Assembly: GCA_035578175.1 (NCBI GenBank)
Contig: JAQMRL010000004.1
Coordinates: forward strand, 76,559,401 to 76,623,400
DNA: 64,000 nt
Direction: 5' to 3'
DNA from: Catonia carolina
Lineage: Eukaryota; Arthropoda; Insecta; Hemiptera; Achilidae
The notes below the pieces were generated by a model. That model was given only the letters and a program-made list of their open reading frames with translations. It had not been told where the DNA came from and searched no databases. The stretch's first letter is position 1. Each line of letters opens with the position of its first letter. Positions 1-64,000 of the stretch are shown piece by piece. A program made the position numbers and the translations under genes.

Positions 1-117
1 TTAAGTTCAAGCCAAATATCCTTTGTTTCTTTTTGGTTCAACTATCAATACCCTGGTAAAGGTTTTGAGCAGTGTTGGGCAAACTTTTGTAATAGAAGGT
101 CTGAGGAAAATGAAAAC
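1..117. other. unassigned AT-rich sequence
   Basis: No coding or repeat signal is recognised here apart from its position next to the antisense LINE tail that follows. Confidence 0.4.
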
Positions 118-470
118 TATTTTTTTTGCGTCCTGGAGACTCCAGGAGGAGTACAGGACATGTCAGTTATAACACCTGAAATACATATAAGAATCACACA
201 ATGTATCACTACTATCAAGAAAGAAATTCTTGTACGCTACAAAAAGTTTCACCGATCAAGTTATTTTTCAGATTTTTTTTTTAAAGGAATACAAATTATC
301 ACAACATTTTAAAAATTGGGGTAATTTATTCAAGAATTTTCTCCCTGCATAAGTAGGTTTTTGTTCAATTTAGTGGATTGATTAGCCACATAATAATCAT
401 TTCTGTTTCTTGTGTTATGATTGTGAACATTGAAATTTTGCCTAACAAATTCTTAATTCTAAACAAATTG
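118..470 (-). mobile_element. 5'-truncated jockey-like LINE, 3' end
   Basis: Read on the minus strand, this ends with the family's 3' UTR signature (gacatgtcc, ctcctggagtctccagg, gcg) and a short A-tract, seen as T's at 121-128. Upstream it has a broken copy of the RT C-terminal tail around FEQKPTYAG and TYAGRE. The same 3' end occurs at 17190, 27004 and 47838. No open frame remains. Confidence 0.75.
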
Positions 471-582
471 GAGTAAAAGCATTTTACTTTATCCTGAAAA
501 ACAATTTGACAGCTAAAGAAAGAAGAATAAGACTGTTTGTTAGTTTACTGTATGCATAAACGCTTGCTCACAACAAAGAATA

Positions 583-1310
583 TTTTTTTTTTTTTTTTTA
601 ATTTACGCCCCAATTGGAGCACTCAAGTCACTCATGGACATGCGTTCCCTGAGGAGTTAGTTGTGGCACCACACTGTTGTTTTCTTCGTTCCCACATCAA
701 TTTCATATTCCTTGACCTGGTGGCTCTCAATCTCTCTGCTACAGCTGCATTCGGCTGTCTTCTCTCTCTGAAAGGCAGTTGGGTTATCCTCTTTTCCCTT
801 AGGATGGTCTTCTCTTCTCGTCTCTGGATCATTTCTTCATTTATATTCAAGTTCCTCATGTCTGACATGACTTCCTGTATCCATTTGTTTTGGATCTTAT
901 TCTTCATTTGGTAGTCAAGGAGCTGTTTAATGAGTCTTGAGTCAGGCAGTCTGCTAAGGTGGCCAAAGACAGCGACTCTCCTCTTCCTCATTGTGTCCAA
1001 TATCGGCTCATTTTCCTTATAAACTATATTGTTGGGGACTATCCACCATTTTCCTTGGACTTGATGCTTGAAATTGATGGCTGTTATTAATATTCTTCTG
1101 TCTATCTTTTGAAGTTTGTCCGTGGTTGATCGAGTGTTCAAGTTGAAAAGGGTCTCACAAGCATATGTAGCCTCTGGCTTGATTACAGAGTAATTCATCC
1201 GCAAAGAGTAATTATTATACAATGGTATTGGAATGGTGCGTATTGCTTGTGCGAGTGAGAGCATATGCATTCTCTCACTTCCACGGCTAGGGCACTTCAA
1301 TTCATCTGAA
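583..1310 (-). pseudogene. 5'-truncated LINE reverse transcriptase C-terminus
   Basis: A minus-strand frame of about 220 codons (1300 to 632) carries the distal RT landmarks of insect non-LTR elements: YACETLFNLN, LQKIDRRIL, and MRKRRVAVFGHLSRLPDSRL. It ends in a basic C-terminus and is followed by a poly-A tract (T's at 583-599). The catalytic FADD region is absent, so the copy is dead on arrival. The tail (cccaattggagc in + sense) resembles that of the LINE at 14527. Confidence 0.75.
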
Positions 1311-1468
1311 TATTATACCTTGACATTCTCATCTGAGTAGCCCTATTCTTGATTTTCAACATTAAAATTATGTATCTGTAGTAAACAAAGGAATGTTATA
1401 TATGCTGCTGCCAACGTATCGAAAAATTTATTCCATTCCATGCGGAAAGTGCAATGCTATTCCATTGT

Positions 1469-2376
1469 TAGTACAATGTGGCATATACAGAGTGATTCAA
1501 AACTATACTGCAATCTCTTGGGATCTCATTCTATAGCTAAAAATAAGAAAAAAGTTCATATAAATATATGCCTGAAAACGCTTAGTTAGCGAGTTACGGC
1601 TAGCGAGAAATTTCACCTAGAACTCTGTACCCTCAGTGAAGTAAGGTCGTATAAAAATGTATAAGGTAGTTACAAACATACAAATATGATTGTTTCTTGT
1701 GTTTTTTAACCTGAAAAAGTGAATAAAATTGGTTGCAGAACTGTAAATGCAATACTTTCAGAGATATCTTACATAAAACACAAGAATTGGTGCCAAGAAA
1801 TAACACATTTTTGTGTTTAATGTTAGATTACTTCCATAAATGGTAAATAAAGGTGTATTTTTTCTTAAATAAATTTGTAGAAAATTTAATTCTGAAAAGA
1901 TTCATGTGAATTACTCAGGTAAAAAATCAAAAATAAATATTGAAATTTTGCTTTATTTAAAATCAAAACAGACGCACATTCTTAACTGCTTAAAATATTG
2001 ACTAATATAGGTTAATATTTGAACTAAATAAATAAATATTTGAACTAAGACTAAATATTTGTTAATATTTTATGCAGTTAAGAATGTGCGTTTTATGTGC
2101 GTCTGTTTTGACCAATTTTATTCAATTTTTCAGATTAAAAAACATAAGAAACAATCGTATTTGTATGTTTGTAACTACCTTAAACATTTTTATATTGCCT
2201 TACTTCACCGAGGGTTCAGAGTTCTAGGTGAAATTTCTCGCTAGCCGTAACTCGCTAACTAAGCGTTTTCAGGCATATGTTTATATGAACTTTTTTTCTT
2301 ATTTTTAGCTATAGAATGAGATCCCAAGAGATTGCCGTATAGTTTTGAATCACCCTGTATATGCCACATTGTACTA
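1469..2376. mobile_element. fold-back element, family FB-1 (long terminal inverted repeats)
   Basis: The left arm (tacagagtgattcaaaacta, then gcaatctcttgggatctc) returns as its reverse complement at the right end. Arms exceed 300 bp, and the right arm lacks an inner segment present in the left. The ends (rGTGATTCAAAA) resemble those of the DUF4817-type element at 15521. A second copy is at 60115-61100. Here the inverted identity runs about 20 bp past the element ends. No transposase is encoded. Confidence 0.85.
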
Positions 2377-3421
2377 GCCAATTATGGCAATTACCAAAAC
2401 AGACATAAAAATGATAATTAATTAATTATAAAAGAAATAATTTTACAGCAGTCAGCAAATTTGTTTTTTATTTTCGTTTTAAATTTAACAAAAAATTTTA
2501 AAACTTTAGTAAGTAGTATCTTTACCAATGTATAATAGATAACAAAGGTTGTGATTTGACTAATAAGTAGATACAGTTAAGTATTATATATTTTAATTTA
2601 TTTCTCTTTCTCGCTTTCTCTCTCTCTTATGGAGGACATAATATTTTTTATGCCATAATAACTTTTTATGGGACCAATATTTCGTAAGAAAGTATTGGAT
2701 ATTGTTCTACAAATTGATGACGTGTATTTTGTTGGCTCAGTCATTATTATACGTTGTTAAAAAAATGAAGTTATTAATTCAGTTACCATCCAGGAAGTGG
2801 GAATTTAATCTTTTCATATTTATCTAATTATTAGTTGTTCATGATCCACACGGAAATTTTAGCCTTGTCCTCACAATGGCGAATTTACATATTTTGGGGC
2901 CGTCACAATGTGTTTTTAAGGGACCCCGTTGCCTGCCATTAAACTATTATAAGAATCGTTAGGGATAAATTTGAATTAATAACAATAATGTAGTGTTTAT
3001 TAAGGGGAGCACTATACCTCGAAAATCTAAAAAAATCGATTTTTCTCATTTTGGCGCCCCTCAAAATTGTGACATGGTAAATTTGCCACAGTGTCATCAT
3101 TAGTGCCATAAAACAGACCAGTCATAGAAATTTTAAAACTCTTGTTAAATTTTCAACAAAAAAAATTCTACAGTTTTTGATGCTCAAAAACCTTAGATTT
3201 TATCTTTTATGATGAGTTGTCATACCAGTTCAGATGCTTCATTATCACCATCATTGTCTTCCTCTCCACCTCTCTCTATCCCTGAACCGTGTCTCTTTCA
3301 TTGCTCTCTTGGTATTATCACATTTTTTCCAAGTTTATCCATAACTAAACCCTTCCTCTTCATTATTAGTCTTTTTTTACTTCATATCTAAGTAAAGTAT
3401 CCTTTAGGCAATCTACTTTTC
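2377..3421. other. noncoding stretch with a solitary TTAA element end
   Basis: No gene is seen. A TC-rich microsatellite lies near 2603-2628. At 3000 TTAAGGGGAGCAC resembles the left ends of the TTAA elements at 8360 and 9125, but no matching right end is found. The Ser-rich open frame at 3209-3391 has no recognisable homology. Confidence 0.35.
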
Positions 3422-3423
3422 TA

Positions 3424-4172
3424 CGAAGGTTATCCAGAAAATAACCTCCGTTTTGAAATAAAAATTAAACGAGTGAAGATACAAAAACTTTATTATATAT
3501 ATATATATAAAACTACAGTTTTTCTCTATTTTTCGACATAGTTGCCAAACAGATTCAAGCACTTGTCGTACCTTGGAACAGTCTTTGAAATACTCTCTGC
3601 ATAAAAATCTGCCGCCTGTGAATGTAGCTAACCATTCACGGCATTTTGAAGCTCTTCGTCATTGGCGAACCGCTGAGATGCAAGCTTCATGTTCGGGAAC
3701 AGGTGAAAGTCACTAGGAGCCAAGTCCGGGCTGTATGGGGGATGATCGAAAACGTCCCATTTAAACTTGGCCAATAGTTCATTTGTTTTCTCACCCTCAT
3801 ACAGCTCGAAGAACAAATGAACTATTGGCCAAGTTTAAATGGGACGTTTTCGATCATCCCCCATACAGCCCGGACTTGGCTCATTGTGACTTTCACCTGT
3901 TCCCGAACATGAAGCTTGCATCTCAGCGGTTCGCCAATGACGAAGAGCTTCAAAACGCCGTGAATGGTTGGCTACATTCACAGGCGGCAGATTTTTATGC
4001 AGAGAGTATTTCAAAGAATGTTCCAAGGTATGACAACTGCTTGAATCTGTTTGGCGACTATGTCGAAAAATAGAGAAAAACTGTAGTTTTAATATGTAAA
4101 TAATAAAGTTTTTGTATCTTCACTCGTTTACTTTTTATTTCAAAACGGAGGTTATTTTCTGGATAACCCTCG
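3424..4172. mobile_element. fold-back mariner derivative (two inverted transposase C-termini)
   Basis: Two arms of about 363 bp (3424-3786 and 3811-4172) are nearly perfect reverse complements around a 24-bp spacer, flanked by TA on both sides. Each arm, read toward its outer end, encodes the same mariner transposase C-terminal third: TNELLAKFKWDVFDHPPYSP, then DFHLFPNMKLASQRF and the terminal GDYVEK. The N-terminal HTH domain and the first two catalytic Asp are missing. An AT microsatellite lies in the left arm (3494-3510). Transcripts would fold into a long hairpin. Confidence 0.9.
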
Positions 4173-4499
4173 TATATATTCTTCTGACATAAAACCATTA
4201 TAGCTCTGTTCTGACCAATTCTCTTTGCCAGATGTTCCTTTTTTTTTTTTTTTTTTTTTAATTAATGTTATCAATTTGTAGAACATCGTCAAGATTTTAA
4301 AGTGTTCATTTTCAATCGTAATATTACATTTTATGTGATAATTTATTTACATTACTATTAAACATGTTATTGAATATTTTTATCGTAGAATTATTTTTTG
4401 TAATTTTTTTTTACAAACAGTTTTAACAAATTTTAATTATGAAAAATAAGTTTTTTAAGTACTTTTCTGATGTTTACAATGTAAATTTATTATAAAGTA

Positions 4500-4665
4500 A
4501 TTTAGTTTATGTAAATAGATTCAACATCATTAACAAGAGTACGTTGGATTTTGGTACTGTGGGTTTAAACATGTGATAATTTTTCAGTCTTTAGCCAGGA
4601 ATCGAAACATGGAATTCTGTTTTGTAGTGTAATCATGCTAACCACTAGGCCACGGAGGAGGCCTT
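4500..4665 (-). mobile_element. tRNA-derived SINE (group 3), decayed
   Basis: On the minus strand the head reads like a tRNA with a GGCCTAGTGGTTAGC A box and a degraded B box (gtttcgattcctggct). The same head occurs at 53690-53836. The body is AT-rich with no open frame. Confidence 0.6.
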
Positions 4666-4874
4666 GGGATGTTTATTACAATTGTAAAATATTTCTTACA
4701 AAATTTTAATTATTAATGATAAATCATGAACATTGTTTTAATTTTAATTTTAACTCGTATTTGTTATTGGAAAATATATACTGTCTCCATCATCCAATCT
4801 TATCTCTGCTTTTCTGTACTTTTGAATTGAAATCAATATCAATTTTAGCAGAGATTTCTAGGGGAGTTTATTTA

Positions 4875-5772
4875 CGAGATGTGGTTATTAAATAACGAGA
4901 CTGATGTAAAAAATTTAATTTTAATTTTATACATAATCACTTATTGTCACCTTCGCTATCCCTACAACGCTCCATGCGAATTTTCCATTGTTGGAAATAG
5001 TGCTGGAAGTCATCTTCTGTCAGCTCCTTCAGGACACTTGCCGCTTTTTCTTTTACAGCTTTCACAGACTCAAATCTTGTCCCTTTTAATGCAGATTTCA
5101 CCTTAGGGAACATGTAGAAGTCACATGGTGCAAGATCTGGTGAATAAGATGGATGTTCTAACACTGAGATGCTGTTCTTGGCTAGTAACCTCTTGACAGA
5201 TAACGCAGAATGAGCTGGTGCATTGTCTTGGTGGAGAACCCATGATTTGTCCTTTCACATTTCGGGGTGTTTTTCCTTACTCTTTGACGTAGTTTAGAAA
5301 GTACCTCAAGGTAGTAATATTGATTAATTGTTTAACCTTCAGGAACCCAGTGAAGGAACACAATCCCATGGATAAAAAAAAAACAATAATTGCTTTAAAT
5401 TTTGACTTGCTCATTCGAGCTTTTTTGGCTCTCGGTGAAGTTCGGCTCTTCCAGTGCATGGATTGGCACTTCGTTTCCAGATCATAAGTAAAAAACCACG
5501 TTTCATCACATGTTATTATCTTCTACCTGTTCCCTAAGGTGAAACTTGCATTAAAAGGGAAAGATTTGAGTCTGTGGAAGCTGTAAAATAGAAAGCGGCA
5601 CGTGTCCTGAAGGAGCTGACAGAAGATGACTAACAGCACTGTTAACATTGGAAATTCGCATGGAGCGTTGTAGGGATAGAGGAGTGTATATTGAAGGTGA
5701 CAATAAGTGATTATGTATAAAATTAAAATAAAATTTTTTACGTCAATCTCATTATTTAATAGCCACACCTCG
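4875..5772. mobile_element. fold-back mariner derivative, family MFB (copy 1)
   Basis: The ends read acgagatgtggttatt and aatagccacacctcg and sit between TA dinucleotides. The left part encodes a mariner-type transposase on the minus strand: SYSPDLAPCDFYMFPKVKSA, then GTRFESVKAVKEKAASVLKE and MERCRD, with the middle domain SKSKFKAIIVFF near 5390. The right end repeats the C-terminal coding part on the opposite strand. It is an internally rearranged, inactive element. Copies with the same chimeric layout are at 27896 and 52787. Confidence 0.85.
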
Positions 5773-5899
5773 TATGTCTGGATGTCAGCTGATTCAACTG
5801 ATGTTACTTAACAATTAATTGAAACTATTTAACAGCTGATTGGCTAGGCTGGCCTGAAAGCCATTTTAAATTTTAATTAAAAAACTTTTCTTTTTGATC

Positions 5900-6205
5900 C
5901 CTAATGTGTGTACGTTGCAATTTGTTCAATTTAAGAACAATATACAACCCCATGATCCAATACGATGAGGTTGATATGTATGAAGTGTAAATGAGTTATA
6001 GTCTTGTACAGACTCAGGCTTGACATTCATGAGAGAGTATGGTTAATTGAATCCCAACCATCAAAGTACAACCACGTACTTACACTTAGTATTCAAATCC
6101 GTATGAAAGTAATTACCTGTACTAGGATTTGAACCAGGAACCTTCGTCTCCAAAAATCAGCTGAGTCGCAGCGACAATTTTACCTCTAGACCAACCCTGT
6201 GGGTT
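5900..6205 (-). mobile_element. tRNA-derived SINE (group 2)
   Basis: In minus sense it starts with the tRNA-like head (A box TGGTCTAGAGGTAAA, B box GGTTCAAATCC) and ends near the tail sequence attgcaacgtacacac. This is the full-length form of the family seen at 21528, 23398, 23945, 26826, 33600 and 37190. Confidence 0.8.
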
Positions 6206-6876
6206 AATTAAAAAACTAAAGTTAAATTGTATTTACAATTTAAGATGTTAAAAAAGGATAAAATAATTACAACTAAATCAAAACTTGTAATAAATTCAAC
6301 ACAGAAAAGTACTTGTATATTATTTTTAATTTGATTTTCAATTATTTTTCAGATATTTAAAAAAAATTAATTTGTCCAACCTAAAAAATAATTTCCTGTG
6401 TTCCTATTTATATACATTCTTAATTAAAACCTTTTTGATTTTAACACATTATAATTCTAAGAAATAAAATACTAAGTGTTTTCAATAAGTATCAGATATT
6501 AAGTTTAAGATAAATAAATTTATTTCTTCTTTAATGTCAGTCATATCCTTAGTGGACATTGGTGATCATCGTAGTTTATCAAAATTCATTAAAAATTTAT
6601 TTACTTAATAGTTTTTATAAGCTGTATCCTTCGAAGTAACTACTTCTTTTTAGGTTGTACTTACTTTCATAGGCTTACCACTTTTAAAAAGAATATTTTT
6701 GTTAGTTTTTGTTTTACGACATACTGCTGACTTTTTGCCCATTCAAAATTATTGGAATTTAATAGAAAACAAATAAAAGTTAAAAATATCGACTTTTATT
6801 AAGAACAAACAGTTTATTGCTCGATCTTTACTTGTACAAAATATTCCAATTTATTTTTTTAATAGTGCCTGTAACT
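6206..6876. other. AT-rich noncoding stretch
   Basis: I see no coding potential, no recognised repeat and no structural RNA in this interval. Confidence 0.4.
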
Positions 6877-6880
6877 TTAA

Positions 6881-8188
6881 CACGTTCAGCATGGCGGCTA
6901 GAATCACAGGTGCTTCGCTATGCCGACCTACCATTACAGTAAAAATATACCATGCCACCTCAAGGCGGCATCAGGCCACGGAAACAATCTTACTTATTTG
7001 CTCATCTACTCACCGGCTCAATATAGTACGGTATTATACACGTTTGTTGTTTCTACAAAATGTATATTTAAAATTAACTTTTTAATTATTAGAAAAATTT
7101 TAAATGTAAATATTAAAATTTGATTATGTAAAATTGAATATGTAACAATTTTTTATATATCCCAGAATGAAAACAAATATATTTACATGTTTACAATATA
7201 ACTATTAACAATTTTTAGTGAGACCATGGCAATATGGAAAAATTAGTAATAAAAGTACTTTTATTTGTACAAAATTATTTTATGACTGTAAATATAATAG
7301 CTGCCCATAACAGACAGGTGGAGTGTCAAATTATTTACACTCAATCTGTTTGTTGCAGGGCTAAAATAAATAGTTCTGTTTCTTATCACATGGTCAGCCA
7401 ATTAAATGACTGAATCGTTTAAGAACAGAAGAGGTAGAGGTGTAAAAGACACTAGTCAGAGTTATCTTCTCTGAAAGTAATGAATTTCACTATACAGCCA
7501 GACCCTGTGGTGAATGAAGTGAAGGTGTCATTTGCAGAGTGGAAAATATGTGCTTTTCAGAGGGCCCGGCATGCTGTTAAGCGTACTTTTCCACTCAGTG
7601 AGGAAGGCAATGGTAAACCACCTCACTCCTCGTTTTACTTAGTAAAACCTCTACAGGTTCAAACCAGCCTTTCGGCTGTTGACCTAAACAACACAAAATA
7701 TAATAGTACCGTATATTATACAAAGTATAGTAGGCCTACAAAGGAAACACAGTGCTTAGAAATCACGAGTTCAGAAAGTAACAGAAATTCCTTTTGAGTA
7801 ATAATTAAACTATTTTTACCTAAAAATGTACCTATTATTCTTACCTTTTATTTGTAAAAAGAAGTCACTAGGAACGAAGAAATTCGTAGAATAAATGATA
7901 TAATTAAATAAAACAATAAAATTACACGATACTAGGATGTCCGAATAGACCACACTTTTAAAATTTGTTCAAAAATTCTCAGCAGTTGGTAACGAAAGAC
8001 AATTTTCACAGTGGCGCTCGTAGAATAGATCTGAACCCCTGAACAACCTTTACTAACACGGCCAGTACACCGGCGATTTAACAAAAGCTATAGAAATGTG
8101 GTATTGTATATGCCGCCTTAAGGTGGCATTAGTCTCTGGAATGAACCTCGATTTGCCGCCTTATAAGGCGGCATCCGTCCTGAACGTG
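6881..8188. mobile_element. piggyBac-like non-autonomous element (TTAA target)
   Basis: TTAA at 6877-6880 and 8189-8192 flanks inverted ends CACGTTCAG... and ...CTGAACGTG. Sub-terminal GC-rich palindromes built on GCCGCCTTAAGGTGGCAT-type words are repeated near both ends and contrast with the AT-rich interior. A ~395-bp retroposon is inserted at 7301-7695. No transposase frame is visible. The assignment to piggyBac rests on the TTAA target and the end layout. Confidence 0.75.
7301..7695 (+). mobile_element. ~390-bp retroposon RC-1 with 11-bp target duplication
   Basis: The unit from CTGCCCATAACAG to CTAAACAACACA is bracketed by AAATATAATAG at 7290-7300 and 7696-7706. Other copies are at 21661, 23187, 42717 and 51092. 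The CAA-rich 3' end and variable-site 11-bp duplications indicate target-primed retroposition. The element contains GGTTCAAACC, which fits a pol III B box but lies near its 3' end. An internal open frame (7480-7797) has no known match and is not conserved in length. Confidence 0.85.
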
Positions 8189-8363
8189 TTAATGCTCGTA
8201 TCCAAACGATGAAGTTTCTTGAATTAGCAAACTTTTTCCATCCAAGACAATTTCAACATCCATCTACAACACATCTCAAGCTTCTCAAGTCATTTCATAT
8301 CATCACTGTTCAAAATCCAAAACTCAATTATCATCCAACAGAATCAAAGACACATAGCATTAA

Positions 8364-9124
8364 GGGGAGCAGACTGATTTTAATAAAAAATATTGATTTT
8401 TCAATTTTACTATAAATATTGATCGATCGTTTTCCCTTATTTAAATTGATATATATAACACGACATATTTTGTTGCTTTTTCTGTTGAGAAAAATTATTT
8501 TTTTACATTGATGGGGTACGTAGTGTTTATTTCGATATTTTTTCACGTTTTTCATTCTTGTAAATTGAGATTAATATAATCATGTTACTGCTCTAACATT
8601 ACGGAGATCGCGTTTACATAAAAACGATAATTTCTAGAACGCGTATGAATCAGCCGTAGAGGAAATATTGGTGTGTTTTTGTTTGGAAGTTAATTCCAAT
8701 TGGCAATAGGTGTTTCTGTTATAGTATTATGCTTTTTCTATATCCGCATTTTCCGCGTATTGTATTTTTTGACTTTAGGTACACATATTTTAGGAACCAT
8801 CCCACCTAGGAGTGTGAAATTTCACACACTACATTTTAATACTAAGGTGTGTATTTACTCCAGAGGTATTTTAAAAATTTTGGAGTTTTTATTTTTTGAG
8901 TGTGTTTTTCATAAAAAAAATGTGGGCACATTTGAACATTTTTTGAGAATAAAATACATTTTTAAATTGGATGAAGATAAATGAAAAAGCTCTGGTAAAA
9001 ATTTGTAAAACGGTACTGTAGAAAGGTGTGCCAAAGCTCAGCTTTGTAGCTTTAACGGTTTCTACAAAAAATTTACCTAAGTTAGTATTGCAGGTATAGG
9101 GGTAATGAAAATGGTCTGCTCCCC
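8364..9124. mobile_element. TTAA-flanked MITE, GGGGAGCAGAC ends
   Basis: TTAA (8360-8363) is followed by GGGGAGCAGACTGATTT, and the right end is the reverse complement GTCTGCTCCCC before TTAA (9125-9128). It is a short non-autonomous element with piggyBac-type target choice. It shares its right TTAA with the next element. Confidence 0.75.
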
Positions 9125-9128
9125 TTAA

Positions 9129-10463
9129 GGGGAGTGTGGATTTCTATCTTAAGCAATGTTAATGTTTGTATCTTTTTCTCAGCAACCACTACAGCTAGAG
9201 CTACAATTTTTTTTTTTTTTTTTTTTGTATGAAAGTCCACTCTTTGGTACATAATTAGAATGTGTAGTATTTAGTTCTAGAAAGAATTTTAATTTTCACA
9301 GTGTTTTTAAAAAGAGACCATTTTTTTCATCAAAAAATTACAGAAAAAACTTTTTTTCTCCCATAATTTTCCATATTTTTAAAAACTGCCCATACAATAG
9401 AACTGGACGATTAACTTACTCCATAAAATTTTCAGTCTTGTACCTTTTGTGGAAGCTGAGAAAAAGATACATAAAGTTCTAAAAATGACGTTTTGAGATA
9501 TTCGTGTTTAAAGTTTGAGAAACAAAAACACGAGTGTAAACAAAGACAGACCACAAAAAAAAATAGTGCAAGTTATAACCTTTTAGGTTATACTGCTAAC
9601 CTATGAATAAATAAAAGAGAGAGATGTATTCCTCTTATTTGTCCATGCCCCTCCTACTTGTATGACTCACTCCCCCCAGTTGGTAGTTGTCCCCATGTTC
9701 CTATGCATAATCACTCCACTACGGTGAAAAGAGCCGCCATTTTAAATTAATAAACACTCAGAAGATAAAAAGGCCGGTGATTATGCCAAACTCTCCCTTT
9801 TCGTCTCCCCTGAAATCATACACTAACCCCTACCTTAAATTATACCTTTAGTCCACGTTCAGTAAAATGCATGCCTTCCCCTCACCAAGATAATAGGCCT
9901 CCCACAAAACTGAAAAAAGGCCACTGAAAAATAAAATAAAATAAAAGAGCCGCTCTTAAACCCACTTGTCCCTTAATTTAAATTTTCCACAAATAACTTC
10001 TAAAAATAAATTACCTCCTTTCAAGTCCCAGTTCCAATGTCCCACGAACCAGAATCCTATTTCCTATTTAAACTATAAAATTCCCCCTAAATTTCTTGAG
10101 GTTGCAATTATTCTGTTATATTGTTCCCCGAGCGACCAGGTGTTCCTTAACACGATGTCGCCATCATAGGGCTTCTTAGCCCTCTCAACCAGGATTCAGG
10201 ATTCAGAGACGGCAATGTGAAAATATATAGTGTAATAAATCCCAGTAAAATATTAATCAAAAAGGAAAAATATTTTGTAAAATTTCGTGACAGATGGTAA
10301 AATCAGCTTAAACATACAATCACAGAAAAATTAATAAAATATTTTCTAGTTGGCATAGCAACATGATTCGAATGCCATTTTAAAACGCATATTTCAAACT
10401 ATATTTTTACCGAGAAAATAAAAAAAATCAATAATATTTTTATTTTTTCATTCCACACTCCCC
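9129..10463. mobile_element. TTAA-flanked MITE, GGGGAGTGTGGA ends
   Basis: TTAA (9125-9128) and GGGGAGTGTGGA at the left match TCCACACTCCCC and TTAA (10464-10467) at the right. The interior is noncoding with C-rich stretches near 9640-10150. The ends are related to, but distinct from, the adjacent element's, so these are two subfamilies inserted back to back. Confidence 0.75.
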
Positions 10464-10467
10464 TTAA

Positions 10468-11115
10468 AGTAATGAACTCTTAAATAAATATTGAGGTTTC
10501 TGGAACAAAAGACAATGTCCATTTTTCTGAATATTGTACAGGCATGTATGGTAAACTCATACATTACCAAGTTAACATTGCCATAAATCTGACACAACAA
10601 GAAAAAATTGATACTTTTTGAAAATTCCTTGTATACTTAATAATTATTTAAACTGTATTTATGATTTTATTGTATATATAAATTATAAATAAATAAATAA
10701 ATGAAGAAGCCATGTTGAAATATCAAAATACATAATAATATATATCACCTCAATATAGTGTACAGAATTACTAGCGATAATAAATAAATAAATACATTTT
10801 ATTATTAGTAATAAATAAATAAATTAGTATTATTAAATAAATAAATAATTAATTACATTATAAATATAAAATACATCTGTAGATAATGAAAGAAATTTCA
10901 TACCAAATTTTCAGTGCCAGTATTTATTGACAAATAATTTTTTAGATAATAATATAAAATTATTATTATTTGTAAAAAAAACCTATCATAATATTTGTTA
11001 ATATATTTATGTTTATTGTTAGATTATAGTAATATAATAGTTTGTAGATTTGTGTGAAAATAATTTGTAAATTTATGAGTGTGAACTTAAATTTTATTAT
11101 TCGGAAATTTATTAA
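10468..11115. repeat. AT-rich low-complexity tract with AAAT repeats
   Basis: Imperfect AAAT/TAAA arrays at 10684-10705 and 10780-10850 are set in very AT-rich sequence. No coding signal is seen. Confidence 0.6.
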
Positions 11116-11116
11116 G

Positions 11117-11832
11117 TACTAGCATGCCCTGTCGCAGCTTTGCTCGCGAAAAATAGTGTAATCACTTTTTTTTAAATATGTTGCAGAAAATAGCAAAAAA
11201 AAAATAGGTGAGATTCTCGTAGTTCCTCCGTTTCAGCAGTTCTTGCTTTTTGAAGTTTTTTTTGCTTTTGAAAATTTTCTTCCTAGTGATGTTTTTTTTT
11301 TATGGCATTATTGAAAATGGAAAAAACAAACAAAAAAAAAGTCAAAACCAAAAACTTAAATCTACATTGAATAAAATAAAAGTCAAAATAAAATATCAAA
11401 GCAATTGATCACTCGCCAATTAAAAGAAAATTAAAACAAATTAAAGAAACACAGAACTTTACTTTTATAAAATACTTAACGATACAAAATCATATCTACA
11501 TAATAAAATACAATAAAATTATCATGTGATGTTGTCACCACGTCGCTATTTGCTAAATCATATGACTTTATTTATGACAAATCTTGTATTTCAAATCACA
11601 TCAGCTGGTTTAAAAGCAGCAGATTATCTAACCTCATAAAAGCCTTAATGTAGTAGGCAAACATTATTTTCAACCCTTTAGGGCTAACTTTTTAAGGGTT
11701 TCAATAGCCTAAAACCTTCACCGGCATCATAGTTACAACATAAAAAAACTGTATGAAAATTGGTTCAGTAATTTAGGAGATAAAGGGGAACATACACACA
11801 CACACACATACATCTAATTTTATATATATAGA
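11117..11832 (+). repeat. dispersed noncoding retroelement remnant
   Basis: It begins actagcatgccctgtcgcag and ttgctcgcg, and ends ttggttcagtaatttaggag, then a CA microsatellite and tatatatatagat. This head and tail layout is common among arthropod RTE-linked short retroelements and related dispersed repeats. The class is inferred from this resemblance; no coding part remains. Confidence 0.4.
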
Positions 11833-12160
11833 TTTTTTGGTTGGGTTTTGCATGTTATATCTAAGTAGAGTCTTTTCTTTTTCTCCATGTAATAGATATT
11901 CTATGTTTTGGCATTCATTGTTCAGAGGTGTTACTCTGTTTATATTACCAATAATTGGTCTACTTTGGGTTATTGAAACTGGTAATACTTCCTTCAGATA
12001 TTGTAAATGCATAACTTTTTATTAAATATTGTCACGAGTTTTGTTTGGGAGAGACCATCACGCGCCCTTCCTCTAATTTTTTTTGAACTAAAGCTTAAAA
12101 ATTGTATTTAAAGCAACTTTGAATATGTTGTTGAGTACAAATGAATAATAAAAGATAAAA

Positions 12161-13098
12161 AATTTGGTGTGAAACACTCACACAACTTTCTCTTGCCAAT
12201 GCAAATGATTAATAATAAACCTAACATCATTAATAAAATATTAGAAATAAACAAAAACTAACCTCAAAAACATAACCTTATTTTAATCATGAGTGAAACA
12301 CTCAAAATGAAAATCAACCTCAGTCTGGCTTAAAAATACGGAAAATCACTATTTCACGCTAAACTAGGCTCTGTAGAGAAAAATACGTTAAATAAAAGTT
12401 GTAGATCTTTAAATTTCCTATAAATTTGGTTATATACACTTTTGTCGTAAAATGCATACTAAGGCCAAAATCTTAAAAAAATCGATTTTTCACACGTTTT
12501 CGTGAGAAAAAATCAGAAAATCGCTAATTACTGCTAAACTAAGCGTCATACAAAAAAATGTTTGAAACAGAAGTTGTAGGTTTTTAAATTCTCTACAACT
12601 TTTATTATATAAGTTTTTGCGCTAAAATTTATATTAAAGCCGTAATCTTAAAAAAACAACGTTTTTACGTGAAAACAGCCTCACCGAGAATTTCAGCAAA
12701 CATGGCGCCTACCCTATCTTGTAGAGAATAAAAAATTGAGTAAAATAGGCGATTTTAAAAAAAATCGTAGGACCAGTTTTTGAGAAAATCGCAAAAAACT
12801 GAAAAATTATACGAATAAACTACTACTTCCGGTTGACCGATTTTGATGAAAATGTTCGTGTCGCGTCCGGTAGTGGTATGTAACTTAAGTTTCAAGTTTC
12901 AAGTTCGTACGATGTTCCGTTCTTGAGATATTCTGTTCACACACAGACACACACACACACACAGACCAATCGCTAAAAACATGTTTTTTGGGTTCAGGGG
13001 GTCTGAAAACGTATAGATCCGGTGAAAACTCGATTTTGAAAAATCGACATGAAAACAATACTTTCCTTCCTACATATTCATATAGGCAAGAGAAAGTA
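12161..13098 (-). mobile_element. HINE-like element, copy 1
   Basis: In minus sense it starts at ACTTTCTCTTGCC and ends with the hairpin GTGTGA-GTGTT-TCACAC and CAGA. It carries a GT/CA microsatellite near 12943-12962. Two diverged copies of an internal ~150-bp module (aaaagttgtag, then taaggcc or taaagcc) lie in tandem. It is nearly identical to the copy at 39142. Confidence 0.85.
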
Positions 13099-13309
13099 AA
13101 AATGGCCTTTAGAATAAGACAAATGGTATATTTTGTTTTATTAGGGGGTAAAAATCTTGTTTGGGAATGGTAATAATTTGGTAAAACATAATTGGGTAAA
13201 GGTAAAACATAATTTGAAAGCAACTTTGAAACTTTTTGAGTAAATTTCAATAAGGAAATGTAGAAAACCATCTTTAAAGTAAGATAAATAATTTGTGTTA
13301 TATTCCAAT

Positions 13310-14247
13310 TTTTACTTTCTCTTGCCTATATGAATATATAGGAAGGAAAGTATTGTTTTCATGTCGATTTTTCGAAATCGAGTTTTCACCGGATCTATAC
13401 GTTTTCAGACCCCCTGAACCCAAAAAACATGTTTTTAGCGATTGGTCTGTGTGTGTGTGTGAACAGAATATCTCAAGAACGGAACATCGTACGAACTTGA
13501 AACTTGAAACTTAAGTTACATACCACTACCGGACCCGACACGAACATTTTCATCAAAATCGGTCAACCGGAAGTAGTAGTTTATTCGTATAATTTTTCAC
13601 TTTTTTGCGATTTTCTCAAAAACTGGTCCTACGATTTTTTTTAAAATCGCCTGGTTTACTACATTTTTTATGCTCTACAAGATAGGGTAGGCGCCATGTT
13701 TGCTGAAATTCTGCGTGAGGCTGTTTTTACGTAAAAACATTTTCTTTTTAAGATTGCGGCTTTAATATGCATTTTAGCGCAAAACGTTATATAACAAAAG
13801 TTGTAGAGAATTTAAAATTCTACAACTTTTATTTCAAACATTTTTTTGTATAACGCTTAGTTTAGCGGTAATTTGCAAATTTCTGTTTTTTTCTCACGAA
13901 AACGTGAGAAAATTTGATTTTTTAAACATTTCGGCCTTAGTATGCATTTTACGACAAAAGTGTATATAATCAAATTTATAGAAAATTAAAAGATCTACAA
14001 CTTTTATTTATAGCATTTTTCTCTACAGAGCCTAGTTTAGAGAGAAAGAGTGATTTTCCGTATTTCTAAGCCAAAATGAGGTTGATTTTCATTTTGTGTC
14101 TTTCACTCATGATTAAAATTAGGTTATGTTTATTGAGGTTTGTTTTTTGTTTATTTCTTATGTTTTATTACTAATGTTAGGTTTATTATTAATTATTTTC
14201 ATTGGCAAGAGAAAGTTGTGTGAGTGTTTCACACCAGATTTTTTTAT
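13310..14247 (+). mobile_element. HINE-like element, copy 2
   Basis: This is a forward copy in inverted orientation to copy 1, about 210 bp away. It starts TTTTACTTTCTCTTGCCTAT and ends at the hairpin and CACACCAGATTTTT. The frame at 13293-13514 (FRPPEPKKHVF) recurs in other copies only because their DNA is similar. Confidence 0.85.
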
Positions 14248-14261
14248 AACTGTATCCAGGT

Positions 14262-14345
14262 TATAATAGCATTATAACTGGCTCCAGAAAGGAGTATACG
14301 AGATGTCAAGACAAGACTGATAAGCTTAAATTTGAACTTGTTAAA
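14262..14345 (-). mobile_element. LINE 3'-tail fragment
   Basis: The sequence tggctccagaaaggagtata, then gatgtcaagacaagactgat, matches the jockey-like 3' UTR seen at 17220-17285, in minus sense and without coding part. Confidence 0.5.
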
Positions 14346-14526
14346 TTTATTTGTTACCACTTCTTAATAGATGAAGGTGTTATGTAACAAAAATATAGTT
14401 TTGAGAAAAATACAATGAAAAATTCTAAAAATTCCCATCATTTTATGAATTGTCTGACTTTCATTTTTGCACTTGTATATTAATGTCCCTTCATGAAAAT
14501 TTATATTATTGAATTTTACTTCTTAA

Positions 14527-14985
14527 TTTTTTTTTTTTTTTTTTTTTTTTTTTAGGCCCTCATTGGAGCAAAATTAATCGATTTATAGAAGATCCCTAGT
14601 TATTCCTCTTATTTGCCCAGTAGTTCTTCATCCTCTGCGACACTCTCGCCCTATCCTCCACAGTCCAATGTCTGTTTGTCTGCCTTTTAGGTACTTCTGG
14701 AAATTTCGTGTTTGGATTTTTGATCTTATATCCTTCTTCTCTGTTCAAAATCTGTGTGTCTGAGGTATCCAGGTCCTGCAGATCCTGTTTTCCAATCTTC
14801 AGTAACGAGTTTACGTTCAGAGTGGCAAAATAGGTGAATCCTATATTCTTAGACAAATTTGAACCCAAACGTCCAGCATATTTGTTATCTTTTTGGTGCT
14901 GGCCCACCGGATCCGAATGCCAGCTTCCCTGTCCTTCGCCAGGCGGTGGATTTATCCCAAGAAGACCTTCCATATTTTTTATAAC
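14527..14985 (-). pseudogene. internally deleted LINE (endonuclease start joined to C-terminus)
   Basis: A minus-strand frame of 125 codons (14973 to 14596) contains FATLNVNSLLKIGKQ, which looks like the first strand of a LINE APE-type endonuclease. It then runs directly into a basic C-terminal tail (RHWTVEDRARVSQRM), followed by the 3' UTR and a ~29-base poly-A tract (T's at 14527-14555). The rest of the endonuclease and the whole RT are missing. The endonuclease identity is inferred from one motif. Confidence 0.55.
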
Positions 14986-15520
14986 ATTCTTATGATTGTA
15001 ATGACTTTATCCATTAAAAATTTGTATTGTGCACTATCTCCTCTGAAATAGGATGAACAATATTTACTGTAAATAACACAAAACAATTTTCTTATAAAGA
15101 AATTAAAAAAAAACATAAATTCATTACTTCACTTTTCTGCTGATACAGATAAAATATCTATTACCATAGTTAACGGTTTTATTCTAAAATGAAAATGCCT
15201 TCTAATGAAGGAAGAAAAGTGCCAAGTAATTATATCATCTTCATTCATTAAAAAGCATAAATTTAGCAGTACATATCACATAAATCCACTAGTGTTTTCT
15301 TAGAATTTAGAGATAGAGTATTCTACCTCATCTGCAGAACTTAGTATACACATAGCGTTTTTATCAGTCACAAAAACTCAATTTATGAAAATTGTTACAT
15401 AGCACCTTTATCCACTAAGCTCTTCAACTGTACTTGCTTACTTTAATAAGCGTGTTATCCAACCATTTGTATCAAATAATACACAGTTTGCCTCAATGTG
15501 TTCTTAGAAGTTTATATATA
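14986..15520. other. noncoding stretch
   Basis: This is AT-rich sequence without a recognised gene, repeat or RNA. Confidence 0.4.
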
Positions 15521-15625
15521 GGGTGATTCAAAAAGAGCGCCGGTTTTGATATATCAAATTAAGAGATTTATTTTATTGAAAAACTGAAAATAAATACATC
15601 AACAAGTTCATCTTACCTTCCGATT

Positions 15626-16305
15626 TCATGTATGAAAAATGATGTCATGCATGTGTCCTCCTCTACTGCGCTGGCATGCATCAACTCTGTCCATGAAATT
15701 GGATATTACTGCACGACAAGTTTCGACTTCCATTTGCCCGATAACCCGTCGAATTTCCTCCTTCAAGTCATTGATGTTTCGGGGTTTATTGGCATACACC
15801 AATGACTTCAGATAACCCCAAAGAGGAAAGTCACAAGGCGTCAAGTCACACGACCTTGGTGGCCATTGATGGTCGGAATTACGAGAAATGATGCGATCCT
15901 GGAACCGTTCACGGAGCAACAACATTGTTTCTCGTGCAGAAACTGAATTTTATACGGGTGATATTGGAGATCGTACCGAAGAATTCTCCGTACAGAAGAA
16001 CATCGTAAACCCAATTGTTGAGAACGGCGACATATTGATTTTGCTGGGCTAACAGCCACACTGTCACGAACCAACGCAACGTTCTGCTCAGTTCGGCCAG
16101 AACGACGACGTCCAGAACTTTTAAGGTCGACTGTTGAACCCGTCTCAAAAAACTTTTTCATGAGCCTGCGAACTGTTGATTCATTCGGTGCTTCATTACG
16201 TCCTAGAGTACCGCGAAGTCGCCTGACAGTAGCCGCATAACTCTCTCCACTCTGGTAAAATGTTTTAACGATTAACACTCGTTGTGCAATAGTAAACTTC
16301 TCCAT
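15626..16305 (-). pseudogene. DUF4817-type transposase, frame-broken and internally deleted
   Basis: The start at 16305 (MEKFTIAQRVLIV) fits the family N-terminus. The HTH region spans about residues 8-60, and the deletion falls after about residue 120 (HEKQ). The remaining C-terminal part begins around RERFQDRIISRNSDHQWPPR and ends with RSRGGHMHDIIFHT. With only one of three catalytic acids left it cannot encode an active transposase. Closely related N-termini occur at 38782 and 44245. Confidence 0.8.
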
Positions 16306-16503
16306 GGTTAGACACAGACTGCGAGAGTACTACACTGCGAACAAGAGAAACTACAACTGAATCGTCAATCGGAATGTTCTCCGAAATAGAAATGAGGTCT
16401 AACAATGTTGCCAACCGATAAACAAAAATTTACCATTTCATATAATGAATTAATATAATAATTTCACTAACCTTCTTTTTAAACTGCGTCACCTTTATTG
16501 TAA

Positions 16504-16550
16504 TTTCTACTTACACGTGTTTCGGTGGATCCACCATCATCAGAGTAAAT
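16504..16550 (-). ncRNA. minimal hammerhead ribozyme-like motif, opposite arm
   Basis: This is the reverse-complement partner of the motif at 16639-16686. CTGATGA is at 16543-16537 on the minus strand, with the same stem II, GAAA, CACGTG and TA. On any one transcript the two arms are mutually complementary, so ribozyme folding competes with hairpin formation. Confidence 0.65.
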
Positions 16551-16638
16551 GAAAAAACAGTTTTATACAAGTGACTGAAGATGTATCATCTTCTGTAAAT
16601 TTTAAATAATGTGAAAAAATTTTTAGTTTCAATTTTTC

Positions 16639-16686
16639 ATTTACTCTGATGATGGTGGATCCACCGAAACACGTGTAAGTAGAAAT
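16639..16686 (+). ncRNA. minimal type I hammerhead ribozyme-like motif
   Basis: CTGATGA (16646-16652) is followed by one extra T, stem II GGTGG/CCACC with an AT loop, GAAA (16666-16669), the palindrome CACGTG as stem III, and TA (16676-16677). Stem I is formed by ATTTACT (16639-16645) with AGTA and AAT (16678-16681, 16684-16686) around a two-base bulge. The predicted cleavage is after A16677 (triplet GUA). The extra U after CUGAUGA departs from the textbook core but recurs in the second element. Confidence 0.7.
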
Positions 16687-17027
16687 TACAATAAAGGTGA
16701 CGCAGTTTAAAAAGAAGGTTAGTGAAATTATTATATTAATTCATTATATGAAATAGAAATAATTTCAAACTGCAGGATGCATTATAAAGATTTATTTTTG
16801 AAAAATTTACCAGCTGTTTGAAAACCGGCGCTCTTTTTGAATCACCCGTTATTTCTCAACCAAAAACTATTTGCAAAGGAATTTGTGTGCACTGTAAAAT
16901 GTTTCATTAATCAAGTATTTGTTTTAAACAAACTTAAATTACACAACTTTTTAAAGCTTCTGGTAATTTATCGATGCATATGTTAGTTAAGTTGGTTTTT
17001 CCTAAAACTAATTCTATTCTATTTAAT

Positions 17028-17188
17028 GCCTAATATACGTTCCAATCTGTTTAATTTGGAGCAGTAAGCAACACCATGACGATACAAGATGAGGATGATA
17101 TATATGTTGTGTAAATGAATTGTAGTTTTGTACAGACTTACGCCGACCATTCCTGAGAGAGTATGGTTAATTAAACCCCAACCATCAA

Positions 17189-17189
<1 letters not shown>
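17028..17189 (-). mobile_element. tRNA-derived SINE (group 2), 3' part, split by a LINE
   Basis: Minus-sense SINE body (gagagagtatggttaat and ccaaccatcaaag). The matching continuation (tacactggtaaccactgtct) resumes at about 17984, so a LINE inserted into it. Confidence 0.75.
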
Positions 17190-17222
<33 letters not shown>

Positions 17223-17980
17223 ACTTGCATCCTGGAGACTCCAAAGGGAGTATAGGACATGTCAAGGTAAAATTGATGAACTGAAAGTTTATCACCAATG
17301 TAATAAATTTACTACTTACCACCAAAATTTGTTTTTGCTACTGCTTACTTCAGTAGGCTTGTCATGAACCCTAATGAATTAAATATCACACACAATAAAT
17401 AATAAAAATAAATCAAACACAATGATAAATTCATCACTTACCAATAATTTCCCCCTACCACTGGTTAACTCAGCAGGCTTGTCATGAACCCCTTTGTATC
17501 AAATTGTACACAATATTTGTTTAATTCAAGTTAAATACCAAAACTATTTAGAAAGGAATTCGTGCACACTGTAAAATGTTTCATCAATCAAATATTGTTT
17601 TAGCTTTTTTTTAAAATGACTTAAATTGTCACAACTTTTTAAACCTTGAGGCAATTTATTGATGTATTTTCTACCTGCATAAGTTGGTTTTTGTTCAAAT
17701 AATTTAGTGTTGTGATTAGCAACATAATAATCGATTCTGTTTCTTGTGTAGTGGTTGTGAACATCTAAATTCTGTAAAAAGGTATTTTTCTTTACGTACA
17801 TTATCACTTCAAAAATGTACAAAGAAGGAACCGTGAGCAATTGCAGATCTTTAAATAGTGATCTGCATGAGGTAAGGTGGTTGACTCCCATCATACACCT
17901 AATAGCTTTTTTCTGTATTTTAAAAACTCTTTCCATGTTACCCTGTGATGAATTACCCCATACTAATATGGCATGGTAAT
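17190..17980 (-). pseudogene. 5'-truncated jockey-like LINE
   Basis: The poly-A tract (T's at 17190-17219) and the 3' UTR are followed, in minus sense, by an uninterrupted C-terminal RT frame down to 17544. It contains LVWGNSSQGNMERVFKIQKK, AIRCMMGVNHLTSCR and LFEQKPTYAGRKYINKLP, and ends ETFYSVHEFLSK. The fingers and palm are missing. It interrupts a group 2 SINE. A related + strand copy is at 56345. Confidence 0.85.
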
Positions 17981-18057
17981 AAGTACACTGGTAACCACTG
18001 TCTAAATCCATAGAAATGTCTTAACATATAGTTTTCTTTCAACCCAAACAAAAATTG

Positions 18058-18267
18058 TAATTTTTTTTTTTTTTTTTTTTTTTATTTATTTAACGTTGCA
18101 TCAACTGCAATGGTCATTAGCGATGACGTTAGGGTGTAACTTTGTACAGTAGAGGATAAAATGATTTTTTTGTAACGTATGAAAATATGCCGTGCCTGAG
18201 TGGGATTCGAACCCAGGACCACATGATGAGAGGCGAGCACGTTACCAACTACACCAATGCGGCCAGA
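18058..18267 (-). mobile_element. tRNA-derived SINE (group 1), copy 1
   Basis: In minus sense a tRNA-like head has A box TGGTGTAGTTGGTAACGTG and B box GGTTCGAATCC. The body ends in a poly-A tail (T's at 18060-18083). AAATTGTAATTTT-like duplications flank it. All five group 1 copies in this window lie on the minus strand. Confidence 0.85.
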
Positions 18268-18719
18268 TGAAATTGTAATTTTGTTTTCACACAAATCTAT
18301 AACATTCATCTCATGTTAATAATTAATGAATAATAAATTAGAAAAAAATTACTTATATTGTCAAAAATAATAATAATTTAGTACTGTTTTTAAATGTAAA
18401 AATTTTATCATGTTACAAATATATTTATAATAATAATTATTATTATTAAAAATATTAACATAGTGTTTTAACTATTATTACTATTACGTACTTAATACTT
18501 GTGTATATATTATTATATAATGAACCGGTTAGAAAATGAATTGTTTATCTTTTTTCTTACGAAAAGTTCATAGATTTAATTACTATTATTATTACAATTG
18601 AACCTTGTTAAGCCAGATCAATTGAGCCCAAAACTGATTCGGGATGATGAAAATCCGGGCTAGCACTTCATGAACGATCAACCTTCCACTACTTCAGTTG
18701 ACTTACCAATTTTTGTACA
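18268..18719. other. AT-rich noncoding stretch
   Basis: TAA/ATT-rich sequence. A stretch near 18600-18665 (gaaccttgttaagccagatc, ccgggctag) resembles a decayed pogo/Tigger-type terminus but has no partner. Confidence 0.3.
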
Positions 18720-18727
18720 GTAGGGAT

Positions 18728-19618
18728 TAGACAAGAGACAAAAGAACTGTCACTGTGAACGAGTCACGGTTACTTATAATTTACGGTGACCACAGTTATT
18801 CAGATAGGCGAGTAACCGTTCCTCAGTCACTGTTACAAAGATCGCTATTCATTCTCTGTTCACTGTTTAAGGCAGGACGACATGGCGACCCTAATTCTAC
18901 AGATAAAAGAGTAACAGACCTCTCGTTCTCCCAATCACTTTTACAAAAATCAGTTACTTACTCATTCACTGTTCACTGTCACTTTTAAGACAGGCTGGCC
19001 CCTATGATAGCTACGTAAGATATGTTGGTCTGTTCACTGGGCTTAGTGCTCTCCTTTGATAACCGGCACATCCATTCTCTTTTACTTCAATTTTTACGCA
19101 CTCTTCTCTCTCCCTCTCTCAGTCTTTTCCCCTTGTTGTGTTTTTCATCTACTAGACTAAACAAAACGAGGGTAGTTCCTATACATTTTTGATCACGGTA
19201 ACATAATTACATTACAGTGTTATTTTTATTGCACGCCATGTTCTACCTAGCTATTTTATTTATATTGTGCGTTGTTAATTTTTTCAGTTGTAAATTGTTT
19301 CTTGTACTTTTTTCTTTTTTATACAAAATGTTCTTTTTATTACTAATTTGGGATACCTTGTGTTAATCAGTTTTAGGCTAAATTTTTATTTTGAGTTATA
19401 TGTTGCCCATTTTTTTAATTTATCAAAACTTCAGTTGTTATCATTAAATAACAACTGAAATCATGATTATTATTATTTCATGATAACAACTGAAAAATAT
19501 ACTAAGTATTTACACAGTTATTACTTAATCACTAGTAACTACTAAAAATAACGGTGAATGCAAAATCACTGTCACCGTGATCACGGTGACTGGTTGAAAC
19601 AGTGAACGCTCTTCACTA
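18728..19618. mobile_element. hAT-like MITE with 8-bp target duplication
   Basis: GTAGGGAT occurs at 18720-18727 and 19619-19626. The bounded 891 bp begins TAGACAAGAG and ends CTCTTCACTA, whose complement TAGTGAAGAG matches the left end at 8 of 10 positions. GTCACNGTGA-type words repeat in both sub-terminal regions (near 18745-18850 and 19570-19605), as in hAT elements, where transposase binds such repeats. No coding capacity is seen. The 8-bp duplication is the deciding evidence. Confidence 0.8.
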
Positions 19619-19654
19619 GTAGGGATTTCCGTACTCTGGGCAACCATAAGAATT

Positions 19655-19745
19655 GAGGAAGGCAATTGTAAACCATCTCACTCCTTGTTTTACTTTGTAA
19701 AGGCCCTAGATATTCAAACCAGCCTTTCGGCTTATGAGCTAAATA
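19655..19745 (+). mobile_element. fragment of retroposon RC-1
   Basis: Only the 3' quarter is present (gaggaaggcaattgtaaacc to aaccagcctttcggcttatg). Confidence 0.65.
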
Positions 19746-19771
19746 ACAACAAGAATTGATTATAATAGTAC

Positions 19772-19834
19772 AAAAAAGTTTTGAGATTTGCCTCTATTAT
19801 AGTAACTATAGAGGCTAATCTCAAAACTTTTCTG
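19772..19834. repeat. short perfect-arm hairpin
   Basis: GTTTTGAGATT and GCCTCTA return as TAGAGGC and AATCTCAAAAC around an ~11-bp loop. No element family is recognised. Confidence 0.7.
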
Positions 19835-20049
19835 TATTATTTATTTAAAGTTCAACATTAAAACTTTTGGGTTGGAATTTTTAATTTGCTTCTCTCTTTT
19901 TTGCTGTTTTTATTGTTCAAACTTTGCGCTCCTGGGCATGTGTCTTAAGTGTTCGTTTTTAAAATCAGTGCCACGTTGCGATACAGTTTAGTATAGCACA
20001 ATTGTGTGCTCCAATTAAATCAATCTCCCTGTAATTCTCACAGCACAAA

Positions 20050-20182
20050 ATACATTGTTTTTATTTTAAATCGCACTGATAACTTGGACATTTGCGATTA
20101 CAATGGGTTTTGGTACTGAAACAATAGGTTTTAATATGTTAAAATATCCTGACCCTAGCCAGGAATCAAACTTGGCATTGTT
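20050..20182 (-). mobile_element. SINE (group 3), head truncated
   Basis: The body (gggttttggtactg) and the start of the B-box region (ctgaccctagccaggaat in + sense) match 53690-53836. The head beyond the B box is lost. Confidence 0.55.
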
Positions 20183-20465
20183 TTTTTTATTTTCTAAAAT
20201 ATTTATTTTAAAATCGTAACTCCCTTTGATTGGTGTTTTGTAAATTGTTGATGATGTGACCTTAAATAAATAAGTTAAACTGAAATATAAAACAAAACAA
20301 TTTTGTATATTTGCAATTTTTATTATTCCTACTTTTTTAATTTAATTTATTATCAGTTAAACTTATTCAAATATTTGTTTCAAAATTATGTTGTAATTGA
20401 TCAGATTATGTTCAAATTATTTTGTTATATAATTAATTTTTTCTTGATTAGGTTTATTTAAAATT

Positions 20466-20584
20466 GCATTAACAGCTCTATTATGAGCAACCATGGTGGA
20501 AAATTAGCAGACCTTAGCTGGAAATCGAACCCAGGACCTCCGCGTTGTAGGCTAGCGCGCTACCATTACGCTACTGAGGCGGCC
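20466..20584 (-). mobile_element. tRNA-derived SINE related to group 3
   Basis: In minus sense: GGCCGCCTCAGTAGCGTAAT with an A box, anticodon-like arm, and B box GGTTCGATTTC. A cloverleaf is only partly formed and the body continues into an AT-rich tail, so this is a SINE head rather than a tRNA gene. Confidence 0.7.
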
Positions 20585-20865
20585 ATAATTAATTTAGTTT
20601 GTTCCATTTTGTTAATTAAAATGCTAACTGTTTTAATGGACAGTTGTTATTAAAGTTGGATTCTGAATGTGAACACTGTACAAGATTAAAATCTATTCCA
20701 AACATTTTGAATTGTCATATGTAATATTTATTATTTTTACGATTATTTATTTTAATATATTATTATTTTGACTTGTCATACATAATATTTTTTATTATTT
20801 TATATAACAATAAACTTTATTTATTTAGTTCCTTTAATTAATGAATAAGGTTTCTTAGCCTTCAT

Positions 20866-21061
20866 ATTTTTTTATTTATTTAACGTCGCATCAACTACAA
20901 CGATCATTAGCGATGACGTTGGGGTGTAACTGTTTTCAATGGAGGATGAAATGATTTTTTTTTTGTAACGTATGAAAATATGCCGTGCCTGAGTGGGATT
21001 CGAACCCAGGACCGCATGATGAGAGGCGAGCACGTTACCGACTGCGCCAATGCAGCCGGCA
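20866..21061 (-). mobile_element. tRNA-derived SINE (group 1), copy 2
   Basis: Full head with B box GGTTCGAATCC and a body matching copy 1 (gcatcaactacaacgatcat in + sense). Confidence 0.85.
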
Positions 21062-21338
21062 TATTGTTATTACCTTTTTTTTAATTTTTTCTATATCAGT
21101 TTGGGTTATCTAGAGCTCAAATTTAAAGGGCATTTGCCGGCTTAAAAAAGTTCGATTGTAATATTAAATTATAATAAAATTGAAAAGTTAATAACGAATA
21201 AAAAATTTGTAGAATATTGTTTTTAATATATTATATTATTACAATTAAGTTAACTTTAGGATTTTTATACATGGGGATTAGATGGATCGTAAGTTTGAGT
21301 GAGCTGTTAAGAAACATAATAATAATAATAATAATAAT

Positions 21339-21516
21339 ACAGTAGAGCCCCGATTATCCGCGGAATTGGGTGGCAAGGGCACCGCGGATAACCCGAAAAA
21401 AGACTAAAAATGAGGCGAAAACACGAAAAAAATATTTCAGCATAAAAATTTAAAAAACTTAAAAATTTATTGTATAAAAAACATGATATATAAAACTTTT
21501 AAAATATGTACAGTTT
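21339..21516 (-). mobile_element. Tigger/pogo-like element end
   Basis: cagtagagccccgattatcc is a typical Tigger-type terminus, preceded by an AAT microsatellite (21319-21338). The inner 50 bp (tttattgtataaaaaacatg) is repeated at 23724-23776 next to a C-terminal transposase remnant. Confidence 0.6.
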
Positions 21517-21527
21517 TTTTTAATTCT

Positions 21528-22225
21528 AATTTGTGTATGTTGCAATCTGTTCAATTCAGAACAATAAGCAACCCCATGACCCAATGAGATGAGGATGATG
21601 TGTATGACATGTAAATGAGGTGTAGTCTTGTACATCAAAGTACATCGTTAACTACTATCTGCCCATAACAGACAGGTGGAGTGTTAAATTATTTACACTC
21701 AATCTGTTCACTGCAGGACTAAAATAAATAGCTCTGTTTCTTATCACATGGTCAGCCAATTAAATGACTGAATCATTAAAGAACAAAAGAGGTAGAGGTG
21801 TAAAAGACACTAATCAGAGTTATCTCCTCTTTAAGTAATGAATTTCATTATACAGCCAGACCCTGCGGTGAATGAAGTGAAAGTGTCATTTGCAGAGTGG
21901 AAAATATGTGCTTTTCAGAGGGCCCAGCATATTGATAAGCGTACTTTTCTACTCAGTGAGAAAGGCAATGGTAAACCACCTCCCTCCTTGTTTTACTTAG
22001 TAAACCTCTACAGGTTCAAACCAGCCTTTCAGCTGATGAGAACAACACAACCACTATCTAGTATTCAAATTTGTATAAAAGTACCTTCCTTTACTAGAAT
22101 TTGAACCAGGAATCTTCATCTCTGGAAATCAGCTGTTAAACAGCTGACTCATGGTGACGACTTTACCTCTAGAGACCTTAACTCTAGGGTTGGTCTAGAG
22201 TCTAGACCAACCCGGTGAGTTTTTA
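21528..22225 (-). mobile_element. tRNA-derived SINE (group 2), split by RC-1
   Basis: The SINE's 3' half is at 21528-21649 and its head at 22060-22225, with B box at 22098 (ggatttgaac-type in + sense). Retroposon RC-1 interrupts it at 21661-22048. Confidence 0.8.
21661..22048 (+). mobile_element. retroposon RC-1 inserted in a SINE
   Basis: Flanked by AACTACTATCT (21650-21660) and AACCACTATCT (22049-22059). It starts GCCCATAACAG and ends AACAACAC. The host sequence duplicated is SINE-derived, which proves the order of insertion. Confidence 0.85.
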
Positions 22226-22560
22226 ATAATTTATTGACCATAAATTTACAATCTCTTTAGAAATTTTCAAAGTACTCTCCTCCCAACTCGATGTACGCCT
22301 GACCTCCCTTCCCCCTTGTAGGTTCCCTGGATGGCCTCAATGAGGATTTCTCGTAGGCAGGCCTTCTTTTAACTTCTCCAGGGTCTTATGGTGGTGTCAT
22401 TTCAGAGTACTTTTAATCTTAGGCAACAAAAAGAAGTCAGCTGAAACAACAATCAAATTTTAGGTATTTGAGTAATTCCTGGGATTTCAATCGGTGCAGA
22501 CGTTCTTCATGTCAAAATCCTTGGTTTGGATGCTGTAAACAACTGATTTGGATATTCTGT

Positions 22561-22622
22561 TTTTTTTTTTTTTTTAATTGCAACCAGGAGACTCCTAGGG
22601 GAGTATAGGACATATCAAGAAG
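22561..22622 (-). mobile_element. LINE 3'-tail fragment
   Basis: T's at 22561-22576, then the jockey-like tail (accaggagactcctagggga). Its continuation resumes at 22772 after a SINE insertion. Confidence 0.65.
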
Positions 22623-22771
22623 TTTTTTTTTATTTTTGGTTTAACATTCAACTGTTCTGCAATGACTGCTAATGCAGACAGTGAAGGATGAATTACTTTT
22701 GTAACGTATGAAAATATGCAGTCCCTGAATGGGTTTCGAACCCAAGGTCGCATGATGAGAGGCGAGCACGA
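22623..22771 (-). mobile_element. tRNA-derived SINE (group 1), copy 3, with 13-bp duplication
   Basis: ATATCAAGAAGTT precedes and ATGTCAAGAAGTT follows the element, which shows retroposition into the LINE tail. The head is shortened and the body is the variant form with gactgctaatgcagaca, shared with 37959. Confidence 0.8.
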
Positions 22772-23397
22772 TGTCAAGAAGTTATAATACCTGAAATAAT
22801 TTCACAATCACTTGCTAATTTCTTTGGCTAACATCCGAACACTCAATCGTCGATCACTGTCCAAAAGTTTTCACACTTTTTGGACTTTGTGCCACTCAAA
22901 AGTTTGGTTCTGTGACATTGTGTCCTCCTCGAAGCCTTGCCTAAGCATTTTTAGTGTATCCATTTTTATCCAGTTTAACGTAAAATTTCATTGCGTAACA
23001 TTGCTCCAAATTTTCCGCCATTGTTTTTTGTATGAGGGTATTATGACACCTTGTGCTAAACATGTTCTTTTTTCAACCACTACCTGCAGGCAACTGCGGA
23101 AATTTAATTATATTAGGGTAGAACATATCCTGAGTTTTGAGAGGAATTTTTATTTTTAATTGACATAAATGTTACCTATGCTATTTTGTTGTTGTTTAGG
23201 TCATCAGCTGAAAGGTTGGTTTGAACCTCTAGTGGCTTTACTAAGTAAAATGAGGAATGAGATGGTTTACTAATGCCTTACTCACTGAGTGTAAAAATAT
23301 GCTTATCAGTATGCCTGGCCCTCTGAATCTACTTTTTATCCTGAATATTACACCTTCACTTCATTCACCACAGAGTGGCTGTATTATAAATTTTTTT

Positions 23398-23712
23398 TAT
23401 TCCTAATTTGTGTATGTTGCAATCTGTTCAATTCAAAACAATAAGCAACCCAATGACCCAATGAGATGAGGATGATGTGTATGACGTGTAAATGAGGTGC
23501 AGTCTTGTACAGACCCAGGCCAACCATTCCTGAGAGAGTATGGTTAATTAAACCCCAACCATCAAAGTACACCGGTAACCACTGTCTAGTATTCAAATCC
23601 GTACAAAAGTAACTACCTTTACTAGGATTTGAACCAGGAATCTTCGTCTCCAAAAATCAGCTGTTAAACAGCTGATTTTGGCGACGACTTTACCTCTAGA
23701 CCAACCCGGTTG
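23398..23712 (-). mobile_element. tRNA-derived SINE (group 2)
   Basis: Near full-length minus copy. B box sequence is at about 23625 and the A box near 23692 (TGGTCTAGAGGTAAAG in minus sense). Confidence 0.85.
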
Positions 23713-23944
23713 GTTAAACTATAATTTATTGTAAAAAAAAAAACATGATATATAAAACTTGTAAAATATGTTCAGTACAGCAGAAACATTTGCTCTATAT
23801 CTTACTAAAATAAAGAACAGTAAACAAAAAATAATATACCTGTACAGTTAACAAAAAGTGTTCAGTTTTGCCTTTTTAAAAAATCAGTCACTTGTTTTTG
23901 CTTCTTGCTTTGGTAACACCTTTTCTTTATTCTAGATTGTACTT
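23713..23944 (-). pseudogene. Tigger-like transposase C-terminal remnant
   Basis: In minus sense a short stretch reads QKQVTDFLKR, which resembles the QxxITDFFK tail of pogo/Tigger transposases. It is followed by 3' UTR sequence shared with 21463-21516. No longer frame remains. Confidence 0.45.
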
Positions 23945-24180
23945 TAACCCACCGGGTTGGTCTAGAGGTAAAGTCATCGCCAAAATCAGTTGATTTTTGG
24001 AGACGAAGGTTCCTGGTTCAAATCCTAGTAAAGGTAGTTACTTTTATACGGATTTGAATGCTAGACAGTGGTTACAGGTGTACTTTGATGGTTGGGGTTC
24101 AATTAACCATACTCTCTCAGGAATGGTCGACCTGTGTCTGTACAACACTACACCTCATTTACCTCTAGACCAACCCGGAT
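23945..24180 (+). mobile_element. tRNA-derived SINE (group 2), + copy
   Basis: Starts CCGGGTTGGTCTAGAGGTAA, with B box GGTTCAAATCC at about 24016. With the minus copy at 23398 it forms an inverted pair around the Tigger remnant. Confidence 0.85.
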
Positions 24181-24392
24181 GGTTGCTGTATTATAATGAA
24201 ATTAATTTCTTTCAAAGAAGATGACTCTGACTAGTGTCTTTTACACCTCTATCTCTTCAGTTCTTAAATGCTTCAGTCATATAATTGTCTGAACATGTGA
24301 TAATGAACAGAACTATTTTTTGTAGTCCAGTAACTATCAGATCAAGTGCAAATAATTTTTAACACTCCACTTACCTGTTATGGGCATAACTT

Positions 24393-25040
24393 ATGCTACA
24401 GTAAAACATAAATTACAAATTGATCTGCAAAGTTTTTTTTATTACTTTTCTCAGTAACCCATTCAAACTTACTTTGCATACAATCCTCATGTTAAATTTA
24501 ACATATTGATAGCACAAATTTTAAAGGTAAGATAATTTTATTTTGTTATATGGGAACAAATTATAATATGTAGAATCATACTTTGTTTTTATTGTAATTT
24601 TTTCAAAAAATGATCTTAATGGATAATTTAATTTGAAACTTTTTAGTATTAACAATAAATCTTTAAAAAATAATCAGGGGTATTAAATCAAAAATATTTA
24701 TAATATTTTTTTTTATTGTAGTATCTTTTTAAACTTTAAATTTATTTTATTATGTTTGTAATGGATTCCATTTGAAAAAGATTTTAACGAAATGAGGAAT
24801 ATCGTGTAGATGTTTTTGTACGATATTTATTTTAATCTTTTAAATCATATTACAGTACAAATTGTAACTTAACAATGAAAATTGGTTCAGGTTTTTTAAA
24901 GTCGTTTTGCATCGAAATAATTACTTTTTAATTTATTAATAATTTTAGAAAATTACTGTTGCTAATGATGTAAATTTTTTATGATCAGTACATAATCAAT
25001 GGCTGTCTCAAAATATTGAACTAATTTGTTCTCTGCATTA
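24393..25040. other. AT-rich noncoding stretch
   Basis: No gene, repeat family or structured RNA is recognised. Confidence 0.4.
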
Positions 25041-25221
25041 TACTAGGGATGTCTGGAAAGTAAGTACCGTTTCGAAAAACAATTTAGTATTATTGTTTTG
25101 CAAGACAATTTTATTTTTACATGAATTATCATACCTTAAACTACTTTTCTACATAGTTTTTACCATTGTTCAGACACTTTTTTTTAAAGTTGCAGCAACT
25201 GCTTGGTTATTAGCAACTGTG

Positions 25222-26506
25222 GTTCATGAAAATCTGTAAAAAATCGATTTTTTAAGATTTCAGCCATTGTATCCATTTGATGACAAAAATGCTTATAATC
25301 AAATTTATAGGAAATTAAAATATCTACAACTTTTATTTTGAGCATTTTTCTCTACTAATTTAGCGTGAAAGAGTGATTTTCCGTATTATTAAGCCAAACT
25401 GAAGTTAATTTTCATTTTGCATCATTCACTCACAATTAAAATTAGGTTTTTTGAGGTTGGTTAGTTATTTTTGTTTTTATCTAATGTTTTTTTATTAATA
25501 CAGTCGAACTCGCTTATAGCGTCATTGAAGGGACAGTTTAAATTTTACCGTTATATCAGAGTAACGTTATAACAAAGTTAGCTTTTTTGTCAAAGTAAAT
25601 CTAACTAAACTAAGAATATTTCGTATACATTACTACTAATTTACGTAATAAGCTAAACGTTTTTTATTTGCGATTTTTAAATCGTAATACCCTAATAAAA
25701 TAGATTAAAAACCACTCTGTGTAATTAGGTAGACTTTATTATGTATTAAAATACGGAAACCAAAATACATATTTGTATGTACATAAACTACATAATGGTA
25801 CGTTATCTACTTTATTGGAAGAAATCAGTGATTTTCGTTTGAACACCTCGTTCTGCGAAATAAATCCTCTCCGTAATGTCTCTCGGTGTCGGTGAAATCT
25901 TAAAAAAGTTTCAGCCACTAGCATTGCCTCCCTCATGTTGGCGTGACGTGTCCTCCTCTTCATCTTCCTCTTGCTCAGTCGCTTCTTCAGTATTAGGGAA
26001 TTTTTTTAAATGTGGATAGTCTGATGTGAAAGTTAGGTACAGTGCTACCTACTAAGTGTCACATGACACGTAGAGGGTGCAGTCCCAAAACTGACCTTGA
26101 CGTAGATCAATCAGTAGTTATAGGCACACATATGAACAGCTTAACAAAATCATTTTAATCCCTTCGCACAAGCAAACACTATTCACAAGTAGACTATTGT
26201 ACTATATTACTGTATACTGTATTTTTCTTTTTCAAATAATTTACTGATAAATTATGGCAAGTTCACAATCGTTGTACGTGAAGTAAAAAATGATTTCATC
26301 GGAAAAATTTTGACGCAACAACCGAGTTAATGACGTTAAAACAGGGGTTTTCAGATAGAAATTTGACGCAACGCCTAAAAAAATGACGTTAGGTCCCAGT
26401 TGACGTAAAGTCCGAGGCCGTTAAAACCGGGTTCAACTGTATTAGGTTATATTGTTCATTATTGGCATTGGCAAGAGAAAAGTCGTGTGAGTGTTTCAGA
26501 TCAGAT
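25222..26506 (+). mobile_element. HINE-like element, partial, split by a MITE
   Basis: The 3' portion of the element runs at 25222-25498 and resumes at 26442-26506, ending with a slightly mutated hairpin (gtgtgagtgtttcagatcag). Confidence 0.75.
25501..26439. mobile_element. pogo-like MITE
   Basis: TA (25499-25500) and CAGTCGAACTCGCTTATA at the left match CCGGGTTCAACTG and TA (26440-26441) at the right. The sub-terminal words gacgttaaa, gacgcaac and acgttataac repeat, resembling pogo ends. It is inserted within a HINE-like copy. The Arg-rich open frame at 25739-25963 has no known match. Confidence 0.75.
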
Positions 26507-26825
26507 TTTTATCGTAGTAAACGACCACAGAAAACATAAAACACAAGCCTAATCAACTGTAATCGTGTACAAGGAAGTAATGAACTAGGAAAAGCGGCGT
26601 GCATGCGCGGAATGCCGACAGTAGTCCTGTAGTGGCATTAGAACGAAACAGTACTTACTTTGTGGACACCACTCGTATAAGTTTGAAATTCTCCAGTTTT
26701 TAGAATCTCTGTGTCCTTCCTCATCTGTCTTAGCAGTTCTTTGTTTTTCACCTTATTCATCAAGCCAATTAACAAAATTCTTAAATTTATCCAAATCTCA
26801 AAAAAAATTGTGTCATTAATTTCAT

Positions 26826-27566
26826 TGACCCACCGGGTTGGTCTAGAGGTAAAGTCGCCGCTAAAATCAGCTGTTTAACAGCTGTGGTTACCGGTGTACT
26901 TTGATGGTTGGGTTTCAATTAACCATACTCTCTCAGGAATGGTCGGTCTGAGTCTGTACAAGACTACACCTCATTTACACGTCATACATATCATCCTCAT
27001 CTCATTTTTTTTTTGTTTTTTTTTTTGCGCCCTGGAGACTCCAGGAGGAGTATAGGACATGTCGTCAGATGTAACACCTGAAATACATATAAGAAACACA
27101 CTATGTATCACTACTATCAAGAAAGAAATTCTTGTACACTATAAAAAGTTTCACCGATCAAGTAATTTTTTAAATGTTTTTTAAAGGAATTCGAATCCTC
27201 ACAACACTTTAAAGATTGGGGTCATTTATTTATGAATTTTCTCCCTGCATAAGTAGGTTTTTGTTCAAAAAATTTTGTGGAGTGATTAGCCACATAATAA
27301 TCATTCCTGTTTCTCGTGTTATGATTGTGAACATTGAAATTCTGCATAAAATTATTTTGCCTAACATACATAATCAATCACCTCAAAAATGTAGAGGGAG
27401 GGAACTGTAAGCAATTTAAGCTCCTTAAATAGTGGCCTGCATGAGGTTAGCTGGTTAGCTCCCACCATACACCTAATAGCTTTCTTGGGTGTTTTATTGG
27501 GTCATGGGGTTGCTTATTGTTCTAAATTGAACAGATTGCAATGTACACACATTAGGGATTAAAAAA
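26826..27566 (+). mobile_element. tRNA-derived SINE (group 2), split by a LINE
   Basis: The + sense head and body are at 26826-27003; the tail (gggtcatggggttgcttatt) resumes at 27499. The B-box portion is deleted between about 26880 and 26885. Confidence 0.8.
27004..27497 (-). mobile_element. 5'-truncated jockey-like LINE
   Basis: The poly-A tract (T's from 27007), 3' UTR and degenerate C-terminal RT (minus sense TYAGRE, NHNTRNRND) match the copy at 47838. It is inserted into a SINE. Confidence 0.8.
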
Positions 27567-27895
27567 TTAATTTCATCTGTTTTTAAGGTTGAAGGACATC
27601 CCTACTGTTGCTCGTCTTCAAACAACTCATTTCCACTTTTACCATTTTGTAAACAATCTTTCAGAGTTACTACATTATTGACATACATTAATTTTAATAT
27701 TTCATAAGCTTTTTTGGCACTTTTTTGTAACTTAATAAGAAAAACTAATGTTAACCTGTTGTCACGTATCCATGATACATGACAAACGTGACCTCACTTT
27801 TCCTACTCTAGAAGCCAACCGACAAGTCACAACTTGTTCAAACTTGATTCTGAATATCAAAAAGAATCAGGCTATCGGATTTATTACTTCAAATA

Positions 27896-28817
27896 CGAGT
27901 TGTGGCTATTAAATAATGAGACTGACGTTGTAAAAAATTTTATTTTTATTTTATACATAATCACTTATTGTCACCTTCAATGTACACTCCTTCTCTATCC
28001 CTACAATGGTCCATGCAAATTTTCCATTGTTGAAAACAGTGCTGGAAGTCATATTCTTTCAGCTTCTTCAGGACATGTGCTGCTTTCTCTTTTACATCTT
28101 CCACAGACTCAAATCTCGTCCCTTTTAATACAGATTTCGCCTTAATGAACAGATAGAAGTCACATGGTACAAGATCTGGTGAATAAGGTGGATGTTCTAA
28201 CACTGAGATGCTGTACTTGGCTAGAAGAAACCTCTTGACAGATAATGCGGAATGAGCTGGCGTATTGTCTTGGTGGAGAACTCATGATTTGTCCTTCCAC
28301 ATTTTAGGGAATTTTTTTCCTTACTCGTTAACGTAGTTTAGAAAGTACCTCAAGGTAGTAATATTGATTAATTGTTTGACCTTCAGGAACCCAGTGAAGG
28401 TACACAATCCCATGGATATCAAAAAAAACAATCATCATTGCTTTAAATTTTGACTTGCTCATTCGAGCTTTTTTGTCTCTCGGTGAAGTTCGGCTCTTCC
28501 AGTGCATGGATTTGAGCTTCTTTTCCGGATCATAAGTAAAAAACCACGTTTCATCTCATGTTATTATAGTTTCCAAAAAATTTAGGTAATTTTCAATCGC
28601 GTACAAAGTGTCAGTACAAACATTTTGAGCGGCACATGTCCTGAAGGAGTTGACAGAAGATGACTTCCAGCACTGTTTCCAACGGTGGAAAATTTGCATG
28701 GAGCGTTGTAGGGATAGTAAAGGAGTGTATATTGAAGGTGACAATAAGTGATTATGTATAAAATAAAAATAAAATTTTTTACAACATCAGTTTCATTTAT
28801 TTAAAAGCCACACCTCG
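27896..28817. mobile_element. fold-back mariner derivative, family MFB (copy 2)
   Basis: Ends CGAGTTGTGGCTATT and AAAAGCCACACCTCG lie between TA dinucleotides. The left part on the minus strand encodes MLEHPPYSPDLVPCDFYLF and KGTRFESVEDVKEKAA. The right part on the + strand repeats the C-terminal segment (ttccagcactgtttccaacg). The layout equals copy 1. Confidence 0.85.
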
Positions 28818-29515
28818 TAGATGGTAGCATCACCATATACTACTGTAAAAATTATTCATTCATGTATTTTTTGATCACACCTCGTTTACCAAAGAGGCAG
28901 CCTTTCAAACTTAGCAATTCTATGCATTTTATTAATTCAAATTAACGAAAAGTGTTCGGTTTTTAATATTTTTATAAATATTTAACGTATTTTTAATGTC
29001 TTTTTTTGTAAAATCTAAATTTCTTTTTTATCTCTAATACTCGTAAATTTCAGATGATAATAAATTGTACAGTATACGAATACAAGATTAATTAATTTCA
29101 TGAAAAAAATAATTAAATATAATTAAGTGCTTCCCAATGATACTACAATACATGTAATGTAAACTTATATAAGTAAATTTATTAGTTAGTTATTAATATT
29201 TTAATACTGTATATAATAATTAATTTTCTTGTAAATACACTAAAACCTTGATTATCTGAAATAAGTGGGGAACATCATTGTTAATGTTGGAAAATTTAAG
29301 TTTACAAAAATGTTTATTTCACTATGAAATAATGATTTTCGTAAAAAAATCTGTTGATTTATGAGAGAGGATTTTTATTAATTGCATCCAGGAGAAGTTA
29401 AAACAGAAGTATAGGATAAGTTAAAAACTGATAAGTCTAAATCTTCAAATTACAATATAAGTTAGAATTAGACTATTAACAGTTGTCTTGTCAATTAATT
29501 TTAATTAATTTTTTA
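28818..29515. other. noncoding stretch with element fragments
   Basis: AT-rich. A pogo/Tigger-like end (actaaaaccttgattatctg) is at about 29239, and a minus LINE tail fragment (gcatccaggagaag) is at 29384-29440. No coding signal. Confidence 0.4.
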
Positions 29516-29518
29516 AAA

Positions 29519-30388
29519 TTGGTGTGAAATACTCACACAACTTTCTCTTGCTAATATAAAATGTAAAACATAACCTAATTTTAATCATGAGTAAATGACG
29601 CAAAATGAAAATCAATCTCTCTTTGACTTAAAAATATGAAAAATAACAAATTGACTCTAAACTAGGCTATGTAGAAAAGAATACTTAAAATAAAAGTTGT
29701 AGACTTTTATTTCCTCTAATTTTGATTGTATACACTTTTGTAGTAAAATGCTGACTTACTGAAGTCGTAATCTTTAAAAATAATATTTTTTACAGATTTT
29801 AATGAGTAAAATACAGAAAATCATTAATTGACACTAATCCAAGCATTGTAGAAAAAAATGTTTGAACTAAAAGTTGTAGGATTTTAAATTTCTACAAATT
29901 TAGCATTATACTTTTGTCCTGAAATGCATATTAAGGTTGCAATCTTTAAAAAAAAAAAACTTTTTACCACAGGAGCATAGTCCCTCAAGAATTTTAGCAG
30001 ACATGGCATTAACCCTATACACAGTTAAAATGTAATACATTTAAAAATGGAGTAATTGAGGGGATTTAAAAAAATTGTTATAGCCATTTTTGAGAAAATT
30101 GCTAAAAAGTGAAAAAACGCACAGATAACTTTATTACTTCCAGATGACTGATTTTGATAAAATAATTTTTTTTGGGTTTCCTAGTGGTACCTAAATTAAG
30201 TTTCAACTTTCTATTATTGTTTGTTCTTAAAATATTTTGACACACACACCAATCACTAAAAACAAGTGTTTTGGTTCAATGGGCCTGAAAACATGTATTT
30301 CCGCTGAAAACTCAATTCAAAAAAATCAACTTGAAAATAATACTTTCCTGCCATATATATTTATACAGGACAAAAGAAAGTAAAAATT
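29519..30388 (-). mobile_element. HINE-like element, diverged copy
   Basis: Old copy with many substitutions. The terminal hairpin (GTGTGAGTATTTCACAC in minus sense) and the ACTTTC start survive; the microsatellite has shrunk to acacacacc. Confidence 0.75.
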
Positions 30389-30582
30389 AGGTTTCTATAT
30401 CAGTTTCCAACTGAATTTTTTAATTTGATAAACAATTCACCACCAAACTGTTCTTAAATATTATTTCAGGTTATTAAGGTTTTACTGTTTTAAAAATGGC
30501 ATTTATATAGATAATTTAAATTTTTGTAATATACATTTATGAATTCTTAGTAGTGTAGTTCAAACCATTTTTATCTGTAACA

Positions 30583-30786
30583 TTTTTTTTTTTTTTTTTT
30601 TATTTATTTAACGTCGCATCAACTACAACGGTCATTAGCGATGACGTTGGGGTGTAACTGTTTACAATGGAGGATGAAATGATTTTTTTGTAACATATGA
30701 AAATATGCCATGCCTGAGTGGGATTCGAACCCAGGATCGTATGATGAGAGGCGAGCACGTTACCAACTGGGCCAATGCGGCCGGCT
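30583..30786 (-). mobile_element. tRNA-derived SINE (group 1), copy 4
   Basis: Full length, poly-A tail as T's at 30584-30600, B box GGTTCGAATCC. CTGTAACA occurs on both sides as a short duplication. Confidence 0.85.
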
Positions 30787-30878
30787 GTAACAGTTTTTAT
30801 TTTAAACAACCAACCAGTTTTGAAATTAATTTTAATATGGATACCCAGTGGGTACGATAGTTGTACCCAAAGGAGATA

Positions 30879-31330
30879 TTATTATTATTATTATTATTAG
30901 TCGTAAAGCTCCCGAAGTGAAAGACGCTAAGTAAATCTGGTTTGTTTTTGGGATTTCTTGTCCTTTTTATCCGCCCACCAGTTTTTCATTCTTTGTGAGA
31001 ATTCAGCTTTTCTCTGTTCACTCCACTTAGTTCCGGTTCTTGGAGCTTTTGTCTCTGGTTTAACCTCCCATTTTTTAACTTTTGTTTTAAAATTTCTCTT
31101 ATGAGAATTTCTTCTTTGGTGATTTTGGCCAATTCTAAATCTTTTTTAACACTTTGTATCCATTCCCCCCCCCCCCCATTAACAAGTGATGATACATATT
31201 TTACTATTCTCTTTGTGAGTCTAGTGTCAGGAAGCCTCATAATGTGGCCATAAAATTGAAGGCGTCTTTTCCTCATGTCTGTCTCTATGTTGGAATATTC
31301 TTCAATTTTCGACGTTCTCTGTAATCTGTA
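30879..31330 (-). pseudogene. LINE reverse transcriptase C-terminal fragment
   Basis: The minus-strand frame 31276-30986 starts MRKRRLQFYGHIMRLPDTRL, the same distal RT motif as at 632-1300, and ends in a charged tail. It is followed by an ATT/TAA microsatellite instead of poly-A. A C-tract at 31165-31176 gives a Gly run. The catalytic domain is absent. Confidence 0.7.
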
Positions 31331-31439
31331 AGGGGATATTATTATTATTATGATTATGTTTTTATAATTGGTTTTGTTTTACTTGGCTGTTAGCTTGGTT
31401 GTTTTTCTTATTGTTTGTGTTTGTATTGTTTCTCATTGT

Positions 31440-31770
31440 TATCTGGCAATTTGTTTTAGTGCAAATACCGCCCTATATAATATCTGCTGCCCTAGGTGGC
31501 GGCACTGGTTGCCTACCCCTTGAGCCGGGGCTGGTATAAGAGCTTAGTGTTAAATTTGCCTGATAATATCCCTCCTCCAGTGTTGTTTCAGTCTTCCTAC
31601 AGTATTGTTAGGTAATGCAGGAGAGTTATGGTCAGGAATTAAAGCATTGGGATTATTTTGTAGTTTATCTTCAAAACGTTTGTATATTTTGTGGAAAACG
31701 TCATTGATGTATGGAATTTGTAAATCAGAATGTTGTTTGTGATTTGTTACGTAAAGAACAATTTAAATTT
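31440..31770 (-). pseudogene. jockey-clade LINE C-terminal fragment
   Basis: A minus-strand frame of 70 codons without start (31759-31550) reads VLYVTNHKQHSDLQIPYIND, then NPNALIPDHNSPALP and RLKQHWRRD. This matches the tail pattern of jockey-like RTs (LHxDLxIPYV... NPLA... RRLKR.W.RDL). Further left lies a short piece of the other jockey-like family (atctggcaatttgttttag). The copy is truncated at both ends. Confidence 0.7.
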
Positions 31771-32137
31771 CCTTAAAAACAAATCTTGAAAACATATATA
31801 AAAATGGTTTGAACATCAAATATTATTACAATTATATTATTTATTACAGAGTAATAAAAAGTTGTTTATTAAATTGTTTTATTAATTAGTAGAAATAATT
31901 AGAACTTGGTGCTGTTATGTAAATAAGATTTTTAATAATACGTAGATTCATGTTGCGTGTAGTCCATGATATTGTACATAATTTTAAATTTCATTTTATA
32001 AAATTGATTTATTGAATTAATTGTTTTGATAGTTTATTACTCATTCATTATTGTTAGAAAAGGAATGCAATTAATACTTGTTTAAATAAGCTAAAATAAT
32101 TTATTTAGCTTTTACTGGATAGAAAAGTCATGCAAAA

Positions 32138-33013
32138 TAATCTGGTGTGAAACACTCACACAACTTCCTCTTGCCAATGCAAATAATTAACAATATAACC
32201 TAACAGTAATAAAATAATAGAAATTGAACATAACCTAATTTTAATCATGCGTGAAAGATGCAAAATGAAATTCAACCTCAGTTTGGCCTAAAAATACGGA
32301 AAATCACTCTTTCATGGTAAACTAGGCTCTGTAGAGAAAAATGTGCGAAATAAAAGTTGTAGATCTTTCAATTTCCTATATTTGATTATATTATACACTT
32401 TTGTCATAAAATGCATGCCAAGGCTGAAATCGTACATAAATCGATAATTACCGCTAAACTAAGCGTTATACAAAAAAATGTTTGATATAAAAGTAGTAGG
32501 ATTTTAAATTCTCTACAAGTTTTATTATATACATTTTTGCGCTATAATGCATATTAAAGCCGCAATCTTAAAAAACAATTTTTTTACGTGAATTCTAGGA
32601 GAGGCTGTTTAGCCTCTACTAGAATTTCAGCAGACATGGCGCCTACCCTAACTTGTTGAGCATAAAAAACTTAGTAAATGAGGCGATTTTTAAAAAAATT
32701 GTAGAAGCCGTTTTTGAGAAAATCACAAAAAAGTGAAAAATGACACGAATAAACTACTACTTCCGACCGATTTTGATGAAAATGTTCGTGTCGGGTCCTC
32801 TAGTGGTACCTAACTTAAGTTTCAAGTTCGTACAATGTTCCGTTCTTGAGATATTCTGTTCACACACACACACAGACCAATCGCTAAAAACATGTTTTTT
32901 GGGTTCAGGGGGTCTGAAAACGTGTAGATCCGGTGAAAACTCGATTTCGAAAAATCGACATTAAACCAAAACTTTCCTTCCTGTATATTCATATAGGCAA
33001 GAGAAAGTAAAAA
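32138..33013 (-). mobile_element. HINE-like element
   Basis: Complete ends. It has a short templated palindrome at 32588-32624 (TTCTAG.. GAGGCT.. AGCCTC.. CTAGAA) replacing a few consensus bases. Confidence 0.85.
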
Positions 33014-33547
33014 TTATAAAAATATTTATTTATTTAAAAATTTTCAGCCTTGAAGTACTTAGAACAAAGAAACTGTGCCATATGAAACAGAATAAAGACT
33101 ATATAAAAATGCTGTAGTGGTTTAATTTATAATTCATTTAGCAAAAATTTTGCATGTTTTAGATTCATTTCAAAATTTATTGCATTGGATATAAAGTTGT
33201 GCGAGTGTGAAAGGTCGTGATTGATGTTTGCTTGTTTATTTATTTTAAATATCTGAAATAATAATTCAAGGTTTTATCTATAATTATAATCAAATTATAA
33301 ATTATCTTTTTAATTAGGTACTATAAGAATTGTGTTCATTCATATCACTGTTATGCATGTAAAAAACATTCAAAAATTTTAGAAAAAATTGTAAAATTAT
33401 TATAATGTATTTCATAAAAATACAGTGAAATCTCCCTAATTATTTCAGTCTTGAAATCCAATTGGTTATGAATATGCCAAAATAAGCAATTGTTCATAAG
33501 TTACTGTCATGAACTTATGGGAATTCATTCTTCTTTTTCGAGTGTCA
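33014..33547. other. AT-rich noncoding stretch
   Basis: Contains an isolated pogo/Tigger-like terminus (cagtgaaatctccctaatta) at about 33423. Otherwise nothing is recognised. Confidence 0.35.
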
Positions 33548-33590
33548 TACAGTAGCGTGCAAATTAATCCGAACACAGCTGTTATTTATT
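33548..33590. mobile_element. solitary Tc1-like terminus
   Basis: acagtagcgtgcaaattaat and ccgaacac resemble Tc1-type inverted-repeat ends. No partner is visible, as a SINE follows at once. Confidence 0.4.
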
Positions 33591-33599
33591 GAATTTTTT

Positions 33600-33976
33600 T
33601 TTTATTCCTATTTTGTGTACATTGCAATCTGTTCAATTCAGAACAATAAGCAACCCGATAACCCAATGAGATGAGGATGATGTGCATGACGTGTAAATGA
33701 GGTGTAGTCTTGTACAGACTCAAGTCAACCACTCTTGAGAGAGTATGGTTAATTGAAACCATAGAGTAATAAAGCTTTACTACTTATTACTTACTTTATT
33801 ACTCTATGATTGAAACCCAACCATCAAAGTACACCGGTAACCACCGTCTAGTATTCAAATCCGTATAAAAGTAACTACCTTTACTAGGATTTGAACCAGG
33901 AACCTTCGTCTCCGAAAATCAGCTGTTAAACAGCTGATTTTGGCGACGACTTTACCTCTAGAACAACCCGGTGGGT
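33600..33976 (-). mobile_element. tRNA-derived SINE (group 2) with a micro-insertion
   Basis: Full-length minus copy. A 48-bp palindromic insertion (33760-33813 region) is flanked by ATTGAAACC on both sides. Confidence 0.85.
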
Positions 33977-34040
33977 TAATTGAAATTGAAATATATATTT
34001 CTAACCACCAGAACACGGTAACATAAAACACTTACCAATG

Positions 34041-34081
34041 TTTATAGCACTTTCGTGTATCTTGTACACATCTTCAGTAAA
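34041..34081 (-). ncRNA. minimal hammerhead ribozyme-like motif, intact arm
   Basis: In minus sense: TTTA, CTGAAGA, extra T, GTGTA-CAAGA-TACAC with all five stem II pairs, GAAA, GTGC, TA, then TAAA closing stem I. This is the best preserved motif of the second element. Confidence 0.68.
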
Positions 34082-34208
34082 TAAAAATTTCTTTTTACCT
34101 CAAAATTTAAAACTTCCTGCTCCTACCATGGTAGATAACGAATCTCATTCCTTATCTACCATGGTAGGAGCAGGAGGTTTTAAATTTTGACATAAAAAGA
34201 AATTTTTA

Positions 34209-34250
34209 TTTACTGAAGATGTGTACAAGATACAAGAAAGCGCTATAAAC
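34209..34250 (+). ncRNA. minimal hammerhead ribozyme-like motif
   Basis: CTGAAGA (34213-34219), extra T, GTGTA with loop CAAGA and TACAA, GAAA (34236-34239), GCGC as stem III, TA (34244-34245). Stem I is TTTA (34209-34212) with TAAA (34246-34249). One stem II pair is lost in this arm (A instead of C at 34235). Confidence 0.6.
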
Positions 34251-34395
34251 ATTGGTAAGTGTTTTATGTTACCGTATTCTGGTGGTTAGAAATATATATT
34301 TCAATTTTAAATAATACGGCTGTTTAAAATCCTACATAGGATGTTTGATAAAATAATAAGATGTTATTTAATAAAAAGTAACTTTATTTACGAAA

Positions 34396-35319
34396 AAATC
34401 TGGTGTGAAACACTCACACAACTTTCTCTTGCCAGTGCAAATAATTAACAATAAACCTAACATTAGTAATAAAACATTACAAAAAAAAACTAACCTCAAT
34501 AAACATAACCTAATTTTAGTCATATATGAAAGACGCAAAATGAAAATCTATCTCAGTTTGCCTTAAAAATACGAAAAATCACTCTTTCACACTAAACTAG
34601 CCGCTGTAGAGAAAAATGCTCAAAATAAAAATTGTAAATCTTTTTATTTTCTATAAATTCGATTATATACACTTTTTTCATAAAATGCATACTAAGGCCG
34701 AAATCTTAAAAAAATCGATTTTTCACACATTTTTGTGAGAAAAAACAGAAAATCACTAATTACCGCTAAACTAAGTGTTATATAAAAAATGTTTGAAATA
34801 AAAGTTGTAGAATTTTGAATTGGCTACAACTTTTATTACATAAATTTTTGCGCTAAAATGCATATTAAAGCCACAATCTTAAAAAAACAATTGTTTTACA
34901 TGAAAACAGCCTCACCCAGAATTTCAGCAAACATAGCACCTACACTATCTTGTAGAAAATAAAAATTTAGTAAAGCAGGCGATTTTTAAAAAAATTGTAG
35001 GACCAGAGTTTGAGAAAATCGCAAAAGAGTGAAAAATTACACGAATAAACTACTACTTCCGGTTGACCGATTTTGATGAAAATGTTCGTGTTGGGTCCGG
35101 TAGTGGTATGTAACTTAAGTTTCAAGTTTCAAATTCGTACGATGTTCTGTTCTTGAGATATTCTGTTCACACACACACACACAGACCAATCACTAAAAAC
35201 ATGTTTTTTGGGTTCAGGGGGTCTGAAAACGTGTAGATCCTGTAAAAACTCGATTTCTTAAAATCGACATGAAATCAATACTTTCCTTCCTATATATTCA
35301 TATAGGCAAGAGGAAGTAA
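34396..35319 (-). mobile_element. HINE-like element
   Basis: Complete ends and a CA microsatellite (35170-35182). It belongs to the subfamily with gggtccggtag rather than cgcgtccggtag. Confidence 0.85.
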
Positions 35320-35840
35320 TAAACAAAACAAGAATTGATAACAACATTAGAACGTTCATATTAACTGATTTTATTAGACTACTGTGAGTAATATTTAATT
35401 ATACTTTAAAACATCAGTTTTGTAATTTCGATATTGTATAATTCCTTTCTCTCACATTTTCATAGTACTGTTTCTAAAAGTGAATGTTTACGTGTGTTTT
35501 GTGTTATTATTATACTACAAGTACTTACGTACAAGTATTAAATGTCAATTGTGTGGTCCTTTTTTTAATTTACTTTTTCAAATAAAATGTCAGAAAATTA
35601 AATGTTAATCGCAAGTTTGGTAGTTTTAGGTTGTTGTTTATTTACCAAATGTTTTGTTTCAAACAGGTTTTTACATAACTAATAAATTTCAATATATGAA
35701 CGACTGGTTGCTCGGCAAATGTCCGAAATCAATACACAGTTTCTGACCAAACATTAACTGTTAACATATCTACTGTTATAGGTCAATGCTTCATTAATTC
35801 TTTCCTATAAGTGATTTAGGTCATGAATATTTTTTAAATA
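35320..35840. other. noncoding stretch
   Basis: AT-rich, no recognised content. Confidence 0.4.
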
Positions 35841-35849
35841 AACAATGTT

Positions 35850-36205
35850 TTCACCATTGATGAGCTCTGCTGTTCCATATGTTTAGACCAATCAGAATGT
35901 TTCCCGGTGTTGTCAGATTGTACAAATGTCAGCCTGACAAACATTACTCGCCTATGCATATAAGAGCAACATAAGTGACAGTAGTTCACTTGTGTCATCT
36001 ATCTCATACTGAACACGTCGATTATGCAATACCAACATAACATGCAATACTTTATAATATAATCAGTTGGTTGTATGTTCATATGTTATATTGTATTGAA
36101 AGACCAAAAAAATGGCTGACTAAAGATATGACAGCTACAAGGCAAATATTGGCAACTTTGCTTTAGCAAGTCATTGGTTAGGTATGAAGTGGGTAGGGGG
36201 CAATG
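35850..36205. repeat. dispersed repeat shared with 52545-52775
   Basis: Blocks such as aatactttataatataatca, gaaagaccaaaaaaatggct and caatattggcaac-type words recur as the reverse complement at 52590-52760. Class unknown; no coding frame. Confidence 0.6.
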
Positions 36206-36804
36206 GGTCAAAGCTCATCAACTTTGATAAATAGTATAGGTACCCCTTCAAGTATAAAATCACAAGGTGTCAGGTCTGGACTCCTTGGAAGCCGGGAATA
36301 GGTCCTTGCCAGCCTATCCATCGATTTCCTTATCTTCATCAGTGAATTTAGTCTAAAGAGACCAAAGTAACAATCTTTTTCTTCAGGTGTCTTCTCCATT
36401 ACAAAGATTGGCTATCATCATGGTCAGTCGTACCTTGTCCACTGCTGCTCTGAAAAGGTCATGCGATGAGCAGTTAAACGTTTCTCTCAGGTTTCTTAAC
36501 CAGGATATTTGTCTGCGTCCTACCGAGTGTTTACCCACGAGTTTCCCGTGAATTATGAGATGCAGAAGCTTGTATTTAGGCACCCTCATGATGTGTCCAA
36601 GGTATGTCAGTTTTCTTATCTTTATACTCTGCAGGATTTCCAGCTCTTTCCCCATTCTTCTGAGGACCTCCATATTTGTGACCTGTCCGTCCACGGTATT
36701 CAAAGCATTCTCTGGTAGGTCCACATTTCAAACGCTTGTAGACGGGTCTCACATTCTTTGGTGAGTGTCCATGCCTCTACCCCATAAAGTAACAATACAA
36801 AGCC
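36206..36804 (-). pseudogene. LINE RT C-terminal fragment fused to a transposase scrap
   Basis: The minus strand from 36804 reads LLLYGVEAWTLTKECETRLQ, then after a frameshift (36724-36383) the block LTYLGHIMRVPKYKLLHLII, GRRQISWLRNLRE and LFRAAVDK, a typical distal LINE RT. At its 3' side (36300-36206) an unrelated SPDLTPCDFILEGVP piece resembles a DUF4817-type transposase C-terminus, so two dead elements abut. Catalytic domains are missing from both. Confidence 0.7.
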
Positions 36805-36807
36805 TTA

Positions 36808-37742
36808 AAGGCGCATTTACACGTGCAATGATTTGCTGGAGCCAGTATTGATGCCAGTTTAATTTGCATGCCAGTAGAAGTTTACACATTAAACGCTTTT
36901 TATCACGCCAGTTCCATTTTATTTTGCTGTTGTGTAGTGTCAAGTTCGTGAAAGCTTCCAGAACCGTGATTTGTTACATTGGTATCAGTAGTTTAGAGGT
37001 CTGTTTTTATAAGACGAATAATTTACGTCCTACAAATAAGGAAAATTGTTTATAATTTTCCCAAAAAATTAATGTTTTCATTACTACTTCACTTGTTATT
37101 TTTCAAAATTTAGCTCATTTTAGTTACCGTTTAAAGATACAGCAAAATAAAAAGCTATCTATATGAAAATATAATAGATAATTTTTTTTTGGTAATCCCT
37201 AATTTGTGTACGTTGCAATCTGTTCAATTCAGAACAATAAGCAACCCCATAACCCAATGAGATGTGTATGACGTTTAAATGAGGTGTAGCCTTGTACAGA
37301 CTCAGGTGGACCATTCCTGAGAGAGTATGGTTAATTGAACCCCAACCATCAAAGTACACCTTGAACCAGGAACCTTCGTCTCCAAAAATCAGTTGTTAAA
37401 CAGCTGATTTTGGCGACGACTTTACCTCTAGACCAACCTGGTGGGTTAATAATAGATAATGGATGATAGTGAAAAATCAATTTGAAATTAAACCACCTTT
37501 TTATGCCAATAGCCTACTGGCAAGGTGAAGGTTTATTTATGCAAATGTTTATTTAGTAGCGCGCCAGTCACTTACTGACTAACAAAATTTCAGAAGGCTG
37601 CAGAAAATTCCATGCAAGTTTCTTTCCATACATGCATATTCAAACTTGCGCACCAACAATGATTTACACACGCATGCATCATTTTACAGGCACGCCAGTT
37701 CTCACTGGCGCCAGCAAATCATTGCACGTGTAAATGCGCCTT
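36808..37742. mobile_element. TA-flanked MITE with 30-bp inverted ends
   Basis: AAGGCGCATTTACACGTGCA and the following atgatttgctgg return as the complement at the right end, between TA dinucleotides (36806-36807, 37743-37744). cgccagt/actggcg words repeat sub-terminally. A group 2 SINE is inserted at 37190-37446. No transposase. Confidence 0.85.
37190..37446 (-). mobile_element. tRNA-derived SINE (group 2), with internal deletion
   Basis: Minus copy lacking the segment between the body and the B box. It has ends like the other copies. Confidence 0.8.
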
Positions 37743-37956
37743 TAGTTGATATTAGAATTGCTGTTGCACAATTTTTTGGATTGGAGGCTATCAGAACTAC
37801 TAATAAAACATTTCAAAATTTCCCGATCTGTCCTGATCTGAATTACTGCAATCCCAACATTATTTTTTATGATGATAATCCTTCTATCTTAAATTATTTT
37901 TTTGAATGTTCTGGAAGCTTGAATAGCAGGAAAAGCTAACTAACTACAAATATGAT

Positions 37957-38145
37957 TTTTTTTTTTTTTTTTTTTTTTGGTTTAACGTCCGACTGTTCTG
38001 CAATTACTGCTAATGCAGACGGTGAATGATGAAATGATTTTTTTGTAACGTATGAAAAAATGCCGTGCCTGAATGGGATTCGAACCCAAGACCGCATGAT
38101 GAGAGGCGAGCACGTTACCAACTTCGCCAATGCGAAAGGCTGATG
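37957..38145 (-). mobile_element. tRNA-derived SINE (group 1), copy 5
   Basis: Poly-A tail as T's at 37957-37978, body of the variant form (actgctaatgcagacggtga in + sense), B box GGTTCGAATCC. Confidence 0.85.
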
Positions 38146-38590
38146 CATTAGAGAGATTTTACTGTTCTCAAATATTTTAAAATGGAAGATGTAGTGCCTG
38201 TATAGAACTTTGTTTTTTTTTTTAATATTTAGTAAATTTAAAAATTAATTTTTTCCAGAAATATATACTATATATTGTAATAATTATAGATAAGTTTATT
38301 TTAAAATCTTAAAAAATGTTATTTGAAAATGTTACGGATAACTGTTATTGTAATTTAATTTTTGTTATTCATTCATTAAAAGAAAAAAATGTTAATTTTA
38401 TTAATGTAAAAATTTATATGTACAGTTATTTTAATTTTAGTATAAAGTTTTGTGATTAATTATTAAATTAATATATAAAAGTTACATAATGAAATTATTG
38501 TTGTTTATTATTTTTTTCTAATTCCTGATCATTAAAGTTGTTTGTCATGGACAAATAGAATGTTAACTTCTAGTCAGAATTAAAGAAGTA
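38146..38590. other. AT-rich noncoding stretch
   Basis: No recognised content. Confidence 0.4.
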
Positions 38591-39060
38591 ACGGGTGTTT
38601 TATTAAGGACGTAACCCTGATTATAAGAAGATAGAAGTAATAAATTGATAAATTTTCTGTCCCCCAATCGGTATGTTGGCAACAGTGTACTCAAAGCCAA
38701 ATTCCTAAGACAGTTTAAATGTTCCAGTCAAGCATTAGTGTGGTGACAGCAGTCGTTTCGTTATATTTTGACAACGATGGTTTTTTCCAAGGAAGAACCC
38801 GTGCTTATTGTAGAGACTTTGTTGGCTGGCGATGTAGTTTCTCATCGAGTACACTCCCAGTTCTACGGAATCTATTTATCAAACGCAATATTGACTATTT
38901 ATTCGGATTGGCAGAACAGGGAAATTTCAACTGAAACTTATCTTGCACACATTTGTAAGATTTACTCGCTATGTAAGTCTCTACAATAAACACGCGTTCT
39001 TCCTTGGAAAAAACCAGTCTGGTAGTGAAATGTACAAGTAGTGTCTCACTGTTGAGGTTG
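38591..39060. mobile_element. fold-back DUF4817-type element (two inverted transposase N-termini)
   Basis: Starts ggacgtaaccctgattataa like the copy at 43933. On the + strand from 38782 the N-terminus MVFSKEEPVLIVET is encoded. From about 39018 on the minus strand the same VFSKEER start is encoded again, so the N-terminal coding end is present twice in inverted orientation. Catalytic parts are absent. Confidence 0.7.
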
Positions 39061-39141
39061 GCACCACCATCAAATTCTCACTTTCCATCCATATGCAAAA
39101 GGCAATCTCGTGACTTCAGCATCTATACCTTTACTCTACTA

Positions 39142-40076
39142 AAAATCTGGTGTGAAACACTCACACAACTTTCTCTTGCCAATGCAAATAATTTACAATA
39201 TAATTTAACATTAGTAATAAAATATTAGAAATGAACAAAAACATAACCTTATTTTAATCATGAGTGAATGACGCAAAATGACAATCGAACTCAGTTTGGC
39301 TTAAAAATACGGAAAATCACGCTTTCACGCTAAACTAGGCTCTGTAGAGAAAAATACGTTAAATAAAAGTTGTAGATCTTTAAATTTCCTATAAATTTGG
39401 TTATATACACTTTTGTCGTAAAATGCATACTAAGGCCAAAATCTTAAAAAAATCGATTTTTCACACGTTTTCGTGAGAAAAAATCAGAAAATCGCTAATT
39501 ACTGCTAAACTAAGCGTCATACAAAAAAATGTTTGAAACAGAAGTTGTAGGTTTTTAAATTCTCTACAACTTTTATTATATAAGTTTTTGCGCTAAAATT
39601 TATATTAAAGCCGTAATCTTAAAAAAACAACGTTTTTACGTGAAAACAGCCTCACCGAGAATTTCAGCAAACATGGCGCCTACCCTATCTTGTAGAGAAT
39701 AAAAAATTGAGTAAAATAGGCGATTTTAAAAAAAATCGTAGGACCAGTTTTTGAGAAAATCGCAAAAAACTGAAAAATTATACGAATAAACTACTACTTC
39801 CGGTTGACCGATTTTGATGAAAATGTTCGTGTCGCGTCCGGTAGTGGTATGTAACTTAAGTTTCAAGTTTCAAGTTCGTACGATGTTCCGTTCTTGAGAT
39901 ATTCTGTTCACACACAGACACACAGATACACACACACAGACCAATCGCTAAAAACATGTTTTTTGGGTTCAGGGGGTCTGAAAACGTATAGATCCGGTGA
40001 AAACTCGATTTCGAAAAATTGACATGAAAACAATACTTTCCTTCCTATATATTCATATAGGCAAGAGAAAGTAAAA
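39142..40076 (-). mobile_element. HINE-like element (young subfamily)
   Basis: Nearly identical to copy 1 at 12161 over its length, including the tandem module and cgcgtccggtag. The microsatellite differs (acacacagacacacagatac). Confidence 0.88.
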
Positions 40077-41639
40077 AGATGGTTGGTAAGGTCTAAATTT
40101 TGATATGTCCTTTTTTGTGGCCTTGGATTGATAGGATATGTACACTACTGAACTAGAGAGATCTACAGAGCTTTTAACATCAGATAGTAATCTATCCCAT
40201 CTTCTTTACTTTGAAGTGAATTTAGCATGCATTATGTCTCTTAAATACAAAAACCTCAGGTGATAACCACCTGCAGCTAAATTAGCAACGCTGGCTGCTT
40301 TAGCAACCAGCCACCCATTTTTTTAGCTGTCACCCACATTGGTGACTCCAATGCGACCCCTCTCAATTCGAGCACTTGCTAGTTTCGGTGACATTAAAAA
40401 ATAGTTCTGTTTCCTCTCACATGATTTAAATGTCACGAACAATGTTATAAGTTAAACATTAATAAAATTCATGGTAGTTAAAATAGAGCATTAAATTAAG
40501 GTGGAATGAGCAATGTTAAGGACCTTCAACTAAATTATCTAAGGAAATTTTTTCCTAAAAAAGATCATTAAATTAGAAACATTAAAACAAGCTTTAATTC
40601 ATTTTATATTTACTTTTAAACACACGTTTATACTAATACATACTAATTTGGGGTCTATTTACTTTATTAAAGCTTGAGAGGGTATTTCTGATGCAGGATC
40701 ATATGGATTTTTTATGTAGGGACAACAGCTGAATTATGGTTTCATCATAATAAACGAAACCGAATATTCCTTGTCTTCTATTTAAATACTAATGTGAAAT
40801 AACAACCTTCTTTCCCTCGAAGAACTCATTGTTTACAAACATTTTGTAAAACATTCGAACAATATTTTGTTCAGGCATTTCTGTTACACATGAAAGTATA
40901 ATGTCTTATTATTTACGTCATGAAAAGAAAAAATAAGTTTTATGTGGCCTTCGGGCCAGCCCAGTCAGTAAGCTAGTAGTAAGTCGCTATTATTTGTTAA
41001 GTAACACTGGTTGGGCAAGTGACTTTATATGGTGACCAGTTGACAGCCATCCATGAACAAACTCTATTGGGGGTCTCTGTTGAAATTCACATCTCTAATC
41101 CACGTCAAAAAAAAAACAGCAAAAAGCAGCGATCAAATTGGGTAGTAGTCACAGTGTACAGTTCCCAATAACAAATAAAAGCTAAAAAAAGTTTTATGAA
41201 GCCTAAGATTCAATAAATTCATAAACCGTACAATGCAGATATCAAACTTTACATTTAATAATACCCGATTTATACTGTATGAATGAAGAATTTGGAGACG
41301 CATTTTATCGTTTCAAATATCGCTCCAAGAAACGGTAGCCATCTGTGTTAAAATTTCAAAAATATACTAGAAATAAGAACTTTAATAACAAACTTTCTTT
41401 CTCTAATAAATTGTTCACTGTTTAGTCGCTTAGGACTTTATTGTTGATGTGATCTTAAATAAATAAACAAAAAATGAAAATAATTAACTAAACTAACGTA
41501 ATATAAAGATATATTACGTTGATATATTATATTATGTTGTAAATATATCAACATAAAATACAGAATTAAATTATTGGTACAGTATTTTTTTTACATCAGC
41601 CCAAATTTAGACGTTTTTGGAAGAAACATTTGGTTAATA
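40077..41639. other. long stretch without recognised content
   Basis: No gene, SINE, HINE-like copy or transposase is seen in either strand. It lies upstream of the candidate XPO6 start and could include distal promoter sequence. A short piece near 41437 (attgttgatgtgatcttaaa) resembles 20230. Confidence 0.4.
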
Positions 41640-41923
41640 TGCTAAGTGAAATGAAATTAAAGTGGCATAGAAGTCAGCTGTAGATGTATGCGTAAATTTC
41701 GGGCCAGTGTTTCATGTTTATATAGCGATACGTGTGTTAGATAAAAATTTTGTTTATGTCAATCGCGTTATCTAGTTTTACTACAATTTGTGTTGTTAAT
41801 TTAAATCGCATAATTATGTTTTAGTCATGTCTTACAACCTGTTAACAAATAGCATTTCCCTGCTTTGATGATGATTTCTATGTAGTGTTCTTTGTATCGT
41901 GGTTATACCGTACTTCCATTAAA
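41640..41923 (+). promoter_or_regulatory. putative XPO6 promoter and 5' UTR region
   Basis: If the ATG at 41924 is right, transcription starts somewhere in this stretch. It is AT-rich, shows none of the window's repeat families, and has no convincing TATA box. I cannot place a start site. Several out-of-frame ATGs near 41868-41880 could form very short upstream ORFs. Confidence 0.2.
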
Positions 41924-41926
41924 ATG
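41924..41926 (+). CDS. XPO6: candidate XPO6 start exon (ATG followed directly by a splice donor)
   Basis: The first certain coding exon opens with EVNGESLRTLE and has no Met upstream of its acceptor, so the start codon must lie in an earlier exon. At this position ATG is directly followed by GTACGTATG, a good donor, and preceded by AAA, a favourable start context. Splicing to 44863 gives M-EVNGESLRTLE in phase 0, matching the length of the family N-terminus, which starts a few residues before SLRALE. An in-frame stop (TAA at 41843) precedes it with no other in-frame ATG between. This is inference; a 5' exon further upstream cannot be excluded. Confidence 0.45.
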
Positions 41927-42088
41927 GTACGTATGAAAATAACTTTTTATGGTAATTTATGTATGTATCTTTTAAATAATGTACAAATAATAAGTTGTTT
42001 CGTGAAAAAATACCGATTATTATTGGAATCTTCCTTCACGTGTGAACTTCATAAACTATTAGGCCTACTTTTTTGTATACGCTCTTAA

Positions 42089-42505
42089 ATCTTGTCATTT
42101 TAAAAATAATCCTTTCATAACACACACGTAGATTATCTGGTTATTTTTATATATATGTATAATTAATTTTGTCATTAATATTTTTTGGGTATATTTAACA
42201 GCGGATTGAACAGGTTTATTAAGGTTAACAGGGATTCATAACCTTGATAAAATTTGACAATTTTGTAGTTAGAGTACCAAATTATTTACCTAATATCTAA
42301 AGTAATTAACCTGATTAAATTTGTTTAAATTAAGAATTTATACACTTTTGTATTGAGATGTAGTTTCCATATTATCAGACTAAAAAATATTGCTTAGGTT
42401 TTTATTATATCTAAACATAATATGAATTTATCAATTTTTAATGTTTTTAATTAGCATTCAGTTGTTTGATAGTACTGAAAACAGTAACTAATAACGGTTG
42501 TTTTA
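42089..42505. other. XPO6 first intron, unremarkable part
   Basis: AT-rich intronic sequence without a recognised element. Confidence 0.4.
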
Positions 42506-42509
42506 TTAA

Positions 42510-43929
42510 CACTTTTAAGCCTGAGCTATAAGAACATGGTATGTCATGGTATCCTGGGGGTTTTAGAGTAAAATTCTAAAAGATTTAATTTCTATCATAT
42601 CTTAATTATTTTTGCATCAAATTAATTAAAAAACAGAAATTTTATTACTATCTGTTTACGGTGAAATTATTATGCTTACTAAATTTATGAGAGTTATCTA
42701 ATTATACACAAAAAAATTGTTGTTGTTGTTTAGGTGATCAGCCAAAAGGCTGGTTTGAACCTGTAGAGGTTTTACTAAGTAAAATGAGGAGTGAGGTGGT
42801 TTACCTATGCTTTCCTCACTGAGTGGAAAAGTACGCTTATCAGCATGCCGGGCCCTCTGAAAAGCACATATTTTCCACTCTGCAAATGGACACCTTCACT
42901 TCATTCACCACAGGGTCTGGCTGTATAATAAAATTCATTACTTTCAGAGGAGATAACTCTGATTAGTGTCTTTTACACCTCTATCTCTTCTGTTCTTAAA
43001 TGATTCAGTCATTTAATTGGCTGACCATGTGATAAGAAACAGAACTATTTATTACAAAAAAATTTATTTTTTATTACAAAAATTTATTATTTATTTACAA
43101 AAAAATTATGAAAAAAGAAATTGTTATGTGCTACACACTACCTAGTTTTTGAGTTGTACAATTCTATACACTACTAAAAACCAGTTTATATAAATTCTAC
43201 AGAAAGGCAATGAAATAAAAACTACACATTAAAAATGTTTGAGTCCAAAAATTTAAAATATTTTACACATAATTAGTCTTTGTATGAAACACTCGGTAAC
43301 ACAATAATAATAAGCACAATGCAACATTACAGTCAGAGCAGTACCAGGTTGTTTCTTTCCTTCCAGCCTTCCAGTTGCAGCTTTGCTATTTTCAGAGAAA
43401 CTTTACAGCAAAACACAGAAAACATAAAATGAAAAAGAAATTATAAATATAACTATCAAATAACCACACAAAGAAAGCGATCTGGAATACAAAACAGTAT
43501 GACGTATACAACCGAACGAAAACAATTACCGACAAAATACGAAAGGAAAACAATTATTACAAAGTAGAAATAACTATATTATTTACAAATATGCGGAAAT
43601 AAATATATTATTGAATACAGAATAACTGCAAACCTCATATAACTACGAAAAAATCACGACTAAGTACACATGTACATCAACAAAAACATAACCTTAAACA
43701 TGGCTCAATGTTTTTCTACATAGTTCACAAAATATTCGGTAGATATCGCTGCAAGCATAGAAAATTAAACTAAATAAAATATGGAATGAATGTGTACAAT
43801 TGAAGCCCAATATAACCTCGTCTGAATCTTACTACAGAATTTAATGTGGCGGCCTGAGGTATACTCGGGCTTCGGACAACCGCGATTTACGCTCACCCCG
43901 AGCTATACTTGGGCTTAGGCTTCAAAGTG
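42510..43929. mobile_element. piggyBac-like non-autonomous element in XPO6 intron
   Basis: TTAA (42506-42509) and CACTTTTAAGCCTGAGCTAT at the left match the right end, whose complement reads CACTTTGAAGCCTAAGCCC followed by a tatagctc word. The right target copy is TTAG. GC-rich sub-terminal words (tatactcgggcttcgg) repeat near 43870-43915. RC-1 is inserted at 42717-43051. Confidence 0.65.
42717..43051 (-). mobile_element. retroposon RC-1, 5'-truncated
   Basis: Minus copy with a (CAA)n tail, seen as ttgttgttgttg at 42717-42730. It stops short of the CTGCCCATAAC start. Confidence 0.8.
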
Positions 43930-43932
43930 TTA

Positions 43933-44465
43933 GGACGCAACCCTGATTATAAGAAGATAGAAGTAATAAATTGGTAAATTTTCTGTCCCCCAATCGGTAT
44001 GTTGGTAACAGTGTACTCAAGGCCAACTACCTAAGACAGTTAAAATGTTCCAGTCAAGCATTAGTGTGGTGACAGCAGTCGTTACGTTATATTGTGTCAG
44101 CAATGGTTTTTTCCAAGGAAAAACGTTCATGGCCATCTGATGGTCTGTAGCTTTCAATTCATGAGTTACGCCAATGCGATAAAGATGCAAATGTAACTTT
44201 TTCGTAGCTCTGTAAACAGTAGTTAATGTTAGCCCAGCTTGCGATTATAATCTTCTAAGCGATTTTGTAGGTGATTGAGTAAAACGATTTTTCAAATCTT
44301 TGAGAACCTTTGTTGGCTGGTGAGGTGATTTCTCATCGAGTACACTCCCAGTTCTACGGAATTTATTTATCAAACGCAATATTGACGATTTATTCGAAAC
44401 GGCAGGACGGGGAAATTTCAACTGAAACTTATCTTGCACACATTTGTAAGATTTAATCAGTTATC
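43933..44465 (-). pseudogene. DUF4817-type element fragment with transposase N-terminal domain
   Basis: The minus-strand frame 44439-44245 reads MQDKFQLKFPRPAVSNKSSI, LRLINKFRRTGSVLDEKS and RFTQSPTKSLRRL, an HTH region of DUF4817-type transposases. Downstream on the same strand the continuation (LHLHLYRIGVTHELK) can be read near 44200-44150 after a frameshift. The left 180 bp is the same sequence as 38591-38780. It lies in the first XPO6 intron; the catalytic domain is lost. Confidence 0.75.
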
Positions 44466-44862
44466 TTTTGTTATTGTATCGGTTCGTTTCGGTTTTCTTC
44501 GTAAACTAAAGTTGAAAAGTTTTGTAAGCTGTGTTTTGTTAACATCCGTAAGTAAATGTGTTGAGTTTTTGAAACATAAAAGCGGTAAACATTAAAAAGT
44601 AGACAAAAAATTTTTTTGTTAAATGTAATGGTTAAAATAATTAAGGAGTCGTTATATGAAAATATAATAAAGGATAATGTTTATTTTAGCTGGATGTAAA
44701 TATTTTAATGATGGAACGTAATGCAGGATAATTGTCAGGCGGAGAGGTTGATACGTGGTAACTAATGTGAAACTTTTGTTTACAACCTAAAGGCGCTTGC
44801 CTCACGTGGAGTACTCTTACAGTAGACAGACTATAAATAATTTTTTAATTTTGTTTTTGCAG

Positions 44863-45066
44863 GAAGTTAATGGAGAATCGTTAAGAACTTTAGAATGTTT
44901 ATTAGAACAATTCTTTGATGAATGCACTAGCAATGAAAATAAACAAAATATTGAAGCAACTTTAGCCGCATTCACTGAACAGCAGGGAGCTTGGAAACAA
45001 TGTATTCAGTTCATGAACAATTCTGGAAACCAATATGTTTCCATGTTTTGTTTAGCTACATTAGAG
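44863..45066 (+). CDS. XPO6: XPO6 coding exon (first certain exon)
   Basis: This exon of 68 codons encodes the N-terminal HEAT-repeat start of exportin-6. It begins after a TTTTTGCAG acceptor with EVNGESLRTLECLLEQFF and ends with CLATLE before donor GTAATA. The family blocks ECLLEQFFDECTSNE and GAWKQCIQFM are visible and correspond to the importin-beta-like N-terminal domain that contacts Ran in karyopherins. Both ends are phase 0. An open frame runs upstream to 44797, but only from a TTG through intronic sequence, so the acceptor sets the exon start. Confidence 0.93.
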
Positions 45067-45149
45067 GTAATAATTTCGTTCAATTATTTAAATATTTAGT
45101 GTAGTATTATTTAGTAGTGTATTTAGTGTATTCAATTATTTAAATATTT

Positions 45150-45315
45150 GGCCGGCCCGTGGTGTAGTGGTCAGCGCAACTGGTTACTATGCCGGGGTCC
45201 CGGGTTCAATTCCCGGTCAGGTCTGGCATTTTTTTCATCTGTAAATCACCACATAACATTACCTACGCACAAGCCCAAGGCTTATGTAGGCATCAACACT
45301 CAATAATAAAAAATG
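45150..45315 (+). mobile_element. tRNA-derived SINE (group 4) in XPO6 intron
   Basis: The head has GTGGTGTAGTGGTCAGCGC as A box and GGTTCAATTCC as B box, with a good T-arm (CCGGG/CCCGG), but the acceptor arms do not pair well. A ~70-bp body and an A-rich end (caataataaaaaa) follow. It is the only copy of this type seen here. Confidence 0.7.
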
Positions 45316-45466
45316 GCAGTTATTTTTTGTTTCTTGGAAATTCTAGAAATACTCTCTTGTGAAAAAATAGTGTGAGAGGTATGAGGGGTGTTTTTTTTGA
45401 ACCTCCATTAGGCCATAAAAACGAGGGCTGTCCAGAAAGTAACAGACGTTTTGAAATAAAAAAAAA

Positions 45467-46408
45467 TCTGGTGTGAAACACTCACACAACTTTCCCTTGC
45501 CAATGCAAATAATTTACAATATAATTTAACATTAGTAATAAAATATTAGAAATAAACAAAAAACTAACCTCAATAAACATAACCTTATTTTAATCATGAG
45601 TGAAACACTCAAAATGAAAATCAACCTCAGTCTGGCTTAAAAAACGGAAAATCACTATTTCACGCTAAACTAGGCTCTGTAGAGAAAAATACGATAAATA
45701 AAAGTTGTAGATCTTTAAATTTCCTATAAATTTGGGTATATACACTTTTGTCGTAAAATGCATACTAAGGCCAAAATCTTAAAAAAATCGATTTTTCACA
45801 CGTTTTCGTGAGAAAAAATCAGAAAATTGCTAATTACTGCTAAACTAAGCGTCATACAAAAAAATGTTTTAAACAGAAGTTGTAGGTTTTTAAATTCTCT
45901 ACAACTTTTATTATATAAGTTTTTGCGCTAAAATTTATATTAAAAGCCGTAATCTTAAAAAAACAACGTTTTTACGTGAAAACAGCCTCACCGAGAATTT
46001 CAGCAAACATGGCGACTACCCTCTCTTGTAGAGAATAAAAAATTGAGTAAAATAGGCGATTTAAAAAAAAATCGTAGGACCAGTTTTTGAGAAAATCGCA
46101 AAAAACTGAAAAATTATACGAATAAACTACTACTTCCGGTTGACCGATTTTGATGAAAATGTTCGTGTCGCGTCCGGTAGTGGTATGTAACTTAAGTTTC
46201 AAGTTTCAAGTCCGTACGATGTTCCGTTCTTGAGATATTCTGTTCACATACACACACACACACACACACAGACCAATCGCTAAAAACATGTTTTTTGGGT
46301 TCAGGGGATCTGAAAACGTATAGATCCGGTGAAAACTCGATTTCGAAAAATCGACATGATAACAATACTTTCCTTCCTATATATTCATATAGGCAAGAGA
46401 AAGTAATA
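45467..46408 (-). mobile_element. HINE-like element (young subfamily) within mariner
   Basis: Same subfamily as 12161 and 39142 (cgcgtccggtag). CA microsatellite at 46248-46270. Ends abut A-rich sequence, with no target duplication beyond A's. Confidence 0.85.
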
Positions 46409-46573
46409 AACTAAGTAAAAAAACCAATTTTTATTACATATATTTTGAAGGTTAACTCTTAGGTTATTTTTGTACGTAATTGCCAAGTAAATTAAGGCAT
46501 TTATTGTAACGTGGTACAAGCTTTTCAATGCCTTCTTTGTAGTAATCTGCTGCCTGCGAGTTCAACCACTGGT

Positions 46574-47406
46574 TTACACTGGCATGGAGTTTAGCGTCAG
46601 TGTCAAAGCGTTGCGTAGCAAGAGCTCTTGAGTACGTTTGGCCGTGTGTGGACTGGCGTTGTCGTAGAAAAACAAAACTTTCCCACTAAGTTTTCCCCGA
46701 CGCTTGTTTTGTATCGTGCGTCTTGATTTTCTGAGTGTTTTGGAATACCTCTCTGAATTGATTGTTTGGCCTCTTTCAAGAAAATCAACGAAAATCACTC
46801 CATGAGCGTCCCAAAACACAGTAACCATGAGTTTTCTTGCTGATAGCATCTGCAGACATTTCCTCGGTTTCTTGGGCGAATGCATGTGACCCCACTCTTA
46901 TCGACTGCCGTTTTGTTTCACAGTTGACGTGCTTTACCCAAGTCTCGTCACCAGTTACGATATGATTGATAACATGGTTTCCACTTTTGTCATATTATTC
47001 CAGAAATGTCAGTGCTGCAGCAAGTCTTTGTTTTTTGTGGCCTTTCATTAAGATTTTCGGAATCCACCTGGCACAAAATTTGTGGTATCCAAGTTTACCA
47101 ACTACAATTTCATGAATTAAACTCTGTGATATTTGAGGAATCATCAGTCACAAGACTAGGCCTACCACTGCGATCCTCATCGTGAACATTGGTTCGGCCA
47201 TTTCGAAAATCAATGCACCACTGCCTCACCCGGCTTTCACTCATTATTCCTTTGCCGTACACGTCACAAATCTGGCAATAAATTTCAATCGGTTTGTAAT
47301 TTTTCACCAACAAAAACCATATCACACCACGCACTTCACATCTGCCGGGATTTTCAATCGCAGCGCTCATTTTAAAACTCCACTGTATAAAAATTACAAT
47401 ACGCAC
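46574..47406 (-). pseudogene. mariner transposase, frame-broken
   Basis: The HTH N-terminal region begins with MSAAIENPGRCEV and GRPSLVTDD marks the linker. The first catalytic Asp region (around 46950-46920) and the second (FFYDNASPHTAKRTQE) are recognisable, but a frameshift follows near 46640 and the third acidic motif is not in frame. It is antisense to XPO6 inside intron 2. Confidence 0.82.
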
Positions 47407-47590
47407 GATGCTCTAGCTACCACAACTGGTTGCGTACTGAATGTAGAAACACTCTGATGCCAAGATGGCGGCGCTAGCTTTGCCCACTGTCACCCCAGGT
47501 CAAAACGTCTGTTACTTTCTGGTTTGCCATCGTAAAAGAAAAGTGAATGTAGAAAATAGTTTTAGTAGAAAATAGATAGCAACAAACAGT

Positions 47591-47755
47591 TTTCGGATTT
47601 CTAATCTACACAAAAAGTTGGTGGGCTTGGATTGGGTTTGAAGTTCAGATTTTAACTGGAAGCAGCCCAAAACCGGAAGTCAAGAAATCAAAGTCAGAAT
47701 TTGGAAACAAAAATAGTGTCATTGAATCCCTCATTAAGAGTAGGTACAGATATTA
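47591..47755 (+). repeat. single unit of the satellite-like repeat found at 51930
   Basis: aacagttttcggatttctaa, attgggtttgaagttc and cccaaaaccggaagtcaaga match the array in intron 4. Confidence 0.75.
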
Positions 47756-47837
47756 CTAATGGTGTTTGCCTTTGGTCAAAGGTAAGCTTTATTAAAAATT
47801 GTCATCAACCATGAGAAAGAGATTTTTCTCTCTAAAA

Positions 47838-48960
47838 ACCTTTTTTTGTTTTTTTTTTGTTTGCGCTCTGGAGACTCCAGGAGGAGTATAGGATATGTCA
47901 CAGGCTATAACATCTGAAATACATATAAGAAACACACAATGTATCACTACTATCAAGAAAGAAATTCTTGTACGCTATAAAAAGTTTCACCGATCAAGTA
48001 ATTTTTCAGATTCCTTTTAAAGGAATTCAAATCCTCACAACATTTTAAAAATTGGGGTAATTTATTTATGAATTTTCTCCCTGCATAAGTAGGTTTTTGT
48101 TCAAACAATTTTGTGGAGTGATTAGCCATATAATAATCATTTCTGTTTCCCGTGTTATGATTGTGAACATTGAAATTCTGCATAAAATTATTTTGCCTAA
48201 CATACATAATCACCTCAAAAATGTAGAGACAGGGAACTGTAAGCAATTTAAGCTCCTTAAATAGTGGCCTGCATGAGGTTAGCTGGTTAGCTCCCACCAT
48301 ACACCTAATAGCTTTCTTTTGAATTTTAAAAACCCTATTCATATTACCCATGCTAGGATTACCCCATACTAAGACACCATAACGGATATGAGACAGAATG
48401 AGACCATGATAAGCTGCTATTAGTAATATTTTATCATTTAATCTGGCAATTTGTTTTAGTGCAAATACCCCAGATGATATTTTACTACAAACTTGATTGG
48501 TATAGAAATTCCAAGACAAAGATCTATCTAGAGATACCCAGGAACTTCACTGTTTCTACATGCTCTAAACTATTATTATGAATAAATACATCCACTTCTC
48601 TAATTTCTTTAACGTTATGTTTATTTTTAAACTGCAAGTACTGACACTTTTTCCCATTAACTGTTAATAACATTTGATTCAAGAACTGTACTACGGACTC
48701 TATGTTAACATGTGTATTTACTTCAAGAGCATCTACCAGTAAACTGTTACTGATTACTGAAGTATCATCAGCAAACAACAAAGCTCTGCCATTAGATATG
48801 ACTTCTGGTAGCCTATTAATGTACAATAGAAACAGAATTGGACCTAAAACTGACCCTTGTGGAACGCCTGCTTTGACTTTAAGCTTTCCAGACACAACCT
48901 TTGTAAGTTTCCCTCTAACAACCCTAGTTAACTCCACACACTATAATCTATTAATAAGGT
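47838..48960 (-). pseudogene. 5'-truncated jockey-clade LINE with RT catalytic motif
   Basis: This is the most complete jockey-like copy. The poly-A tract and 3' UTR (47838-47950) precede, in minus sense, the C-terminal frame 48519-47953 and the palm frame 48937-48524. The palm has AGVPQGSVLGPILFLLYINR and the catalytic LLFADDTSVIS, followed by NGKKCQYLQFKN. A frameshift near 48520 separates the frames at FLGIS / SWNFYTNQV. Endonuclease and RT fingers are absent. It lies antisense in XPO6 intron 2 and ends about 75 bp before an exon. Confidence 0.92.
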
Positions 48961-49035
48961 AAGATTGAAAGACCTGTAGAATTATGTTCTTTTTTTCCTA
49001 ATGATTGTGTATAATTTTATCGTTTTTTGTTTCAG

Positions 49036-49233
49036 ACAATAATCACTAAGAAATGGTTAACGTTAGTGGCAGAAGAGAAATCTCAGATGACCGTCTTATT
49101 AAATGATTACTGCCTTACTAAACACGACAAGGTTCCGCCATTTATTCGGAATAAATTGCTCAAACTTGTCGTCGATATCGCTCGTCATGATTGGCCTCAT
49201 TTTTATCCTAATTTTTTAACTAATATCATCAAT
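49036..49233 (+). CDS. XPO6: XPO6 coding exon
   Basis: This exon of 66 codons, phase 0 at both ends, has acceptor TTTCAG and donor GTAAGT. It encodes TIITKKWL, which continues the LATLE of the previous exon exactly as LTVFENLINKMWL does in vertebrates. It then carries the highly conserved block PPFIRNKLLKLVVDIARHDWPHFYPNF, the start of the Xpo1/exportin domain. An antisense jockey LINE ends about 70 bp upstream of this exon. Confidence 0.95.
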
Positions 49234-49299
49234 GTAAGTATCATCATCTGTTTATATTTTACGAAAGTAAAGCGAATAGTTTAAGTAATTTTTATATAT

Positions 49300-49690
49300 G
49301 ATTGATTGTAGTTGAAAGTTAAAAGTTAATATGTTGGCATCCATGCCATAACAACTGTCTTTTTATGCCAGGTGACACGTAAAAACGTCAAAGTATCTCC
49401 TTCTTTTCTATAGCCATCAAACTGCACATAATGCACATTAGTAGTGTTACTGAATGGTCTGCTGGCATTCTATCTGATCCTATTAGTGCTATACACAATA
49501 CATGGGCTTCCTGCTCCACCATCATGATCTCTAGATTGTGATGTAAATGCCCATGCATTTGTAAGTCAGGGTAAATCTCAGGTTAAAAGCCCAAAATCCA
49601 TAAATATCTGGGCATTATTCAGTTAAAATTTTTTTATCTTAATGGTGCGTCGCAGCTAAAAAGTGCATACAACTTATTTTGTGTCCTTCC
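49300..49690. other. XPO6 intron, no recognised element
   Basis: No repeat or coding signal. Confidence 0.35.
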
Positions 49691-49699
49691 TGGATTACC

Positions 49700-50298
49700 G
49701 CCCTATACAAATATATAGGGAAGGAAAGTATTGTTTTCATGTCGATTTTTCGAAGTCGAGTTTTCACCGGACACACATGTTTTCAGGCCCCTGAACCAAA
49801 AAATATGTTTATAGCAATTGGTGGCGTGTCTGACTTGTCATAATCAGTCAATGGGTTAAAAATTGCCTTATTTACTATATTTTTTATGCTTGACAAGATA
49901 GTGTAAGCACTATGTGCGTTGAAATGCTTGGGGAGGCTGTGCTCTTTTTATAAAAAATGTTTTTTTAAAGTGGCCTTAATATTAATTTTAGGGCAAAAGT
50001 GTTTATAATTAAAAGTTGTAGGAAAATATGTAACTTAAATTATTGTAAATTAGAAAAGGTACAACATTTATTTCAAAAGGTTTTTTCTGCAGAGCCTAGT
50101 TTAGCACCAATTAGTGATTTTCTGTATTTTTAAGTTCTACATAGATTGATTTTCATTCGCGTCGTTCACGCATGATTAAAATTAGGTTATGTTTCTCATT
50201 TTATATTGTTTACTAAGATTAAACATAGGTTACCTGTATGATTTATTACTTACATTGGGAAGAGAGAGTCGTGTGAATGCTTCACACCAGATTTTTAC
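49700..50298 (+). mobile_element. HINE-like element, diverged and shortened
   Basis: Forward copy with a large internal deletion and no microsatellite. The 3' hairpin is preserved with a different loop (GTGTGAA-TGC-TTCACAC). Confidence 0.75.
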
Positions 50299-50582
50299 AG
50301 TTAATTTATTCTTGAGAATGTTGTAATTGTTACAATAATATACAGGTTTTCCTGTTAACATTAAAACAAGTAGATATCTATGATTTATTATCAGATTAAA
50401 TAATTTTCCCACTTCTTGTAAGATAATAATATCTCAGCAGAGATTAGATAAAATAAATTTTAATAAATAACTTCTTTTTCCATTTAAAGAATAAAATTTG
50501 AATTATTTGTGTATTCCAAGTTTTTTTTTTAATAATTTAAAAAAAAATGGATGTCCAAATCAGATTATTTCTATTTCTTGTT

Positions 50583-50640
50583 CTATATGAATGTATAGGG
50601 AAGGAAAGTATTGTATTCATTTCAGTTTTTCCAAATCTGC
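50583..50640 (+). mobile_element. HINE-like 5' end fragment
   Basis: tatatgaatgtatagggaag and gaaagtattg match the 5' end only. Confidence 0.55.
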
Positions 50641-51091
50641 TCTGCCCCAGCCAGGGGCATGATGCCATATTATGCTGTTTCATATTTATTAATTTGTTTT
50701 CCTGGAAAATATTCTCTCCATTTAATATTCAGCATCCTTAATTCCATGGATTTTAGTGCTTTGGCCAGGCTCTCTCATTGTATCATTTTTTAAAGGACCA
50801 TGTTTATTCGGTGTATTACAGGCTGTGGAAATTAAAAGTTAATAAATAGTTATAGACAGTACATCAACGTTGTTTCAAAAGTAAAATAGAAAACCAAAAA
50901 CTAGTGGATTGTTATATCGAAAAAATCGCAGTAGGCCTTTGTCTTAACACAGACTGGCAGTGTACTCCCATAGTTATGCTGCAAGGCTTTATCACGACTA
51001 CAAACATTCTCTCAATCAAAATTTTCCTCTATATTGAAGGTATAATTATCCTTTTTTGTTCGAAATAGCTGGCCATTATGAACTTCTTGAG

Positions 51092-51440
51092 TTTAGGTCA
51101 TCAGCCGAAAGGCTGGTTTGAACCTGTGGAGGTTTTATTAAGTAAACCAAGGAGTGAGGTGGTTTACCGTGCCTTCCTCACTGAGTGGAAAAGTACGTTT
51201 ATCAGCATGCCGGGCCCTCTGAAAAGCATTTTTTTTCCACTCTGCAAATGACAACTTCACTTCATTCACCACAGGGTCTGGCTGTATAATGAAATTCATT
51301 ACTTTCAAAGGAGATAACTCTGATTAGTGTCCTTTACACCTCTATCTCTTCTGTTCTTAAATGATTCAGTCATTTAATTGGCTGACCATGTGATAAGAAA
51401 CAGAACTATTTATTTTAGCTCTGCGACGAACAGATTGAGT
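51092..51440 (-). mobile_element. retroposon RC-1
   Basis: Minus copy from gtcatcagccgaaaggctgg to gcgacgaacagattgagtg, lacking the extreme 5' end. Confidence 0.8.
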
Positions 51441-51653
51441 GATTGTTAAGGGATTGTTATGAACTTATAAGCTTGATTTTTGATCTGGAAATTTTTGTGC
51501 TGAACAGTATTGACTATCCTAGGACATTGGATACCATAATTGGTTAAATTAAGTTACCTTGTGTAGAATTATGTAGAGATGAATATTATTTATTGTGTAA
51601 ACAACTTTTTTTGTATCAGATAGTGTAAATTTATTAATTTTTGTTTTTACCAG

Positions 51654-51819
51654 TTAATACAATCACAAAATGAGAAGACTGTTACCCTGGGATTAGCATT
51701 CCTATTAATTACATCTGAAGAGCTTATTTGTCCTAGGGAAGATATAAATGTCTCTAGGAAAGAAGAACTCAAGTGCCTTCTTCTCAATCACATTCCACAA
51801 GTTTTGAATCTACTTACCG
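51654..51819 (+). CDS. XPO6: XPO6 coding exon
   Basis: This exon is 55 codons plus one base. It starts after TTTTTACCAG and ends with a G before donor GTATGT. The protein begins LIQSQNEKTVTLGLAFLLI and contains TSEELICPREDINVSRKEEL, one of the most diagnostic blocks of exportin-6, then LLLNHIPQVLNLLT. The leftover G joins GG from the next exon to make Gly, giving LLTGLLE as in the family. Confidence 0.95.
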
Positions 51820-51929
51820 GTATGTTTCCTTGATTGAAAGGTTTTCATTTTATTTTATTTTTTTGTGGCAATTTTCTAAAATAATCATCTATCATTTTCC
51901 TTTGTCTGTCACACCCAGATGTCAGAAAC

Positions 51930-52350
51930 TTCAAGAGGTTTTCGGTTTTGTAATCTACTCAAAGTTAGTGGGCCTAAATTGGGTTTGAAGTTCCGGTTTT
52001 GACCGAAAGTGGCCCAAAACCGGAAGTCAAGAAATTAAGTCAAAATTACAAGAGATAGCAACAAAAGGTTTTCCGATTCGTAATCTACTCAAAAAGTTAG
52101 TGTGCCTGGATTACGTTTGACGTTTCGGTTTCAACCGGAACTCAGGAAATCAAAGTCGGAATTACGAAACGAAAACAGTGTCATTCGATTCCTCTTAAAG
52201 TGTCGGTACAGAAATCATTGGATTTGAAGTTTCGATTTGACAGGAAGTGGCCCAAAACAGGAAGTCAAGAAATCCAAGTCATAATTTGAAAACCAAAGTA
52301 GTGTCATTCGATTCCTCTTAAAGAGTAGATACAGAAATCATTGGGTTATC
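51930..52350 (+). repeat. tandem satellite-like array, about three diverged units
   Basis: Units of about 130-150 bp start near 51937, 52068 and 52215. Each holds tttgaagtttcggttt-like and cccaaaaccggaagtcaaga-like blocks and a closing tgtcattcgattcctcttaa. The array lies in XPO6 intron 4; a lone unit is in intron 2. No coding role is seen. Confidence 0.8.
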
Positions 52351-52544
52351 AGCCACCAATAGCCTGGTGCCCCACTCTGTTTACAACATATCGTCAGTCC
52401 GGAAGAAAAGTGTCACAACTCATAAAATCATAATTTTGAGTTTGATATTGCAATGTTTGCAAATATCATATGTTTTATCAGGAAAAATGCCACTGCTGAA
52501 TTTACTGATCTGAACAGTAGAGTGCAGTATACTATTTTTCAAGG

Positions 52545-52775
52545 CTGATGATCTCTAAACATATGCATTGCCCTTTACCAACTTTATAGCTAGCCAATGA
52601 CGTGCCAGCAATGTTGCCAATACTTGCTCTTGTAGCTCCGTTATCTATTTTGTCAGCCATTTTTTTTGGTCTTTCAACAATATAAACTGTAAACATATAA
52701 TCAGCTGATTATATTATAAAGTATTGCATGTTAACACGCTCTATAATTGATGTGTTCAGTACGAGATGCAAGACA
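52545..52775. repeat. dispersed repeat, reverse copy of 35850-36205
   Basis: Matches the earlier repeat in reverse complement over most of its length. Confidence 0.6.
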
Positions 52776-52786
52776 CGGCTGAACTA

Positions 52787-53280
52787 CAAGGTGTGGCTAT
52801 TAAATAATGAGACTGATGGTGTTAAAATTTATCCATTATTATACAGTGCTGGAAGTCATCTTCTGTCAGCTCCTTCAGGACACGTGCCGCTCAAAAATGT
52901 TTGAATTGAAGCTCCAAAAATGTTTGTACTGACACTTTGTACGCGATTGAAAATGACCCAAATTTTTTGGAAACTATAATAACATGTGATTAAACGTGGT
53001 TTTTTACTTATGATCCAGAAACGAAGCTCCAATCCATGCACTGGAAGAGCCGTACTTCACCGAGTGCTAAAAAAGCTCGAATGAGCAAGTCAAAATTTAA
53101 AGCAATGATGATTGTTTTTTTTATATTCGTAGGATTGTGTACCTTCACTGGGTTCCTGAAGGTTAAACAATTAATCAATATTACTACCTTGAGGTACTTT
53201 CTAAACTATGTCAAAGAGTAAGGAAAAAACGCCCCAAAATGTGGAAGGACAAATCATGGATTCTCCACCAAGACAAAGAA
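52787..53280. mobile_element. fold-back mariner derivative, family MFB (copy 3, truncated)
   Basis: The left end (caaggtgtggctattaaata) is followed by the C-terminal stub in minus sense. From about 52970 the + strand encodes the central transposase part: MHWKSRTSPSAKKARMSKSK, FKAMMIVFF and, after a frameshift, a region ending at the LHQD motif (53262-53273). The rest is lost. The junction layout equals copies 1 and 2. Confidence 0.75.
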
Positions 53281-53689
53281 TTTCATAAAGTTTAGGAAAT
53301 TGAATGTTTTTTTGTTGCTTCTCCTGAAAATTGTATATTCTTGAGTTACGACATTTTTCTTCTGGACTAACTATATGTAGAGTTTCAAAGAGTACCTTTT
53401 ATGTTTAACTTGCTGGAGCTTTCTGTGTTTTCTTATAAAAGTCGTTATGATTTTAACCCTTTCAGTGCCGAAACAATATTTAAAAGTTTGATCTTAAGTG
53501 CCATTTAATTTGAATTAGGGTGTACAAAAAGTGCCACCCCTTATTTTGAAAACTTGCAAGCGTAAGCCTGCCATTGCCAGCCAAAATTTCAACGTTACAG
53601 AAAAATAAAATGTCCTGTTAAAAATTAATTTTTATTGTGTTCATAAAAAAAATAAACTGTAACACTCAAAATATTGTATTTTATTTAAA

Positions 53690-53836
53690 ATCACATGGAC
53701 AGTTTGTCATTAGCAACTTCTGTGGGTTTTGGTATTGGTGGTTATAACGTTTTAAAATTTCCTGACCCTAGCCAGGAATTGAACCCGGGAACTTACACTT
53801 TGTAGGCTAGCGTGCTAGTCACTATACCACGGAGGC
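53690..53836 (-). mobile_element. tRNA-derived SINE (group 3), best copy
   Basis: In minus sense: CGCCTCCGTGGTATAGTGAC (A box), GGTTCAATTCC (B box), tRNA-like T-arm, AT-rich body. Confidence 0.75.
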
Positions 53837-53873
53837 GTTTTCAAAATACATTACTCCATTAATTTTTGTTTAA

Positions 53874-54719
53874 CCCTAGAAGCGGTAATAGGTTTAACTT
53901 AAAGTGTCAAGCATTTTTAATAAAAAAAACATGCTTACGAAAACAATTTTTTATTGTTTTTGTATTTCACATATCAGGTACGTATTATATACCAAATTAA
54001 ACAGAAAAGATAGCTCTACCTGACTGTTATTTCTGTTTTCTGATAATATTATTTTCCAAATAACCAGGACTAATGAAATATTTATAATAACAAATTTGAG
54101 AAATATGTTTTGTGTTCTAAGCTACTTGACAGATTTACCTAAACAAATGCGTAAAAATGGAAATATGCATTTTTTAGTGCAATCTTTCTAGAATAATTAC
54201 GTTTTTGAATTATCAGTTTATCTGTTTTTGTTATTATAATATGTGAAAAAATGGTAAGGTCTGTAGAGAAAAGATCTAGGTTATGTTTACGCAATGTCAA
54301 CATTTACAGAGTACACATTTATTTTCGTAGGTTTTATTTACAACCTGAACACATACTAAAATAATATCACAGATAATTCACGATATTTAATAAATTTACA
54401 GTAAAACGAATTAAAACACACTAATAACATGGAACAACAACACATCTATCTTAACAAACAGATCGCCATTACAGTGAAACACGACATTACGAAACAACAA
54501 CTTTCAAACACTCGTACAAATGAACGAGAGAACGAAACTACCGGCAAACTGTGAAATTAAATAGATCAAATGAAATACTTTCATATGATTAGTTATATAA
54601 CCTAGGTTGGACAACCTGCTGGTTGAAATTAAGAGTGGGTGCATCTGTCGACCAAATCGACATCGACATGTATTCAACAGCACAACTGTCGCTCAGATCA
54701 ACAGTTACCGCTTCTAGGG
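53874..54719. mobile_element. nested piggyBac-like MITE
   Basis: TTAA (53870-53873) with CCCTAGAAGCGGTAA at the left and TTACCGCTTCTAGGG with TTAA (54720-54723) at the right: 15-bp inverted ends. The CCCTAGAA start resembles the canonical piggyBac terminus. Confidence 0.85.
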
Positions 54720-54958
54720 TTAAAAGTTTTTTTGGAAATGTTCCATTATCCGGACATTGGCACCTACAAACTTTATGCATAACTTACGGATTTTATGCAT
54801 AACATATGCATATCATTTTATGCATAACTTACAGATTTTGGGTAAACTGGATGTTATAACTACGTAAAAGATATCAGCGTCCTGTTTTACAGACGTTGGT
54901 ACTGAAAGGGTTAAATAAATTTTCTTGTAATTCAATTGTTTTGTTTCATTTTCTTTAG

Positions 54959-55122
54959 GGTTACTTGAGAGACTTCAAGGAATGACTAATAACAATAACT
55001 ACAATGATGAAATCGTATCGTCTGCGTTGCATGCTATCTGCCATTTGTTCTCATGGGTGCCTCTTCAGCATATTAACTCTCCTAGTCTACTTAATATCAT
55101 ATGTGATATCTCCACAAAAATG
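54959..55122 (+). CDS. XPO6: XPO6 coding exon
   Basis: The exon starts with GG completing the split Gly codon and ends with AAAATG before donor GTACGC. It encodes GLLERLQ, a short Asn-rich linker (NNNNYND), then the conserved HEAT block ALHAICHLFSWVPL and SPSLLNIICDI. The linker is much shorter than in vertebrate exportin-6, where a long Ser/Pro-rich insert sits at this point. The right end of a piggyBac-like element lies only about 45 bp upstream of the acceptor. Confidence 0.93.
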
Positions 55123-55164
55123 GTACGCACAGTACGGTATAATTGATTGATTGTTAGATTAATT

Positions 55165-55301
55165 TTTACTTTCTCTTGCCTATACGAATATATAGGAAGG
55201 AAAGTATTGTTTTCATGTCGATTTTTCGAAATCGAGTTTTCACCGGATCTATACGTTTTCAGACCCCCTGAACCCAAAAAACATGTTTTTAGCGTTTGGT
55301 C

Positions 55302-55335
<34 letters not shown>

Positions 55336-56155
55336 CGTTTGGTCTGTGTGTGCGTGTGCGTGTGTGTGTGTGAACAGAATATCTCAAGAACGGAACATCG
55401 TACGAACTTGAAACTTGAAACTTAAGTTACGTACCACTACCGGACTCGACACAAACATATTTATCAAAATCGGTCAACCGGAAGTGGTAGTTTATTCGTG
55501 TAATTTTTCACTTTTTTGCGATTTTCTCAAAAACTGGTCCTACGATTTTTTTTAAAATCGCCTGGTTTACTCAATTTTTTATTCTCTACAAGATAGGGTA
55601 GGCGTCATGTTTGCTGAAATTCTGGGTGAGGCTGTTTTCACGTAAAAACGTTGTTTTTTTAAGATTACAGCTTTAATATGCATTTTAGCGCAAAACTTTA
55701 TATAATAAAAGTTGTAGAAAATTGAAAATTCTTCAACTTTTATTTCTAACAATTTTTTGTATAACGCTTAGTTTAGCGGTAATTTGCGATTTTCTGTTTT
55801 TTTTCTCATGAAAATGTGTGAAAAATTGATTTTTTTAAGATTTCGGCCTTAGTATGCATTTTACGACAAAAGTGTATATAATTTAATTTATAGAAAATTA
55901 AAAGATCTACAACTTTTATTTAAAGCATTTTTCTCTACAAAGCCTAGTTTAGAGAGAAAGAGTGATTTTCCGTATTTCTAAGCTAAACTGAGGTTGATTT
56001 TCATTTTGCATCATTCACTCATGATTAAAATAAGGTTATGTTTTTAAGGTTAGTTTTTTGTTTATTTCTAATATTTTATTATTAATGTTAGGTTTATTGT
56101 TAATTATTTGCATTGGCAAGAGAAAGTTGTGTGAGTGTTTCACACCAGATTTTTT
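55165..56155 (+). mobile_element. HINE-like element with expanded GT/GC tract
   Basis: Forward copy in XPO6 intron 5. The microsatellite at 55301-55372 holds GT and GC repeats with a duplicated tttggtctgtgtgtg unit. Confidence 0.87.
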
Positions 56156-56344
56156 TATTTTACGTTTTCAGTTAATATTTTCACTATTCCCTTGTCCAAT
56201 TTCTGAGGTAATTTATGAAATTATGAGTTTGCTAATTTTTGTGTCCTACTGGAAGGAACTAGGGATCTAACAAACTGTGCAACAAAACATTGGCGAAATT
56301 TAACAAACATTGGCAAATTGCCTTCCTGACGTTTTAATACTTGG

Positions 56345-56890
56345 TCTATAAAACCATCACAGAATCGATTATTATGTTGCTAATCACAGCGCTAAATTGT
56401 TTGGACAAAAACCAACTTATGCAGGTAGAAAATACATCAATAAATTGCCACAAGGTTTAAAAAGTTGTGACAATTTTAAGTCATTTTAAAAAAAGCTAAA
56501 ACAATATTTGATTGATGAAACATTTTACAGTGTGCACGAATTCCTTTCTAAATAGTTTTGATTGAAAAATATTCAACTTCTAATTAAACAAATATTGTGT
56601 ACTATTTGATACAAAGGGGTTCATGACAAGCCTACTGAGTTAAGCAGTAGCAGAAAAAATTATTGGTAAGTGATGAATTTATCATTGTGTTTGATTTTTT
56701 TGATTTTTATTTTTGTGTGATATTTGATTCAATGGGGTTCATGACAAGCCTACTGAAGTAAGCAGTAGCAAAAACAATTTTCTGGTGGTAAGTGATGAAT
56801 TTATCATTGGTGATAAACTTTCTGTTTATCAGTTTTATCTTGACATGCCCTATACTTTGTTTGGAGTCTCTTGGATGCAAGGAAAAAAAA
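56345..56890 (+). pseudogene. 5'-truncated jockey-like LINE, sense to XPO6
   Basis: Starts with RIDYYVANH-like codons (one base out of frame), then LFGQKPTYAGRKYINKLPQG and ETFYSVHEFLSK with one internal stop. It has the 3' UTR and an A-tract at 56881-56888. It is related to the copy at 17190. Confidence 0.8.
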
Positions 56891-57149
56891 TCAATAAGTG
56901 ATCATATAGGTAAAATATTATATTTAGCATTTTCCTTACCTAACTTGAATAATTCTAGTTATACCAAGCCTAAGTGTTAATTAATTGTAACTGTTTATTC
57001 ACTTCATTCTTAGTAAGAAAATGTAGGATTTCAGTTAAAACGTAGCTTCACCTATTTGGCATAGATTTTATTAGGTGTTTGACGGGCGTCATTGAACCCT
57101 GAGATGTGCAAAAAGAATTCTACATTACCCCCACTTCATTCTTCTTCTT

Positions 57150-57985
57150 CTTCAGCTTTTCCCTTCCTCAGGGGTCGCTGTTCCTTATTCTTCTCCTCCA
57201 CTCTCTCCGATCCACCACATCCTCCTCGCTCAGGCCCTTCTCTCTCAGGTCGTCCGCCACGGCGTCTCTCCATCTTCTCCGGGGTCTCCCCCTCCCTCTC
57301 ACCCCATCCACCACCAATCTATCCACAACCCTCCCCACATACTCCTCCTCCCTACGCATCAAATGTCCATACCACTGCAGTCTTCGTTCCTGAACCTTCT
57401 TGGACACTTCTATCACTCCCACAGACTCCCTTATTACTTCATTCCGTATCCTATCTTTCCTAGTCTTTCCCTGCATCCACCTCAACATCCTCATTTCCGC
57501 AACCTCCAACCTGTTTCCCTGTCTCCTCTTCATAGGCCAAGTCTCACTACCATATAACAATGCCGGTCTAATCACTGTCTTATATATCTTTCCCTTCATT
57601 TTTGTCCCAATCCTTCTGTCACACAATACACCTGTCGTTCGCCTCCAGTTATTCCATCCAGCTTGTATTCTATGGTTAATTTCCTCCTCCAGTCCTCCAC
57701 TCTCGGTGAGGCATGAACCAAGGTACTTGAAACACTTTACCCTTCTCACCACTTCATTCAGCAAACACACCCCTCCACTCTTATCCTCACCTCCAAACCA
57801 TAGGTATTCAGTCTTTTCCCTGCTGATCCTCTGGCCTCCCTCCTCTAATACCTCTCTCCAACTTTCCAGTTTCCTCTCCACTATATCCCTGGTTTCTCCC
57901 ACCAGCACAATGTCATCCACAAAAAGCATTGTCCAGGGTGCCTGCTCTCTCACCCCTTCAGTAAGTGTATCCATAACCAAGTTAT
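57150..57985 (-). pseudogene. RTE-like LINE reverse transcriptase, 5'-truncated, long open frame
   Basis: An uninterrupted minus-strand frame of about 270 codons (57980-57168) covers the end of the RT palm and thumb. It has MLFVDDIVLVGE in place of F/YADD, then SREKTEYLWFGG, VKCFKYLGSCL, LYGSETWPMKRRQ and RRLQWYGHLMRREE, and ends RREWRRRIRNSDP. The FVDD motif keeps both Asp but has Val for Ala. It is much richer in GC than its surroundings, suggesting recent arrival. It is antisense in XPO6 intron 5. The N-terminal endonuclease is absent. Confidence 0.88.
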
Positions 57986-57989
57986 AATG

Positions 57990-58075
57990 TTAATTATATT
58001 AATATTATAATTATATTAATATAATTATATATATTATATTAATATTTATTATATTAATATTATAAGTTATATTAA
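57990..58075. repeat. AT-only low-complexity tract
   Basis: Imperfect ttaatattataattatatt repeats directly at the 5' side of the RTE fragment. Confidence 0.7.
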
Positions 58076-58107
58076 TTTCTCCCACTGTTGTTTTCATTGT
58101 TATGTAG

Positions 58108-58176
58108 AATATAGCTTCAGAGATTGTAGTTCACTGTGCTTCTTTCAACAAAAGTCCAAAAATTAACGACCGAGGT
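58108..58176 (+). CDS. XPO6: XPO6 coding exon (short)
   Basis: This 23-codon exon has acceptor TTATGTAG and donor GTAATA. It encodes NIASEIVVHCASF and ends in NDRG. I chose this donor because it keeps phase 0 with the next exon and reproduces the family pattern RG followed by about 13 residues and INEL. A second GT 25 bp downstream, after GATG, would shift the frame. The same hexamer GTAATA serves as donor at 45067. Confidence 0.82.
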
Positions 58177-58495
58177 GTAATAGCCTACTGTATATCTGAT
58201 GGTAAAGAAATGGAGAGATCTTGCATTCATGACATCATCAAATGAAATAAAAATTTCATTTTGTAGTGTAAAGTAAAAAACAAGTTTGGTAGAAATGACA
58301 ATGTTACACAGTTCTTAATCTCAGATCGTTCAATTAAAAATTGTCTTACTCTTAACATTTATTGATTTATTTGCCCATCCTACGACCGACAGTTTCAGAA
58401 CCACTGGTCGAAAAGAAATTTTTACATGAATTCTACATCTTAGTTGTAGGCTATTACTTTGAATGATTTTAATTTATTCTTGTTTGTTATTTTAG

Positions 58496-58653
58496 GATTT
58501 AAATGGGGACCAAGCTTTATCGACTATAAACGAATTACTTTACAAAAATTGTGTTCCTCCTGCGTTCCTACCCTCACTTATTTCCATTTGTGCTCACGGC
58601 AATTTGCTTCTAGAAGCTGTCTTAATGAAACGTGATTTGGATCTTGAAGAACA
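58496..58653 (+). CDS. XPO6: XPO6 coding exon
   Basis: The exon follows TTATTTTAG and ends in phase 2 before GTAAGT. It encodes DLNGDQALSTINELLYKNCV and then PPAFLPSLISICAHGNLLLEAVLMKRDLDLEE. INELLYKNCVP matches the vertebrate INELMSKNCVP block closely. The preceding intron is only 319 bp and is the only complete XPO6 intron in the window without a recognisable transposon. Confidence 0.93.
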
Positions 58654-58737
58654 GTAAGTGTACATTTTGTTCAATTGTTAGTAAATCCATAATTATGATA
58701 ATAGTACCAAAATTAAGTTTGCTAATTGTTTAGAATA

Positions 58738-59766
58738 TTTTTTACTTTCTCTTGCCTATATGAATATATAGGAAGGAAAGTATTGTTTTCTTGTCGATTT
58801 TTCGAAATTGAGTTTTCACTGGATCTGCACGTTTTCAGACCCCCTGAACCCAAAAAACATGTTTTTAGCGATTGGTCTGTGTGCGTGTGAAATATTTTGT
58901 GTACAAAATATTTCAAGAACGGAACATCGTACGAACTTAAACCTTGAAACTAAGTTACATACCACTACTGGACCTGACACGAACCTTTTCATTAAAATCG
59001 GTCAACCGGAAGTAGTAGTTTATTTGTGCAATTTTTCATTTTTTTGCGATTTTCTCATAAACTGTTCCTATGATTTTTTTTAAAAATTGCTTAGTTTACT
59101 AAATTTTTTATGCCCTGCTAGATAGGGTAGGCGCCATGTTTGCTGAAATTCTTGGTGAGGCTGTTCACATAAAAGAAATGTTTTTTTTTTTTAAGATTGC
59201 AGCGTTAATATGCATTTATTTTAGTGCAAAATTTATAAAATAAAAAATGTAGAGAATTTAAAATCCTACAACTTTTATCTCAAATATTTTATTGTATAAC
59301 GTTAAGTTCGGTGCCTGAGCTTCCTACGTGTGACGCAGTTGAGTTCCCGGGACTATATTCGACAGACATACGTGCGATGTGGTTTGTAATGGGGCTAACC
59401 CACGGGTTGACTGCGGATTCTAGCGTTATAAGGGTGCTTGGTACCGTGTCCGTCACCCTCTGGGGGCCTTGTGTTGTGCTGGGGGGCCTAATAGGCCCCC
59501 CAGACCTTGAGATCTACAACTTTTATTTAGAGCATTTTTCTCTACAGAGCCTAGTTTAGCGTGAAAGAGTGATTTTCCATATTTTTAAGCCAAACTGAGG
59601 TCGATTTTCATTTTGCGTCTTTCACTCATGATTAAAATTAGGTTATGTTTATTGAGGTTAGTTTTTTGTTTATTTCTAATGTTTCATTACTAATGTTAGG
59701 TTTATTGTAAATTATTTACATTGGCAAGTGAAAGTTGTGTGAGTGTTTCACACCAGATTTTTTAAG
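58738..59766 (+). mobile_element. HINE-like element with a GC-rich replacement
   Basis: Forward copy in XPO6 intron 7 with intact ends. Between about 59309 and 59508 the usual AT-rich middle is replaced by unrelated GC-rich sequence. Confidence 0.85.
59309..59508. other. GC-rich block of unknown origin inside a HINE-like element
   Basis: About 200 bp (gtgcctgagcttcctacgtg to ccccagaccttga) with far higher GC than anything nearby. It ends in a strong hairpin at 59479-59503 (CTGGGGGGCC, loop TAATA, GGCCCCCCAG). An open frame crosses it but has no recognisable homology and runs on into the repeat. It could be a captured gene or transposon fragment. Confidence 0.6.
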
Positions 59767-60114
59767 GTAGAACTACAATTCAAGTTTTGCTGAACAGAAA
59801 AAAAATTATCTACTATGTAGAATAATGAATCGTAAAAATAAAAAAAAATTGTAAAAACATTTTCTTCTATTAGGAGGGGTTAAAATTAATACCTTATCTA
59901 TTTTATCTATTACTAATGTCTTCTCCACATTCCCTCACCACACTTTCTAAACACTGCGTGATAAATGTAAACAAATGATGCAATCGGTTATTACAAATCT
60001 AAAAAATCTTTCCCAGTACAGATATCAAAAAAAATATTTCACATTTGGAATCCGCATATGAAGTTGAGTATAAACTTATAGTGTTAATTATTAATTAATA
60101 GTCCTATAGACTAC

Positions 60115-61100
60115 TCTACAGGATGATTCAAAACTATACGGCAATCTCTTGGGATCTCATTCTATAGCTAAAAATAAGAAAAAAAGTTCATATAAACATA
60201 TGCCTGAAAACGCTTAGTTAGCGAGTTACGGCTAGCGAAAAATTTCACCTAGAACTCTGTACCCTCGGTGAAGTAAGGCCGTATAAAAATGTTAAACGTA
60301 GTTACAAAGATACAAACACTATTGTTTCTTATGTTTTTTAATCTGAAAAATTGAATAAAATTGGTCCCAGAGCTTGTAAATGCAATACTTTCACAGATAT
60401 CTTACATAAAACACAAGAATTGGTGCAAAGAAATAACACATTTTTGTGTTTAACGTAAGATTACTTTCATAAATGGTAAATAAAGGTGTATTTTTTCTTA
60501 AAAAATTTGTAAAATATTAGGTTGGGAGTAACAGCTGATCATTATCAGCTGTTACTCCCAACCTACATATTAGTTAATATTTTATGCAGTTAAGAATGTG
60601 CGTTTTATGTGCATCTGTTTTGATTTTAAATAAAGCGAAATTTCAATATCTATTATTAATTTTTTTCCTGAGTAATTCACATGAATCTTTTCAGAATTAA
60701 ATTTTCTAAAATTTTATTTAAGAAAAAATACACCTTTATTTACCATTTATGGAAGTAATCGTACGTTAAACACAAAAATGTGTTATTTCTTTGCACCAAT
60801 TCTTGTGTTTTATGTAAGATATCTCTGAAAGTATTCCATTTAAAGCTCTGGAACCAATTTTATTCAATTTTTCAGATTAAAAAACATAAGAAACAATCGT
60901 ATTTGTATCTTTGTAACAACCTTTAACATTTTTATACAGCCTTACTTCCCCGAGGGTTCAGAGTTCTAGGTAAAATTTTTCGCTAGCCGTAACTCGCTAA
61001 CTAAGCATTTTCAGGCATATGTTTATATGAACTTTTTTTCTTATTTTTAGCTATAGAATGAGATCCCAAGAGATTGCCGTATAGTTTTGAATCATCCTGT
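60115..61100. mobile_element. fold-back element FB-1, copy 2, in XPO6 intron
   Basis: Arms of about 400-530 bp with ends ACAGGATGATTCAAAACTAT and its complement. The right arm retains an inner segment that the left arm lacks. The exact centre is a 46-bp near-perfect palindrome at 60519-60564. Same family as 1469-2376. Confidence 0.87.
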
Positions 61101-61782
61101 ATATTATAAAGGTGGCGAATGTTATTAGTTATGATGGCATTGATTGATCTACAAAGCCGATGTTTTTGTATTTGCTAGTAGCAGTCAGAGCCCCATAAGA
61201 AATACACTGTTCTATATTGCGCCGTTGTGTCAACTGAACGTGCAAATGACTAAAGTAAGGAGGATTGTTTGGGAGACGGGGAAACAACAATTACTACTGT
61301 GTTAACAACAGCCTTTCAAATAGTGTCTCTATATACCTAGTGATTAGCGATTAGCCTCCTTTAACAATTAGCGATTATTATTCCTTTAGCGATTAGCCTC
61401 CTTGACAACAGCGAAGATACTCACAGACTGAAACACTTTAAACCACTTACCTCTACGATTTTCTTAGTCATTTAAATTTTTTTTGTCTTTTCTACTTCAA
61501 CTCCTAATCATCTGCATCTCATAATTGGCATCGTTTTCATCTCTACCATCATCATTGTCATCTTCAACTTCAACACTTTGTGTTTCGGGATGTTGATTCA
61601 CGGTTCATCAAGTTTGAATTTGTATAGATATATTTTTTGTTTCTTCACAGTTTGGTCTTTTTCAAACACACTACTGAGTGTCGTTTGTGTTTTAATTCTA
61701 AAGGTATTACTCAGATTTTCTCATATATGCTTAAAGTTATTGTATTTATTAACTGATTGCAAAAGAAATACTATACTGTTTA

Positions 61783-61842
<60 letters not shown>
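61783..61842. repeat. (AT)n microsatellite
   Basis: About 29 uninterrupted TA repeats, 110 bp before an XPO6 exon. It makes the apparent frame at 61578-61856 read as YIYIYI and is not coding. Confidence 0.95.
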
Positions 61843-61843
<1 letters not shown>

Positions 61844-61950
61844 CGAGAGCTTTTGAGACCTTGCTTCTGAAATTAATCTCATATGTAATACTGTATTCTT
61901 GAAATTGCTGTTTTGAAATTTAACATATTTTCTCTTGTTTTTTGTTTCAG

Positions 61951-62178
61951 CTATAATTACTTATCTAAGTTAACGGAATTCGTCAGGTTGTTATTATCTC
62001 AACATTGGCATCGTCTAGAAATGCCAGTCTATAATTTTCCAATTTTTGAGTTTTTAGGTAATTTTTTCCGGTTTACATTCCATTTAATCACGATCGATGC
62101 CATGTTTTACGAGTGTTTAGACTGTTGGATTACGTTCGTTGAATATTTAAGCTCTAGAGAATTGCATCATGTTGAAAG
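61951..62178 (+). CDS. XPO6: XPO6 coding exon (last in window)
   Basis: The acceptor TTTGTTTCAG is followed by C, which completes a split codon. The exon encodes YNYLSKLTEFVRLLLSQHW, then FPIFEFLGNFFRFTFH and CLDCWITFVEYLSSRE, matching the family's KFTDFLRLF, FPVVEFLTLLFKYTFH and CLDIWTLFLDYL. It ends in phase 2 before donor GTACGT. The next exon is not found before 64000, so the following intron contains at least the mariner copy at 62748. Confidence 0.95.
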
Positions 62179-62747
62179 GTACGTATTTCTATTTCATTTG
62201 TTTATTTATATTTATTAAGAGTTGCACCTTGTCGCTTCAGTCATGAAATTCTATTCATATGATATCTTTCAATAAAGTAATTTCATTGAAGTTTCCGAGT
62301 GGCTGCTTACTTATTATTTTAAATGAATAATTTTATGATTGATTTATGTATTAATTACTAACAATGTTTTCTGGACTGCCCGATTTCTTATTGCTAGCCT
62401 TACAGGGGTGTAATTGAATCGGTAGTTTCAGAAAGCCCTTAAGTAAAAAAAAAACTAACTATTGGAAAACTGAAAAAAACTTGTAATTTATGTTTCAGTT
62501 AATAAAATAGTATTAAAAAATATAAATTGTTCGAAGGGCTGTCCCCTTTAATATAAAATATACTTTTGTCTTTTTAAAGACAAGCCACTTAATAAAAAAA
62601 AATTGAAAATTTAGACTTTAAGGTGTTTCTGAAATAAATTGTAGTAAATTGTTAACTTACGTTGTTTTCTGTAAAATATGTTGTTAGACCAGAAGAAAAT
62701 TGTGATGTACAACAGTATTCATTTACTTAACTTATTTCAGTAGTATA

Positions 62748-64000
62748 CGAGGGTTGTCCAAAAAGTAAGTTTCCCTAATATTTATGTTGAAGTAGAAGTG
62801 ATGCATGCATATATCGCGCACAGGGAATTTTAGTATGGGTGTATTGGCATCACTTGCAACCGGTCCGGCGACCACTGAATGCTCAGTAGTCAGTAAACAG
62901 CATACCGAAATGGAGACTCCACTTCGTTTTGCCGCCAGTTGTGAAATACGCGGTGTTATTCGTTTTTTCACTGCAAAAAATGAATCGGCTGTAGAAATTC
63001 ATCGCCAGTTATGCAGTGTTTATGGTGAAGATGTAATGTCAATCCAAATGGTTCGTCGTTGGCGACAAATGTTTATTGAAGGCAGAGAAAATGTTCACGA
63101 TGATGAAAGAAGTGGCCGACCTGAGACTACCCGCCAAGCCGACGTCGTTACAGCTGTGCGTGAGGTCATTGACTCCGACAAGTGGCTTATGCTAGATGAA
63201 ATCATGATTGCACTGCCACCAAATATTGAAATTAGTCGATCCAGTCTTCACAATATCATGGTTGAAGACCTTCAACTTTCAAAAGTGTGTGCAAGATGGG
63301 TCCCGCGATTATTGTCAGACATCCATAAACAAAAACGTTTAGCAGCTGCTCGATGTTTTTTGCAATTGTTTAAAGATGAGGGCGATGCCATATTTTCAAG
63401 AATAGTTACTGGTGATGAAACGTGGGTCCACCATTCAACTCCCGAAACCAAACGTCAGAGTATGGTATGGCAAAAAAAAGGTGAGAAAGGTCCCAAAAAA
63501 GCGAAAGTGACTCAGTCGGCAGGAAAAGTGATGGCTACTGTTTTTTGGGACTGCCGCGGAGTATTAATGATGGATTATCTACCTCGTGGAACAACAGTTA
63601 ATGCAGAACGTTATTGTGAATTGTTGACCAATCTTCGTCGCGCCATTCAAAACAAACGACGTGGGCTTTTGTCACCCAAAGTTCTGCTCCTTCATGACAA
63701 CGCCCGACCACATACGGCTTGTGCAACAGCTGAGCTTCTTGCTAAATTCAAATGGCAAATTTTTGATCATCCTCCATACTCTCCAGACCTTGCACCTAGT
63801 GACTTCCATCTGTTCCCGCAGCTTAAAAATCATCTGGGCGGTCGGCGCTTCGCTAATGAAGACCAATTGAAACATGAGGTCGATAACTGGTTCAAAAATT
63901 CGGCGGTAGAATGGTATGACAAAGGAATATAGAAACTGTTGCCAAGGTACGAAAAATGTTTAGAATTAAATGGAGATTATGTAGAAAAATAAGTAAATGT
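62748..64000 (+). mobile_element. mariner element, nearly intact (right end outside window)
   Basis: TA (62746-62747) and the left terminus cgagggttgtccaaaaagta mark the left end. The element holds a full-length transposase frame, in sense orientation within the XPO6 intron after 62178. The right inverted repeat would lie just after 64000. Confidence 0.92.
62911..63932 (+). CDS. mariner transposase (DD34D), premature stop near the C-terminus
   Basis: The cut-and-paste transposase begins most plausibly at METPLRFAASCEIRGVIRFF (62911); the frame is open further upstream to 62805, but that part lies in the 5' UTR of the family. The HTH domain spans about residues 1-110, with the WVPRLL-type linker (ARWVPRLL) after it. 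Catalytic residues are D in VTGDETWVHH, D in LLHDNARPH and D in YSPDLAPSDFHLF, the last two separated by 34 residues. A TAG at 63930 follows YDKGI, after which the family tail (KLLPRYEKCLELNGDYVEK) continues in frame to a normal stop. The protein thus lacks only about 20 C-terminal residues. Activity is uncertain. Confidence 0.9.

Follow-up and report, generated by a model that had tools for sequence, protein, structure and literature searches.

The window, the whole 64-kb stretch of Catonia carolina DNA that was analysed, contains a transposon relic that we take to be mariner-like, with a DUF4817 domain (PF16087, E = 1.5e-13) and 27-nt terminal inverted repeats at 15521-15547 and 16821-16847. 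Nested in this relic, as the preliminary description had recognized, lies a second insertion, here called E1, which is built of two head-to-head arms with a putative hammerhead ribozyme core on each strand. The features of the locus are as follows:

15521-16847, minus strand: host of E1, the DUF4817 transposon relic, bounded by the 27-nt terminal inverted repeats
16424-16435, plus strand: left target-site duplication, AAAAATTTACCA, of which the final base agrees with the E1 arm as well
16436-16800, no strand assigned: whole E1 insertion, 365 bp, with two head-to-head hammerhead-bearing arms, a 76-nt spacer and one tail, delimited by a 12-bp direct repeat just outside both ends
16435-16556, minus strand: left arm of E1, an inverted pseudo-LTR-like end without tail, 122 nt identical to the right arm
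16512-16543, minus strand: putative hammerhead core of the left arm, predicted cut after 16512 on the minus strand
16557-16632, no strand assigned: spacer between the arms, 76 nt
16633-16754, plus strand: right arm of E1, a pseudo-LTR-like end, 122 nt identical to the left arm
16646-16677, plus strand: putative hammerhead core of the right arm, predicted cut after 16677
16652-16654, plus strand: ATG in the right core, formed by core base A9, the added U and the G that opens stem II; the predicted cut follows base 26 of its frame
16755-16800, plus strand: tail, 46 nt, on the right arm only (compare the 31-bp tail described for one inverted pLTR; PMC3846280)
16801-16812, plus strand: right target-site duplication, AAAAATTTACCA

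The element had initially been placed at 16435-16754. These bounds hold for the arms, which match at 122 of 122 positions (16435-16556 on the minus strand against 16633-16754 on the plus strand) and lie within an inverted repeat, 16430-16556 with 16633-16759, that is 98% complementary over 127 nt. The insertion itself is longer and spans 16436-16800, because the 12-bp direct repeat at 16424-16435 and 16801-16812 abuts the end of an arm on one side and the end of the tail on the other. A 12-mer that recurs 300-450 nt downstream is found at 9 of 62,000 window positions, the E1 site included, and five of these nine are not simple sequence. The duplication is A/T at 10 of its 12 bases, the flanking bases at 39 of 63, and the window overall at 67.5%. 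With its inverted arms and a tail on one of them, E1 has the terminal structure described for Penelope-like elements, pLTRs in direct or inverted orientation, though its tail, at 46 nt, exceeds the 30-40 bp reported for optional pLTR tails; the short target duplication of such structures is likewise present, at 12 bp. No second copy of the E1 arms, or of the arms of a further palindrome (E2, below), was seen in the 64-kb window.

Each E1 arm reads, in order, ATTTACT, CTGATGA, an unpaired T, GGTG-GATC-CACC, GAAA, CACGTG, TA and AGTAGAAAT, which is the order of a type I hammerhead. In its letters each arm has the layout of the minimal hammerheads found in Penelope-like elements (PLEs), with stem I, CUGANGA, stem II, GAAA, a rudimentary stem III, UH and the closing strand of stem I, apart from one unpaired U added after A9. 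The preliminary reading of a minimal Penelope-type layout is thus supported, its CTGATGA, GAAA, CACGTG and UA elements recur in both arms, and the predicted cleavage position agrees with the one it had given, after 16677. The stems needed revision. Stem II does not have five pairs: the 13-nt gap between CTGATGA and GAAA holds the unpaired U and then four pairs (GGTG/CACC) closed by GATC, and a fifth could only be a U.G pair using G12 of GAAA, which would break the core, even if RNAfold also draws it. Stem I can be read as seven pairs around a 2-nt bulge, as proposed, and equally well as six contiguous pairs including one G-U. The palindromic stem III is real as a palindrome, ACACGTGT, 8 nt and loopless; in cis it gives two pairs and a 4-nt loop, and four pairs per side form only in a dimer. 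The two cores lie on opposite strands, so that one transcript never holds both. An extra base in the hammerhead core was reportedly described for a viroid by de la Pena and Flores in 2001, presumably at the same position as the extra U of E1.

The two-part core pattern CTGATGA...GAAACACGTGTA occurs twice in the 64-kb window, once in each E1 arm, and in none of 100 shuffles. A strict descriptor that combined sequence with pairing, from the core through stem II, GAAA, stem III and UH to stem I, and that was composed after E1 had been seen, matched at three places in the window and nowhere in 1000 dinucleotide shuffles of the whole window. A relaxed descriptor matched at four places, which are all four arms of E1 and E2, against a mean of 0.4 per shuffle in 200 shuffles; it scored 25.0 for both E1 cores and 21.5 and 19.5 for those of E2, while the best match of a shuffle stayed at or below 17.5 in 95% of cases and reached 21.3 at most. 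The palindromic element with two hammerhead-like cores is thereby borne out, and a chance origin of the cores was rejected on these three comparisons with shuffles; the descriptor postdates E1, and E2 was not known before it.

E2 was found as the third and unexpected place of the strict descriptor (34077, minus strand):

33976-34314, no strand assigned: E2, head-to-head palindrome with hammerhead-like cores at 34077 (minus) and 34213 (plus)

The partner core at 34213 was picked up by the relaxed descriptor and escaped the strict one because of a mismatch in stem II. The E2 core consists of CTGAAGA, an extra U that again forms an ATG, GAAA, a stem III of AGTGCT or AGCGCT, UA, and a stem I of four pairs, with a stem II of 5 bp and a 5-nt loop in which one pair is broken in the plus arm. 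The arms are 95% complementary and 3 nt apart. They differ at 8 of 163 positions, two of them within the 41-nt ribozyme where 2.0 would be expected, so nothing in these differences would suggest preservation of the ribozyme after insertion. The flanks of E2 hold no target duplication of 6 bp or more, and a repeat that adjoins it, starting near 33979, is presumably a tRNA-derived SINE. Alignment of E1 with E2 gave no convincing similarity, and they are therefore treated as unrelated elements. By relaxed score one E2 arm barely rises above chance and the other does not; the case for it rests on the strict test and on its location in a second palindrome.

A match to a hammerhead family in Rfam, the first check named in the preliminary description, did not appear: there was none at gathering scores, nor when stretches of 441 and 66 nt were searched with E values of up to 10. 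Rfam does return microRNA precursors at 16481-16708 (E down to 5.9e-20), all below their gathering scores; these apparently arise from the long hairpin and are a trap for automatic annotation. By energy folding, which scores neither tertiary contacts nor core pairs nor protein, the hammerhead is not the favoured secondary structure of an isolated E1 arm: the 49-nt arm has its minimum free energy in another register (-8.6 kcal/mol, against -0.2 for the hammerhead pairs), and its pair probabilities are 0.97-0.98 for stem II and only 0.13-0.14 for stem I. In the 205-nt right half these become 0.92-0.93 and 0.0015-0.0016. The best dimer of two arms (-33.8 kcal/mol) pairs through the stem II palindrome and not through stem III, and in neither arm of E2 is the hammerhead the minimum-energy fold. 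The full E1 transcript is one long hairpin at -210 kcal/mol (-208 for the other strand), with a probability of 0.0 for the hammerhead pairs probed, four in stem II and three in stem I. Since each transcript would contain one sense core and its perfect antisense copy, the ribozyme in this copy of E1 is predicted to be silent, its arms pairing with each other. The folding models weaken the case for a free-standing ribozyme rather than settle it, because they omit tertiary contacts and protein.

No reverse transcriptase (RT) accompanies the pair, as had been noted from the start: the insertion contains neither an RT nor a GIY-YIG domain, and no Penelope RT was found in the window. E1 is accordingly not an autonomous Penelope-like element with both domains in a single open reading frame (ORF). 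The window has 34 ORFs, counted from stop to stop, that reach at least 100 aa; Pfam found GIY-YIG in none of them, and a six-frame motif scan gave no match. RVT_1 is present in two of the 34, at E = 7.8e-15 in one and, below its cut-off, at 5e-6 in the other. Both were weighed as possible remnants of a Penelope element and put aside because their motifs look LINE-like; neither had a match among solved structures. Four patterns searched in viral contigs gave 0 matches each. In prokaryote genomes the core pattern had one match, in Flavobacterium (L001:471-505), which lacks a stem II at the right place and was taken as chance. The literature search, whose coverage stopped short of the main papers on PLE hammerheads and structures, returned no head-to-head pair of hammerheads without an ORF and no PLE hammerhead that overlaps a splice donor.

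The closest parallels are with the EN-containing Penelope copies described from Adineta vaga and with the hammerhead of Poseidon from Anolis carolinensis (PAc), neither of which entered into the design of the searches. Copies in A. vaga have inverted pLTRs, most frequently head-to-head among the inverted arrangements, with target duplications of 8-10 bp in some copies and none in others, and with a 31-bp tail on one inverted pLTR (PMC3846280). Like E1, the A. vaga copies Pen2a, Pen2 and Pen3a combine head-to-head inverted terminal repeats with an optional one-sided tail and an ORF that starts inside the repeat; their target duplications are 9, 10 and 8 bp against 12 in E1, and copies without one resemble E2 (PMC3846280). 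They differ from E1 in framing an ORF or, in some copies with target duplications, other, unrelated sequence captured between the pLTRs, where E1 has only its 76-nt spacer; the tail is 31 bp against 46 nt; and the repeat of Pen2a takes in the first 12 codons of the ORF, or 22 with the tail, whereas that of E1 extends 103 nt past the ATG (PMC3846280).

In PAc, as described, the ORF begins at stem II of the hammerhead and the cut lies 26 bp downstream; the protein cuts and extends both strands, reverse transcription begins most often 111-118 bp into the ORF, and the tail is the stretch between two RT start sites (PMC11167929). In the elements studied here the cut follows base 26 after the ATG in E1 and base 27 in E2, the tail-less arm ends 103 nt (E1) or 96 nt (E2) after the ATG, and the tailed arm of E1 ends at 149. 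E1 thus shares with PAc a start codon at stem II, a cut 26 nt downstream and an insertion end about 100 nt into the ORF, and differs from it in that its frame stays open for only 8 codons if no intron is removed and in that its ribozymes lie face to face on opposite strands, a comparison made with the published description of PAc (PMC11167929). The spacing fits PAc better than A. vaga: the cut at 26 and the arm ends at 103 and 149 in E1 compare with 26 and 111-118 in PAc. The PAc ribozyme is described as inactive without protein, and its hammerhead mutants as having no effect on insertion in vitro (PMC11167929).

Hammerheads of PLEs are described as usually minimal and without helix III (PMC6155905, PMC7761336), and those in tandem may cleave as dimers (PMC7761336). 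The dimeric type I hammerheads of newt and axolotl share with E1 a stem III that is short and palindromic and holds only weakly inside a single molecule; their dimer action within a molecule involves tandem copies, whereas the E1 copies are inverted and the modelled dimer lacks stem III pairing (PMC6155905, PMC7229834). Metazoan retrozymes, which may rely on Penelope enzymes, have type I hammerheads in RNAs of about 170-400 nt (PMC7229834, PMC7761336). The non-LTR retrozymes of metazoans resemble E1 in being small, free of protein-coding sequence and low in GC, with a type I hammerhead, but are tandem repeats, whereas E1 and E2 are inverted with one hammerhead per strand (PMC7229834). Being inverted, the E1 arms do not form the tandem array that characterizes metazoan retrozymes, in which every unit measures a few hundred bp and carries a type I hammerhead.

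We consider it slightly better than an even chance (about 0.55) that E1 represents the pseudo-LTR ends of a Penelope-like element whose coding region was lost or never copied, produced by Penelope machinery in trans and copied from both cut strands. We do not file E1 as a Penelope element; it is likely the product of one. No new class of element is needed, because inverted terminal repeats and a one-sided tail are among the ends described for ordinary Penelope insertions (PMC3846280). The suggestion of a non-autonomous, ribozyme-bearing mobile unit stands in so far as E1 has its own insertion with a 12-bp target duplication; propagation as such a unit is not supported, since an ORF-less Penelope product suffices and the palindrome is predicted to silence the ribozyme. 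Under the Penelope reading, a Penelope-type RT/GIY-YIG protein acting in trans would have cut both target strands of the host transposon with a 12-nt stagger. On each cut strand reverse transcription would have started internally, roughly 100-150 nt past the ATG: on one strand from a proximal site, which leaves no tail, and on the other from a distal site, which leaves one. Both short cDNAs would have run back past the ribozyme and been joined 5' end to 5' end, giving the mirror image. Initiation from two sides with joining of the cDNAs would account for the mirror image, the perfect identity of the arms, the absence of an ORF and the presence of a tail on one side only. Presumably it is the parent element that benefits from the ribozyme, which would act in tandem transcripts of that element, possibly as a dimer through the palindromic stem III. 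Several results speak against a Penelope origin: the frame opened by the ATG runs for only 8 codons in E1, and for 9 in either arm of E2, before it closes, unlike the start of an intact PLE; RT and GIY-YIG domains are absent from the insertion, as is any match to a hammerhead model of Rfam; and an arm folds unfavourably even when its mirror copy is left out. The same holds for the tail, which exceeds the reported length, for the repeat of Pen2a, which reaches less far into its ORF than that of E1, for the lack of relatives in viral contigs, and for E2, which has no target duplication of 6 bp or more.

A Penelope-derived insertion could also have acquired its mirror image by self-priming, the nascent strand folding back to copy its own arm with the 76-nt spacer as the loop. 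Arkhipova et al. favour this, as a hypothesis, for A. vaga Penelopes on account of the palindromes found at their inverted junctions (PMC3846280). The complete identity of the E1 arms (122/122) agrees with it, and the E2 arms, only 3 nt apart, suit a snap-back, so that the centre of E2 fits self-priming better than two-sided initiation. Fold-back does not predict, however, that one copy should end 46 nt short of the tail, as two RT starts do (PMC11167929), and according to the same A. vaga authors self-priming on a sense template would give the opposite, tail-to-tail arrangement (PMC3846280). The present data do not separate the two routes; we regard self-priming as possible, at odds of the order of one to three. 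A family that amplifies independently, palindromic and retrozyme-like or MITE-like, in which the hammerhead processes its own RNA, seems to us improbable. Its attraction lies in the occurrence of two unrelated palindromes of like layout within 64 kb, in the compactness of E1 with its own target duplication, and in the metazoan retrozymes, which are likewise small, carry type I hammerheads and may draw on Penelope enzymes (PMC7229834, PMC7761336). Against this, retrozymes are described as tandem while E1 and E2 are inverted, the arms of neither recur in the window, the palindrome locks the ribozyme in silico, and the differences between the E2 arms spare the ribozyme no more than the rest (2 of 8 in 41 of 163 positions, expected 2.0).

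Long terminal inverted repeats with a target duplication are also what a foldback or MITE-type DNA transposon would show, its hammerhead-like letters being accidental. The window has many other palindromes, with 23 inverted pairs that measure at least 40 nt and lie within 1200 nt; RNA folding prefers structures other than the hammerhead; and the best relaxed score among the shuffles (21.3) is close to that of one E2 core (21.5) and above that of the other (19.5). The strict descriptor nevertheless stayed silent in all 1000 shuffles, its unforeseen match fell in another palindrome of like layout, and the ends of E1 are made asymmetric by the 46-nt tail; we consider such a transposon very unlikely. 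A false mirror image created by the assembly would explain perfectly identical arms, but the tail and the target duplication are placed as an insertion would place them, the spacer is not mirrored, and E2 has a like layout with eight differences between its arms, which makes an artefact scarcely credible.

If E1 and E2 derive from Penelope-like elements, they bear on how such elements form inverted ends and on what their hammerheads do. As two ORF-less copies that retain little but the ends, one of them with boundaries fixed exactly by a 12-bp target duplication, they would reveal the points from which copying must have started on either side, and they provide a compact system in which two-sided initiation can be weighed against self-priming.

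The start codon and the ribozyme may also overlap a splice donor:

16675-16775, plus strand: possible intron, 101 nt, with a GTAAGT donor at 16675 and a CAG acceptor ending at 16775; the predicted ribozyme cut lies inside the donor

The predicted cut in E1 splits the donor (16675-16680) as GTA/AGT. GTAAGT follows the ATG in both of these unrelated elements, at an offset of 24 in E1 and 37 in E2, where it starts 10 nt after the cut (34035, minus, and 34255, plus); in the window as a whole, 0.5% of positions on the plus strand and 0.8% on the minus strand have GTAAGT 20-40 nt downstream. Removal of the predicted intron reopens the E1 frame for 16 codons (MVDPPKHVMHYKDLFL). At least 40 nt was required between donor and acceptor, and a nearer CAG, ending at 16705, was passed over. 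Reopening does not apply to E2, because its frame stops before the donor. The pattern was noticed afterwards and the ranges were picked with the data in view, so we offer the overlap as a hypothesis only.

Penelope elements keep their introns (PMC3846280). One conceivable arrangement, which we think distinctly doubtful, is that the hammerhead acts as a three-way switch at the start of the Penelope ORF, with translation, splicing and self-cleavage competing for one segment of RNA. Once cleaved, the RNA would have no intact donor; once spliced, it would have lost the cut site together with the 3' half of stem I. Such a switch would explain why Penelope RNAs retain introns on transposition, and if start codon, ribozyme and splice donor truly overlap, the purpose of the ribozyme becomes directly testable.

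Other features were noted in the window. A dispersed repeat of about 0.8-1 kb occurs in both orientations at 12157-13102, 13308-14244, 29566-30388, 32134-33033, 34393-35322, 39141-40077, 45461-46409, 55152-56158 and 58739-59763, and includes an inverted pair at 12157-14244. A palindrome of 753 bp at 3422-4174 is 94% self-complementary, with no match there in the relaxed hammerhead scan. An open frame of 376 aa at 62802-63932 has mariner-type transposase domains (Transposase_1, HTH_48 and DDE_3), and a tRNA-family match of 40.9 bits at 20510-20580 on the minus strand is possibly the head of a tRNA-derived SINE.
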